Assembly: GCA_013002865.1 (NCBI GenBank)
Contig: JABDLU010000207.1
Span: 1 to 48,593, forward strand
Direction: 5' to 3'
Source: Acidimicrobiia bacterium
GTDB taxonomy: Bacteria; Actinomycetota; Acidimicrobiia; Spongiisociales; SHLN01
Length of the DNA: 48,593 bases
In this document: piece after piece, positions 1 through 48,593 of the stretch
Numbering within the stretch: the first letter of the stretch is position 1
Layout of the letters: every line of letters starts with the position of its first letter
Notes under the pieces: generated by a model
Seen by the model: the letters and a program-made list of their open reading frames with translations, nothing else
Told to the model about the DNA's origin: nothing
Database searches by the model: none
Translations under genes and position numbers: made by a program

Positions 1-130
1 ACTCGGAAGGCTGGTAACCCGACTCACAAAGGTCGGTTTGGTCAGTCCCCCGGCCCGCAAGGGCGGGGGGAAGGTACCGCTCGCCGAAGGCGAGGGGTAG
101 GGGCAAGGCGATATTCCCGAACCTACGGCT
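1..130. repeat. Non-coding, inverted-repeat-rich segment with two GC hairpins, identity unknown
   Basis: CCCCCGGCCCGCAAGGGCGGGGG (about 47-70) and CTCGCCGAAGGCGAG (about 80-94); no convincing ORF. Confidence 0.4.
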
Positions 131-145
131 TGGGTCGCTTGCTTG

Positions 146-937
146 TCAGTCCCGGTCAACGGTCACGAGCAGGGGCCAGGGGGTGCCGGTGGGGTCGGTG
201 ATGGGGATGGTGATCAGCCAGGTGTCGTTGCGTCGGTGCCCTTCGATGATTTCGCCGGGCTCGCCAAACGCGGAGGCTCGTTCAATGGCGGCGACCGCGA
301 CCGCGTCGGGGATGGGCTCGGGATCGGGCGAGATCACCGGGGGCGGATCAGGGAGCTCGAGCGGCTCCGGGATGTCGAGCACCGTCGTACCTCCGTCGGG
401 AGAAACCTGGACTCGAACGGCCACCGCCTGCACTGACCCTCGTGCGAAACCCTCCCCTGCGTCGGTCAGCAGCCGAATCGCCACGTTCACCCGGTACTCG
501 TCACCGGCCACCCGCTCCACGTCCCACGCCCGGGCCCATTCGACGTAGGAGATAATCCCCGGTGGGGCGGGGGCCTCCCGGCCCAGCGCAGACGACAGGT
601 CGGAAACCCGGCCGGCCAGCCCATCGACCGTGAAGTAGTCGGTGACGAACCACTCCGCCCGCATGGCAGCCGCCCGCGAGACGTCACCCCCGTCAGCCTG
701 CAAGTCGGCTTCGGACATCGGAACCGTGGTTTCTAGCACCGTCAGCAGAGTCGTCACCGTGGCGGCGGGCGCGGCGGCCGGCCGGCTCCGGGCCGCCACC
801 ATCCCGACGACCAGCGCCACGACCGCTCCGGCGATGACGTACACCAGCCAGGGCGGCTGGCGGGCGGCCGTAGTGAGGGCGCTCCACGGAACGGACTCGT
901 AATGCTCCTCTTCGGCGGGACGTCCCTGATCGACCAC
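146..937 (-). CDS. Membrane-anchored protein, possibly TcpC-like (conjugation-associated two-domain fold)
   Basis: 263 aa ORF; one N-terminal TM helix (WLVYVIAGAVVALVVGMVA) followed by a soluble region with two similar-looking halves; family assignment tentative. Confidence 0.6.
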   Translation of the reverse strand: MVDQGRPAEEEHYESVPWSALTTAARQPPWLVYVIAGAVVALVVGMVAARSRPAAAPAATVTTLLTVLETTVPMSEADLQADGGDVSRAAAMRAEWFVTDYFTVDGLAGRVSDLSSALGREAPAPPGIISYVEWARAWDVERVAGDEYRVNVAIRLLTDAGEGFARGSVQAVAVRVQVSPDGGTTVLDIPEPLELPDPPPVISPDPEPIPDAVAVAAIERASAFGEPGEIIEGHRRNDTWLITIPITDPTGTPWPLLVTVDRD

Positions 938-968
938 TCGCGCACGGTACGAAACCGGGCCGGTCGGT

Positions 969-1709
969 TCAAGGGGTCTGTGTCACGAAATCCAGGACGA
1001 CCGCCATGAAGGCGTCGAACTCGTCGCGATGCATGGAGTGGGATGCCCCCGCCAGCGTATAGAACTCGATGTTCGGGTTCATCTCGGCCAGGCTCTGGCC
1101 GAGCGCAGGGGGCACCAGCGGGCCCAGGTCAGGGTCGGCGCCCAGCAGCAAGGTGGGAATGGTGATGGCGGCCACCTCGGCGACGACGTTCCACCCCGGG
1201 TTGTGGCGCATCGAATCTTCGATCACCCGCCATCCGGCGGCATTCTGGGCCTCGAGCTTGATCCGGGCATCCTCGGGGTGCCACGTCGGGTTGGCTGCCT
1301 GCACCATGTCGAGGGTGACGTGCGGTCCCAGGTCGCTGGTGACGTACTCGACGGCAATTTCCTCATCGAGGATCACCAGCATGGGGTCCTCCAGGATCAG
1401 CCGGTTGGTCCACTCCGGGCGGCCGGTGATGGCCTCGACGACGGCGGCTCCTCCCAGGGAGTGGCCGAGCACAACGTCCCACCGGTCCGCTAGCGCCAGC
1501 AGGTCGGCAGCGTAAGCGCCGATGCTGTAGTCGTCGGGAGTGTCGCTCGAGCCGTGACCGCGGAGATCAACCGCAACGACATGAAAGCCGGCGTCGGCCA
1601 GTGCCGGGCCGACCCTCCACCAGCCATCGGCGTTCGAGCCGACTCCGTGGACGACGAGCAGCCGGCGGTCGCCACTCCCCCACTCGATCCGGGCGAGTTC
1701 GACCGTCAT
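969..1709 (-). CDS. Alpha/beta hydrolase
   Basis: VVHGVGSNADGWW, VDLRGHGSS, nucleophile elbow GHSLGG, C-terminal ASHSMH histidine. Confidence 0.88.
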   Translation of the reverse strand: MTVELARIEWGSGDRRLLVVHGVGSNADGWWRVGPALADAGFHVVAVDLRGHGSSDTPDDYSIGAYAADLLALADRWDVVLGHSLGGAAVVEAITGRPEWTNRLILEDPMLVILDEEIAVEYVTSDLGPHVTLDMVQAANPTWHPEDARIKLEAQNAAGWRVIEDSMRHNPGWNVVAEVAAITIPTLLLGADPDLGPLVPPALGQSLAEMNPNIEFYTLAGASHSMHRDEFDAFMAVVLDFVTQTP

Positions 1710-1716
1710 CGACCGG

Positions 1717-2820
1717 TCAGCGCAGACCGTGGCCGACGAGGTTCATGAACTCGCCGCGGGTCCGGCCGTCCGATTGGAACGAGCCCCGGAGCGCTGAGGT
1801 GACCATCTCGCTGTTCTGCTTCTGCACGCCGCGCATGAGCATGCACAGGTGGGCGGCCTCCATCACGACGCCGACGCCGAGCGGATCTAGGCACTCCATC
1901 AGCGCGTCGGCCACCTGGTTGGAAAGGCGTTCCTGGATCTGCAGACGGCGGGCATACACGTCGACGATCCTGGCCAGCTTGCTGACACCAATGACCCGTC
2001 CCTGTGGGATATAGGCGACGTGGGCCCGCCCAAAGAACGGAAGCATGTGGTGTTCACACATCGAGTAGAACTCGACGTCCTTGAGCATGACCATTTCCGA
2101 GTCGGGTGACTCGAAAATGGCGTTGTTGACGACCTCTTTCAGGCTCTGGGTGTATCCGCCGGTGAGGAACGCCATGGATTTCGCAACCCGGAACGGGGTG
2201 CGCTGGATGCCTTCGCGGTCGGGATCCTCGCCGAGTATCTCGAGTTGCTCACGAACGAGCGCCTCGAACCGGGGGTTGAAGGTTTCGTCACTCGGACCGT
2301 ACTCCTCGAACGCATCTTCCGGCGTGAGGTCCAGGTCTTGTTCGGCCATCGGGACTTTCCTCAGGGTGGGGGGCAGTGCTTCATCAGCAATCTCGCCGAC
2401 CGTCTTATTCCGGCCCGGGACCATCCAGTCTCGAGCGACCTCGGCGGCCGGGACCGCTACATAGGAGTATTCGGTGAGCGAAGGATCCGGGATGCCAAGA
2501 CTTTCGTCGACGACATCCTCATACAGCGTCACGTCGAGATCAATCGTGCGGGGAGCGTTCCTGTCGCCCGTTCTGACCCGGCCGAGGGCCGACTCGATAT
2601 CCCGCAGGGTCGACTTGAGCTCGGCTGGTGCGAGGTCGGTTTCGATCGATACCGCTGCGTTATAGAACGGCGGATAGTCCCCGCCAACGGCGGCCGACTC
2701 GAAGATGCAGCTCACTTTGGTGACCGTGAGGTCAGGATGCTGGCGCAGAGCGCGCACCGCCGCAGGGAGGTTGGTCTGGCGCTCCACGTTGCTCCCGAGG
2801 GCAACCACCGCAGCGCTCAT
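1717..2820 (-). CDS. folKE: Bifunctional HPPK (FolK) / GTP cyclohydrolase I (FolE) fusion
   Basis: N-terminal VALGSN...FYNAAV...[24 protein letters not shown] (HPPK); C-terminal [12 protein letters not shown]...[22 protein letters not shown]...[10 protein letters not shown] (GCH I). Confidence 0.92.
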
Positions 2821-3194
2821 GAGCCCAGGACCTCCGTCCGGGTACGGTGGATGGTCACCCCTACCGACCGGGTGAACGTGACCGCCCCGGGCTTCTCGGC
2901 GGTGATCTCGACTTCCTCGATCCGCTCATCGGTCTCGAAGCAGATCCGGGCAAGGTCGGCGACCAACTTCTCCACCAACCCGGGCCGGGCGGTTTCGATA
3001 TGGGCGTACATTGCCTTGGTGATCGTCGAGTAGTTGATTGAGTCGGCCATGTCGTCGCTCGCCCCCGCCGCCCGCGTGTCGAAGAACAGCGTGGCATTGA
3101 CCAGCACATCCTGCGGATTCACGCGCTCATCCGGATTGATCCCGATGATGGCATGGACGAGGAGGTCCGTGATGTGGATCCTGTCGAGCATCAA
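2817..3194 (-). CDS. folB: Dihydroneopterin aldolase
   Basis: [32 protein letters not shown]...[15 protein letters not shown]; 4-bp overlap with the folKE start. Confidence 0.9.
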
Positions 3195-3216
3195 GCGAGC
3201 GTAGCGAGCGGTATCA

Positions 3217-3290
3217 GTTGCAGGTTGCCAGTTTCACGTTCCAAGCCGGAAGGCATCAGGCAATCAGCAATCAGCAATCAGCAATCAGCG
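3217..3290. repeat. 7-bp-period degenerate tandem array (gttgcag / ggcatca / caatcag type)
   Basis: gttgcag-gttgcca-gtttcac-gttccaa, then ggcatca and repeated caatcag units. Confidence 0.85.
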
Positions 3291-3296
3291 GGGATA

Positions 3297-3378
3297 CCTC
3301 CCCTGCGAGCGCAGCGAGTGGGGGAGGCAAGGAGGGGGGTGGGCAACCATGCGGGTTGCTGAGCGCGTTCCTGTGCTC
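3297..3378 (-). repeat. Palindromic repeat element R1, copy 1
   Basis: cctcccctgcgagcgcagcgagtgggggaggcaaggaggggggtgggcaaccatgcgggttgctgagcgcgttcctgtgctc; near-identical at 11783-11864, related inverted copies at 26111-26535. Confidence 0.85.
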
Positions 3379-3387
3379 TTGAGTGAA

Positions 3388-3420
3388 GTTGCCAGTCGCA
3401 GGTTGCAGGTTGCAGGCCAG
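3388..3420. repeat. 7-bp-period degenerate tandem array (gttgcag type)
   Basis: gttgcca-gtcgcag-gttgcag-gttgcag-gcc. Confidence 0.8.
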
Positions 3421-3444
3421 AGGGAGTCCGGGCGTCGGGGGGTC

Positions 3445-3487
3445 GGGAACCCTTTGGGTTCCTTGGGAGTTGCTCCGCAACTCCATG
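3445..3487 (+). repeat. Double-hairpin repeat element R2, copy 1
   Basis: GGGAACCCTTTGGGTTCC + TTG + GGAGTTGCTCCGCAACTCC + ATG. Confidence 0.85.
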
Positions 3488-3492
3488 ACAAT

Positions 3493-3527
3493 CGGTGCCC
3501 GATGCCCGACGCCCGACGCCTGATGCC
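3493..3527. repeat. 7-bp tandem array (cgacgcc type), 5 units
   Basis: cggtgcc-cgatgcc-cgacgcc-cgacgcc-tgatgcc, exact 7-bp register. Confidence 0.88.
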
Positions 3528-3570
3528 GGGAACCCTTCCGGTTCCTTGGGAGTTGCTCCGCAACTCCATG
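3528..3570 (+). repeat. Double-hairpin repeat element R2, copy 2
   Basis: GGGAACCCTTCCGGTTCC + TTG + GGAGTTGCTCCGCAACTCC + ATG. Confidence 0.85.
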
Positions 3571-3599
3571 CAGAAGGCCTGACAGCCTCTGACTGGGAA

Positions 3600-3627
3600 C
3601 CTGCAACTTGCATCCTGCAACTTTGCC
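3600..3627. repeat. 7-bp-period degenerate array (cctgcaa type)
   Basis: cctgcaa-cttgcat-cctgcaa-ctttgcc. Confidence 0.65.
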
Positions 3628-3672
3628 TGACCGCTCATCGATTGCACCACGCAGGGCTTTAACCTCCCACTC

Positions 3673-5142
3673 ATGGAGAAACCTCGCATACTGGTCACGG
3701 GCGCCACCGGGTACATCGGCGGGCGGCTGATTCCCCGGCTGCTCGAACTGGGGTATCGGGCGCGGTGCATGACCCGGGATCCGCGCAAGCTCGCCTTCGA
3801 TCCCTGGCACGACGACGTTGAGGTCGTCAAGGCGGACGTGCTCGATCCCGACAGCCTGGCGGTTGCCCTGGATGGATGCGACTTCGCCTACTACCTCGTT
3901 CACTCGATGGGCTACGCCGACAACTTCGGTGAGACCGACCGCACCGGAGCTATCAACTTTCAGGAAGCAGCCGACGCCGCCCGGCTAAAACGAGTCGTCT
4001 ACCTGGGCGGCCTCGGGAGCGCCGAGGAAGGCGACCTCTCCAAGCACCTCTCCTCCCGCCACGAGGTGGGGAGATTGCTGGCGGCCGGCGCAACGCCGGT
4101 AACCGAACTCAGGGCGGCGGTCATCATCGGGTCGGGCTCGGTGAGCTTTGAGATGCTGCGGTACCTCACCGAGGTTCTGCCGATCATGACCACACCCACG
4201 TGGGTGCGCACCCGCTGCCAGCCGATCGCAATTCGCGCGGTGCTGCAGATCCTCACCGCCGTCCTCGAAGACGGCGAAGGCGCAAGCCGGGTCGTGGAAG
4301 TGGGCGGTCCGGAGATCCTCACCTATGAGGAGATGATGCAGATCTACGCCGAAGAGGCCGGGTTGCGGCGCCGCATCATCATTCCGGTGCCCGTCCTCAG
4401 TCCCGGCCTGTCGTCGCGCTGGGTAGGACTGGTGACGCCGCTTCCGGTTGGGGTGGCCCGGCCGCTGGTCGACAGTCTCAAGAACGAGGTAATCGTCACC
4501 GACGACTCGGCCGACCGGTTCCCGCACGAGACCATCACTTACCGCGCGTCGGTGCGGCTGGCACTCGACCGCACCACCGCCCGGGAGGTTGAGACCCGGT
4601 GGAGCGACACCGCCACCAGCCCGGCCCTTCCACTTCCCACCGACCCGAGCTGGTCGGGCGGCGCCCGCTTCGAAGACCAGCGGGTAGTCACCACCGAGGC
4701 TCCCCCCGAAAGCGTGTTCTGGGCGTTCTCCCGGGTGGGGGGCGAGTTCGGTTACTACGGGTTCAGCTGGGCGTGGCGCCTGCGCGGCCTGCTCGACAGC
4801 CTCGTTGGAGGTGTTGGACTGCGACGGGGCCGCCGCGACCCGGAAGACATTCGACCCGGTGAAGCGCTCGACTTCTGGCGGGTTCGCAAGGTCGATCCCG
4901 GCAAGCATCTGCTGCTGGAGGCCGAGATGAAGCTCCCGGGCGACGCCTGGCTCGAATGGACCGCAGAACCGACCGGGATCGGCACCCGCCTCACCCAGAC
5001 CGCCACCTTCGTGCCGCGGGGCCTGTTTGGGCGCCTCTACTGGTGGTCGCTCATACCGTTCCACGGCCCCATCTTCGGGACGATGGCTCGCCGCATCGCC
5101 GAGGCGGCGCTTACCCGATCGGCCGACACCCCGACGCAGTAG
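3673..5142 (+). CDS. NAD(P)-binding SDR-like protein with C-terminal DUF2867-like domain (YbjT type)
   Basis: ILVTGATGYIGGRLIPRLLELGY N-terminus; C-terminal WRLRGLLDSLVGGVGLRRGRRDPEDIRPGEALDFWRV. Confidence 0.88.
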   Translation: MEKPRILVTGATGYIGGRLIPRLLELGYRARCMTRDPRKLAFDPWHDDVEVVKADVLDPDSLAVALDGCDFAYYLVHSMGYADNFGETDRTGAINFQEAADAARLKRVVYLGGLGSAEEGDLSKHLSSRHEVGRLLAAGATPVTELRAAVIIGSGSVSFEMLRYLTEVLPIMTTPTWVRTRCQPIAIRAVLQILTAVLEDGEGASRVVEVGGPEILTYEEMMQIYAEEAGLRRRIIIPVPVLSPGLSSRWVGLVTPLPVGVARPLVDSLKNEVIVTDDSADRFPHETITYRASVRLALDRTTAREVETRWSDTATSPALPLPTDPSWSGGARFEDQRVVTTEAPPESVFWAFSRVGGEFGYYGFSWAWRLRGLLDSLVGGVGLRRGRRDPEDIRPGEALDFWRVRKVDPGKHLLLEAEMKLPGDAWLEWTAEPTGIGTRLTQTATFVPRGLFGRLYWWSLIPFHGPIFGTMARRIAEAALTRSADTPTQ

Positions 5143-5172
5143 GGGCGGCCGACTCGCCGGGCAGGAAGGCCG

Positions 5173-5661
5173 TTACCAGCCGCGGGTGCCGGGGCCACCC
5201 TTGAAGGGCCCGACCACCCGGGAAGTGATCCAACCGCCGTAGAAGTCGCCCGCCTGGGGGACGACCCGTTCGTCACCGACGAAGCAGGCGTCGACCCGGC
5301 CGGGGTAGAACGCAATCATCCCGGTGAGCGCTTCGTAGCCGGGTGACGGATCGAGGTAAGTCCATCCGGCGTCGATCGACTCGTTGTCCCCGACCTCCAG
5401 CGACACGTATGACGCCCGGCCCTTGAACTCACAAAAGCTGGTCGACGGGCTCGACTGCAGCACGACGTCGTCGATGTCCTCGGGCGGGATGTAATAGACG
5501 GGCGGGTGGCTGGTCTCCAGTACCCGGAGTGCCTGCCTCGTCTCCGCTATCACCGCTCCGCCGAATTCGACCCGCACCGGCTCGGCGACCGGTTCCACCC
5601 GGGGAGGGCGGGGATAGTCCCAGACCGATTCCTGACCGGGTTGGGGCTCGACACGCTGCAT
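5173..5661 (-). CDS. DUF427 domain-containing protein
   Basis: VYYIPPEDI...CEFKGRASYVSL...ALTGMIAFYPGRVDACFVGDERV. Confidence 0.85.
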   Translation of the reverse strand: MQRVEPQPGQESVWDYPRPPRVEPVAEPVRVEFGGAVIAETRQALRVLETSHPPVYYIPPEDIDDVVLQSSPSTSFCEFKGRASYVSLEVGDNESIDAGWTYLDPSPGYEALTGMIAFYPGRVDACFVGDERVVPQAGDFYGGWITSRVVGPFKGGPGTRGW

Positions 5662-5689
5662 GCGGGGCAGCGTAGGCCCGCCCGCGCAC

Positions 5690-6271
5690 CTACCGGCGCC
5701 GGGCGACGACGACGACCGCCGGGAGATGGCGGGTCTCGTGGCCGTGCGCGTGGGCGGTCTCCACCACCTCGGCCCGCACGAGGGTGAAACCCTCGAGGAG
5801 TGGGACCAGCTCGTCCACCGTCACGAGATCTCGCGGTGCCATCCAGCCCTCATCGGCCAGGGAGCTATCGAACTCGACCAGCAGCAGCGTGCCGCCGGGG
5901 TGGACGGCCCGTGCCGCCGCCTCGATGGCCGCCGTCCGCCCCGGCCCGCGGGCGGGAAGCGCAAACGTGCTGATAACCAGATCGAACTCCGCAGTGGGCT
6001 GCCACTCCCGGACATCGGCAACGGCAAAGTCAACGTCCACGCCGGCCTCGGCGGCTGCCCGGCGGGCGCCGGCGATCGCATTGGCTGCGATGTCGAGGCC
6101 CGTCACCGTCCAGCCGCGGGCGGCCAGCCAGATGCTGTTCTGGCCAAGACCGCACCCGAGGTCCAACGCGGTCCCCGGATCCCATCCATCGACCAGCGCG
6201 GTCAGGTGACCATCCACCGGGGTATCGGTTGCACCGTCCTCATAGGCGGCGTCCCAATCTGCCGCCGTCAT
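5690..6271 (-). CDS. Class I SAM-dependent methyltransferase
   Basis: ALDLGCGLGQNSIWLAARGWTVTGLDIA...DLVISTFALP. Confidence 0.87.
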   Translation of the reverse strand: MTAADWDAAYEDGATDTPVDGHLTALVDGWDPGTALDLGCGLGQNSIWLAARGWTVTGLDIAANAIAGARRAAAEAGVDVDFAVADVREWQPTAEFDLVISTFALPARGPGRTAAIEAAARAVHPGGTLLLVEFDSSLADEGWMAPRDLVTVDELVPLLEGFTLVRAEVVETAHAHGHETRHLPAVVVVARRR

Positions 6272-6305
6272 GCCCGGTGCCCTCTCGGACGGGTAGACGG
6301 AGCAC

Positions 6306-7022
6306 TCACCACAGGTGGGCCCCGCCGTCGAGGCGCTGGATTTCGCCGGTGATGAAGTCGTTGCGAACGAAATGCACTACCGCCTCGGCTACCGGCTCGA
6401 CGCCGCCCACCCTTTGCAGAGGCGTCTGGGCGGCCAGGTTCTCGGCATGGCCTTCCTCGGCGCCGGCGGGCGGAAGCACCACGCCGAGGGCTACGGCGTT
6501 CACGCGAATGCGGGGCGCCAACTCACTGGCCGCTACCCGGGTGAAGGTGTCCAGTGCTCCCTTGGCCACGGTATAGGAGAACCGCGGCCCTTTGTACGGG
6601 CGCATCGTCTTCCAGTCGGTGACGTTGACGACCGCGCCGGACCGCTCCTCCGGCAGCGCCAGGGCAAAGCCCTGGGTGAGGAAGACGGGAGCCGTCAGGT
6701 TGAGGGTCAGGGTGCGATTCCACTGCTCGAGCGTCACGTCCTCCAGGTGATCGCTCGGAAAACCGGCCGCGCTGTTGATCAGAATGTCGACCGGGTCCCC
6801 CAGCAGAGAGGCAATGGACACCGGGTCGGTCAGGTCGGCCTGGGCGAGGCGGACATCGACGCCGAGGGCGGCTGCTTCAGCACGAGTCTCCTCCGCCGCG
6901 CCGGCCGAGCTGTTGTAGTGCAGAACCAGATCAGCGCCGGCTGCGGCGAGGGCCAGCGCGATCCCCTTGCCGACCCGGTGCGCTCCACCCGTGATGAGGG
7001 CGCGGCGCCCCTGGATTTCCAT
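6306..7022 (-). CDS. SDR oxidoreductase, pteridine-reductase/FolM-like
   Basis: ALITGGAHRVGKGIALALAAAGADLVLHYNSSAGAAEE, YTVAKGAL; likely start MEIQG at 7022 rather than the longer ORF start at 7070. Confidence 0.82.
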   Translation of the reverse strand: MEIQGRRALITGGAHRVGKGIALALAAAGADLVLHYNSSAGAAEETRAEAAALGVDVRLAQADLTDPVSIASLLGDPVDILINSAAGFPSDHLEDVTLEQWNRTLTLNLTAPVFLTQGFALALPEERSGAVVNVTDWKTMRPYKGPRFSYTVAKGALDTFTRVAASELAPRIRVNAVALGVVLPPAGAEEGHAENLAAQTPLQRVGGVEPVAEAVVHFVRNDFITGEIQRLDGGAHLW

Positions 7023-7087
7023 GGGCGGAAGGGTACCGGTGTCCGAAAATGAGAAGTGGATTGAGGGCAAGCGACTACTCTCACCCC

Positions 7088-7699
7088 GTGCAGCCGAACC
7101 CCGACCCCAAGCCCGGCCGCTGGATTCTGCCCGTCGTCATCCTTGCGATGATGGGTTTCGCGTGGCTATTCATCAACGCCGCCGAGGACCCGACGGTCAG
7201 TGCCGGCGTGACGACGACCACGCTGGATGGCACCGGAGCCACCACGACGACGCTCGGTTCGGCCACGACCACCACCACGGCCCTTCCGTCGGACGTGGTG
7301 CAGTACAACCTGGACATCACCGCAGGCGGCATCGAGATGGCAACCCTGCAGGAGCGCATGGGCGAACTGAACTCGAACTGGGACTCGCGCTCGGCCTCAT
7401 ACGCAGACACCCTGGCGGGGCTGCGGGCACTGGATGCCGACATCAACAGCTGGCGAACCGGCCTCAACTCCATCACCGTGCCGACGTCGCTGCCCGAGTA
7501 CGCCAACTTCCATACGATCATGCTGGCCGCCGCCGACGAGATCCCGGCTCGATCCGCCGACGTGCTTGCCGGGCTGCAAGCCCCCGATTCGGGTGAGGCC
7601 CGCCGGGCGGCACTCATTCAATTCAACGAGGCGGTCACCGCCTACGGGAACCAGGTCAACACCATCGCCGCCTACAAGCCGGGCGACGCTGAGCTGTAA
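7088..7699 (+). CDS. Membrane-anchored/secreted hypothetical protein with Thr-rich linker
   Basis: N-terminal TM helix then TTTTLDGTGATTTTLGSATTTTT; probable GTG start at 7088. Confidence 0.7.
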   Translation: MQPNPDPKPGRWILPVVILAMMGFAWLFINAAEDPTVSAGVTTTTLDGTGATTTTLGSATTTTTALPSDVVQYNLDITAGGIEMATLQERMGELNSNWDSRSASYADTLAGLRALDADINSWRTGLNSITVPTSLPEYANFHTIMLAAADEIPARSADVLAGLQAPDSGEARRAALIQFNEAVTAYGNQVNTIAAYKPGDAEL

Positions 7700-7733
7700 C
7701 ACAGCGTTCACACATCAGAAACCCGGACGCAAC
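7696..7733 (+). promoter_or_regulatory. Putative GlnR-box-like array upstream of glnII
   Basis: GTAAC-n6-TTCAC-n6-GAAAC-n6-GCAAC, four pentamers on an exact 11-bp period just upstream of the GSII gene. Confidence 0.5.
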
Positions 7734-7782
7734 CCGGTGCTGCAATAGTGCTCCGGATACCTACGTATTGAAGGAGTCCCAC

Positions 7783-8784
7783 GTGCCCTATCGCGCTGAA
7801 TACATCTGGATCGATGGATCCGAACCCACCCAATTGCTCCGCTCCAAGACCCGGGTCCTTCCCGACGGCGCCGAACTGCCGATCTGGGGCTTTGACGGCT
7901 CCAGCACCAACCAGGCTCCGGGCAGCGAGTCTGACTGTGTGCTCCGGCCGGTCACTTCGATCCCGGATCCGATCCGGGGAGGCGACAATGTGCTCGTCCT
8001 TGCCGAAGTTCTCAACACCGACATGACGCCCCATGCGTCAAACACCCGGGCGGCGTGCGTCGAGATCGCTGAGCGCTACGGGAGCCACGAGCCCTGGTTC
8101 GGGATCGAGCAGGAGTACACCTTCATGAAGGACGGCCGCCCGCTCGGCTGGCCCCAGGGTGGTTTCCCGGCACCGCAGGGTGGCTACTACTGCGGGGTCG
8201 GTGAGGACGAGGTGTTCGGCCGGGATGTAGTGGAAGCTCACACCACGGCCTGCATCGAGGCCGGCCTGGAAATCTCCGGCACCAACGCCGAGGTGATGAT
8301 GGGCCAATGGGAGTTCCAGATCGGCCCGCTCGGCCCCGTCGAGGTGGCCGACCAGGTCTGGCTGGCCCGCTGGCTGCTCTATCGCATCGGCGAGGATTTC
8401 GAGATCGCCGCCACGCTCAATCCGAAGCCCATCAAAGGTGACTGGAACGGGGCCGGGGCCCACACCAACTTCTCTACCAAGGAGATGCGAGAGAGCTACG
8501 AGCCGATCATCGCGGCGGCGGAGGCGCTCGGCAAAGCCCACGACCTCCACATCGAGAACTACGGGGCCGGCGTCGACCAGCGCCTGACCGGGCTGCATGA
8601 GACCGCCCCGTGGACCGAGTACTCATACGGTGTTTCCGATCGGGGAGCCTCGGTGCGGATTCCGTGGCAGGTCAAGGTCGACGGCAAGGGATACCTGGAA
8701 GACCGGCGGCCAAACGCCAACATGGATCCGTACGTGGTGGCCCGTCTCATCACAGAGACCGTTTGCCGGGATGCCGAAGGCTAA
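7783..8784 (+). CDS. glnII: Type II (eukaryotic-type) glutamine synthetase
   Basis: WGFDGSSTNQAPG, GIEQEYTF, GTNAEVMMGQWEFQIGP, GDWNGAGAHTNFSTKEMRE; AAGGAG SD at 7771 and GTG start at 7783. Confidence 0.92.
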   Translation: MPYRAEYIWIDGSEPTQLLRSKTRVLPDGAELPIWGFDGSSTNQAPGSESDCVLRPVTSIPDPIRGGDNVLVLAEVLNTDMTPHASNTRAACVEIAERYGSHEPWFGIEQEYTFMKDGRPLGWPQGGFPAPQGGYYCGVGEDEVFGRDVVEAHTTACIEAGLEISGTNAEVMMGQWEFQIGPLGPVEVADQVWLARWLLYRIGEDFEIAATLNPKPIKGDWNGAGAHTNFSTKEMRESYEPIIAAAEALGKAHDLHIENYGAGVDQRLTGLHETAPWTEYSYGVSDRGASVRIPWQVKVDGKGYLEDRRPNANMDPYVVARLITETVCRDAEG

Positions 8785-8809
8785 ACCCGGCGTCTGGACA
8801 TGAAGCGTT

Positions 8810-8835
8810 GAGGGGGCGGAGCGATCCGCCCCCTC
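8810..8835 (+). terminator. Perfect GC hairpin between glnII and glnA
   Basis: GAGGGGGCGG-agcgat-CCGCCCCCTC, 10-bp stem; no long T-tract. Confidence 0.6.
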
Positions 8836-8864
8836 GCCAATTTCCCCGGGGAGGCCTAACGTCA

Positions 8865-10193
8865 ATGGCAATGGATAAGCAAGCCGAATACGTTCTGAGC
8901 ACCGTCGAAGAGCGGGGGATCCGATTTGTGCGGCTCTGGTTCACCGACGTCCTCGGGTTCCTCAAGTCGGTGGCGATAACGCCCGCCGAGTTGGAAGGGG
9001 TACTCGCCGACGGCATGACGTTCGACGGGTCGTCGATCGACGGTTTCTCACGGATCCAGGAAGCCGACATGATCGCCAAGCCCGATCCGACCACTTTCCA
9101 GCTGCTGCCCTTCCGCCCCGACGAGGGCGGGGTGGCGCGCATGTTCTGTGACATCGTCCGGCCATCCGGCGAACCGTTCGAGGGGGATCCCCGCTGGGCC
9201 CTGAAGCGAAACCTGCGCCGCCTCTCCGAGCGCGGGTTCACTTTGGATGTCTCCCCCGAGCTCGAGTTCTATTACTTCGAAGATGCCTCCCCCGCCCGCA
9301 CCGTGCTCGACCGCGGGGGGTACTTCGACCTGACTCCGCTCGACGTCGCTCAGGAGTATCGCCGGCGGTCCATCGTCGCGCTCGAACAGCTCGGCATTCC
9401 GGTCGAGTCATCCCACCACGAGCAGTCGCCCGGCCAGCACGAAATCGACCTGCGGGGCGCCGACGCCCTGACGATGGCCGACCAGCTGATCACGGCCCGC
9501 CTGGCCATCAAGGAGGTGGCCATGGAAAACGGCATGTACGCCACCTTCATGCCCAAGCCGCTCCAGGAGGCGGCCGGGTCGGCGCTTCACCTGCACCTGT
9601 CGCTGTTCGAGGGCGAAACCAACGCCTTTCACGAGCCCGCCGATGGCCTCTCCAAGATCGGCGAAGCCTTCATTGCCGGCCTGCTCACCCACGCTCGCGA
9701 ACTGACCGCAATAACCAACCAGTGGGTCAACTCGTACAAGCGGCTCCACGGCGGGTTTGAAGCTCCCACCTTCGTGACGTGGGCCCACAACAACGAATCG
9801 GCCCTCATCAGGGTGCCGACGATTCAGCCCGAAAAGCCCGAGCGCACCCGCATCGAGCTCCGCTCACCCGACCCGGCAACCAACCCGTACCTGGCCTTCA
9901 CCGCTCTCGTGGCGGCCGGCTTGGCCGGGATCGAACGTGGCTACGAGCTCCCGCCCGAGACCATGGAAAACGTGGCAGTGACCGATGCCGACAGCCGATC
10001 GGCTCCCAATGCCGAGCGCCTGCCGTCCAGCCTGGAAGAAGCCCTCGATGCCCTGGAGCAATCGGATCTGATGAAAGAAGCCCTCGGCGAGCACATCGTC
10101 GAATGGTTCCTGAAGAACAAGCGCGATGAGTGGCGCCGCTATCGCCGCCACGTATCCTTGTTCGAAGTCGAGGAAAACCTTCCGATTCTGTGA
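8865..10193 (+). CDS. glnA: Type I glutamine synthetase (GSI-alpha-like)
   Basis: MTFDGSSIDGF, SPELEFY, QHEIDLRGADALTMADQ, ELRSPDPATNPYLAF; start ATGGCAATGGAT at 8865. Confidence 0.93.
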   Translation: MAMDKQAEYVLSTVEERGIRFVRLWFTDVLGFLKSVAITPAELEGVLADGMTFDGSSIDGFSRIQEADMIAKPDPTTFQLLPFRPDEGGVARMFCDIVRPSGEPFEGDPRWALKRNLRRLSERGFTLDVSPELEFYYFEDASPARTVLDRGGYFDLTPLDVAQEYRRRSIVALEQLGIPVESSHHEQSPGQHEIDLRGADALTMADQLITARLAIKEVAMENGMYATFMPKPLQEAAGSALHLHLSLFEGETNAFHEPADGLSKIGEAFIAGLLTHARELTAITNQWVNSYKRLHGGFEAPTFVTWAHNNESALIRVPTIQPEKPERTRIELRSPDPATNPYLAFTALVAAGLAGIERGYELPPETMENVAVTDADSRSAPNAERLPSSLEEALDALEQSDLMKEALGEHIVEWFLKNKRDEWRRYRRHVSLFEVEENLPIL

Positions 10194-10825
10194 TGATGCT
10201 CGCTCTGATCAGTGCCCGCGCAGAGCTCGTCGAAGCTTTGGCGTCTCTGTCGGCAACCGCCGTCTCGCTGACCGATGCCTCGGAAGTGGCCGACACCCAG
10301 CCCGAAGCCGGCTGGGACGCGCTGGTGATCGATCTGGGACCCGAACCGGACCGGGCGCTCGCCATCATCCGGCGAGTCAAGGATGAGCTGGGCCTGCCGA
10401 TCCTGGCGGTCGTCGATCACGCCACCGAGGTCGCCAACGTCTCAGAAATCGACGACTTCCTCGTGGCACCCCTTCGGGTCGAGGAGTTGCGCGTCCGGCT
10501 GCGCAAACTGGCCCTGCCGGCGGCGGCGATCGAAGATGTCATTCACTTCAAAGACCTCGAGCTGAACCTGGCGACCTACCAGGCAACGGTGGGTGGAGAG
10601 CCGCTCGACCTCACCTTCATGGAGTACGAGCTGCTCCGGTTCTTTGTGACCAACCCAACCCGGGCCTGGAGCCGCGCCCAGATCCTTTCCCAGGTGTGGG
10701 GGTACGACTACTTCGGTGGTTCGCGCACCGTTGACGTGCACGTCCGGCGCCTGCGGGCCAAGCTGGGCGAGGAACGGTCGTCCTGGATCGGGACCGTCCG
10801 GTCCGTCGGCTACCGATTCGGCTGA
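10193..10825 (+). CDS. OmpR-family winged-helix regulator, GlnR-like
   Basis: C-terminal LDLTFMEYELLRFFVTNPTRAWSRAQILSQVWGYDYFGGSRTVDVHVRRLRAKLGEERSSWIGTVRSVGYRFG; degenerate receiver; start overlaps the glnA stop. Confidence 0.87.
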   Translation: MMLALISARAELVEALASLSATAVSLTDASEVADTQPEAGWDALVIDLGPEPDRALAIIRRVKDELGLPILAVVDHATEVANVSEIDDFLVAPLRVEELRVRLRKLALPAAAIEDVIHFKDLELNLATYQATVGGEPLDLTFMEYELLRFFVTNPTRAWSRAQILSQVWGYDYFGGSRTVDVHVRRLRAKLGEERSSWIGTVRSVGYRFG

Positions 10826-10830
10826 GCGGG

Positions 10831-11460
10831 GTGGTGGACCGGCTCAGCGACGTGCTGGCGGCGGCCGCCCGGGGTGAGTTCCCGCCCGTCGACGGAGTCA
10901 TCGAGGTCACCGGGCCGCCGGCCGGCCTCGACCTCGAAGCGGTCGTCGAGTTCACCGGTCACGCCATCGTCGCAACGGCACTTCCCTCCGAGGTCGTGCT
11001 GTCCCGCCAATACGACGCGTTCGGTGGCATCGTGTCGGCCGACGCCCTCCGTTGGCTGGCGGGGCCGTCGGGAGAGGTCGGGTGCCTCGACGTGGTGCTG
11101 GTGACCTCGGGAACCGGCCGGTCGACGTTGCCGCTCCGTGGTGACCTCGACGAGCACCCCCGAGTCATCGCGGCCCGCCGGCGTCGGAACGATGTCATCG
11201 TCTACGGCGACGACACGGGCCTCGTCACGGTGGGGATCGGCCTCGGGAATCGGTGGGAGGTCAGCGTTGAGTTGTTCGACGAGACCGCACGGAGCGGCGG
11301 AGCAGGCCGCCGCCTCATCGGCGAGGCGATCGGCCATGTGCCGGATGGTGAACCGGTGTTCGCGTCTGTGGCGCCTGGCAACGCAGCATCGCTGCGTTCG
11401 TTTCTTGCCACCGGATTCGAGCCGATCGGCGCTGAGGTGATCATCCACCCCGGCCGCTGA
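10831..11460 (+). CDS. GNAT-family N-acetyltransferase
   Basis: RSGGAGRRLIGEAI...PVFASVAPGNAASLRSFLATGFEPIG. Confidence 0.78.
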   Translation: MVDRLSDVLAAAARGEFPPVDGVIEVTGPPAGLDLEAVVEFTGHAIVATALPSEVVLSRQYDAFGGIVSADALRWLAGPSGEVGCLDVVLVTSGTGRSTLPLRGDLDEHPRVIAARRRRNDVIVYGDDTGLVTVGIGLGNRWEVSVELFDETARSGGAGRRLIGEAIGHVPDGEPVFASVAPGNAASLRSFLATGFEPIGAEVIIHPGR

Positions 11461-11528
11461 AACAGATCCCTCAAGTTCGCCTCCAGAATGCCGATACGCG
11501 GGATCTGGCCGCCCAGACTGGAGCACTC

Positions 11529-11774
11529 ATGGTGATTCGGACCTTCATCGTCAACACGATGCCCAGCCGCTCAGCTGAGGACACGGTGACTCAGGAGGGC
11601 GGCGTTCTTCGCGCCCGGGGCACCGCACCGGAGGCGCCGATGCCGGCGCCGCAATGGAACCCCTTCCAGGAGCTCGAATCCGAAGAGCGGGTCCACGTTC
11701 GTGTCCGGGCCGAATTCCACGGCCTCGACGACGAGACCATCCCCACCGGCATGGAAGGCAGCTACTTTCATTAG
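11529..11774 (+). CDS. Hypothetical small protein
   Basis: 81 aa ORF from ATG 11529; no recognised domain. Confidence 0.35.
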   Translation: MVIRTFIVNTMPSRSAEDTVTQEGGVLRARGTAPEAPMPAPQWNPFQELESEERVHVRVRAEFHGLDDETIPTGMEGSYFH

Positions 11775-11782
11775 GGCACTTA

Positions 11783-11864
11783 CCTCCCCCGCGAGCGCAG
11801 CGAGTGGGGGAGGCAAGGAGGGGGGTGGGCAACCCTGCGGGTTGCTTGGCGCGTTCCTGTGCTC
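11783..11864 (-). repeat. Palindromic repeat element R1, copy 2
   Basis: cctcccccgcgagcgcagcgagtgggggaggcaaggaggggggtgggcaaccctgcgggttgcttggcgcgttcctgtgctc. Confidence 0.85.
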
Positions 11865-11889
11865 CATTTCGACGGCCAGAGAGTGTCTA

Positions 11890-11917
11890 GCGACCAGTGA
11901 CTACCGACTAACGACTC
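11890..11917. repeat. 7-bp-period degenerate array (gtgacta type), 4 units
   Basis: gcgacca-gtgacta-ccgacta-acgactc directly downstream of the RidA gene. Confidence 0.7.
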
Positions 11918-12282
11918 GCTATGACTTCTATCTCAACGGCGACGCCGCGTGGGAGGGCGGCGACTTCGACCGCTGAGCGGGCCGGGGGGTCGGCGTCGAA
12001 GAACTCGCCGTACACCTCGTTGACCGCGGCGAAGTCGCCCATGTCGGCCAGGAACAGCGTTGCCTTGACGACGTGGTCGAAGGTAAGCCCAACATCGGCG
12101 AGCAGGCCGCCGATCTGCTCCATCACCTGACGGGCTTGCTCGGTCGTCGACCCGGCCGGGCGACCATCACCATCGAGGGCAATCTGCCCCGAAAAGAACA
12201 CCAACCCGTTGGCCTCCACCGCCACCGAATACGGCCCCAACGCCGCCGGCGCCGACGGCGTCGGAAGGATCTCTTTGCTCAT
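11908..12282 (-). CDS. RidA family (reactive intermediate/imine deaminase)
   Basis: LGPYSVAVEANGLVFFSGQIALDGDG...TEQARQVMEQIGGLLADVGL; ATG at 12282 preceded by CCTCCTCCC-side SD. Confidence 0.9.
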   Translation of the reverse strand: MSKEILPTPSAPAALGPYSVAVEANGLVFFSGQIALDGDGRPAGSTTEQARQVMEQIGGLLADVGLTFDHVVKATLFLADMGDFAAVNEVYGEFFDADPPARSAVEVAALPRGVAVEIEVIASR

Positions 12283-12301
12283 GGGAGGAGGGTAACGGCC
12301 G

Positions 12302-12386
12302 GGCACCGGGCATCAGGCACCGGGCATCAGGCATCAGGCATCAGGCATCAGGCAGAGTTGCACGTTGCAAGTTCCAGGTTGCAAGC
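12302..12386. repeat. 7-bp tandem array (ggcatca type) running into gttgcaa-type units
   Basis: ggcaccg-ggcatca-ggcaccg-ggcatca x4-ggcagag, then gttgcac/gttgcaa/gttccag/gttgcaa. Confidence 0.9.
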
Positions 12387-12410
12387 CAGAGGGGGGCTGG
12401 GCTGTGCGAG

Positions 12411-12451
12411 TGGAGTTGCGGAGCAACTCCCAAGGAACCCGAAGGGTTCCC
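12411..12451 (-). repeat. Double-hairpin repeat element R2, copy 3 (inverted)
   Basis: tGGAGTTGCGGAGCAACTCCCAAGGAACCCGAAGGGTTCCC. Confidence 0.85.
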
Positions 12452-12485
12452 GCCATCGGCCAGAGGGTCCGTTTGTTGGTTAGCC

Positions 12486-12575
12486 GGCGACTGGCGACCG
12501 GCTATCGGCTGTCGGTCAGAGGGTCCGCTGGGGTTTGGCCGTTGACCGGCGACCGGTGACCGGCGACCGGCGACC
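12486..12575. repeat. Paired 7-bp arrays flanking a GGTCAGAGGGTCCG...GGCC spacer
   Basis: ggcgact-ggcgacc-ggctatc-ggctgtc; spacer; gttgacc-ggcgacc-ggtgacc-ggcgacc-ggcgacc, ending at the erpA stop. Confidence 0.88.
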
Positions 12576-12895
12576 TAAGAGAAGCTGCTGCCGCAGCCGC
12601 AGGTCCTGGTGACGTTGGGGTTGTTGATCGCAAAGCCGGCGCCTTGCAGCCCATCCCGGTAGTCGACTTCGGCGCCTTCCAGGTGGGGCGCACTGGCGGA
12701 GTCGACGACCACGCGGACGCCGTCGAACTCAGCAACGGCATCGGAGGTGCCTACCTCGCCGTCGAAGAACATCTCGTACGAAAACCCCGAGCAGCCACCG
12801 GGCTTGACGGCAACCCGCAGCGCGAGCGACGTGTCGCCTTCCTCCTCGAGCAATGACTTGACCTTGGCGGCGGCGGGCGATGTGAGTGTCAGCAT
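12575..12895 (-). CDS. erpA: A-type Fe-S carrier / iron-sulfur insertion protein (ErpA/HesB)
   Basis: LRVAVKPGGCSGFSYEMFFDG...GAGFAINNPNVTRTCGCGSSFS with three conserved Cys. Confidence 0.88.
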   Translation of the reverse strand: MLTLTSPAAAKVKSLLEEEGDTSLALRVAVKPGGCSGFSYEMFFDGEVGTSDAVAEFDGVRVVVDSASAPHLEGAEVDYRDGLQGAGFAINNPNVTRTCGCGSSFS

Positions 12896-12924
12896 GGTGG
12901 CGGTCTCCTGTCCGGTTGAAAGAG

Positions 12925-12930
12925 ATTATA
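12925..12930 (-). promoter_or_regulatory. Candidate -10 element (TATAAT) for erpA
   Basis: Consensus TATAAT on the minus strand about 30 nt upstream of erpA; no clear -35. Confidence 0.35.
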
Positions 12931-12992
12931 CGCCAGGAACAAAAACAGCCGTATAGATAGTTGGGGAACGACGAATACCCTCTGAACAGATC

Positions 12993-14129
12993 ATGAGTAC
13001 CACGACCGACATCGAACAGGCCCTGCGCGGCGTCGTCGACCCCGAACTGGGGGGCGACATCGTCGAGTTGGGCATGGTCAAGGGCATCGAACTGACCAAT
13101 GGCATCGCCACCATCCGGGTGGCGTTGACGATCGCCGCCTGCCCGATGCGCAGCCAGATCGACGGTGATGTCCGGCGCAAAGTGGCCGCGCTCCCCGGCG
13201 TCGACGATGTGGTCGTCGAGATGGGCGAGATGACGGCCGACGAGCGCTCCGCAGTCATGTCGAAGGCCCGCTTCCGGGCTCGTGAGAACGCTGAGCCAAC
13301 GATGATCGATCCCGTCACCCGGGTCGTGGCCGTCAGCAGCGGCAAGGGCGGGGTTGGCAAGTCGTCGGTCAGCGTGAACCTCGCCCTGGGGCTGACTGCA
13401 CAGGGCTTCACGGTCGGCCTGCTCGACGCCGACATCTGGGGCTTCTCCATCCCCCGCATGCTCGGCGTCGGTGAGAAGCGTCTCGGCGCCAACACCGACG
13501 GCAAGATCGTTCCGCTCGAAGCCCAGGGACTCAAACTGGTCTCAACCGGGCTGCTGGTCGATGACGAAGACAAGGCGCTCATGTGGCGCGGGTTGATGCT
13601 GTCCAAGGCGCTCGAGCAGTTCTTGACCGACGTGGCGTGGGGCCACATCGACTACCTGGTCGTGGACATGCCACCCGGAACCGGAGACATCCAGATGGCG
13701 CTAGCCCGTCTGCTCCCCCAGGCCGAGATGGTGGTGGTGACCACCCCCCAGAAAACCGCCCAGAAGGTGGCCGCCCGGGTTGCCGATATGGCCCGCCGCA
13801 GCTTCATGCCCGTCATCGGGGTGATCGAGAACATGGCCGGCTTCACGACGCCGTCCGGCGAGCACTTCAAGCTGTTCGGTGAAGGCGGCGGCCAGGAACT
13901 GGCCGACGAGTTGGGTGTTCCCCTCATCGCCAGCATCCCGCTCGATCCGTACGTGGTCGAAGGAGGTGACGCCGGGGCCCCCGTCGCCACAACCCATCCC
14001 GAGTCACCCGCCGGAATGGCGGTGCTGGCCGGCGCCCGCCGCCTCACCGAGCTGCTTCCCCCGGCCGAAGACGAGACCTGCACGGCCCGCATCGACCGGC
14101 TGCTCGACGCCCTGCCCGCCACCAAATAG
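12993..14129 (+). CDS. mrp: Mrp/NBP35-type ATPase with N-terminal DUF59 (MIP18-like) domain
   Basis: VVDPELGGDIVELGMVKGIE; AVSSGKGGVGKSSVSVNLALGL; VVDMPPGTGDIQM. Confidence 0.92.
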   Translation: MSTTTDIEQALRGVVDPELGGDIVELGMVKGIELTNGIATIRVALTIAACPMRSQIDGDVRRKVAALPGVDDVVVEMGEMTADERSAVMSKARFRARENAEPTMIDPVTRVVAVSSGKGGVGKSSVSVNLALGLTAQGFTVGLLDADIWGFSIPRMLGVGEKRLGANTDGKIVPLEAQGLKLVSTGLLVDDEDKALMWRGLMLSKALEQFLTDVAWGHIDYLVVDMPPGTGDIQMALARLLPQAEMVVVTTPQKTAQKVAARVADMARRSFMPVIGVIENMAGFTTPSGEHFKLFGEGGGQELADELGVPLIASIPLDPYVVEGGDAGAPVATTHPESPAGMAVLAGARRLTELLPPAEDETCTARIDRLLDALPATK

Positions 14130-14131
14130 CG

Positions 14132-14344
14132 TCACTCGTTCAAGCGGCGCTCGAGCTCCCGGATCCGCCACTCCCAGTCGTATCGGATGAGAATCCCGCT
14201 TGCGTACAGGTCACCACGGACGCGATAGCCGTCGGCGATGAGGTCTCGCCACACAATTCCCCGTTCGTCGGCTTGGCCGGCCAGGGCATCGAACCGGGCA
14301 TTCGGTTCGCTCCGGCCGCCGATCTCGAATCCAAAGAGCCGCAT
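14132..14344 (-). CDS. Hypothetical protein
   Basis: MRLFGFEIGGRSEPNARFDALAG...ELERRLNE; about 70 aa. Confidence 0.5.
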   Translation of the reverse strand: MRLFGFEIGGRSEPNARFDALAGQADERGIVWRDLIADGYRVRGDLYASGILIRYDWEWRIRELERRLNE

Positions 14345-14424
14345 GCCGCCAGTATGCACCGGCCCTCCAGTGACTACCACCATCCGTGACGCTGTAGCCT
14401 CACCCTCGGCGACGGGAGGCGGAC

Positions 14425-15867
14425 ATGCGCAGGCTGGCAGTGCTCGCGATGGCGGTGGCGTTCATGGCGATTCCGGCGCGGGCGACTGCCGACACCGACC
14501 TGGTGGCGCTGGTCGACCCGTTGACCGGCCGCTGGGAGCTTGGTCCCGACGAGAGCTTCTTCTTCGGCGTGCCGGGAGATGTGCCGTTTCTCGGCGATTG
14601 GGATGGAGACGGGATCGACACCCCGGGCCTGTATCGACCGTCGGATGGGTTCGCCTATGTGATCAATCGGCGCGAGACCGGGCCGGCCGATGCCAGCTGG
14701 TTCATGGGAATCCCCGGCGATGTGCCCATCGTCGGCGACTGGGACGGCGACGGCATCGACACCTTCAGCGTCTACCGGCCGACCGAAGGCAAGGTTTACA
14801 TCAGCAACCTGAACGAAACGGGTCCGGCCCGGTTCGACTACTACTTCGGCGTCCCCGGCGACAAGCCGTTCGCCATCGACTTCGACGCGGACGGGACCAG
14901 CGAGGTCGCACTGCACCGCGAGTCAACCGGGCTGGTGTACATGACCGACGGACCGGACGGCGGCGCGGTGGCACCCACCGACCTCGAGTTCTTCTGGGGC
15001 ATCGCCGACGACGCCGTGTTCGCGGGAGATTGGGATGGCTCGGGGGAGCAGACGCCCGGGCTGATTCGCCCCGACCGGGCCCGGGCCTTTCTGCGGCTCG
15101 AGAACACCGAGGGCTTCGCCGATCGCGCCTGGCCGATCAATCACCCCGGCTGGTTGCCCGTTGTCGGAAACGTGGCCGGGGCACCGTTCCGGTTCGATGT
15201 GGAGATGACGGGGTCCGAGGTGGTCCCCGGGCCGGGCCAGGCGGCCGCCGGAACGGCCATGCTCTCGGTCTCGGTCGGAGGCGAGATCTGCTTCAGCCTG
15301 GAAGCTCCGGCTGTTGCTGGAGTGGCGAGCATCGCCGTCTATGAGGGCGCCCCCGGCGAGGTCGGCTCGCTCACCGCCAACCTGCCCGTTTCGGGCTCGT
15401 TCGGATGCGCCACGGCCTCTCCGACCGCCGCCCTCGCTCTGGTCGACCGGCCCGAAGACCACTACCTGCAGGTCACCAGCGCCCAACACCCGGCAGGCGC
15501 CATTCGAGGCCAGGTGGCCGAGCACCGCGGCTGGGATCTGGCCCTGGTTGGAGCCAACGTGACCGGGCTGGGTGATGCCGACGGCTACGCAACGCTCCGG
15601 CTGGACGTGTCGACCTCCGGCGAGATCTGTTTCGACAACCTGCAAACCCAGCGCATCGGCACAGTCGAATCGGTCGGCGTCTACCGGGCGCCGGCTGGAG
15701 AGGATGGGCCGTCGGTGGCCGTGCTGTCGGCCGCCGCGGGCTGCACGATCGTTACCCCGACGACTGCGTCGATGCTGCTGGCGCTGCCTGCCGAACACTA
15801 TGTGCAGGCGACCACCGGCCAGTATCCGGACGGCGCGGTTCGGGCCCAGCTCACGTCCCGGTCGTAG
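14425..15867 (+). CDS. Secreted VCBS-like repeat protein with two CHRD-like domains
   Basis: Signal peptide; repeats FFGVPGDVPFLGDWDGDGIDTPGLYRP / FMGIPGDVPIVGDWDGDGIDTFSVYRP; two C-terminal modules with HPAGAIRGQ / YPDGAVRAQ. Confidence 0.8.
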   Translation: MRRLAVLAMAVAFMAIPARATADTDLVALVDPLTGRWELGPDESFFFGVPGDVPFLGDWDGDGIDTPGLYRPSDGFAYVINRRETGPADASWFMGIPGDVPIVGDWDGDGIDTFSVYRPTEGKVYISNLNETGPARFDYYFGVPGDKPFAIDFDADGTSEVALHRESTGLVYMTDGPDGGAVAPTDLEFFWGIADDAVFAGDWDGSGEQTPGLIRPDRARAFLRLENTEGFADRAWPINHPGWLPVVGNVAGAPFRFDVEMTGSEVVPGPGQAAAGTAMLSVSVGGEICFSLEAPAVAGVASIAVYEGAPGEVGSLTANLPVSGSFGCATASPTAALALVDRPEDHYLQVTSAQHPAGAIRGQVAEHRGWDLALVGANVTGLGDADGYATLRLDVSTSGEICFDNLQTQRIGTVESVGVYRAPAGEDGPSVAVLSAAAGCTIVTPTTASMLLALPAEHYVQATTGQYPDGAVRAQLTSRS

Positions 15868-17935
15868 CCTCGCCCGGCGACAGCGCCGTAACTTCCCGGC
15901 GAAACGGTGGCCCGTCCCGGTCGACCTCTTCGTTCAAGTCCGCCGCGAAGCGGTGCCCATCCCACACCGCCGCCGCGATGGTCCCCGGCGCCGAGCAATC
16001 CCCGATGGCGGTCACCGATGCGAGGCCCGCACCAGCCCACTCGTCGCGGCGTTCTCGCAGGTCGGTCACCAGCTGATCGTCCGGCATGCGAGCCGTGACG
16101 GTGACGAGGGCGTCGGCGGGAATGGTGCGTTCCGTCCCGGTAAAGGTGTCGGCCACCGTCACGCCACCGGCTGCCGTGGCCGTGAGCACCGTTGAGAGCT
16201 CGATGTCGACTCCGGCTTCCACCAGCCGCTTGTGAATACGGGCTTGTTCGAGGGTGTTGACGGTCCACTGGGAAACCGCGGGGGCCGGCGTCACCAGCAC
16301 GACCTCGCAGCCCTCGCCGGCGAGCAACTCGGCGAGTACGCCGCCCATGTAGTAGTGATCGTCGTCGAACAGCACGATGCGAGATCCATCGGGCCGGGCC
16401 CCGCTCATCAGATCGTCCGGGGTCAAGACCGGCAGGTCGGGGTGCATCGAGAGTGGATGGGTGTGCCACCGGCCGACCCCGTCGGCCCGCCACTGTGATC
16501 CAGTGGCGACGGCGATGTGGGTGAAGTCGTATGTGAGGGCCTCGTCGGCGGTCATCGGGCTCTCGAAATAGTGCTCCACCGTATCGAGCATCGCGAGCTG
16601 GCCAACCCGGTAGTCGACCACCCGAATCCACGCCGCCAGCCCGGGCAGTCGGGCCTCCCGAGCCACCCGCCCGCCCAGCCGGCGGGTCTGTTCCACCAGC
16701 ACGACCGGATAGCCCCGCTTGCCGAGCGCCTGGGCGGCTTCCAGGCCGGCCGGGCCCCCGCCGACGATCAGCACCCGGTCATCGGAGCGCCGGGGCCGCA
16801 TCCGCTCCGGATGCCAGCCGCGCCGCCATTCCTCGCCCATCGACGGGTTTTGCGTGCAGCGGATGGGCGACATCGTCCAGTCCCCCGAAACGCAGATGTT
16901 GCAGCCGATGCACTCCCGGATCTCGTCAATCCGGCCCTCTTCGATCTTGCGGGGCAGGAACGGATCGGCGATCGACGGGCGGGCCGCCCCGATGAGATCG
17001 AGGACGCCCTGTCGGACCATGCGAACCATCGTGTCCGGTGACGTGAAGCGGCCCACCCCGACTACCGGCTTGGACGTCAGCTGTTTGAGTCCCCGCACCC
17101 ACGCTTCCTGGTGGGCCTCGGGACTGAAGCGGGAGGTCATCGAGTCGTCGGCCCAGCTGCCCGGAACGAAATCCCACAGATCGGGCAGCTCGCCGAGCGT
17201 TCCGATGACCTCTTCGATCTCCGGCCGGGAGATCCCGGCGTCGCCGATGAGCTCATCGACGGTGATGCGGCAAGCCACGGCGGCGGCACCGGATGCCTCC
17301 TCCCGGGTGTCCTCCAGGATCTCGCGCAGCAGCCGCATCCGGTTCTCGAGCGAACCGCCGTAGGCGTCGGTTCGCTGGTTGTAGCGCAGCGACAGGAAGT
17401 GGTGGAGGCCCCCCAGGTTGTGACCGGCGTAGACGTACACGATGTCGAAGCCGGCCTGGATGGCCCGGCGAACGGCGGCTCGATGCCAGCGCCGCAGGTC
17501 GGCGATGTCCCCGATAGTCATGGCCCGGGCCTGAACCGGGTCGTAGCCGGCCACCGGAAGATGGCCGGGGCCGAGCGGTGTCAGGCGGGTGTAGGGGTTG
17601 GAGACATGCATGCCGTTGTGGGCCAGCTCGATGCCCGCCAGCGCGCCGTGGTCATGGATGCGATCGGCGGATCGGGCCAGCGCCGGGATGTCGGCGTCTT
17701 CCCACAGCCGCCCCTCGATATAGGGCGTGAAATCCGAAGACGGGTGGATCTCGGTCTCTTCGGTACACACCACCGCCCAGCCGCCCTCGGCTTTGACGCC
17801 GCGCATCTCGGCGACGGCGCTGGGATCCCGGTACCCCATGCCGTTGCAGTGCGGGACCTGAAAGAAGCGGTTGCGGGCGACGACCGGCCCGATCGGCACG
17901 GGCTCGAACAGGATGTCATACCGCGGGTCGCGCAC
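15851..17935 (-). CDS. TMADH/DMADH-like FMN/4Fe-4S amine dehydrogenase (NADH:flavin oxidoreductase family)
   Basis: FEPVPIGPVVARNRFFQVPHCNGMG, FDIVYVYAGHN, GAARPSIADPFLPRKIEEGRIDEIRECIGCNICVSGDW...RCTQNPSMGEEWRRGWHPE, VLIVGGGPAGLEAA. Confidence 0.85.
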   Translation of the reverse strand: MRDPRYDILFEPVPIGPVVARNRFFQVPHCNGMGYRDPSAVAEMRGVKAEGGWAVVCTEETEIHPSSDFTPYIEGRLWEDADIPALARSADRIHDHGALAGIELAHNGMHVSNPYTRLTPLGPGHLPVAGYDPVQARAMTIGDIADLRRWHRAAVRRAIQAGFDIVYVYAGHNLGGLHHFLSLRYNQRTDAYGGSLENRMRLLREILEDTREEASGAAAVACRITVDELIGDAGISRPEIEEVIGTLGELPDLWDFVPGSWADDSMTSRFSPEAHQEAWVRGLKQLTSKPVVGVGRFTSPDTMVRMVRQGVLDLIGAARPSIADPFLPRKIEEGRIDEIRECIGCNICVSGDWTMSPIRCTQNPSMGEEWRRGWHPERMRPRRSDDRVLIVGGGPAGLEAAQALGKRGYPVVLVEQTRRLGGRVAREARLPGLAAWIRVVDYRVGQLAMLDTVEHYFESPMTADEALTYDFTHIAVATGSQWRADGVGRWHTHPLSMHPDLPVLTPDDLMSGARPDGSRIVLFDDDHYYMGGVLAELLAGEGCEVVLVTPAPAVSQWTVNTLEQARIHKRLVEAGVDIELSTVLTATAAGGVTVADTFTGTERTIPADALVTVTARMPDDQLVTDLRERRDEWAGAGLASVTAIGDCSAPGTIAAAVWDGHRFAADLNEEVDRDGPPFRREVTALSPGEATTGT

Positions 17936-17965
17936 GGGCGGAACCTACCACCCCGCCCGGGCCGG

Positions 17966-18430
17966 TCAGCGGCCGTGCAGTGCCGGTCGCAGGCTGCGCC
18001 ACCGCCGGTGTTGGGAGCGTCGCGCCGGGGTGGGCGGCTGCCCCGGGACCCGGCCGGGCGCGCCGGGGGGTTTCCCGGCCGCGTGCGGGTGCGGTCCATC
18101 GCGCTCGGCGGCGGCGAGTACCTGATCCACCGAGCTCCCCCGATTCAGCGCCCGCAGCGGGCTGATCAGCCCGAGGCTGCGGTGAGGCCGAACCAGCCAA
18201 TCCTCGATGGCGAGGTCGCTGAAGTCTGGCTTGAGGCGCTTGACCACTGCGGCGACGTCCGACCGCACCCCGCTCTCATCGAACTGGAAGGCGAAGTACA
18301 CCTCGGGGAGCCACTCCCCCTCTACGACCAGCAGATCGGGCCGATGCTTCAGAACGTCCGGCGGAGTCCCAGCCCGGCGGGCGGCCTGCTTCCTCGTCAG
18401 GAACGGGCCCTGCAGAATTCGCTCGCTCAC
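17966..18430 (-). CDS. DUF2384-like (MbcA/ParS/Xre-type C-terminal) protein with basic Pro-rich tail
   Basis: LVVEGEWLPEVYFAFQF...IEDWLVRPHRSLGLISPLRALNRGSSVDQVLAAAE; stop/start overlap with upstream kinase gene. Confidence 0.6.
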   Translation of the reverse strand: MSERILQGPFLTRKQAARRAGTPPDVLKHRPDLLVVEGEWLPEVYFAFQFDESGVRSDVAAVVKRLKPDFSDLAIEDWLVRPHRSLGLISPLRALNRGSSVDQVLAAAERDGPHPHAAGKPPGAPGRVPGQPPTPARRSQHRRWRSLRPALHGR

Positions 18431-19152
18431 GGGGCGGTCTTCACATGGGCGGGTGATGCCAGGCGGCGGATGGCGGCCGTCACGGTCGCGGCGATGACGG
18501 GGACGGGCACGGCTCCCGTGTTCCAGGTGACGTCATACCGGAGTGGGTCATCGATGTCGGCTTGGAAGTGGTTCTTGAGCAATCGAGCCCGGGCGGCATC
18601 GAGGCGGCGGGCTTCCCGCTGGGCGGCGCGCTCGTCGAGCCCGTAGTGGTCCATCATCCCGATGATGCGCACTGCCTCAGGAGCCACCAGCCGGATTGAG
18701 AGCCCGGTACCGAGGCCTCTGGTCACCTCACTTCCGGCTCGTCCGATGATGATGCTTTTGCCGGCCGAGGCCACGGCTGCCACCACCCGGAAGACCCGGT
18801 TCATCAGCATGTCCTGGTCGATGGTGGGTGACAAAATCTGCCCGAAGAACTCAGTGGTTCGAGTGCGGTACTGCTCGGCGATCAGGGCACTCATGGCGGG
18901 GGCATAGGTGGGATCCTCGGCAACGAGCTCGCACAGCTCGCTGTCGAACACTTGCCAGCCGGCAAAGAGCTCGACATCGGCCTGTTCTGCGAAGTTGGCA
19001 AGCAGGGCGGAAGCCAGCGCGTGAGCCCCGGCCCCCGCCTGCCGTGAGATGGTGACGAACGGCCAGGCGGTTGGTTGCGCCACTTCCGCTCGCACCGCCT
19101 GATCGGAGAAGTGCGCGCTGAGATACCTGTCCAGGTTCCTGACTCGGTCCAT
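18427..19152 (-). CDS. Cytidylate kinase-like family protein
   Basis: VTISRQAGAGAHALASALL P-loop-like; IIIGRAGSEV; SIRLVAPEAVRI; start MDRVRN at 19152 with GAGGAG SD. Confidence 0.72.
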   Translation of the reverse strand: MDRVRNLDRYLSAHFSDQAVRAEVAQPTAWPFVTISRQAGAGAHALASALLANFAEQADVELFAGWQVFDSELCELVAEDPTYAPAMSALIAEQYRTRTTEFFGQILSPTIDQDMLMNRVFRVVAAVASAGKSIIIGRAGSEVTRGLGTGLSIRLVAPEAVRIIGMMDHYGLDERAAQREARRLDAARARLLKNHFQADIDDPLRYDVTWNTGAVPVPVIAATVTAAIRRLASPAHVKTAP

Positions 19153-19254
19153 AGTCGGCTCCTCGCACGTGACGTCCACCCTCCAGCGTCGCGCCGGCGC
19201 CCGCCGCTCACTAGGGGCGGGTGACCCGAGTTGGAGTGTCAGTCGGCAGCCGGG

Positions 19255-20442
19255 CTATGGGCAGATGGCGTCGACGGTTGGGAAGGGATTGACGGCCTCG
19301 CCGCCGTCCGGGTGGATCTCGAAGTGCAGGTGCGGCCACGCATCAGGGGCGTTTCCGGTGCTGCCGACCGTACCAAGCGGCGCTCCCCGCTCGACTCGCT
19401 GGCCCTGAGCCAGGCCCGGGGCCCAGCCGTCCAGGTGGGCGTAGTAGTACTCCGCTCCGCTGTCGCCGAGCAGCCACACGGTGATCCCTCCCAGGCCACC
19501 ATCTGCGAGCCGGCCGACCGTCCCATCTTCGATGGCGACCAGTGGGGTTCCGCGATCGGCCATCATGTCGACCCCTTTGTGGGTCCGTCCCCCCGAGCGG
19601 GGGGCACCCCAGGTGTCGCGGAAGTGGTGGGGCCCCTGCACCGGACACACGAGATCACCGGCCGGAAGCGGCACCGTCGTCGTGGTCGTTGTCGGAGGCT
19701 GAACCGTCGTCGTAGTTGATGCCGGCACGGTCGTCGTGGTGGTGGCCCCCACCGGAACGGTCGTCACCGTCGTCGTGGTTGTGGCCGGGGGGCCGAGCGT
19801 CGTCGTCGTGACCGGCGCCGTCGTCGTCGTAGTTGGCGCCGGAGTGGTGGTGGTTGTGGTGGTCGTCGAGGTGGCGGCCGCCTGCAGCTCCGCTTCGTAG
19901 GCCTGGGCCAACGCCAGGTAGTCGGCCTCGAGGACGGCCACCCGCCCGGTCAGCTCGTCCACCCGCAGTGTGGCTTCTGCCTCGGCGGCGGCGAAGAGCT
20001 CGATCTCATCCGCCAGAAACGCCAGGTCTGCTTCGAGGCCGGCCACGGTCTCCTCCCGGGCGGCGATCCGGGCTTGATCGGCAGCCAGCCCGGCTTCCAG
20101 GTATCGGCGCTCGATGGCACTCTCAGACCAGATGCCACGGCTGGTGCCGGTGAACAGGACCAGTGAGCGATCCACTGCCGCCTCGACCGCCCCGGTTCGG
20201 GCAGCGACTGCCACAGCGGCCTCGCCGGCGAGCTCGTCGTACTCGAATTGGATCAACCCGCGGGTGTCTGCGGCGATGCGCTGCTCCCAGGTGGCGGTTT
20301 CCAGCTCTCCCTGGGCGCCCTCCCATTCCAACCGGAGGTCGCGCAGATCGTCCTCGGTGATGGCCGGGGCCGGAGCCGCCGTCAGCACGATCAGCAGAGC
20401 CGTCCCGAGCGCGCCGATGGCTCGTTTCACGGCCGGGACCAT
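19255..20442 (-). CDS. Secreted M23 (LytM-type) metallopeptidase with coiled-coil N-terminus and Thr/Pro linker
   Basis: Signal peptide; HFRDTWGAPRSGGRTHKGVDMMADRGTPLVAIEDGTV...HLHFEIHPDGG; long TTTTT linker. Confidence 0.9.
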   Translation of the reverse strand: MVPAVKRAIGALGTALLIVLTAAPAPAITEDDLRDLRLEWEGAQGELETATWEQRIAADTRGLIQFEYDELAGEAAVAVAARTGAVEAAVDRSLVLFTGTSRGIWSESAIERRYLEAGLAADQARIAAREETVAGLEADLAFLADEIELFAAAEAEATLRVDELTGRVAVLEADYLALAQAYEAELQAAATSTTTTTTTTPAPTTTTTAPVTTTTLGPPATTTTTVTTVPVGATTTTTVPASTTTTVQPPTTTTTTVPLPAGDLVCPVQGPHHFRDTWGAPRSGGRTHKGVDMMADRGTPLVAIEDGTVGRLADGGLGGITVWLLGDSGAEYYYAHLDGWAPGLAQGQRVERGAPLGTVGSTGNAPDAWPHLHFEIHPDGGEAVNPFPTVDAICP

Positions 20443-21185
20443 CCGTCGTCACTGCGGGTCGCCCGACCCTCGGCTGCCAGCTTGTGGAGGTGGGCAGTCG
20501 TCGATTGGGTGGCCAACGGCATGAGCGCCCGCTCGAGCTCCGGGTAGACGAGAGCAACGATGGCCTCCGCTGATCGCGGTTCACGCTCCAGCACGCCAAG
20601 CACCTGCTCCTCGCGGGCCCGCCGGTGGGCGATGTAGTCGGCCAGGACCGCCGCTGGGTCATCGATGCGATCACCGTGGCCGGGGTAGATGATCTCCGGA
20701 GCGCGCGCCGCCAGCCGATCGAGCGTGGCCATGTAGGCCGCCATGTCGTCGACGACCACCGTGCTCCCGGCCTTGATGGTGTCGCCGGTGAATAGCACCG
20801 ACCCAACAGCAAAGGTCAGCGAATCCGGCGTGTGCCCGGGTGTATGGAGCACCTCGATCATCTTCGTCCCTACGTGAATACCTTCACCATCGGCAACCGG
20901 CGAAATTGCTTGAAATCCGCCGAAGTTGCCAAAGCCGTAGGAGGGGACGGAGAACTCCGCCGCCAGCGGATTGGCCGCCGGGGCGTGATCCTGGTGATGA
21001 TGAGTAACCAGGATGCCGACTACCCGGAGGGCAGCAACCGCATCCCGGATTGCACCGAGGTGTGAGCCGATCATGGGGCCGGGATCGATGATCACCGCAT
21101 GGCCGGACGACTCGACGACGTAGCTGTTGGTGCCGGGGCCGGTGAACGGGCCGGCGTTGGGGGCGAGGATCCGGGTGATGCGCAT
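20427..21185 (-). CDS. MBL-fold metallo-hydrolase
   Basis: VTHHHQDHAPAAN (HxHxDH), HTPGHTPDSL, FTGDTI, YPGHGD. Confidence 0.9.
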   Translation of the reverse strand: MRITRILAPNAGPFTGPGTNSYVVESSGHAVIIDPGPMIGSHLGAIRDAVAALRVVGILVTHHHQDHAPAANPLAAEFSVPSYGFGNFGGFQAISPVADGEGIHVGTKMIEVLHTPGHTPDSLTFAVGSVLFTGDTIKAGSTVVVDDMAAYMATLDRLAARAPEIIYPGHGDRIDDPAAVLADYIAHRRAREEQVLGVLEREPRSAEAIVALVYPELERALMPLATQSTTAHLHKLAAEGRATRSDDGWSRP

Positions 21186-21235
21186 GGCGCATTATCCCCG
21201 GCCTTACGATGCCGGCCGGGCGTAATCTGGCCGTC

Positions 21236-22576
21236 ATGGAACTCCGCGACCTCCCGTCAGTCGGCGACCTCATGGCCACGGTCACCTCGCACGGTCTGGC
21301 GCGCGAGATCACGAGCGACGTCGCCCGGCACGCCATTGACCGAGCCAGACAGCAGATCCAAGAGGGCGGCACGCCGGATGCCGGCTCTCTGGCCCAGCAC
21401 GAGCTCGACCGCCTGGCCCGGCTGCGACCGCAGCGGGTCATCAACGCCGGCGGTGTCCTGCTCAACACCAACCTGGGACGGGCCCCCATCCACGCCGACG
21501 CGGCTGCAGCTGCCGCCACCGCTCTGCAGTCATATGGCAACGTCGAGTTCGATCTCGCCACCGGCCGGCGGGGCGGGCGCGGCGCTTACGTGAACCAGAT
21601 CATCACCAGCCTCACCGGGGCCGAAGCCGCCCTGGTGGTCAACAACAACGCCGGTGCGCTCTTCCTGACGCTGGCCGCCCTCGGGACCGGCCGCCAGGTG
21701 GTGATTTCCCGCGGGGAGCTCATTGAGATCGGTGGGTCGTTCCGACTGCCCGAGCTCATGGCCGCAGCCGGCGTGTGGCTGGTCGAGGTCGGGACGACCA
21801 ACCGGACCCGCCCCGGCGACTACGAGGACGCCATCACCCCACAAACCGGAATGCTCCTCAAGGTGCACCCGTCCAACTACCGGCTGGTGGGCTTCACCGA
21901 AGAAGCCGGCTACGACGACCTGGCGCGGCTGGCCGGCCGCCACCGCGTGCCGTTCGTGGCCGACATCGGCAGCGGACTGCTCGACGACCAGGTCCCGTGG
22001 GTGCCGGGGCCACCGCCCGCCTGGCTGGCCGGCGAACCGGCCGCCCGCCAGGTGCTCGCGGCCAGCGCCGACATCGTGCTGTTCTCCGGAGACAAGCTGC
22101 TCGGCGGGCCCCAGGCAGGGATCATTGCGGGCTCGCAATCGCTCATCGACCGCATTGGCCGCCATCCGATCGCCCGCGCCGTCCGGTGCGACGGCGCCAC
22201 GCTGGCGGCGCTCACCGCCACGCTCGAGCTGTATGCCGACGGCCGCGGTGGGGAGGTTCCCTTCTGGGCGATGGTCGGGCTCTCCCCGGCCGGCCTGGCC
22301 GACCGGTGCCGGGCGGTGCTGGAGCGGTCCGGGGTCAGCGGCTACATCGTCGACGACGAGTCGGTGGTGGGAGCGGGCTCTGTCCCGGGCCAGACCATCC
22401 CCAGTCCGGTCATCCGTCTGCCGAACGCCGGGACAGCCTGGGAGGGGTTGCTCGCTCGCGAACCGTCGATCGTCGCCCGGCGCGCCGAGGGCGACCTGAT
22501 CGTGGACCTCCGGGCGGTCGACCCCGACGACGACGCGGTTCTGGCCGCCGGCCTCTCGGCGACATGCCGATCGTAG
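21236..22576 (+). CDS. selA: L-seryl-tRNA(Sec) selenium transferase
   Basis: VINAGGVLLNTNLGRAPI; VVNNNAGALFLTL; VVISRGELIEIGGSFRLPE; ADIVLFSGDKLLGGPQAGIIAG; ATG at 21236. Confidence 0.93.
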   Translation: MELRDLPSVGDLMATVTSHGLAREITSDVARHAIDRARQQIQEGGTPDAGSLAQHELDRLARLRPQRVINAGGVLLNTNLGRAPIHADAAAAAATALQSYGNVEFDLATGRRGGRGAYVNQIITSLTGAEAALVVNNNAGALFLTLAALGTGRQVVISRGELIEIGGSFRLPELMAAAGVWLVEVGTTNRTRPGDYEDAITPQTGMLLKVHPSNYRLVGFTEEAGYDDLARLAGRHRVPFVADIGSGLLDDQVPWVPGPPPAWLAGEPAARQVLAASADIVLFSGDKLLGGPQAGIIAGSQSLIDRIGRHPIARAVRCDGATLAALTATLELYADGRGGEVPFWAMVGLSPAGLADRCRAVLERSGVSGYIVDDESVVGAGSVPGQTIPSPVIRLPNAGTAWEGLLAREPSIVARRAEGDLIVDLRAVDPDDDAVLAAGLSATCRS

Positions 22577-24351
22577 GGACCGCCGGGCATGTCGATCACG
22601 GCAAGTCGACGCTGATCCGGGCCCTGACCGGCCGTGACCCCGATCGCCTCGCCGAGGAGAAGGCCCGTGGTCTGACCATCGACCTCGGGTTTGCCTGGAT
22701 GAACCTCCCGTCCGGCGCCACAATCGGGTTCGTAGATGTGCCCGGCCACGAGCGGTTCATCAAGAACATGCTGGCCGGCATCGACGCGGTGAACGTCGGC
22801 CTGCTCGTCGTGGCCGCCGACGAGGGCTGGATGCCGCAAACTGAGGAGCACCTCGCCGTGCTCGACCTGCTCGAGGTGCGCAGCATCGTGGTGGCGTTGA
22901 CCCGAACCGGGCTGGCCGATGCCGAGACCCGGGAGTTGGCCGAGGCCGAGATCGAGGAGCACGTCGCCGGAACGGTGGCGGAGGGAGCGCCGGTTGCGGC
23001 GGTCGACTCGATCACCGGGGAGGGACTCGATTGCCTGATCGACGAGCTGGAAGCAGCCGTCGCCGGAGCTGTCGTGCCCGACCTCGGCCGGCCTCGGCTG
23101 TGGGTAGACCGCGCTTTCAGCATCGCCGGGGCGGGGACGGTGGTCACCGGCACCCTGCTGGACGGAGCCGTGGCGCTGGGCGATGAGGTCGCCATCTATC
23201 CCGGCGGAGAGACCACCCGGGTGCGCGGCCTGCAAAGTCACGAGCAAAGCGTTGAACGGGTCGAGCCCGGCAGCCGGACCGCCCTCAACCTGGGTGGCGT
23301 CGGCACCGGCGGCGTCGGACGAGGCTCCATGATCGGGCGGCCGGGCGAGTGGGTCCCCACGACCCGGTTCCTGGCAACGCTGCGCACGGTGCGGGGATTG
23401 GCAGCTCCGCTTCAGGATCGGGGCGCCTTCCATCTGCACGTGGGAAGCGGGTCATGGCCGGTTCGCATGCGATTGCTGGATGGCCCCGAGCTGGCCGGGG
23501 CCGGCCACGCCATCGTCACGCTCGAAGTGCCGGTTCCGCTGGCCGTCGGCGACCGGTTCATCGTTCGGGAGGTGGGCCGCAGGGCTGTGGTGGCCGGGGG
23601 ACGCGTCACCGATCCACGGCCGCCGAACCGGGTGCGCGGCCTCGACCTGGCCGCCCTCGACAGGTTGGCCGGCCTGGACCCGGATGAGCAGGCGACCGGG
23701 CTCCTTGCCAGCCGTCGGATCGATCAAGCCGATGTGCTGGCCGCCCATACCCGGGGCGGAGTTGCCGGTGCTGCCCTCGTCAGTGGCCGAACGGTCGTCG
23801 ATCCGGGCGAGGGTGCTCGCCTCGAGACCGAAGCGGCGCGCATTGTTGAACAGTTCCACGCCGATAACCCGCTGCGGGCCGGGGTTCCCAAAGCGAGCCT
23901 GGCCAGCTCGCTCGGCGTCGAGGGCGGCCTCGTCGATCTGTTGATCGGCCGATCGGAAGCGCTCACGGAAGACGGGTCTGACGTGGCGCTGGCCAATTTC
24001 CGCGTGGCGCTCGATGGGGACGCCCGGGCGGCGTGGGATCGTGCCCGCCGGGCTCTTGTTGCCGGACCGGCCGTACCGACGATTGCCGAGCTGGGCCTGT
24101 CAACCGAACTGCTGTATGCGCTCGTGCGCGATGGCTCGCTGGTACGGGTCGGCCAGGACCTGGCCTACCTCCCCGAACAGCTCGACGAGCTGGTGGCCGG
24201 GCTCAACGGGTTGCCGGAGCAGTTCACCGTTGCCGAGTTCAGGGACCACGCCGGGCTGACCCGCAAATATGCGGTCCCGCTGCTCGAATGGATGGACGCC
24301 GCCGGTCACACAATGCGACGCGGCGACGTTCGGTCCGTCAGAGCGTCGTGA
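22564..24351 (+). CDS. selB: Selenocysteine-specific elongation factor
   Basis: [40 protein letters not shown]-terminal winged-helix region ending [37 protein letters not shown]; overlaps the selA end. Confidence 0.93.
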
Positions 24352-24604
24352 TTCCCTGGGCGAGCAGCTGACGCCGCTCGACTTCTGTATATCCGCCCCA
24401 GATCCCGTACGGCTCGCGTATTTGCATGGCGTACTCGGTGCACTCCCGGCGGACCGGACAAACGGCGCAAATCGACCGTGCCTTGGCCTCGCGCCGCTCT
24501 CGTTCGTCTTTCCGCTCGATCGTGCTCGGCGGGAAGAACAGATGGGCCTGGTTGCCGCGACACAGGCCGCGGACCTGCCAATCTCTGCTGGGTGCCGTTG
24601 TCAC
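24338..24604 (-). CDS. WhiB-family transcriptional regulator
   Basis: Four-Cys pattern GLCRGN...AICAVCPVRREC-type plus GIWGG; GTG start with GAGGAG SD. Confidence 0.92.
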   Translation of the reverse strand: MTTAPSRDWQVRGLCRGNQAHLFFPPSTIERKDERERREAKARSICAVCPVRRECTEYAMQIREPYGIWGGYTEVERRQLLAQGITTL

Positions 24605-24680
24605 CAGCGGATCCTCCTCGTGTTAGCTGCGCCGACGTTACCGGCGAGAACGCGAATCTGCCAGGAAAAATAAGGAAGGG

Positions 24681-24771
24681 GTCGGTGGTCGGTGGTCAGT
24701 GGTCGGTGGTCAATGACCGGACGGGGAGGATCTGGTTCTGGCCGTTGACAGTCGACCGTTGACCGTTGACG
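24681..24771. repeat. Paired 7-bp arrays flanking a spacer with GGCC/TCTGG motif
   Basis: gtcggtg-gtcggtg-gtcagtg-gtcggtg-gtcaatg; spacer accggacggggaggatctggttctggcc; gttgaca-gtcgacc-gttgacc-gttgacg; ends 4 bp from the NfeD-like stop. Confidence 0.9.
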
Positions 24772-24774
24772 CGA

Positions 24775-26040
24775 TCAGGCGTCGCTTTCCACCGGATCCA
24801 CTTCGAGGATGAAGCCTTCGACGGCGGCGACGGTGACCGGGTCGCCGGCTTCGATGCCGGAGGCGCGGCGGGAGTTGGCTTTCCAGCGGGCACCGTCGAC
24901 GAGCACGACCCCTTCGGGAGCCACGGCAGTCTCGGCGGTACCGACCCGCCCGACGAGGTGCTGGCGACCGATGGTGGGGGTGGAGAACCGTGCGCGAACC
25001 ACCGTCGTCATGGCGAAGAGGAAGAACAACGCGATCGACGTGACGATGAGGGCGGCGCTCCACCACGCCATGGACAGCTGGGGCGGTTCGTAGACGAAGT
25101 AGCGGGCTCCGATCAGCATGGCGACCGTCCCGAGGATCGACGCGATTCGAAGCTGGATCCGCTGGAAGTCGAAGAGATAGAGCCCCAGCCCCAGGACCCC
25201 GAGGCCCACTGCCCACCAATTGACGGGCAGCACAGCGAGTCCGTAGCCACTCAACGCCAGCGTGAGCACGGCCACTGCTGCAGCCACACCCACCCCGGCG
25301 GCGTAGAACTCGAAGGCCGCGACAGACAGCCCCACCAGGAGGAACAGGTAGGCGGTGGCCGGCGACAGGGTCAAGCGGAGGGTGCGGTCGACGAAGCCTT
25401 GCTCGTGGAAGCGGGTGGTGATGGGACGCCGCTCCCCATCGTCGTCGAGGCGGGTGATCGCGATCTCGGTCTCGACGTCGTCGACCAGCACGGTAGAACC
25501 GTCGAGCGCCTGCACGATGTTGGTCAGCGCCGGTTGCACGCCGTCGACGACCCCCTCGATTGGCTCCTCGACGGTCGTCCGGCCTTCGATCAAACCGGAT
25601 GCCAGCAGGGCGGGCTCCGAACCATCGGCGGCGGGAAGCAGGCCGGTATCTCCGTGGCGGGGTGGATCGGCGGCGCCGATCTCGGCTCCGGGTGCCGCCA
25701 GGCCAATTGGGGCCAGGGCCAGGAGACGGACCGCGCCGCCGTAGGCGATAGCGGTCTCCGGGCCGACCCACACGGCCAGCGGGGCAGGCGGATCCTGAAC
25801 GATGCGGAGCAGCTCGCTCCAGCGGGCGGTCAAGGCCGCTGACGAGTCGAGCTGGACGATGATCAATTCGGAGGTGGGAGCGACGTCGGTGATGGTGGTG
25901 ATGGCGAAATCGATTGCCCGCTCGTCGAGCGGACCGCTCACTTTGATCACGTCGATGGCCCGCTCCGACTGGGCGCCGGCCGGCACCGCACTGATCACAA
26001 ACAGCGCACCACAAACCAGGACAACCAGACGTCGGAGCAT
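24775..26040 (-). CDS. NfeD-like membrane protein (ClpP-like N-terminus, TM region, OB domain)
   Basis: Signal peptide; IDVIKVSGPLDERAIDF; LAAPGAEIGAADPP; C-terminal VGRVGTAETAVAPEGVVLVDGARWKANSRRASGIEAGDPVTVAAVEGFILEVDP. Confidence 0.82.
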   Translation of the reverse strand: MLRRLVVLVCGALFVISAVPAGAQSERAIDVIKVSGPLDERAIDFAITTITDVAPTSELIIVQLDSSAALTARWSELLRIVQDPPAPLAVWVGPETAIAYGGAVRLLALAPIGLAAPGAEIGAADPPRHGDTGLLPAADGSEPALLASGLIEGRTTVEEPIEGVVDGVQPALTNIVQALDGSTVLVDDVETEIAITRLDDDGERRPITTRFHEQGFVDRTLRLTLSPATAYLFLLVGLSVAAFEFYAAGVGVAAAVAVLTLALSGYGLAVLPVNWWAVGLGVLGLGLYLFDFQRIQLRIASILGTVAMLIGARYFVYEPPQLSMAWWSAALIVTSIALFFLFAMTTVVRARFSTPTIGRQHLVGRVGTAETAVAPEGVVLVDGARWKANSRRASGIEAGDPVTVAAVEGFILEVDPVESDA

Positions 26041-26110
26041 CCCAGAATGTTACGGCGGCAAAGGGATTCGTGGGAGGGGGGGAGGTGGAACTTGGAACTC
26101 CAACCGATAG

Positions 26111-26251
26111 CACGGGAACGCGCTCTCACCCCCCTCCTAGCCTCCCCCACCGAAGGCGGGGGAGGAACCAGAAACGCCCGCCTCGCAAACGATGCCGAGA
26201 GGAATCACCAGTGGAGGCGGAGTGGGGCGGAGGGAACGACGCAGACAGGAG
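26111..26251 (+). repeat. R1-family element, tandem unit 1
   Basis: cacgggaacgcgctctcacccccctcctagcctcccccaccgaaggcgggggagg... about 141 bp. Confidence 0.85.
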
Positions 26252-26390
26252 CACGGGAACGCGCTTTCACCCCCCTCCTGGCCTCCCCCACTGCGTGGGG
26301 GAGGAAGAACAAACGCCGTGCTCGCAGACAATGCCGAGAACGATCACCGCTGGAGGCGGAGCTTGGCGGAGAGAACGGCCTAAACAAGAA
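26252..26390 (+). repeat. R1-family element, tandem unit 2
   Basis: cacgggaacgcgctttcacccccctcctggcctcccccactgcgtgggggagg... about 139 bp. Confidence 0.85.
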
Positions 26391-26535
26391 CACGGGAACG
26401 CGCCTAGCAACCCGCAGGGTTGCCCACCCCCCTCCTAGCCTCCCCCACCTTCGGCGGGGGAGGAACCTGAAACGCCTGCCTCTCAAACGATGCCGAGAAC
26501 GATCACTGTTGGAGGCGGAGCTTGGCGGTAGGCAC
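26391..26535 (+). repeat. R1-family element, tandem unit 3 (long form)
   Basis: cacgggaacgcgcctagcaacccgcagggttgcccacccccctcctagcctcccccaccttcggcgggggagg... Confidence 0.85.
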
Positions 26536-26563
26536 GACGCAAACAGCGAGGCGTTCGAGTGCC

Positions 26564-26598
26564 GGCGACGGGTGACCGGCGACCGGCGACCGGACTAC
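26564..26598. repeat. 7-bp tandem array (ggcgacc type), 5 units
   Basis: ggcgacg-ggtgacc-ggcgacc-ggcgacc-ggactac. Confidence 0.85.
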
Positions 26599-26607
26599 CC
26601 TCCCTCC

Positions 26608-26988
26608 ATGGCACGATTCCTCGTGGTGGCGGACACTCCCTGGGTGATCAACGACGTGCACGCGGCGCTGAGCCGGCCGGGTAACGAGCTGCGCGACCAC
26701 GCCGACCCGCGCACGGTGGTGGGGGCGGCGGCCGAGTTCGAGCCCGATGTCATCCTCATCGACCTGCAGGTTGCAGAGATGGGCGGCATGGCGATGACGA
26801 GGGCGTTGAAAGAAGCCGCCCTGGCCGACGACTTCCCAGACATCCCGGTTGTTCTGCTGCTCGACCGGAGCGCCGACGCCTTCCTGGCCAAGCGGGCGGC
26901 CGCCCGGGCGTGGGTACACAAGCCATTTGACGCGGCTGAGCTCCGCAGCGCCGTGGCCGGCATCCTGGAGACGCCCGTCGAGGCGTGA
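26608..26988 (+). CDS. Stand-alone response-regulator receiver domain protein
   Basis: FLVVADTPWVINDV...PDVILIDLQVAEMGGMAMTRAL...WVHKPFDAAEL; ATG at 26608. Confidence 0.82.
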   Translation: MARFLVVADTPWVINDVHAALSRPGNELRDHADPRTVVGAAAEFEPDVILIDLQVAEMGGMAMTRALKEAALADDFPDIPVVLLLDRSADAFLAKRAAARAWVHKPFDAAELRSAVAGILETPVEA

Positions 26989-28229
26989 ACGATATAAACC
27001 TGGTCTACCTGGCCATCCTGGCCGTCTGCACCGTCGCATCAGGATTCTTCTCGGGCTCAGAGACGGCCATCATCGGCATCCAGCGCGAGCGGGTCCATCA
27101 GCTGGCCCAGCGCGACCGGCGCGGACAGAAGCTGGAAGCGCTGCTCGACGATCCAGACCGCACCCTGAGCACGCTGCTGATTGCCAACAACTTCGTGAAC
27201 ATTCTGGCCGCGTCGGTGGCGACGGCCCTGTTCATTGATCTATTCGGCGAGACGTGGGGCCCGTGGATCGTCACAGTCCTCCTCACGGCGGTGATCCTCG
27301 TATTCGGTGAGATCGGTCCCAAGACCCTGGCCCACCGTTACCCGGAAGGCTTCTCGCTCCTGGTTGCCGGAACCATCTCCCGTCTGTCGGTCTTCCTCCA
27401 GCCGTTCAGCGCCATCTTCACCTTCATCACCCGGGGGATCTTCCGGTTGTTCCGGTTCAATATCGAGGGCGGGGTAGCCCCGGTCACCGAGGATGACATA
27501 CGGGCGCTGGCCGCCCTGAGCGAGCGGTCGGGGGAAATCGAATCCGCCGAGCGGGAGATTATCGACGCACTGTTTTCCCTGGCGGATCAGCCGATCCGGG
27601 AGGTGATGACACCGCGGCTGGACATGGTTTCCATCACCGCCCCGATCACCCTTCGGGACGTCCAGGATGCCGTCGCCTCCACCGGCCACAGCCGGTTCCC
27701 GGTTGTCGCCAACACCCACGACGAGATCCTCGGGGTGCTTGCCGTCAAGGACGTGCTGAGGCTGCCCGAGACGTCGTCATCGGCCGACATCGCCCGGGTG
27801 CTGCGCCCCCCGACGTACATTCCCGAAAGCCGGCCGGTGCTGGCCGTGCTGCAGGAGATGCGCCTGAGCCGCTTCGGCTTCGGCGTCGTGGTCGACGAGC
27901 ACGGTGGGGTTGAGGGCATCGTCACCACCAAGGACGTCATCTCGGAGCTGGTCGGGTCGCTGCAGGATGAGTACGACCCCACGGTCCCGTCGATCGTCCC
28001 GGCCGGTCCGGATCGATGGATCGTGGATGGGCGGACCGACATTGATCAGCTCGAGTCCGAGCTGGGCCGGGAGTTGCCCCGCGGCGACTACTCGACCGTG
28101 GCAGGGTTGTTCATGGACCTGGCCGGCCGGATCCCCAGCGAGGGAGATCAGGTCACCATCGACGACATTCTCCTCACGGCCCTCTTGATGGACCGGCGGC
28201 GAATCGCCCGGCTCCGCGTGGAGCGCTAA
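26985..28229 (+). CDS. CNNM/CorC-like (hemolysin family) membrane protein with CBS pair
   Basis: TM domain with FFSGSETAIIGIQRERVHQL, FGEIGPKTLAHRYPE; CBS region MTPRLDMVSI...GVEGIVTTKDVISELVG; GTG start overlapping upstream stop. Confidence 0.9.
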   Translation: MNDINLVYLAILAVCTVASGFFSGSETAIIGIQRERVHQLAQRDRRGQKLEALLDDPDRTLSTLLIANNFVNILAASVATALFIDLFGETWGPWIVTVLLTAVILVFGEIGPKTLAHRYPEGFSLLVAGTISRLSVFLQPFSAIFTFITRGIFRLFRFNIEGGVAPVTEDDIRALAALSERSGEIESAEREIIDALFSLADQPIREVMTPRLDMVSITAPITLRDVQDAVASTGHSRFPVVANTHDEILGVLAVKDVLRLPETSSSADIARVLRPPTYIPESRPVLAVLQEMRLSRFGFGVVVDEHGGVEGIVTTKDVISELVGSLQDEYDPTVPSIVPAGPDRWIVDGRTDIDQLESELGRELPRGDYSTVAGLFMDLAGRIPSEGDQVTIDDILLTALLMDRRRIARLRVER

Positions 28230-28681
28230 CGGTCGATGGGCTGAAGCGTCCACTCTTCCTCCCGGATCTCGAGGCGGAGTGGCCGTCCGACTCTGATGCC
28301 GGGAACGAACGGCGCCAGCACCTCGAGCACCGAGGGGTCCTGGTGATGATCGGGCTTAGTTTCCGGGTGGGGGTAGTAGATCAACCCGGCGACGCCGTCC
28401 TCGCCGACGCGGCACCGGAAGAACGAGAAGTCCTCGGGAGGAAAGCCGTCATGCCAGGCCAGCGCCTGCACCGTGGCGACGGGACGGTGTGGAGCGAACC
28501 GGTGAGAACGAATTGAGACGTTGATCGTCCCGGGGTGATAGTCCGACAGGTCGATGCCGGCCTCTCGAAAGAACGGCGCCTGCACAGCCAGGGTTCCAGC
28601 GGGGAAGCGGCGGTCGCCTCCCTGCCCGGACGCCACCCCATGGCCTGCCACAACGACACCGTCCACCGCTACCCAGCCCAT
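28226..28681 (-). CDS. Hypothetical protein with weak resemblance to archaeal CTP-dependent riboflavin kinase fold
   Basis: FPAGTLAVQAPFFREAGIDLSDYHPGTINVSI...PSVLEVLAPFVPGIRVGRPLRLEI; start uncertain. Confidence 0.5.
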   Translation of the reverse strand: MGWVAVDGVVVAGHGVASGQGGDRRFPAGTLAVQAPFFREAGIDLSDYHPGTINVSIRSHRFAPHRPVATVQALAWHDGFPPEDFSFFRCRVGEDGVAGLIYYPHPETKPDHHQDPSVLEVLAPFVPGIRVGRPLRLEIREEEWTLQPIDR

Positions 28682-28721
28682 AAGCGAGTATGGCACCTTC
28701 CCCAAAACGGCAGCCAGCCGG

Positions 28722-29492
28722 TCAGCGGCCGTGCTTCCAGTACCCGCGGACGGTGACGTCGGCGCGGGGCAGCGCTCGCTCTTCCATGAGGTTGCGCCGA
28801 ATGTGGAAGAGCGATCCGGCTTCGCCCGCCACCCAGACCTTGGTGCCGGGACCGAGGTCGGCGGCTCGCACCGCGTCCACGAGCGCCGCACCGGGCGATT
28901 CGTCGGCACCCCGCTCCCGCCAGACGACCTGTGCCGACGGATGTTCGGGGAGATCGAGGCGAGCCTCGGGATGCGCAATCTCGATGACCGCCCGGATGGG
29001 GATCTCGGCGGGGATCTGTTCGAGCAGTTGGCCGATCGCAGGTATAGCCGTCTCGTCCCCGGCGAGGAAGAAGGCCGGGGCGCCCGGGTCGATGCGATAC
29101 CCCCGGCCGGGGCCGGCCACGGCGGCCGGATCACCCGGCTGGGCTTCCCCGGCCCATCGGGAAGTGGCACCATCGGTGTGCAGGACGATGTCGACGTCCA
29201 GTGCCGGCCGGTCGGAATGGACCCGGCGGGGCGTGAAGGTGCGCAGGATGGGGCGGTCCCCGTTCGGGAGCAGAAACTCGTTGCCGGTCCATTCGGGTAT
29301 GACAAGCTCGGTCGTTCCGGATGTCGGTATCAGCAACCGAACGCTGGCCGCCGGCTCGGTCAGCTCGAACCCCTTCAGTTCCGGTCCGGCCACCGTGACC
29401 CGCGCCATACGTGGGGTCAGCATCTTCACTCCGGCGACTTCAACACGTCGCAGCTCTGGAGCACGACGCGTGGGTATGTCAGCTGAGCTCAT
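28722..29492 (-). CDS. Siderophore-interacting protein (FAD/NAD(P)H ferric reductase type)
   Basis: MARVTVAGPELKGF, RTFTPRR, GPGRGYRIDPGAPAFFLAGDETAIPAI, YWKHGR C-terminus. Confidence 0.88.
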   Translation of the reverse strand: MSSADIPTRRAPELRRVEVAGVKMLTPRMARVTVAGPELKGFELTEPAASVRLLIPTSGTTELVIPEWTGNEFLLPNGDRPILRTFTPRRVHSDRPALDVDIVLHTDGATSRWAGEAQPGDPAAVAGPGRGYRIDPGAPAFFLAGDETAIPAIGQLLEQIPAEIPIRAVIEIAHPEARLDLPEHPSAQVVWRERGADESPGAALVDAVRAADLGPGTKVWVAGEAGSLFHIRRNLMEERALPRADVTVRGYWKHGR

Positions 29493-29521
29493 CGGCTGTA
29501 GTTCTAGCCCCCGGCCGGGCG

Positions 29522-29857
29522 TCACGACAGCGTGGCAACGAAGCGCAGCCCTCGTTCGACCCAATCGGCAACTGCATCCCCGTCGCGGAGCCCGGCAGGC
29601 TCGACGACGATGAACGCGGCGGCTTCCCGTTTCCCGAAAGCCAGCGGCCGCACGTGTGGCTCCTGCAACGCCGACTCCTTGCCGTCCGGCCCGACCCGAA
29701 CCGTGAGACCCCGCCTGCTGATGCCACAGCACAGATGCCCATCAACCATGAATCCGAGGCCCCCGCCCACAATCCGCTTCTCGGACACCTCCCCGCGCCC
29801 GGACAGCATGCGGCGAATAGTGTCGCTGATCTCGAGCTCAAATGAATCCGGTGCCAT
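29522..29857 (-). CDS. TfoX/Sxy N-terminal domain-like protein
   Basis: RIVGGGLGFMVDGHLCCGISRRGLTVRVGPD...RPLAFGKREAAAFIVVEP; ATG at 29857. Confidence 0.75.
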   Translation of the reverse strand: MAPDSFELEISDTIRRMLSGRGEVSEKRIVGGGLGFMVDGHLCCGISRRGLTVRVGPDGKESALQEPHVRPLAFGKREAAAFIVVEPAGLRDGDAVADWVERGLRFVATLS

Positions 29858-29985
29858 GCCTCGATGATGCCACGACTGTCCGCTCAGCAACGCCGGCTGC
29901 GTTCCCCGCCTCATCACAAAGCCGATGGGGCGCCAACCCCATCGGCCATCCAAACCCGCAACCAGCACAGCAGCGGATACCTGAG

Positions 29986-30059
29986 TCGGGACGGCCGGAT
30001 TCGAACCGGCGACCTCAGCGTCCCGAACGCTGCGCGCTACCAAGCTGCGCCACGTCCCG
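29986..30059 (-). tRNA. tRNA-Pro (anticodon CGG)
   Basis: CGGGACG-TGGCGCAGCTTGGTAGCGC-GCAGCG-TTCGGGA-CGCTG-AGGTC-GCCGGTTCGAATCCGGC-CGTCCCG-A; acceptor, D, anticodon and T stems pair; no encoded CCA. Confidence 0.95.
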
Positions 30060-30102
30060 TAAGGCAAGCAGTGTACTCAGCTACCGACCGGTCGGAAGCG
30101 GG

Positions 30103-31119
30103 TTACGCGTAGCGGGTCGGAATGGGGCGGGACGTGTTCTCCCAGCTCAGCGCCCGGCGGATCGGAGTCACGGTGCGCTCCTCGACCGCTTCGGTCAGTC
30201 CCCCATCGACGACCTTCAGCACAACGGGATGGACGACCGCCGTCGAGTCGCCCTCTTCGGCGGGGTGGTCGGTCAGGCGGCCCAGCCGGGTGAACATGCG
30301 CTTGTTGCGCCACGGATCGGCCACGAGCTCTTCGAGCAGCGGACCGGATCCCGGGTAGAGCATCTCGATGCAGCGGACCAGACCGCGCACCGCCGCGGCC
30401 TGCCAGCGGCGGGCATCGACGCTGGTAAGCGACCGGGCGACGGAGTCGGGGTGAAGCTCGACCAGGTGCGACCGGCGGTCACCTCCCGCATAGGCGGCAG
30501 ATCCGAGCTCCTCGGCTCCCACCGTGGTCTGACCAACGACGACGATGGTGTCCCTGGCGGCGTCGAGTGAACGATCGGTTCCCCACCCGATCACGATGAC
30601 GTCCGACAGCGCCAGGCCGATCTCGGCCAGGGCAAGGCGCTGGGCTTCGAGGTAGGGGTCGCAGGCCCCTGCGACGAGACCGACGGCGCTGGCGGTGACG
30701 GACGGAACCGGCCCACCGAACCTGTCCTGCACGAGGGTCCACGGCTGGCCGGTTCCATCCCGGGCCACGACCCACAACACCAGCTCGACGGTCTCCCCGG
30801 GGCGGTAGCGGGCTGCCAGCCGCTGGACGATTTGGCGGGGACGGGCGTCGAGCACCTCGCTCACCGAGCGGTAGGGCAGTCGCTCGCCGGCGAACAGCCA
30901 GCTGGTGCGCGGGTGCGGCGCGGGCTGGTCGACGGTGCGATCGGCGTGCCGGCGCAGGCTGGCTCCAACCGCGAACGCCGCTGCCAGCGCAGCCAGCCAG
31001 CTCCAGAACCAGAGCAGGACCACCCCGAGAGCCACCAGTAGGGCAATACCGGCGGTTGCGGTCGGTATGCGTCGGACCCCCCACAGCCTGACCCCGGTCA
31101 GCAGGTTCTCACGTATCAC
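30103..31119 (-). CDS. Uncharacterised membrane protein (paralogue A)
   Basis: GTG start at 31119 with AAGGAG SD; N-terminal TM hairpin; shares a C-terminal domain with 31675-32592. Confidence 0.78.
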   Translation of the reverse strand: MIRENLLTGVRLWGVRRIPTATAGIALLVALGVVLLWFWSWLAALAAAFAVGASLRRHADRTVDQPAPHPRTSWLFAGERLPYRSVSEVLDARPRQIVQRLAARYRPGETVELVLWVVARDGTGQPWTLVQDRFGGPVPSVTASAVGLVAGACDPYLEAQRLALAEIGLALSDVIVIGWGTDRSLDAARDTIVVVGQTTVGAEELGSAAYAGGDRRSHLVELHPDSVARSLTSVDARRWQAAAVRGLVRCIEMLYPGSGPLLEELVADPWRNKRMFTRLGRLTDHPAEEGDSTAVVHPVVLKVVDGGLTEAVEERTVTPIRRALSWENTSRPIPTRYA

Positions 31120-31245
31120 CTGTGTGCTCCTTCGAACGTTCCTCGTATCAGCCCGAAGGACACACTCGGTGGTCCTCTGCAAGCAGAATACCGCACAGGG
31201 TGGTTGTTTGCACGCGCGAACTGACTAGTCCCCGGGCGGAAGTGC

Positions 31246-31635
31246 CTAGATCAAGTAGAGGAGCTCGTGACGTTCCTTGTCGGATTCCGACGGCCACGAC
31301 AGGCCAAGTCCGGCCAGCGCAAACCCGCCACCGACGAGCGTCACCCACCAGGGGCCCAGGGTCAAGGCAACCACGAACCCGATCAGGGCTGCGCCCTCGG
31401 CCAGCGCCAGCTTGACGACGGCGACCCGCCCGTAAGCGGCCGCATCGCCCGGCGAGACCGGATAGTTCCTGACCCAGGCAATTGCTCCAAGGGCGGCGAG
31501 GCCGGCGAGACCGACGAGAACGATCGCCAGGGCAGGCGAGTCGTTCGAGGAAGCGGAGGTGAACGCCACGGCCGCCACGACGACGATCACCGCCAGCATC
31601 GAGAAGGCGAGAAGCCGAACCGTGCGAAGATCCAT
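31246..31635 (-). CDS. Small polytopic membrane protein
   Basis: MDLRTVRLLAFSMLAVIVVVAAVAF...; four hydrophobic segments. Confidence 0.65.
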   Translation of the reverse strand: MDLRTVRLLAFSMLAVIVVVAAVAFTSASSNDSPALAIVLVGLAGLAALGAIAWVRNYPVSPGDAAAYGRVAVVKLALAEGAALIGFVVALTLGPWWVTLVGGGFALAGLGLSWPSESDKERHELLYLI

Positions 31636-31674
31636 AGCGGGCAGCGTATCCGTCACCCCGGGAGCCGACAACGA

Positions 31675-32592
31675 TCAGCCGTCGGCAGCCAGCACCCGGC
31701 CGGTGATCTGGGCGGTCCCGCGCTCGACACGGGCAAACATGGCCTTGTCACGCCAGCGGGCCCGGACCCGGGCCTCCAGCGCGGTCCACGACCCCGGCTC
31801 GGCTTGCTCGAGCAACTCCAGCAAGCCATACAGGGCGCCGCCCCGCCAGCTCGCCGGGTCTCCCCACGCCAGGGCATCGGCAACACATTCGACGCTCAGG
31901 GACACGGGATGGGAGGTGCGTCCGGCGGAATCATCGTCGGTGAGCGCTACGAGCCGTTCGGCCGGCATCGACGTCCGGGCGCTGGCGACGAGAACCTGGC
32001 GGCTCCCGTCCTGCGTCCGTTCATTCCCCCAGGCGAGAACATCAAAGCGGGTGATCGGCACCTCCCACTGCTCGGTGACGAGCCGAAGGCCAGCCCCGAA
32101 CAGGTTGTCGAGGTCGGCGAGATCGAGGACGCCCTCGAGAGAGCTCGACCACAGCCTCCGGTCGGGAAGGCTCTCGACGATGGTCGAATCCCGGCCGGCT
32201 TCGTCGCTGGCGACGAGCCATACCTCGAGGGCTATTGGGTTGGTGGCCCGGGCGAGTTCGCCGGCGATGGCCGCCCGCATGTCGCGGTAGGTGTTGGGCC
32301 CGGCGTCACCGGCCATCTGGAACCCGAGGTCGGCTCCGGCAAATCGCAGCTCCGGCGCCGCTCGCCACGGCGGTCGGCGGACCATGAAGCGGGACCAGAG
32401 TGCCGCGGCCGGCCGGGCCAGGAGGATGCCGATGGCGATCAGCGCTGCTCCCCGACCGAGGAGGGATAGGTCGACGTCGCCGACCAGCCGCAGCGCACCC
32501 ACAGCTGTCGCAGCGAGCACAGCGGCGGCTACCAACCGGTCAACCCGCAACCGTCGCAAACTCCACCCCATACGCCGGAGACGGCGTTTCAC
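31675..32592 (-). CDS. Uncharacterised membrane protein (paralogue B)
   Basis: Two N-terminal TM segments; co-linear motifs with paralogue A (VWLVASD, FDVLAWGNERTQDGSRQVLV, SHPVSLSVECVADAL, WRDKAMFARV). Confidence 0.75.
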   Translation of the reverse strand: MKRRLRRMGWSLRRLRVDRLVAAAVLAATAVGALRLVGDVDLSLLGRGAALIAIGILLARPAAALWSRFMVRRPPWRAAPELRFAGADLGFQMAGDAGPNTYRDMRAAIAGELARATNPIALEVWLVASDEAGRDSTIVESLPDRRLWSSSLEGVLDLADLDNLFGAGLRLVTEQWEVPITRFDVLAWGNERTQDGSRQVLVASARTSMPAERLVALTDDDSAGRTSHPVSLSVECVADALAWGDPASWRGGALYGLLELLEQAEPGSWTALEARVRARWRDKAMFARVERGTAQITGRVLAADG

Positions 32593-32653
32593 ACGATCCT
32601 CCTCGTTAACCCTGCTCGCCAGCGTAGCGACGACTTTCGCGGTCTGCAGAGCC

Positions 32654-32744
32654 GGTCGCCCGTCCCCCGTCCCCGGTCGCCCGTCCCCCGACGCCCGACG
32701 CCCGACGCCCGTCCCCCGTCGCCGGTCCCCCGACGCCCGTCGCC
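32654..32744. repeat. 7-bp tandem array, 13 consecutive in-register units
   Basis: ggtcgcc-cgtcccc-cgtcccc-ggtcgcc-cgtcccc-cgacgcc-cgacgcc-cgacgcc-cgtcccc-cgtcgcc-ggtcccc-cgacgcc-cgtcgcc. Confidence 0.95.
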
Positions 32745-32765
32745 CCCACTGCTGGGGACGGGGGT

Positions 32766-33512
32766 CTACCCGACGGGCGGCAGGGTGAGGGTCTCGCCGG
32801 GGTAGATGAGGTCGGGGTTGCCGGAGCGGATGGTCGACCGGTTGGCGTCGATGACCGTGACCCAGTAGCGGGCCACCTCACGATCATCGAAATTGGTTCG
32901 CCCCAGGACGCGCTCCAGGTGCTCCTCGGCCAGGCTCCACATGTGGTCGCCCCGCCGGACAGTCACGGTGTGAGCAACAGTGCCGTCCAGCTGCTCCTCG
33001 AACAGCAGGGTTTCGACGGGGTCAGGTTCAGGCCGTATCGGGAGATGGGGAGGAAGCACCGGCGATTCGTCGGGCCGCTCCGTCCCGGGCGGTCGTAGCT
33101 GGCCGTCCGGTCCGATATCCACCACCACCGTGGCGTCAGACGCCCCACCGGCAATCGCCGGGGCAACCGAGCCCGTGACCGCCGAAACGGCGATCGAGAT
33201 GGCGAGGGCCCGCTGGGTGAGGCGGCGGATGGCCGGGACGGTCACAATCCGTGCGGCCCGCATGAGCCCGGGACTACCACTGACCAGCGCACCGGCGTAG
33301 CCCGCCGTTGAGATGAGCAGCCAGTAGGCGATGGCGAGCGCCACCAGCAGCAGCACGGCAGCCACCACGTCTTCGTAAGGGCTCGAATCCAGCCACTGGC
33401 CGAAATCGGACCACTGCACAGCGAAGCCATCGAGGCGGGACAGTGAGTGGAGACCCGCCACCACAGCGACCTCGAGCATCAGGAGGCCGGTGAGGCGAAG
33501 CCGCTCACTCAT
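32766..33512 (-). CDS. Membrane protein with C-terminal LysM domain
   Basis: TM segments; VRRGDHMWSLAEEHLERVLGR...YWVTVIDANRSTIRSGNPDLIYPGETLTLPP. Confidence 0.83.
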   Translation of the reverse strand: MSERLRLTGLLMLEVAVVAGLHSLSRLDGFAVQWSDFGQWLDSSPYEDVVAAVLLLVALAIAYWLLISTAGYAGALVSGSPGLMRAARIVTVPAIRRLTQRALAISIAVSAVTGSVAPAIAGGASDATVVVDIGPDGQLRPPGTERPDESPVLPPHLPIRPEPDPVETLLFEEQLDGTVAHTVTVRRGDHMWSLAEEHLERVLGRTNFDDREVARYWVTVIDANRSTIRSGNPDLIYPGETLTLPPVG

Positions 33513-34206
33513 CGGTCGAGGGGCTGGTATTAGTGACGCCACCGGGTCGAGCTTCGCCACGTCGAGCATTCGGAGATACCCAACCACCCCCGTTCCGCAT
33601 CACCTCCTCCGGCGGCCTACGGATGGTCGGTGGGTCGGTGCTCGTGAGCTCGACCCGGTAGTACGCAAGGCCCGGGTCACCATATCCGCCCTCGATCCGG
33701 CGCAGCACCTGCGCTGCTACCACGACGGTCCAGCCATTCTCCAATCGGCCAACCTCGATGGCTGCCACGTTCTGCACATAGAGGTCACCCGGGAGGGCTC
33801 CCGGGAGTGACCCTCCCGTGAATGGCTCGAGCATCTGATCGGTTCCGTCCCCGGAGTCACCGAGAAGGTTCGAAACGACGATCTCCGCCACACCAGCCGC
33901 CGCAATCGAGCCGACCGGTTCCGGTTCGGCTGGGGACGCCGGGTCAACCGGCGCCGCCCGGGCAAGGAACACCCAGATGCCGCAGGCGACCACGGCCAGG
34001 AGAACCAGAACGGTGATGGGCCGTGTGCCCCCGACGGGAAACCGCCGGTTTGGGGGCGGGTCGGAAACACGGAGGGCGGACCTCAGGCGGGCAACTGCTG
34101 CCTCACCGGGGGTTGCTCTGCCTTCGCCGCGCGATGCCCTGATTCCCGCATAGCCTGCATCGGCGTCCCGTTGGGTCCTCTGTCCCGCTAGGTAGGCGAT
34201 CAACAT
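33505..34206 (-). CDS. Membrane-anchored protein, possibly TcpC-like
   Basis: Central TM (ITVLVLLAVVACGIWVFLARA) then ...LPGDLYVQNVAAIEVGRLENGWTVVVAAQVL...LAYYRVELTS. Confidence 0.65.
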   Translation of the reverse strand: MLIAYLAGQRTQRDADAGYAGIRASRGEGRATPGEAAVARLRSALRVSDPPPNRRFPVGGTRPITVLVLLAVVACGIWVFLARAAPVDPASPAEPEPVGSIAAAGVAEIVVSNLLGDSGDGTDQMLEPFTGGSLPGALPGDLYVQNVAAIEVGRLENGWTVVVAAQVLRRIEGGYGDPGLAYYRVELTSTDPPTIRRPPEEVMRNGGGWVSPNARRGEARPGGVTNTSPSTDE

Positions 34207-34215
34207 TGTTATAAG

Positions 34216-34245
34216 ATACTAGATCATGTTAATTGGTGATATCAA
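34216..34245 (-). promoter_or_regulatory. Sigma70-type promoter, likely leaderless, for 33505-34206
   Basis: Minus strand TTGATA-18 nt-TAGTAT, 9 nt before the ATG at 34206, in a local AT-rich patch. Confidence 0.55.
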
Positions 34246-34347
34246 GTGTTCTACCTTAACAACGAGATCTATACGTCGCCATGGATGAGTGGGGCCCGTT
34301 CGGCCGAAACGACGCGACGCTGCCCTTCGAGGGCGACCCGCCGTGAA

Positions 34348-34527
34348 CTAATCGAAGAAGTGGTGGGCGGCTCCGCCGCCCCCGGAAAGCGGTGCACTCG
34401 TCGAGCCGGTGTTGACCGGGGGGACCGGAGCCGGCTCGCCGGCGCTGTGGCCGGAATTGATTCCGAGAGCGATGGCGAGCAGCGATGCGGCCAGCAGGGC
34501 AGCGACGGATGGTTGGCGGTGACGCAT
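34348..34527 (-). CDS. 59-aa putative secreted peptide (not in supplied ORF track)
   Basis: MRHRQPSVAALLAASLLAIALGINSGHSAGEPAPVPPVNTGSTSAPLSGGGGAAHHFFD*; AAAGGAGG SD 5 nt before ATG. Confidence 0.75.
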   Translation of the reverse strand: MRHRQPSVAALLAASLLAIALGINSGHSAGEPAPVPPVNTGSTSAPLSGGGGAAHHFFD

Positions 34528-34640
34528 GGGTTCCTCCTTTCACGACAAGAGGGCCAGACCGCCGCGGAAATACGCGCAATTGCAGGTATCAGGGGGTGGT
34601 CGCACTGCTCTAGTTCCTGAAGCAACCCAGGGAGGGAACC

Positions 34641-34799
34641 ATGTACGTGCGACCACAGGACCTGAAAGCCCTCGCCATCCACCGATCCAGCAGCTACCGG
34701 CCCGCCAGAGAGCGGTCGCAATTCAGACGAATACGATCCGTCTGGCGCCAGCTGGCAGAGGCATGGAACGTTCGGCCCCGGCCACGGCTTTCCCACTGA
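34641..34799 (+). CDS. 52-aa basic peptide (not in supplied ORF track)
   Basis: MYVRPQDLKALAIHRSSSYRPARERSQFRRIRSVWRQLAEAWNVRPRPRLSH*; GGGAGG before ATG; terminator-like hairpin shortly after the stop. Confidence 0.5.
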   Translation: MYVRPQDLKALAIHRSSSYRPARERSQFRRIRSVWRQLAEAWNVRPRPRLSH

Positions 34800-34811
34800 A
34801 TCTGCACGATT

Positions 34812-34842
34812 GAATGAGCCCGGGAAGTTCCCGGGCTCATTC
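34812..34842 (+). terminator. Perfect long hairpin (terminator-like)
   Basis: GAATGAGCCCGGGAA-g-TTCCCGGGCTCATTC, 15-bp stem. Confidence 0.8.
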
Positions 34843-34874
34843 GCGAGCGGGCTAGCGGGGTGGTCACCCCGCGA

Positions 34875-34907
34875 CAAAGCGCCCCGTCTCCGAGATGAGG
34901 CGCTTTG
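34875..34907. terminator. Second hairpin, probably terminating the minus-strand gene at 34915
   Basis: CAAAGCGCC-ccgtctccgagatga-GGCGCTTTG, 9-bp stem. Confidence 0.55.
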
Positions 34908-34914
34908 GCTCGGC

Positions 34915-35184
34915 TTAGCTTCCGGTGGTCGGCAATGCGGCGAGGTCGCGCATCACCTCCGCTGCGAACAGCATGCGGTCACGGTGGTCCCGCACGCTTT
35001 CCAGCTCGGCTGCTCGCTCGCGGCGCATATCGAGCACCCGGTGGAGGTAGTCGGCAAAGTCGGGTTCGTCGGTGCGAACGGCCAGCTCCCACAGCGTGAG
35101 CCCACACAGGTACTCGAGTTCGGCGTCAGCGAGATCGGCGGCGGCGTCCGGTCCCCGGTCGGTGTCGATTCGGAATTCGCTCAT
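34915..35184 (-). CDS. Hypothetical 89-aa protein
   Basis: MSEFRIDTDRGPDAAADLADAELEYLCGLTLWELAVRTDEPDFADYLHRVLDMRRERAAELE; SD GAAGGAGG upstream. Confidence 0.7.
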   Translation of the reverse strand: MSEFRIDTDRGPDAAADLADAELEYLCGLTLWELAVRTDEPDFADYLHRVLDMRRERAAELESVRDHRDRMLFAAEVMRDLAALPTTGS

Positions 35185-35878
35185 CGTTTCCTCCTTCGAG
35201 GAGAAGAGCGCCGTGGGGCGGCCGTGATACCTCATTGATGAGACGTTTTCGCCCCGGCGGGCGGGTCCGCCCGAAGATGAAGAAGTCGGACCACGAGGTG
35301 TCGATCCGGCCGGATTGATACGGATACCGGTTCGGAATGCGCCGCAGCAGGTCCCACGCCGGAGCCCGGTCGGCGACCCAGGTGGTGAAGCGCCGGTGCC
35401 GCACCTCGGGCCATTCGGTCTCGTCATCCCGATCACTTGAATAGACGACTACCAGCCGGCGGGCCGCCCCGAAGAGATCGGTCATGTAGCGGTCGTAGAC
35501 ATCGTCCTCGAGCAAGTGGTATATGACATCGAGCGACACGGACAGATCGGCCCGCTCCGCGATCAAGTCCCCGGTCTCGTACGCACGGAAGTGCTTGGAG
35601 GCGTCATTTCCGAACCGTTCGCGACACAACTCGACCGCCGTCGGGGACGTGTCGAGGCCGAGATAGTTCGGGTAGTCGATGAGGGCGAGCTGCGAACCGT
35701 CTCCACAGCCGAACTCGATAGCCGAGCGGACTCCACATTCGGCGATGAGGCGATTGAGGACCTCGGCCTTGAAGGAACTGAGCCGCCCGACGCTGCCGGT
35801 GCCGCTGGTTCCGCCCGTCGCGTAGACGCCGTCCCAGAACTGGGCGCTGGAGGTGAGGGTGGAAGTACGATCGGCCAT
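35126..35878 (-). CDS. Class I SAM-dependent methyltransferase
   Basis: SAIEFGCGDGSQLALIDYPNYLGLDTS...DLSVSLDVIYHLLEDDVY. Confidence 0.82.
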   Translation of the reverse strand: MADRTSTLTSSAQFWDGVYATGGTSGTGSVGRLSSFKAEVLNRLIAECGVRSAIEFGCGDGSQLALIDYPNYLGLDTSPTAVELCRERFGNDASKHFRAYETGDLIAERADLSVSLDVIYHLLEDDVYDRYMTDLFGAARRLVVVYSSDRDDETEWPEVRHRRFTTWVADRAPAWDLLRRIPNRYPYQSGRIDTSWSDFFIFGRTRPPGRKRLINEVSRPPHGALLLEGGNDERIPNRHRPGTGRRRRSR

Positions 35879-35913
35879 CAGCGCGGGCGAGAGTACCGGC
35901 GGGTAGCCTCGTT

Positions 35914-36489
35914 TTGGTGGAAATCGCGAAAACCAGATGTGATTGGGCGGGCACAGACGAGCTCTACATCGCCTACCACGACACCGAGTGGGGGGTGCCC
36001 GAACGGGACGACCGCAAGCTGTTCGAGTTCGTCGTGTTGGAGAGCGCCCAGGCCGGCCTGAGCTGGATCACTGTGCTTCGCAAGCGCGAAAACTACCGGG
36101 CCGCCTTCGCCGATTTCGACCCGAAAGAGGTGGCAGGCTTCGGCCCGGACCGGGTCGCTGAGCTGCTCGGCAATCCCGGCATCATCCGGAATCGGCAGAA
36201 GATCGAGGCCGCCATCGGCAACGCCCGGACAACCCTGCAAACGGTCGATGAATTCGGGAGCCTGGCCGCCTATTTCTGGAGCTTCGTCGACGACACACCG
36301 GTCATCAACCGGTTCGTGACCATGGCAGACATTCCGGCCCGGACACCAGTTTCGGAAGCGATGGCGGCGGACATGAAACAGCGCGGGTTCCGGTTCTTCG
36401 GGCCAACCATCGCCTATGCCCACATGCAGGCGATGGGCCTCGTCAATGACCACATCACGAGCTGTTTCCGGTGGGAGGCGGTCCAGTGA
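35914..36489 (+). CDS. tag: DNA-3-methyladenine glycosylase I
   Basis: CDWAGTDELYIAYHDTEWGVPERDDRKLFEFVVLESAQAGLSWITVLRKRENYRAAF...GFRFFGPTIAYAHMQAMGLVNDH. Confidence 0.94.
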   Translation: MVEIAKTRCDWAGTDELYIAYHDTEWGVPERDDRKLFEFVVLESAQAGLSWITVLRKRENYRAAFADFDPKEVAGFGPDRVAELLGNPGIIRNRQKIEAAIGNARTTLQTVDEFGSLAAYFWSFVDDTPVINRFVTMADIPARTPVSEAMAADMKQRGFRFFGPTIAYAHMQAMGLVNDHITSCFRWEAVQ

Positions 36490-36492
36490 CCG

Positions 36493-37284
36493 TCAGAACG
36501 CTGCGTCGCGGGCCATCACGCCGGCCTGCGCCAGGTTCCAGTAGCCGTAGGTCCCGTGTTCCAGGAGTTCCTGGGCGGCTTCGGCGACTGCCCCGAACGC
36601 CACCAGGCTGAACCCGCTGCCGACCGAGATCCGCTTGACCCCCAGATCGGACAACTCCGTTACCGGCGGAACACCGGGAAGGGCGAGAACGTTGAGCGGG
36701 CGATCGGTCTCCTCCACGACGCGGCCGATGTCGGCCGGGTCGACGGGGCCGGGGGCGTAGAGGACATCGGCGCCGGCGTCTTGAAAGCCCTGCAGCCGGG
36801 CGATGGTGTCTGCCAGATCGGGCCGGCCATGCAAGAAGTTCTCCGACCGGGCGGTGATGACCAGGCGACCGGCGGCGGCCGCCACCGCCGCCCCGACCCG
36901 TTCGACCGCGAGGTCGAGTGGGTAGATCGGGTCGTCGGGATCCCCGGTGTAGTCCTCGACCGAGCACCCCGCCAGGCCGGTTTCGACCGCCAGCCGAACG
37001 GTCTCGGCGACACCGGCCGGGTCGTGGGCGAATCCGTTCTCCAGATCGGCGCTAACCGGCAGGTCGGTGGCGGCGACGATGTCGGCAGCGTGCGACAGCG
37101 CCTCATGGCGGGTGATTCCTCCGTCCAGCCGGCCGAGGGTGGCGGCGAAACCGGAGCTGGTGGTGGCCAGCGCCTCGAAGCCGAGCGAAGCGAACAGTCG
37201 GGCCGATCCGACGTCCCACGGATTGGGCAACAGCAACGGATGATGCCGGTGGTGCATCTCACGGAAGGCATCGGTGCGGGACAT
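36493..37284 (-). CDS. Isocitrate lyase/PEP mutase family protein
   Basis: LLLPNPWDVGSARLFASLGFEALATTSSGFAATLGRLDG...CSVEDYTGD...ARSENFLHG. Confidence 0.88.
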   Translation of the reverse strand: MSRTDAFREMHHRHHPLLLPNPWDVGSARLFASLGFEALATTSSGFAATLGRLDGGITRHEALSHAADIVAATDLPVSADLENGFAHDPAGVAETVRLAVETGLAGCSVEDYTGDPDDPIYPLDLAVERVGAAVAAAAGRLVITARSENFLHGRPDLADTIARLQGFQDAGADVLYAPGPVDPADIGRVVEETDRPLNVLALPGVPPVTELSDLGVKRISVGSGFSLVAFGAVAEAAQELLEHGTYGYWNLAQAGVMARDAAF

Positions 37285-37296
37285 GGGAACCGCAGG

Positions 37297-38076
37297 CTAG
37301 GCGGGCTGGCAGCGGGGGCACCAGTAGGTGCTGCGCTGCAGCTCACCGAGCTCACGCCGCTCGATGTTCGTCCCGCAGCGCCGGCACGGCCGGCGATTGC
37401 GCCCGTACACCCAGAGGTCGGCGTTGCGGCCGTACCCGGTGGTGTTGCGCGTCGGCCGGGACCGGTTCGCCCAGAGCAATTTGCGGGCGCGGGCGGCCAG
37501 ACCCGTCAGTTGCTCGGACGTCAAGCTGTCCGGGGGCGTTTCGGGGTGGAGGCGCTCCAGGAACAGGACCTCCGACTTGTAGACGTTGCCGACGCCGGCC
37601 ATCACCCGCTGGTCGAGCAGCAGGTCGGCCACTGAATCGGCCGGCGAGGCGGGCGCCCGGCCGGCCGCTTCGGACGGATCAAAATCGTCGGCCAGTAGAT
37701 CCGGTCCGAGGTGAGCCATCTCGGCCTCGATGTCGCCCAGTAGACCCGCCGAGACCTCGGGAGCTGCGAAGCACACGGCCACATGGTCGGCGGTGGTGAC
37801 GACCAGACGGGCCTTGCCCGGAGTCTTGCGCCACTGCTCGCCCGTCCGGTAGAGATGCCACACGCCGGTCATGCCAAGATGGGATCGCACGGCCAGATCC
37901 CCCTCGAACACGACGACTAGGTGCTTGCCGCGGCTGAAGATCGATGTGATCCGGCGCCCCGACAGCCGGCCCGACCACTCCTGGGCCGCCCGGGCCGTTC
38001 CCTCGACCGTTGCCGTCTGTCCGACCAGCGACTGAAGGCGCCGGGCTGCGCGATAGAGCGTGTCTCCTTCCGGCAT
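37297..38076 (-). CDS. nei: Fpg/Nei-family DNA glycosylase (Nei-type)
   Basis: MPEGDTLYRAARRL; RSHLGMTGVWHLY; DQRVMAGVGNVYKSEVLFLERLHP; zinc finger CRRCGTNIERRELGELQRSTYWCPRC. Confidence 0.93.
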   Translation of the reverse strand: MPEGDTLYRAARRLQSLVGQTATVEGTARAAQEWSGRLSGRRITSIFSRGKHLVVVFEGDLAVRSHLGMTGVWHLYRTGEQWRKTPGKARLVVTTADHVAVCFAAPEVSAGLLGDIEAEMAHLGPDLLADDFDPSEAAGRAPASPADSVADLLLDQRVMAGVGNVYKSEVLFLERLHPETPPDSLTSEQLTGLAARARKLLWANRSRPTRNTTGYGRNADLWVYGRNRRPCRRCGTNIERRELGELQRSTYWCPRCQPA

Positions 38077-41000
38077 CAGGCGCGAAAGGCGAGGCCCTTG
38101 TAAGAGTCGACGAAACCGGCCTCGACCAGCAGCGACCCCAGCGGTGTGTTGACGGCCTTCTCGCCGTCAATCGTCTCGAGCTCGAAGCGCCGCCGCCGGG
38201 CGGCCAGACGCTCGATCAGGGCCACGGCCCGAAGCAGCAGGGCATCGTCGGTCGTGAAGGTCAGCACCCGGCGGGCACCGCGCTCGACGAAGACGACGAG
38301 CTTGCCACCGACCGTGATCACGAAGGCGCCCGCCGACCGGCTGGCCCGGCCCGCATCGTTCTCCGGCCAGCCGAGGGCGGCGCCGTACGGGTTGGCCGGG
38401 TCGGCGGCCGCCAGAAGAAGGCTCTCCTCGTCCGACGGTTGGCGCAAGCGATCGACGGCACCCGGCGAAGCAAACTGGGCGCCGCCCAGTCCCTCGATGA
38501 AGTAGCCGCGCCGGACCCGTCCCGAATCCTCCAATGCCCGCAGCACCGGGTATACCGCCGAGAACCCTCCCGCTACCCCCTCAGCCCCGGCGACGTCCCG
38601 GGTGAGAATCCCGGTTCGCTCCAACAGTTGGTCGGCCAGGGCTTTCGAAGCCACCGTCGGCTCCGGGGCCGGCTCGAGCAGCGATGCGACCAGGTACCAC
38701 CGGCCGCTGCCCGACGGGGGCGCCGCCGATGGCAAACGGGGTCGTCGCGCTGAGGTGGTGCGCTTGATCTTCCCCCACAGGAAGGCCCGCAGCGGCGCCA
38801 TCGTGTCGTTGGTGACCTCCCCGGCCCAGACGAGGTCCCACAGCGCATCGAGCGTCTCCTCCGGATCCCCTCCCCCGGATGCCTCGTACAGGTCACGGAA
38901 GAACGAGGCGCCGCGTTCGGCAAGGTGGGTGCGGAGCCGCTCGTGGATCGGCTCCGAAGGGGGTTCGGCGGTGGCCGGTCGATGCAGCAAGGGGATCTGC
39001 TCTCGCAGATACAGCGACACCCGCCCGTCGTTGGTGGAGAGCGGTTCCCGGCCCACCCACACCACCTCACCCGAGGCCATGAGCTGGTCGAGCTGCTCGG
39101 GACCGTACGACATGCGAGCCGGCAGCACATCGGTCTCGAGAATCGACGCCGGAATGGACGCCCCCTGCAGCTGGCGGACGATTTCATACAGCCGATCGAG
39201 GCTGCTCTGGCGGTTGCCGACCTGCTGCCAGCGCGCCAGGAACTCGGCAAGGGCGGGAGGCTCGACCGGCTCGACCTCCGAACGCAGCTTGGCAAGTGAC
39301 CGCCGCCGCAAGCGCCGGAGCACTTCGCTGTCGACCCATTCCTGGCCACTGCCGGCCGGCAGGAAGGCGCCGCGGGCGGTGCGGCCGGCTCGCTCGAGCC
39401 GGCCGAGCACTTCGGTCACGACCGCCGGCGCAAGCCCGAGGGCGCCGGCGACCTGGGCGGGGGTAAAGGGACCGTGCGTCCTGGCGAAGCGCCCGACGAC
39501 GTCCCCGAGCGCGTCGTCGACCGGCTCTAGGAACGCCTCGGGGACGCCCTGGGGCAGAGCCATTCCCAGCGCATCTCGCAGCCGGGCGGCATCCTCGATG
39601 GCGGCCCAGCGCTCGTCGCTTCCGGCCTGGATCCGGATGATCTGGCGAGCCTGCTCCAGTTCGACCAGGAACGCCTCGAGATCACCGTCGACCCGGGCCT
39701 CGAGATCGGTCCGGCCGAGCGGGCCGAGATGGCGCAGCAGGTCGTGCACGGCCGCGCTCGAGCGAGCGTGGCGGTCGGGAAGGAGCCGCTGCAGTTCCAG
39801 CTCCACCTCGGCGACTACGTCGGGGTCGAGCAGGTTGCGAAGCTCCGGTTCGCCCAGCAACTCGGCCAGCAGTGTTCGGTCCAGCGTGAGGGCGGCCGCC
39901 CGGCGTTCCGCCGGCGGGGCGTCGTACTCGTACATGTAGGCGGCGATGAAATCAAAGGTGAGCGATGAAGCGAACGGGCTGGGTGAATCGAGCGACACGT
40001 CGGTAATCCGCACCGTCCGGGCCCGCACGTCGGCCAGCAGCCCCGTGAGGGCCGGTAAATCGAAGTGCTCCTGCAGCACCTCCCGATAGGTCTCGAGCAC
40101 GATCGGAAAGGACGGATAGTTGCGGGCGATCTTGAGCAGGTCGGCGGAGCGCCGCCGCTGCAACCACAGCGGCGTCCGGTCACCCGGCCGGCGCCGGGGC
40201 AGCAGCAGCGCCCGGCCGGCCGCCTCCCGGAATCGCGACGCAAACAGGGCGCTGTTGGCCACCTCTTCAACGACCAACTCCTCGAGCTCCTCGGGTTCGA
40301 CGATGAGAGCATCGGTGGGGGGCGGCTCGTCGGCATCCGGGAACCGGAAGATCATGCCGTCGTCGGTCCACATCGAATCGACTTCGTAGTCGTAGTGGCG
40401 CCGCAACCTGGCCGAGGCGGCCAGCGACCAGGGGGCGTGCACCCGCGCCCCGAACGGCGACAGCAACACCATGCGCCAGTCGCCGATTTCGTCGCGATAG
40501 CGCTGGATGACCATCGTGCGGTCGGTCGGCAGCGTGCCGGTGGCCTCCTTCTCCTCGGCGATGAATGCCGCCAGGTTGGCGGCCGCCCACGGATCGAAGC
40601 GATAGCGCGTCACGAGATGCTGCTCGGCTTCGGCCGGGTCCATCGTGCCGATCTCCCGAACGAACGCCCCGATCGCCCGTCCCAGCTCCAACGGCCGGCC
40701 CACCATGTCCCCGTGCCAGAACGGCAGCTTGCTGGGTGTGCCCGGCGGGGCGGGGGTGACCCGCACCCGGTCATGATCGATCTCGTTGATCCGCCACGCC
40801 GTCGACCCGAGCGTGATGACGTCGCCGACCCGGGATTCGTACACCATCTCCTCATCGAGCTCCCCGACGTGGCCGCCCTCGGGGAGTGACACGCGGTACA
40901 TGCCCCGGTCGGGAATGGTGCCCGGGTTGGTGACGGCCAGCATCTGCGCTCCCGGCCGGGGAGTGAGGCTGCCGTCCACCCGGTCCCACACCAGGCGGGG

Positions 41001-42461
41001 CCGCAGCTCGGCAAACTCATCGGACGGGTAGCGGCCGGCCAGCATGTCGAGCACCGCTTCGAAGGGCGCTCGTCCCAGCGTGGCGTACGGAGCGGCCCTC
41101 CGCACCAGGTCGAACAGGTCGTCCACCTGCCAGCTGTCCATGGCGACGGTGGCAACGATGTGCTGGGAGAGGACGTCGAGCGGATTGGCGGGCACGGCGG
41201 TGGCTTCGATCTCCCCTCGATACATCCGGTCGACCACCACGGCCGACTCCAGCAGGTCGGCGCGGTGCTTGGGGAACACGCGCGCCCGGCTGGGAGCACC
41301 CACCTGGTGCCCGGCCCGTCCCACCCGCTGCAGGCCGCTGGCCACGGTGGTGGGCGACTCAACCAGCAGGACGAGGTCGACGGCTTCCATGTCGATGCCC
41401 AACTCCAGCGAGCTGGTGGCCACTACTGCCGGGAGCTCACCGCGTTTGAGCCGATCCTCGATCGCCAGCCGTTGTTCACGCGACAGGGATCCGTGGTGCG
41501 CCTGGGCCACCTCGCGGTCGGCCAGCTCGTTGAGCTGCTGGGCGAGGCGCTCGACGAGGCCGCGGCTGTTCCCAAAGACGATGGTGGAGCGGTGCTGCTC
41601 GATCAGCTCGAGCAGCCGGGGATACATGAGCGGCCAGATCGACTTAGTGGGCGGGGCATCGGGGTCGTCGGCCGGGAGGGACAGATCGGGTCGGGTCATG
41701 TCCTGGAGCGGGACCACCACCTGGACGTCGAGCTCCTTCTCCCAGGGCGCATCGACCACCGTCACCGGCCGCGGCTGCCACTGCCCGTCGGCGATGGTGC
41801 CGCCCCCCAGGAACCGGGCGATGTCCTCCAGCGGCCGCTGGGTGGCAGAGAGGCCGATGCGCTGGGGGCCGTCGGCCAGTTCCTCGAGCCGCTCCAGCGT
41901 CAGTGCCAGATGCGATCCCCGCTTGGTGCCCGCAACGGCGTGCACCTCATCGACGATCACCCACCGGACCGACGCCAGGATCTCCCGCACCTGTGAGGTC
42001 AGCATCAAATACAGCGACTCGGGCGTGGTGATGAGGACATCGGGCGGGGTGCGCATCATGCGGCGGCGCTCGTCGGCGGGGGTATCGCCGGTCCGCATCG
42101 CGGTGGTGACGTCGGGGAGCTCCAGCCCGAGCCGGCCGGCGGCGTTGCGGATACCGGCCAGGGGTGCCCGCAGGTTGCGGTCGATGTCGTAGGCGAGCGC
42201 CTTCATCGGGGAGATGTAGAGCACCCGGCAGCGTTCCTGGTCGGACGGCGCCGGTTCGGCGTGCAGCCGGTCGAGGGCGTAGAGGAAGGCGGCCAACGTC
42301 TTGCCCGACCCGGTGGGCGCGTGAATCAGCGTGTTGGCACCGGCGGCGATGGCCGCCCAGCCGTCGATCTGGGCGCGGGTCGGCTCCGGGAATGAGGTCT
42401 CGAACCATTCCCGGGTCGGCTGCGAGAACAGCCCGAGAGCGCCGTCGGAAGCGTTAGCCAC
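38076..42461 (-). CDS. lhr: Lhr-family ATP-dependent helicase, full length
   Basis: 1461 aa; IHAPTGSGKTLAAFLYALDRL, VDEVHAVAGTKRGSHLALTLERLEEL, SLELGIDMEAVDLVLLVESPTTVASGLQRVGRAGH. Confidence 0.95.
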   Translation of the reverse strand: MANASDGALGLFSQPTREWFETSFPEPTRAQIDGWAAIAAGANTLIHAPTGSGKTLAAFLYALDRLHAEPAPSDQERCRVLYISPMKALAYDIDRNLRAPLAGIRNAAGRLGLELPDVTTAMRTGDTPADERRRMMRTPPDVLITTPESLYLMLTSQVREILASVRWVIVDEVHAVAGTKRGSHLALTLERLEELADGPQRIGLSATQRPLEDIARFLGGGTIADGQWQPRPVTVVDAPWEKELDVQVVVPLQDMTRPDLSLPADDPDAPPTKSIWPLMYPRLLELIEQHRSTIVFGNSRGLVERLAQQLNELADREVAQAHHGSLSREQRLAIEDRLKRGELPAVVATSSLELGIDMEAVDLVLLVESPTTVASGLQRVGRAGHQVGAPSRARVFPKHRADLLESAVVVDRMYRGEIEATAVPANPLDVLSQHIVATVAMDSWQVDDLFDLVRRAAPYATLGRAPFEAVLDMLAGRYPSDEFAELRPRLVWDRVDGSLTPRPGAQMLAVTNPGTIPDRGMYRVSLPEGGHVGELDEEMVYESRVGDVITLGSTAWRINEIDHDRVRVTPAPPGTPSKLPFWHGDMVGRPLELGRAIGAFVREIGTMDPAEAEQHLVTRYRFDPWAAANLAAFIAEEKEATGTLPTDRTMVIQRYRDEIGDWRMVLLSPFGARVHAPWSLAASARLRRHYDYEVDSMWTDDGMIFRFPDADEPPPTDALIVEPEELEELVVEEVANSALFASRFREAAGRALLLPRRRPGDRTPLWLQRRRSADLLKIARNYPSFPIVLETYREVLQEHFDLPALTGLLADVRARTVRITDVSLDSPSPFASSLTFDFIAAYMYEYDAPPAERRAAALTLDRTLLAELLGEPELRNLLDPDVVAEVELELQRLLPDRHARSSAAVHDLLRHLGPLGRTDLEARVDGDLEAFLVELEQARQIIRIQAGSDERWAAIEDAARLRDALGMALPQGVPEAFLEPVDDALGDVVGRFARTHGPFTPAQVAGALGLAPAVVTEVLGRLERAGRTARGAFLPAGSGQEWVDSEVLRRLRRRSLAKLRSEVEPVEPPALAEFLARWQQVGNRQSSLDRLYEIVRQLQGASIPASILETDVLPARMSYGPEQLDQLMASGEVVWVGREPLSTNDGRVSLYLREQIPLLHRPATAEPPSEPIHERLRTHLAERGASFFRDLYEASGGGDPEETLDALWDLVWAGEVTNDTMAPLRAFLWGKIKRTTSARRPRLPSAAPPSGSGRWYLVASLLEPAPEPTVASKALADQLLERTGILTRDVAGAEGVAGGFSAVYPVLRALEDSGRVRRGYFIEGLGGAQFASPGAVDRLRQPSDEESLLLAAADPANPYGAALGWPENDAGRASRSAGAFVITVGGKLVVFVERGARRVLTFTTDDALLLRAVALIERLAARRRRFELETIDGEKAVNTPLGSLLVEAGFVDSYKGLAFRA

Positions 42462-42505
42462 GTGCCAGCGAGATTACCGGGCGGCTGTGACAAGAAGGCC
42501 GGAGA

Positions 42506-42766
42506 TCAGCGGCGCTTCATCTTGTCGAAGTACTCGTTGAGGTCGAACTGCTTGACCCTCCAGGCGTCACCGATGACCCCGAAGAAGATGAGCGCAGCCG
42601 CCAGGAGGAGCAGAAAGGCGGTGACCAGGAAGCCGGCGATGGCCACCCAATGGCCGGCGGTCATCGGTTCGTTGTTGAGATCGCCCGGCCAGATGAACCC
42701 GGAGATGACCCCGGTGGCGATCCCCAAGCCGAGGACCACGATCGCCTGTTTGCCGAGCCGGCTCAC
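42506..42766 (-). CDS. Small two-TM membrane protein
   Basis: AIVVLGLGIATGVISGFIW...WVAIAGFLVTAFLLLLAAALIFFGVIGD; 4-bp overlap with pepP. Confidence 0.7.
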   Translation of the reverse strand: MSRLGKQAIVVLGLGIATGVISGFIWPGDLNNEPMTAGHWVAIAGFLVTAFLLLLAAALIFFGVIGDAWRVKQFDLNEYFDKMKRR

Positions 42767-44220
42767 AGCACCGGAAGCCGGGAGCTCTCGGCGCAGATCG
42801 CTTCGATCTGGTCCGGATCGGTCGGCACACCGTCGGTGAGGTTGCGATACCCGTCGGCGGTGATGAGCACGTCGTCCTCGATGCGCACGCCGATGCCGAG
42901 GAACTCCGCAGGAATCTGGTGTGTGACCTTCTCTGCTTTCTCCCGGGCGGCGGCGCGGCGGCGCGTGGCTTCCTCGGCGCCGACTTCGTAGGCGAGCTCT
43001 CGCTGGGCCTCGTCGTCGTAGTCGAGCAGGGCGAACTCCACAGTTGGGCGCTTGGGATCGACGTAGACGCCGGGTTCGACGGTAAAGGCCATCCCGGCTT
43101 CGAGGGGACGGGGCCGGCGATCAACCCGGTAGCGGCCGGCGTCGTGCACATCAAGGCCGAGCCAGTGCCCGGTGCCGTGCATGAAGAACTCCCGGTCGTG
43201 GCCCATTGCATATGAGTCCTCGACCGACCCGGGCAGGAGCCCGAGATCGACGAGACCGGCGGCGATGGTCCGGCGGGCGGCCTCGTGCTGGGCGGCCAGG
43301 GTCGCTCCCGGCACGCACAGTTCAAACGCCGCCGCCTGCGCGGCCAGAACCACGTCGTAGATGGCGCGCTGGGGGGCCGTGAAGGTGCCGTTCACCGGGA
43401 AGGTGCGGGTGATGTCGGCGGAGAACTGACCGTACTCGGCCCCGGCGTCGATCAGCACCAGGTCGCCGTCTTCCATGCGCCGGCTGTTCTCGTGGTAGTG
43501 GAGGATGCACGCATTCGGGCCGGATCCGACAATGGAGGGGTAGCCGTCCCGGGGTGACCCGAGCTGGCGGAATACGAACTCGAGGGCGGCCTGGGTCTGG
43601 TATTCGAAGAGACCGGCCCGGGTGTATCTCATTGCTTCACAGTGCGCCTCGGCGGAGATGCGGCAGGCTTCGGTCAGCCACTCGACCTCGGGACCCGACT
43701 TGATGAGCCGCATCTCATGGAGGGTCGGTGAGGGATTCTCGATGACCGACGGAATCGCCCAGCCGCTCCTGACCCGCTGATCGCCCCGGGTCTGCAGCAA
43801 ATCGATGACCGTGGAATCGAACCGATCGTCGCCGAGCGTGTAGTAGATGCGCGACCGGTCAACGGCGTGCTCGCGCAGCTTGCGTTTCAAGTCGGAGATG
43901 GGGTAGGCAGAGTCGGCCCCGTAGGTATCGACCGCGCCGTCGACGCCGGCCCGGTAGCCGTCCCAGATCTCTCGCTCCCGGTCGTGGGGTCTTACGAACA
44001 GCACGTACTGCTCGGTGGGATGGGACGGGTTCAGGACGGCTACGGCGTCGGGCTCCGGGAAGCCGGTGAGGAAGTAGAAGTCGGAGTCCTGCCGGAAGGG
44101 GTAGTAGCTGTCGAAGTTGCGCACCACCTCGCGGCCACCAACGATGATGGCCATGCCGTCGCCCAGCTCCTCGGCGAAGCGCTTGCGCCGCAGCTCGAAC
44201 GGCGTCGGGTCGTAATCCAT
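42763..44220 (-). CDS. pepP: Xaa-Pro aminopeptidase, M24B
   Basis: VLIDAGAEYGQFSADITRTFPVNGTFT, FFMHGTGHWLGLDVHD, GMAFTVEPGVYV, RIEDDVLIT; start MDYDPTPFELRRKRF at 44220. Confidence 0.93.
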   Translation of the reverse strand: MDYDPTPFELRRKRFAEELGDGMAIIVGGREVVRNFDSYYPFRQDSDFYFLTGFPEPDAVAVLNPSHPTEQYVLFVRPHDREREIWDGYRAGVDGAVDTYGADSAYPISDLKRKLREHAVDRSRIYYTLGDDRFDSTVIDLLQTRGDQRVRSGWAIPSVIENPSPTLHEMRLIKSGPEVEWLTEACRISAEAHCEAMRYTRAGLFEYQTQAALEFVFRQLGSPRDGYPSIVGSGPNACILHYHENSRRMEDGDLVLIDAGAEYGQFSADITRTFPVNGTFTAPQRAIYDVVLAAQAAAFELCVPGATLAAQHEAARRTIAAGLVDLGLLPGSVEDSYAMGHDREFFMHGTGHWLGLDVHDAGRYRVDRRPRPLEAGMAFTVEPGVYVDPKRPTVEFALLDYDDEAQRELAYEVGAEEATRRRAAAREKAEKVTHQIPAEFLGIGVRIEDDVLITADGYRNLTDGVPTDPDQIEAICAESSRLPVL

Positions 44221-44307
44221 CCGAGAAGCGTACCCGAGGTGTGGAGTCGGACTGCGGTCCCGCTGGAACGCCAAACGGGCGCCCTCTCCACCAGCTAGCG
44301 TTGGTAT

Positions 44308-44622
44308 ATGAGCGACTATCCCGACATCCCGGACAGCACCGAAGGCATCGGAATCCCCTCCGGGGAGCCGCCCAAGGCACCGGCGAGGGACATCGCCTTT
44401 CCGTGGCGGCTGGTCATCGCCCTCACCGTCTTCGGGCTCATCGTGCTGTTCGCGCTGCAGAACACCGAGACCGTCGACGTCAAATTCATCGTGTGGGACT
44501 TCGGAATCCCGCTCATCGTCGTGATCACCGCCACCATGGTGCTTTCGGTCATCTTCGGTGACATGATCGATTGGTGGTGGCGCCGTCGGAAGCGCAAGCG
44601 GCGCGAGCTGGAAGAGGGATAA
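44308..44622 (+). CDS. LapA/DUF1049-like membrane protein
   Basis: IALTVFGLIVLFALQNTETVDVKFIVWDFGIPLIVVITATMVLSVIFG. Confidence 0.8.
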   Translation: MSDYPDIPDSTEGIGIPSGEPPKAPARDIAFPWRLVIALTVFGLIVLFALQNTETVDVKFIVWDFGIPLIVVITATMVLSVIFGDMIDWWWRRRKRKRRELEEG

Positions 44623-44626
44623 GTAG

Positions 44627-44691
44627 GTCGACGGTCGACTGTCGACTGTCGACGGCCAAAACCGTCCCCTGTCGGCTTTCGGCTTTCGGCC
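44627..44691. repeat. Paired 7-bp arrays flanking a GGCCAAAACCG spacer
   Basis: gtcgacg-gtcgact-gtcgact-gtcgacg; GCCAAAACCGTCCCCT; gtcggct-ttcggct-ttcggcc-AGAATCGG. Confidence 0.9.
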
Positions 44692-44705
44692 AGAATCGGA
44701 GTCAC

Positions 44706-45116
44706 GTGAGCGGCAGGCCTGATCTCTTGGAATTGTTGCGTGGGTTGGAGTTGCCGGGGGGCGATTATGCGGTGTTTGGGAGTGGGCCGTTGATCGTGCG
44801 GGGGGTGGTGGAGGCGACGAACGATCTCGACATCATCTGCCGGGGAGTCGTGTGGGAGCAGGTCCGATCACGGGGAACCGAGATGTGGTTCAGTGAGGGG
44901 AACCCGTATGTCGAGATGTTCGAGGGGCTGCTCACGTTCGGCACGACATGGAAGTACGGCGTCTTCGACCTCGATGTGCTGATCGACACGGCCGAGTGGA
45001 TCGACGGGCTCCCCTTCGTGCGGCTCGAGCACGTTGTGTCCTATAAGCGGGCGGCGGGCCGGCCCAAGGATCTCGCCCACCTGGAGGCAATGGCGGCGGC
45101 CGGCCTCACAGCTTGA
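44706..45116 (+). CDS. Nucleotidyltransferase-fold-like protein
   Basis: VSGRPDLLELLRGLELPGGDYAVFGSGPLIVRGVVEATNDLDIICRG...KYGVFDLDVLID; GTG start at 44706. Confidence 0.6.
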   Translation: MSGRPDLLELLRGLELPGGDYAVFGSGPLIVRGVVEATNDLDIICRGVVWEQVRSRGTEMWFSEGNPYVEMFEGLLTFGTTWKYGVFDLDVLIDTAEWIDGLPFVRLEHVVSYKRAAGRPKDLAHLEAMAAAGLTA

Positions 45117-47268
45117 GCACCCGCAGGATGTCTGAATAATCGTCCGTCCACAGCGGCCCGTCGGCGGGCAGCGGCTGCCACCCATCGTCCATCCATGCCA
45201 CGGTCTGGGAGTCTCTGGTGAGGACCACCCAGTGCGAGGCGAACGCCCCCTCGGACTTCTCGGCCTCGCTCGGGTGATAGAACCGGGCGCGCCCATGCAG
45301 ATTCAGTTCATCGGCGATCCGGCCCAACACCGGCTCGAGGGCGAAGTGACGATTGGAGATATGGACCGCCAGAACGCCGCCGTCTTCGAGCCGACCGAAG
45401 TAGGACGACACCGCCTCGGTAGTCAGCAGATGGATCGGTATGGCATCCGAGCTGAACGCGTCGACAACCAGGATGTCGTAGCGATCGGGTGAGTCCTCCA
45501 GCGACAGCCGACCGTCACCAACGACCACCCGAACGGCCGCCGGTGTGCTGCTCAGGTACGTGAAGTAGTCGGTGTCCCAGGCAATCTCGACCACAGTCGG
45601 GTCGATCTCAAAGAACGTGTAGGTATCGCCGGCACGCCCGTAGCCGGCCAGCCCCCCAACGCCGAGCCCGACGATGCCGACGTCCCTGCGTTCGGCGGCG
45701 TTGGCGATGACCTCACCCACCGGGCCGGCCGGGTGGTAGTAGGAAGTGGGCCGGACCACCGGTTCGCCGTCGATGTAGGCCTGGGTGCCGTGGTTGGTCG
45801 TGCCGGACGCCAGCTGAATTGTGCCGGTGGATTCCTCCACCACCCGGTACACGCCGAAAAAGGACCGCTGCTGGTCGAGCAGGCCGGATGGCTGGACGAC
45901 CAGGACCACCAGCAGGGCGAAGGCCACGGCGCCGGCGTAACTCTTCGCCGAGCGGAGGGTGATCGCACCGTTTGTGAGCCCGATGGCAGCCAGCATGATC
46001 GCCAGAACGTGCAGCCGCTGGGCGTGGGCGAGCCAGGCCAGTCCGAGCATCAGCACTACAAAGCCCCCGGCGACTCGCGGTGGCACCGAAACCCGCGCCG
46101 GACCCGAGCCGACCAGCAGCACGGCGAGACCGATGACGATCGGGTACTCCAGCACGCTCGTGAAGACCACCGGCGCAAGCAGTGCTGCGAAGGCGCCGCC
46201 CAATACACCGCCGACGGAGATCCACAGGTAGAACTCGGTGAGCCGGTCGGGCGCCGGACGGTCCTCGCTCAGTCGAGAGTGGGCGAGGAGGGCGGCGAAG
46301 AAGAACCAGGTGAGATGGACCGCAATCTGGCCGACGAGGCTGACCGAGTTGACGACGAACAGCACGGCCAGCGGGATCACGCCGTACCGAACCACTGCCG
46401 CCGACAGCGCTGTGCGCCGGTGAGAGACCCGCCCGAAGGCGATGATGAAGGTGGTCAAATACAGCAGGAGCGGGGCTATCCACAACAGCGGCACCGAGGC
46501 AACATCGGTTCCGATGTGGCGGGTAACCCCGAGCATGAGGGCGGAGGGCACGAAGCTCCACAGCAGCCATCGCACCCGGCGGGCCGGCGCGATCGGAGGG
46601 GACTGGGTGACTTCGACACTGGTAGCGGTCCGCCGTGCTCGGGTCAGCCAGGCAGCCACGCTCGACGCCGCCACAAAAAGGACATAGAGCGCAGCCCACA
46701 GCCACGCCTGGGCACCGATCGACAGGAGCGGCTCCACGACGATTGGGTACGAGATGAGGGCGAGCACACTCCCGAGATTGCCGGCGGCGTAGAGGAAGTA
46801 GGGGTTGGCGGCGGCCGGGTGATCGGTCGCCGAAAACCACCGCTGGAGCGTCGGGCTCGAGGTGGAGAGAGCGAAGAACGGCAGGCCGACCACCAGGGCC
46901 AGCACCGCCAGCACCCACAGCGCGGGTGATTGATCGCCGGGAAGCCGCCAGGAATCCGACACCGACACCGGAAGCACGATGATCGGGATGGCAAGCACGG
47001 CAATCTGGAGCAGCGGGTGCAGCCGCATTCCGAACCGCCGGGTGCTGACGTGAGCGAACCCGTAGCCGGCCAGCAGCACGAGTTGAAAGAAGACCAGCGA
47101 GGTATTCCACAGGCTCGGGGTTCCACCCGCCAGCGGGAGCAGCATGCGCGCCACCATCGGTTGCACCAGGAACAACAACCCCGAACCCAGGAAGCTGGCA
47201 GCGACGAATACGGCCACCATGGCGCGATTGCGTGCCTCGGTCGGCGCGGCCGCAGTTTGGGTGATCAC
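45106..47268 (-). CDS. Spermidine synthase-like methyltransferase domain fused to multi-TM domain
   Basis: Many TM segments then GIVGLGVGGLAGYGRAGDTYTFFEIDPTVVEIA...VVVGDGRLSLEDSPDRYDILVVDAFSSDAIPIHLLTTEA; start uncertain (GTG 47268 or TTG 47319). Confidence 0.85.
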   Translation of the reverse strand: MITQTAAAPTEARNRAMVAVFVAASFLGSGLLFLVQPMVARMLLPLAGGTPSLWNTSLVFFQLVLLAGYGFAHVSTRRFGMRLHPLLQIAVLAIPIIVLPVSVSDSWRLPGDQSPALWVLAVLALVVGLPFFALSTSSPTLQRWFSATDHPAAANPYFLYAAGNLGSVLALISYPIVVEPLLSIGAQAWLWAALYVLFVAASSVAAWLTRARRTATSVEVTQSPPIAPARRVRWLLWSFVPSALMLGVTRHIGTDVASVPLLWIAPLLLYLTTFIIAFGRVSHRRTALSAAVVRYGVIPLAVLFVVNSVSLVGQIAVHLTWFFFAALLAHSRLSEDRPAPDRLTEFYLWISVGGVLGGAFAALLAPVVFTSVLEYPIVIGLAVLLVGSGPARVSVPPRVAGGFVVLMLGLAWLAHAQRLHVLAIMLAAIGLTNGAITLRSAKSYAGAVAFALLVVLVVQPSGLLDQQRSFFGVYRVVEESTGTIQLASGTTNHGTQAYIDGEPVVRPTSYYHPAGPVGEVIANAAERRDVGIVGLGVGGLAGYGRAGDTYTFFEIDPTVVEIAWDTDYFTYLSSTPAAVRVVVGDGRLSLEDSPDRYDILVVDAFSSDAIPIHLLTTEAVSSYFGRLEDGGVLAVHISNRHFALEPVLGRIADELNLHGRARFYHPSEAEKSEGAFASHWVVLTRDSQTVAWMDDGWQPLPADGPLWTDDYSDILRVLKL

Positions 47269-47398
47269 GAGTCGCTCACCGCTGTTAGATCGACGGCGGC
47301 CGGCGACTGGTTGAGGCAAACAGCGCTTCGCGCTGTGAGTGGTGTATCTGCCCGAAGTCGCCTACTGTGAGTAGTGGCTACACAGGGGAATCGGCGGA

Positions 47399-48100
47399 AT
47401 GGCAACCAGGACAGTGTCGCGTGCCCGGGCGAACGGTAAGGGGCGAACACGCGTCTTGCTCGCAGGCGATCGCTTCCTGCTACTCGAAGCGCTCCGGGCG
47501 AGCCTTCGCTCCCACATGGACGTCGCGGTGGCATCTGCCGAGCACCGGCGGCTCGAGGAGGCGCTTTCATCCTTCGATCCCGCCGTGGTGATTCTCGATG
47601 CGACACGCCTAGAACCTGAGATGGCGATTAGAACCGTGCGACACCTCGTCAACCTCGGCTACCCGGTCATCAGTGTGGCCGCCGATAGCGTCTCGGTCGA
47701 CGCAGCGCGTTTGGTCGGGGCGGGCAGCGTGGCCGTGCTCGGGCTGGACGCCGACCTCGATGACTTTGCCGACACCATCCGGCGCTTCAGCTCGGGCGGG
47801 GAGGCGATGTCGTTGGAGCGCCGCTACGAGTTGGAGAAGATCTTGCGGACTCATCGCCTTGCCGAGCAGCGTCGCTGGCTCCCGTTTGACGAGCTCACCG
47901 CCCGCGAGCAGGCCATCTTCGAGCTCGTCTATGACGGCCTGTCGGCCCATCAGATCGCCGACGAGGCCTGCGTGTCGGTCAACACCGTCCGCTCCCATAT
48001 ACGCAACATCCTCACGAAGCTCAACGTCAACTCCCAACTCGCCGCAGTGGCAATGGCCCGGTCGAACAACTGGTTCGAGACCGAGCCGATGCGTATCTGA
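47399..48100 (+). CDS. LuxR/NarL-type response regulator-like transcription factor with atypical receiver
   Basis: C-terminal FDELTAREQAIFELVYDGLSAHQIADEACVSVNTVRSHIRNILTKLNVNSQLAAVAMA. Confidence 0.87.
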   Translation: MATRTVSRARANGKGRTRVLLAGDRFLLLEALRASLRSHMDVAVASAEHRRLEEALSSFDPAVVILDATRLEPEMAIRTVRHLVNLGYPVISVAADSVSVDAARLVGAGSVAVLGLDADLDDFADTIRRFSSGGEAMSLERRYELEKILRTHRLAEQRRWLPFDELTAREQAIFELVYDGLSAHQIADEACVSVNTVRSHIRNILTKLNVNSQLAAVAMARSNNWFETEPMRI

Positions 48101-48125
48101 CGGGCGCACCCACCGGGAACCCGAC

Positions 48126-48593
48126 CTACTCGGGGAACATCATGTCGTCGATCAGCTGCTCCTCGACGAATCCACCCTTGGTGTCGAAGCGGAAGTGCAC
48201 GAAGTCTTTGACGAACTCCAACTCGACGCCCGACTTGCCACGCCGGTTCTTCTCGATCGTCATGACGATCCTGCGCTTGAACCCCTGGGCCTGGACGGGG
48301 TCGTAGGCGCTGTGCCGCTTCGAGACACTCAGCCACTTCTCGTTGAGCAGACAGATGACATCGGCTTCGTAGGTCAGACCCGAGGCACCCCTGATGTGGT
48401 GGGGGCGAACCCGCCGAACGTTGAGACCGCTCGCCTCCGCTGCAGTGACGGCGACCACGACGACGTCGAACTCCATGGCAAGCTCCTTGAGCTCCTCGCC
48501 CTGGCGGATCGAGCGCTCCGAATCCGTCCAGCCGCCATCCGCCATGGGAATCTTCTGCAGGTAGTCGACGAACAGCACCGATCCGGGCCCGCT
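48126..48593 (-). CDS. DnaB/RecA-like helicase C-terminal domain protein, truncated at window edge
   Basis: VLFVDYLQKIPM (Walker B-like), ELAMEFDVVVVAVTA, HIRGASGLTYEADVICLLNEKW, MTIEKNRRGKSGVELEF; frame continues to 48593. Confidence 0.8.
   Translation of the reverse strand, partial: SGPGSVLFVDYLQKIPMADGGWTDSERSIRQGEELKELAMEFDVVVVAVTAAEASGLNVRRVRPHHIRGASGLTYEADVICLLNEKWLSVSKRHSAYDPVQAQGFKRRIVMTIEKNRRGKSGVELEFVKDFVHFRFDTKGGFVEEQLIDDMMFPE

Follow-up and report, generated by a model that had tools for sequence, protein, structure and literature searches.

What kind of element is a run of seven-base units that changes in sequence and keeps its register? Such a run lies at 32654-32744 of the window, by which we mean the whole stretch of 48,593 nucleotides analysed here, taken from a draft genome of an Acidimicrobiia bacterium. 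The locus asks whether the run belongs to a class of arrays, how units of seven bases multiply, and which heptamers do so.

A heptamer array in strict register

The sequence-only reading had described a strict 7-bp array at 32654-32744, and the statistics bear this out. TRF delimits the array as 32651-32745 with period 7, 13.6 copies, 80% matches and 0 indels; its scores at the multiples 21 and 42 exceed the period-7 score. Lag-7 identity is 67/84 against 35.9 ± 3.7 in shuffles of the array's own letters, with a maximum of 51 in 5000 such shuffles, and the best lag-7 segment scores 37; across 200 copies of the window generated by a Markov model the maximum is 14. Identity is approximately 80% at each of lags 7, 14, and 21, and 29-43% at the remaining lags up to 20. 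The 13 units at 32654-32744 read, in order, A B B A B C C C B D E C D, where A is GGTCGCC, B is CGTCCCC, C is CGACGCC, D is CGTCGCC, and E is GGTCCCC. Variable units in strict register had thus been read correctly, with five unit types rather than the four originally listed. A search of the whole genome for three tandem copies of the focal unit type, GWCSCCS, gives 92 matches on one strand and 90 on the other, against 0 for the reversed control.

Variation among the focal units is limited to three positions and to C/G or A/T exchanges, and most units fall outside the purine/pyrimidine (RY) class RRYRRYY discussed below. In both respects the focal array is unlike the other arrays. It may be a hybrid of GGTCGCC and GACGCCC families.

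The gene at 32766 has its 3' end about 20 bp from the array. The label "LysM gene" previously given to a neighbouring gene is weakly supported, as its PF01476 match (E=0.025, 15 bits) is under the 20.9 cut-off; the C-terminal ~75 residues of the putative product recur in many relatives. A role of the focal array as RNA structure or terminator was rejected: its structure is not above that of shuffles (z=0.96), and no promoter- or terminator-like site and no Rfam match were found there.

Intergenic arrays across the genome and its relatives

About ten heptamer arrays, the focal one included, occur in the window (Table 1). Lags 4-30 across the window yield segments at 7, 14, 21, and 28 only, and no lag-7 segment reaches threshold in Markov shuffles.

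Table 1. Arrays and associated features; positions refer to the window unless another locus is named.
Feature	Position	Strand	Unit or remark
Heptamer array	3260..3289	.	GCAATCA
Short heptamer array	3398..3416	.	GCAGGTT
Heptamer array	3496..3527	.	TGCCCGA/CGCCCGA
Heptamer array	12299..12354	.	CCGGGCA and TCAGGCA
Heptamer array	12544..12575	.	GACCGGC
Heptamer array	24680..24711	.	GGTCGGT/GGTCAGT
Heptamer array	24742..24770	.	CCGTTGA
Heptamer array	26567..26593	.	GACCGGC; 14 bp before gene at 26608
Focal heptamer array	32651..32745	.	13-14 units, five types; TRF, lag-7 statistics
Heptamer array	44626..44653	.	GGTCGAC/TGTCGAC; 3 bp after stop codon
Short heptamer array	44672..44690	.	TCGGCTT
TACCTCCCCCGCNNAGGNGGGGGAGGCAAGGAGGGGGGTG...GCGCGTTCCTGTG modules	26109-26403, 3295-3380, 11785-11870		also L062, L065, L072
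GGAGTTGCGGAGCAACTCCCAAGGAACCCGAAGGGTTCCC module	3530-3570 and 12405-12452		also L062
Array / -10-like word / start codon	L063 18294-18310; window 26593-26610; L079 9410-9431		
Cyanobacterial inverted array pairs	L266 44801-44883 and 46630-46817; L268 12542-13109		Nostoc punctiforme plasmid

The source genome, whose nearest named relatives by glnA are Acidimicrobiia MAGs, is a 2.92 Mb draft in 224 contigs. Of this, 520 kb were sampled, and genes were predicted there with a simple finder based on codon usage; pattern counts cover the whole genome. The sample contains 49 lag-7 segments in spacers and 0 in genes, and lags that are not multiples of 7 are almost empty in its spacers. Since part of the sample was picked for holding the focal pattern, array density is possibly somewhat high, while the restriction to seven and to spacers is independent of that choice within the 520 kb. 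Autocorrelation of 41 kb of spacer DNA gives z=6.8 at lag 7 and at most 2.4 at non-multiples. The arrays are longer than expected by chance and over-represented in spacers, two marks of heptanucleotide LSSRs. The proposed class of 7-bp-period intergenic arrays is therefore real, and the lag-7 excess reaches beyond one array, across the sampled genome and into relatives.

Units differ from array to array (GGTCAGT, GGCATCA, AGTTGCM, CCGGCGA, CTAACGA, GACCGTT, GCCGATT, and more), and one spacer can hold several successive arrays, each with a different unit. Arrays often lie within ~20 bp of start or stop codons; no preference for start codons was found. Many contigs start or stop within arrays, and this coincidence with contig ends in draft genomes means that arrays probably break short-read assemblies.

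Some other features of these spacers were recorded. Dispersed hairpin-bearing modules (TACCTCCCCCGCNNAGGNGGGGGAGGCAAGGAGGGGGGTG...GCGCGTTCCTGTG), REP- or MITE-like, adjoin heptamer arrays, and a second recurring module, GGAGTTGCGGAGCAACTCCCAAGGAACCCGAAGGGTTCCC, consists of two perfect or near-perfect hairpins side by side. By eye, -10-like words (TATCTT, TACCCT, TAGCGT) directly follow some arrays ~6 bp ahead of start codons, an arrangement that, judged from sequence, points to leaderless transcripts in which the array would occupy the -35 position. An inverted (dyad) layout was dropped as a general rule (14 inverted vs 10 direct) and is suggestive at single loci; a keto-strand polarity at gene edges was weak (53/86, p=0.04) and was likewise set aside.

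Genomes of family f7 likewise carry 7-only, almost wholly intergenic arrays, with other units, and cyanobacterial plasmids have arrays of almost only period 7. In 642 kb of assorted bacteria and close relatives, three arrays reached threshold. Array content varies within the source genome's genus, with many arrays in G002 and few in G003. The pattern (GGTCRGT)3 is present in 15/138 genomes of the order, in 9/10 species of genus g9, and in 0/4 of the source genome's genus mates.

The spacer behind an mgtE-like gene was compared among g9 species, in most of which the flanking protein is 93-95% identical. In four species this spacer holds TAGTTGG in one, two, two, and three copies, three further species have arrays of one unit type each (GGTCAGT, AGTGGGC, and AACTAGC), and in an eighth the spacer is nearly absent. 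Because these orthologous spacers vary in copy number and unit, we conclude that whole units are gained and lost, and that one unit gives way to another over the time that separates species. Whole-unit copy-number change between relatives, a further LSSR feature, was found in these g9 spacers.

Purine/pyrimidine class of the units

When units are treated as cyclic and strand-symmetric, 32/56 distinct units fall into the class RRYRRYY, compared with 8.6 expected from shuffling the letters of each unit, and the share is similar in two families taken separately (21/35 and 10/17). The signal in the purine/pyrimidine code is z=-7.6 at lag 2 and z=+7.3 at lag 3; strong/weak and keto/amino codes showed no comparable preference among the units. 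The share of the class climbs with array length, from 57 through 66 and 75 to 83%.

In a forward test, new units with the exact letters of GGTCAGT were searched for as three tandem copies in 138 genomes of the order, with the reversed control sequence used as a second test unit each time. The class units GATGGCT, TCGGTAG, CTAGTGG, and GGTGATC were found in 6, 9, 3, and 0 genomes, respectively. Among the non-class units TTCGGAG was found in 1 genome, and GGATGCT, TCGTAGG, GTGTAGC, CGATGTG, and GAGGCTT in 0. The totals of 18 genome matches for four class units and 1 for six non-class units give a Fisher p=7e-7, which treats related genomes as separate though kinship makes them non-independent; counted by genus, p=5e-5. 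As the class test units are closer to units already seen than the non-class controls are, descent is a partial confound of the test, and shared descent may explain part of its result.

Descent is also the main rival for the rule itself: one ancestral heptamer would have spread and diverged by transitions, which keep the RY word. Many units are indeed one substitution apart, and the lack of a comparable strong/weak or keto/amino preference is what transition drift predicts. However, neighbouring units within arrays differ by transitions and transversions in a ratio of 153:135 (29:45 in family f7), and transversions at this frequency should scramble the class. Moreover, representatives more than one substitution apart are still in RRYRRYY in 11/20 cases vs 3.2 expected, and the climb of the class share with array length also argues against descent. 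That transition-only descent accounts for the enrichment is a possibility we take seriously, while judging it the less likely outcome.

A universal rule is unsupported, as only 2/17 cyanobacterial plasmid arrays are in the class; of the units published elsewhere, TAACTGA and GTGATTA are within it, and GGGAATC and GGGGAYT are outside. What is new here is that most units share one RY word, RRYRRYY, and that this word is tied to which heptamers form arrays.

Origin of the arrays and relation to known repeats

The 7-only periodicity, the near-absence from genes, the exact 7-bp copy differences, unit replacement, and RRYRRYY enrichment are all directly supported. We propose that the arrays are, with reasonable probability, genome-wide heptanucleotide repeats that change by whole 7-bp units via slippage, drift by point mutation, and are confined to spacers. 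Growth and shrinkage would most likely reflect slipped strands during replication or repair; point mutations between gains and losses would let the unit sequence drift. Because unit gain and loss combined with point mutation yields changing units in strict register, the earlier assertion that changing units would not be expected of slippage was too strong, and the exact 7-bp differences between orthologous spacers speak against it. Confinement to spacers can be attributed to the shift in reading frame caused by a 7-bp change within a gene; selection against such frameshifts would keep genes clear of arrays.

The RY rule would act at the expansion step. A unit of the form RRY+RRYY, shifted by 3 or 4, reads nearly alike in purine/pyrimidine terms, so that strands sliding to the 7-nt register would pass half-registers with purine opposite pyrimidine at 5/7 positions, and these could ease a 7-nt slip by lowering its barrier. 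More speculatively, one physical cause might underlie both seven and RRYRRYY, namely an enzyme of replication or repair, or a protein coating the DNA, that works in a 3.5-bp purine/pyrimidine register. Such a register is a third of a helical turn, and purine blocks spaced 3 and 4 would be amplified whatever the bases. The modest excess of transitions within arrays counts against the slippage explanation, as do the mostly off-rule focal array and the low share of the class in cyanobacterial plasmid arrays.

MutS_V was undetected in 20/20 genomes of the order (G000 included), array-rich and array-poor alike, while the same search found it in 11/14 control genomes. The order thus appears to be without MutS, and this absence may be permissive for arrays. 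Loss of MutS as the sole cause was rejected, since members of the order with few arrays are without it too. Methyl-directed repair is reported to deal well with loops of 1-3 bp but poorly with longer loops (PMC4060949). Taken together, the array-poor genomes without MutS and the poor repair of longer loops mean that MutS absence does not account for seven.

The data can be explained without any cis function. A functional reading, in which the arrays act in cis as tandem sites for a protein, or an RNA-level regulator, that reads a 3.5-bp RY rhythm, and in which selection maintains them near gene ends, is unlikely in our judgement. Their proximity to start and stop codons and a unit rule independent of base identity beyond purine/pyrimidine are consistent with this idea, as is a polarity in the source genome, where GTC-type units favour the left half and GAC-type units the right half of array-bearing spacers (38/52, p=0.001). 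This polarity was defined after viewing the data and is tentative, being significant in the source genome only; elsewhere it is weak (23/36 in family f7, 7/11 in G002). In addition, the same conserved gene pair has other units or no array in sister species, and, as noted above, the focal array shows no RNA structure beyond that of shuffles and yielded no promoter- or terminator-like site or Rfam match.

Less probable still are cut-and-fill duplications of 7 bp, in which target-site duplications by a transposase, or 7-nt overhangs left by a nuclease and then filled and joined by Ku/LigD end joining, build arrays by repetition. Such events would produce a step of exactly 7 bp whatever the sequence; Ku was detected in most of the array-rich genomes, and dispersed repeat modules adjoin arrays. 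However, Ku was undetected in array-bearing G090 and G099 (incomplete, 90% and 73%, respectively), the array-poor G009 and G016 have it, and inspection by eye revealed no element with 7-bp duplications on its flanks. Chance, codon structure, or an assembly artefact can practically be dismissed, for although the genome is a draft, Markov shuffles give no such segments, genes of the source genome are free of arrays, and arrays recur in independent assemblies of many species from several families.

Heptamer repeats are reported to be the commonest intergenic period in prokaryotes, with function unknown (PMC6344855), and polymerase slippage was proposed for heptanucleotide LSSRs (Mrazek 2007, as cited in PMC4679880). 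The dominance of period 7 among intergenic tandem repeats is shared with the arrays described here; the difference is that here one genome has dozens of units, several per spacer, under an RY word. TAACTGA direct repeats of Beggiatoaceae, Cyanobacteria, and Bacteroidetes are likewise intergenic heptamer arrays, with 7-nt-step indels (there between close strains) and contigs ending in repeats (PMC4679880). However, they have one dominant unit where many occur here, and their start-codon preference was not found here; no array recorded in the window or in the sampled part of the genome has TAACTGA as its unit. GGGNATC-type G-quadruplex heptamers of Xanthomonas and Nostoc are also intergenic arrays spread over the genome (PMC4692102), but their units are purine tracts with G runs and belong to a different RY class, whereas most units here are without GGG.

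The suggested resemblance to cyanobacterial STRRs holds for the kind of element, tandem heptanucleotides in spacers, and sampled Nostoc and Trichormus plasmids are also period-7. It does not extend to common descent: in the comparison, made via plasmid arrays, units and RY classes are other than those here, and units differ even between sister species. Cyanobacterial arrays were seen as inverted pairs at both spacer ends or flanking a small gene (Table 1).

No paper in the literature searched brought Acidimicrobiia together with intergenic tandem repeats. Heptamer arrays as such were already known, and it is the multi-unit, rule-bound arrays in Acidimicrobiia that are new. With a sequence rule that predicts array-forming heptamers across an order of Acidimicrobiia, the question of why seven becomes answerable.

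Follow-up and report, generated by a model that had tools for sequence, protein, structure and literature searches.

Intergenic regions of an Acidimicrobiia genome carry heptanucleotide tandem arrays whose strand polarity points inward from the spacer edges, whatever the direction of the flanking genes, and some of which close with an in-phase degenerate unit, RGYCARA (GGCCAGA/GGCCAAA). Their period of 7, tandem structure and intergenic location place them among the intergenic heptanucleotide repeats (STRR / heptamer SSR) already known from cyanobacteria and xanthomonads. We read them, with a probability of about one half, as products of slippage-type expansion that extended inward from the spacer edges and that mostly serve as neutral spacer filler. 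The window, by which we mean the whole analysed stretch of 48,593 nucleotides (contig JABDLU010000207.1), belongs to a metagenome-assembled genome of 2.9 Mb in 224 contigs (G000, 89.8% complete; hereafter the home genome). Genome-wide counts were made on 1.02 Mb of its contigs (about a third), including ~0.98 Mb beyond the window, with genes called by a simple codon-usage gene finder that assigned ~91% of the DNA to coding sequence.

The site that drew attention to these repeats is the 83-bp spacer downstream of a gene with a LapA domain (44308–44622, + strand; Pfam PF06305, 7.2e-9; orthologues in the related genomes G001 and G003). Two arrays had been claimed at 44627–44691, and two are indeed there, both on the + strand. 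The left one consists of GGTCGAC twice and TGTCGAC twice (44626–44653; sequence, TRF at period 7 and a period-7 scan), starts 4 bp past the LapA stop codon (44620–44622) and ends in the in-phase terminal unit GGCCAAA (44654–44660, +; sequence and genome-wide phase test). A short sequence with no assigned strand (44661–44666) lies between the arrays; treating the partial unit with which the right array opens as part of it widens the gap to 44661–44670, ~10 bp. Read in the RG frame, the right array comprises CCCTGTC, GGCTTTC and GGCTTTC, with a degenerate first unit (44667–44687, +; sequence, TRF and period-7 scan), and terminates in phase with GGCCAGA (44688–44694, +; sequence and phase test); in the other frame it reads TGTCGGC, TTTCGGC, TTTCGGC, the type of unit described earlier. 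The downstream gene (44706–45116, +, GTG start at 44706) had been called NTase-like; its orthologues in G001 and G003 (tblastn, 65-67% identity) establish it as a gene, its family stays putative, and the longer mechanical ORF (44571–45116) had no Pfam match.

The same layout was said to recur at 12486–12575 and 24681–24771, and broadly it does, except that the arrays at 24681 are inverted, on opposite strands, whereas both of those at 44627 are on the + strand. At the former site, a left array of GGTCGGT/GGTCAGT (24677–24712, +; sequence and period-7 scan) faces a right array of GGTCAAC/GGTCGAC (24744–24771, -; sequence and period-7 scan) that adjoins the stop codon of an NfeD gene at 24775 and has GGCCAGA as its in-phase terminal unit (24737–24743, -; motif count and phase check). 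Between ridA and an iscA-like gene (12575–12895), left arrays of GGCATCA/GGCACCG (12299–12356, +; TRF and period-7 scan) are followed by a right array of GGTCGCC (12543–12576, -; sequence and period-7 scan) that begins inside the TAG stop of the iscA-like gene. A further array, of GGTTGCA (3394–3421, +; period-7 scan and phase check), ends in an in-phase GGCCAGA (3415–3421); the GGCCAGA near 11875, also reported to flank a heptamer array, flanks just a weak period-14 repeat. Separately, a GTCGCCC/GTCCCCC array at 32651–32745 contains a 42-bp higher-order repeat, 89% identical, which suggests duplication of several units at a time.

Across the 1.02 Mb of the home genome, the scan returned 199 arrays at period 7 as opposed to 2-9 at control periods; the window alone held 13 period-7 arrays, with 0-3 at most non-multiple periods and the highest values at period 3 (8) and period 9 (5). 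Nearly all arrays (195 of 199) were intergenic, a density of ~190 intergenic heptamer arrays per Mb, and the spacers bearing them were long, with a median of 283 bp vs 58 bp. Arrays facing the 3' end of a gene started close to the stop codon, at a median distance of 9.5 bp (10 bp or less in 31 of 60, with several overlapping the stop), and those facing a 5' end lay a median of 75 bp away, a proximity and a distance that together look like selection sparing promoters and coding sequence. The commonest units, GGTCGCC, GGTCAGT, AGTTGCA, GGTCAAC and GGCATCA, have no G runs of 3, and hence lack G-quadruplex potential, for which we looked for runs of three or more G in the unit. Variants within arrays clustered in blocks, forming 77 runs vs 128 for random order, as local duplication predicts; this rules out independent degenerate synthesis of each unit.

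The polarity of the arrays was scored with an orientation rule (GTC/ATCRG/GTTNC) that is strand-symmetric but was devised on the same data. Adjacent arrays within a spacer of the home genome were +,+ in 42 cases, +,- in 39, -,- in 27 and -,+ in a single case, and the independent contig set alone gave 11 +,- vs 1 -,+. The one exception (L155, 3061–3150) is built of CGGCCGA and CGGCCAC, units so nearly self-complementary that the orientation call there is uncertain. Arrays at spacer edges pointed inward rather than outward in 112 vs 42 cases (56+56 vs 23+19), and among all arrays no more than 60 bp from a gene edge a weaker rule with many exceptions was seen, 510:189 in the home genome and 238:124 in a Chloroflexi genome (G302). 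This Chloroflexi genome, which uses other units, provided a check on polarity that is independent of the orientation rule: it contained 23 inverted array pairs, and same-family comparisons of polarity agreed 43 times and disagreed in none. The GTC-based rule failed to orient most arrays in the Bacteroidales and Microcoleus samples, and the polarity counts cover the home and Chloroflexi genomes. Inward polarity was seen at convergent, co-directional and divergent gene pairs alike and so does not follow transcription; although the hairpin at 44625 is stronger on the coding strand (-31.5 vs -15.1), no consistent preference for the transcribed strand was apparent by eye in the spacers listed, which speaks against strand selection at the RNA level. 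A bias of this type has been described by Rehm et al. 2015 (PMC4692102) for single G-rich heptamers of Xanthomonas and Nostoc, which lie nearer the ORF on the repeats' 5' side whatever its orientation; our arrays show the same strand bias relative to the nearest gene edge. Polarity was thus already known, though unexplained, and what is new is its extension to many units and to further phyla. The rule that organises the arrays is strand polarity, which was absent from the earlier note.

We then turn to the terminal unit. With arrays oriented by unit content, RGYCARA stood at the 3' end of 42 of 198 arrays, vs ~2 expected from its frequency in the genome (~20-fold), and in 39 of these 42 it was in phase with the array, vs 6 expected; its reverse complement occurred at the 5' side of none and at the 3' side of 7. 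It is absent from about four fifths of arrays, and comes after differing units (GGTCRRY, RGTTSCA, GGCTATC). Relatives place still other units before it, namely AGTCCCA before AGCCAGA in G003 (L085) and AGTTCCA before AGTCAGA in G259 (L132). GGCCAGA itself was found 22 times in the window vs 10.4 expected, mostly away from arrays. The proposal of a composite element had named a lack of GGCCAGA enrichment beside arrays as the outcome that would count against it, and the ~20-fold excess of RGYCARA at array ends is on its side; of the "conserved core and variable arms" the conserved end-unit survives, but no core is conserved between the arms, as inter-array sequences differ. The phase relation in 39 of 42 cases rules out GGCCAGA as an independent core or spacer: the supposed core is the recurring inner last, degenerate repeat unit of the array.

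Several phyla yielded stretches in which three KGTCRRY units precede an in-phase GGCCARA; the 23 such stretches come from Acidimicrobiia, Phycisphaerae/Planctomycetaceae, Acidobacteriota, Bacteroidales (mostly gut), Flavihumibacter, Chloroflexi and Microcoleus. A given unit is lineage-restricted, since RGTTSCA-type arrays with the end-unit were present in 2 of 296 genomes of the class, with 38 matches in the home genome and 3 in the other. Orthologous junctions give these arrays a history. In G001 the orthologues of lapA and of its downstream gene abut, and in G003 their spacer is ~50 bp and contains just GCTGCCAGCTACCAGC; comparison of these sequences indicates that the lapA–NTase arrays arose between genes that abut in a relative, the relatives being too diverged from the home genome for the empty junction of G001 to reveal target-site duplications. 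At the iscA-ridA junction, the spacer is almost lacking in the family members G005, G006 and G007; in G001 it contains a CTAACAG/TTAACAG array that takes in the stop codon, in G003 AGTCCCA arrays and a partner that faces the opposite way, and in the home genome the GGTCGCC array that starts in the TAG stop. The heptamers at these junctions thus vary from lineage to lineage, which speaks against any single unit having a conserved, sequence-specific role. For the Chloroflexi genome, a search among its relatives returned matches rich in paralogues, which precluded empty-site comparison there. Two observations on other genomes are added: G259, of the same order and a different family, has long morphing arrays (L128/L130/L132) in which AAGTTCCA turns into GGTCTCA, with RGTCAGA ends, and in Microcoleus (L174, L175, L176 and L116) GATTTTA arrays open with TCAAT and close with ATTGA, often ATTGAAGA, possibly another end-unit.

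Several lines of evidence lead us to favour slippage-type expansion, namely the intergenic restriction, the inward polarity with its recurrence in Chloroflexi and its earlier description in Xanthomonas and Nostoc, the proximity to stop codons, the in-phase RGYCARA, the empty or nearly empty lapA–NTase spacer of relatives, the turnover of units at orthologous junctions and the independence of the arms in the home genome. Under this reading, a short seed would be extended by slippage-type, locally templated synthesis; repair or replication synthesis would run from each spacer edge to a central break, stall or hairpin tip, giving each arm its own inward-pointing strand; selection would act solely to remove arrays that invade genes or promoters; and arms of the Chloroflexi type, with a common unit, could also form long hairpins. 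The block pattern and the site history are seen directly in the data, and the link to inward synthesis is our inference. The choice of slippage-type extension also rests on the blockwise variants and on the gene complement of the genomes. No Y1 transposase (PF01797) was found in the home genome or in G002, from the same genus (89.8% and 88% complete, respectively), nor a reverse transcriptase in the home genome (89.8% complete), and a RAYT or reverse-transcriptase generator was accordingly rejected. Ku is present in the home genome and G002, but searches of eight further genomes with arrays did not find it, so that classical, Ku-dependent end joining cannot be the general route. Several observations weigh against slippage-type expansion: plain slippage predicts no single period, no inward polarity and no cross-phylum terminal unit, the Chloroflexi arms are inverted copies, and one -,+ exception exists.

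The main rival, which we consider rather unlikely, is that copies of a small inverted-repeat (foldback/MITE-like) element with heptamer-array arms were inserted one inside another, each new copy entering the loop of an older one and so giving the order +^n -^m. That order is what was observed, with one exception, and several spacers have unit families in common. The relation between arms tells the genomes apart. In G302, adjacent pairs were inverted copies in 24 of 32 cases vs 4.7±1.9 after shuffling, with a duplex energy of -45 vs -23±2, suggesting that hairpins or foldbacks form in that genome, and a Phycisphaerae spacer contains a clean inverted pair with an inner GGCCAGA (GTGGTCAGTGGTCAGTGGTCAGTGGCCAGA, 15 bp, then the inverted partner). 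In the home genome, on the other hand, the innermost arms are mismatched: the covariation of left and right units that had been proposed as a test was not found (similarity 4.07 vs 4.15 for shuffled pairs, p=0.67), and the duplex energy of the arms (RNA, G-U pairs allowed) was -26.7 vs -27.7 for swapped arms (p=0.71). This rival is also at odds with the different units that sister species have at the same junction and with the failure to find a Y1 transposase (the class of transposase searched for) or a reverse transcriptase in the home genome; it fits the Chloroflexi data better than those of the home genome.

The arrays could also function at the ends of genes as RNA or DNA hairpins, acting in transcription termination or in protection of mRNA 3' ends, a reading we hold improbable. 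Folds are strong, with z of -3.3 at 44625–44700 (-36.9 kcal/mol), -3.9 at 24677–24771, -14 for a Chloroflexi pair and -11 for the Phycisphaerae pair; the share of junctions with arrays (18/143 convergent, 38/616 co-directional, 14/143 divergent) can also be cited in its favour. However, pairing in the home genome is no better than that of swapped arms, and units that share GGTC/GACC pair with one another regardless of origin. No terminator-like site (GC-rich stem and T run) was found at 44500–44800, T-runs differed little in frequency between array spacers (17 of 70) and others (47 of 279), and arrays are located in front of genes and between divergent ones as well. Pairing, T-runs and placement thus do not support a terminator or hairpin function in the home genome; an Rfam search of the window returned a tRNA as its sole match. 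Least probable of all is that the arrays bind a sequence-specific protein (a nucleoid protein, a regulator or a translation factor), RGYCARA serving as the half-site at their boundary. This would suit the conserved end-unit and has a precedent in the post-transcriptional regulator proposed for the TAACTGA heptamers of Beggiatoaceae (PMC4679880), but it is hard to square with the many unit families of a single genome, with the change of unit at a given site between sister species and with the unrelated functions of the flanking genes examined.

The arrays resemble several described repeats, each in part. In the part of Rehm et al. 2015 considered here (PMC4692102), the repeats GGGNATC of Xanthomonas and GGGGA(T/C)T of Nostoc PCC 7120 are likewise of period 7, intergenic and occasionally in inverted pairs, but each of those genomes has a single G-rich unit, interpreted in terms of G-quadruplexes, whereas here units are many and mostly have no G runs; nor does that part report an end-unit such as the in-phase RGYCARA. 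The STRR heptanucleotides of Calothrix PCC 7601 are, like ours, tandem and mostly intergenic, and heptamers are the commonest class of long simple sequence repeats according to Mrazek 2007 (both as cited in PMC4692102 and PMC4679880); the passages of those two papers that treat them give no end-unit or polarity rule, both of which were found here. The TAACTGA direct repeats of Beggiatoaceae, Cyanobacteria and Bacteroidetes (PMC4679880) are also heptamer arrays with a patchy, phylum-wide spread resembling that of ours but, unlike ours, have a single unit and lie mostly just upstream of start codons. REP/BIME/REPIN sequences with RAYT (Y1) transposases are also small intergenic repeats in palindromic arrangement; ours differ from them in being period-7 tandem, and a Y1 transposase was not found in the home genome.

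Bacterial heptamer repeats have been known for a long time, but no mechanism for them has been agreed on. Any explanation must cover the inward polarity independent of gene direction, the in-phase end-unit in multiple phyla and the turnover of units in sister species, three regularities for which neither simple replication slippage nor regulatory binding sites suffice on their own. That phyla far apart share this layout suggests that heptamer arrays may be made in a common way. One could go as far as to suppose a widespread bacterial process of DNA synthesis, from Actinobacteriota to Bacteroidota and Cyanobacteria, that adds strand-polar heptamers to 3' ends meeting in intergenic regions, telomere-like at both sides of a break, and leaves head-to-head arrays often ending in RGYCARA; we regard this as a long shot. 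If some common machinery does underlie the three regularities, it would shape the DNA between genes in many phyla. A systematic survey of the end-unit and the polarity across phyla would be worthwhile.

Lastly, palindromes are dispersed among the arrays. An element of the form CCTCCCCC(hairpin)GGGGGAGG-CAAGGAGGGGGGTG-AGAGCGCGTTCCTGTGCTC occurs at 3329, 11815, 26109–26403 and many other loci; its AAGGAGGGGGGTG core has 33 copies in the 1.02 Mb, 26 of them within 250 bp of a heptamer array. Small palindromes also lie near arrays (3446–3570, 12412–12450 and many loci), those within 250 bp amounting to 9 of 9 for GGAGTTGC/GCAACTCC, 14 of 15 for GGAACCC/GGGTTCC and 32 of 38 for GCAACCC/GGGTTGC. As GCAACCC/GGGTTGC is found inside copies of the larger element, the small palindromes look nested.
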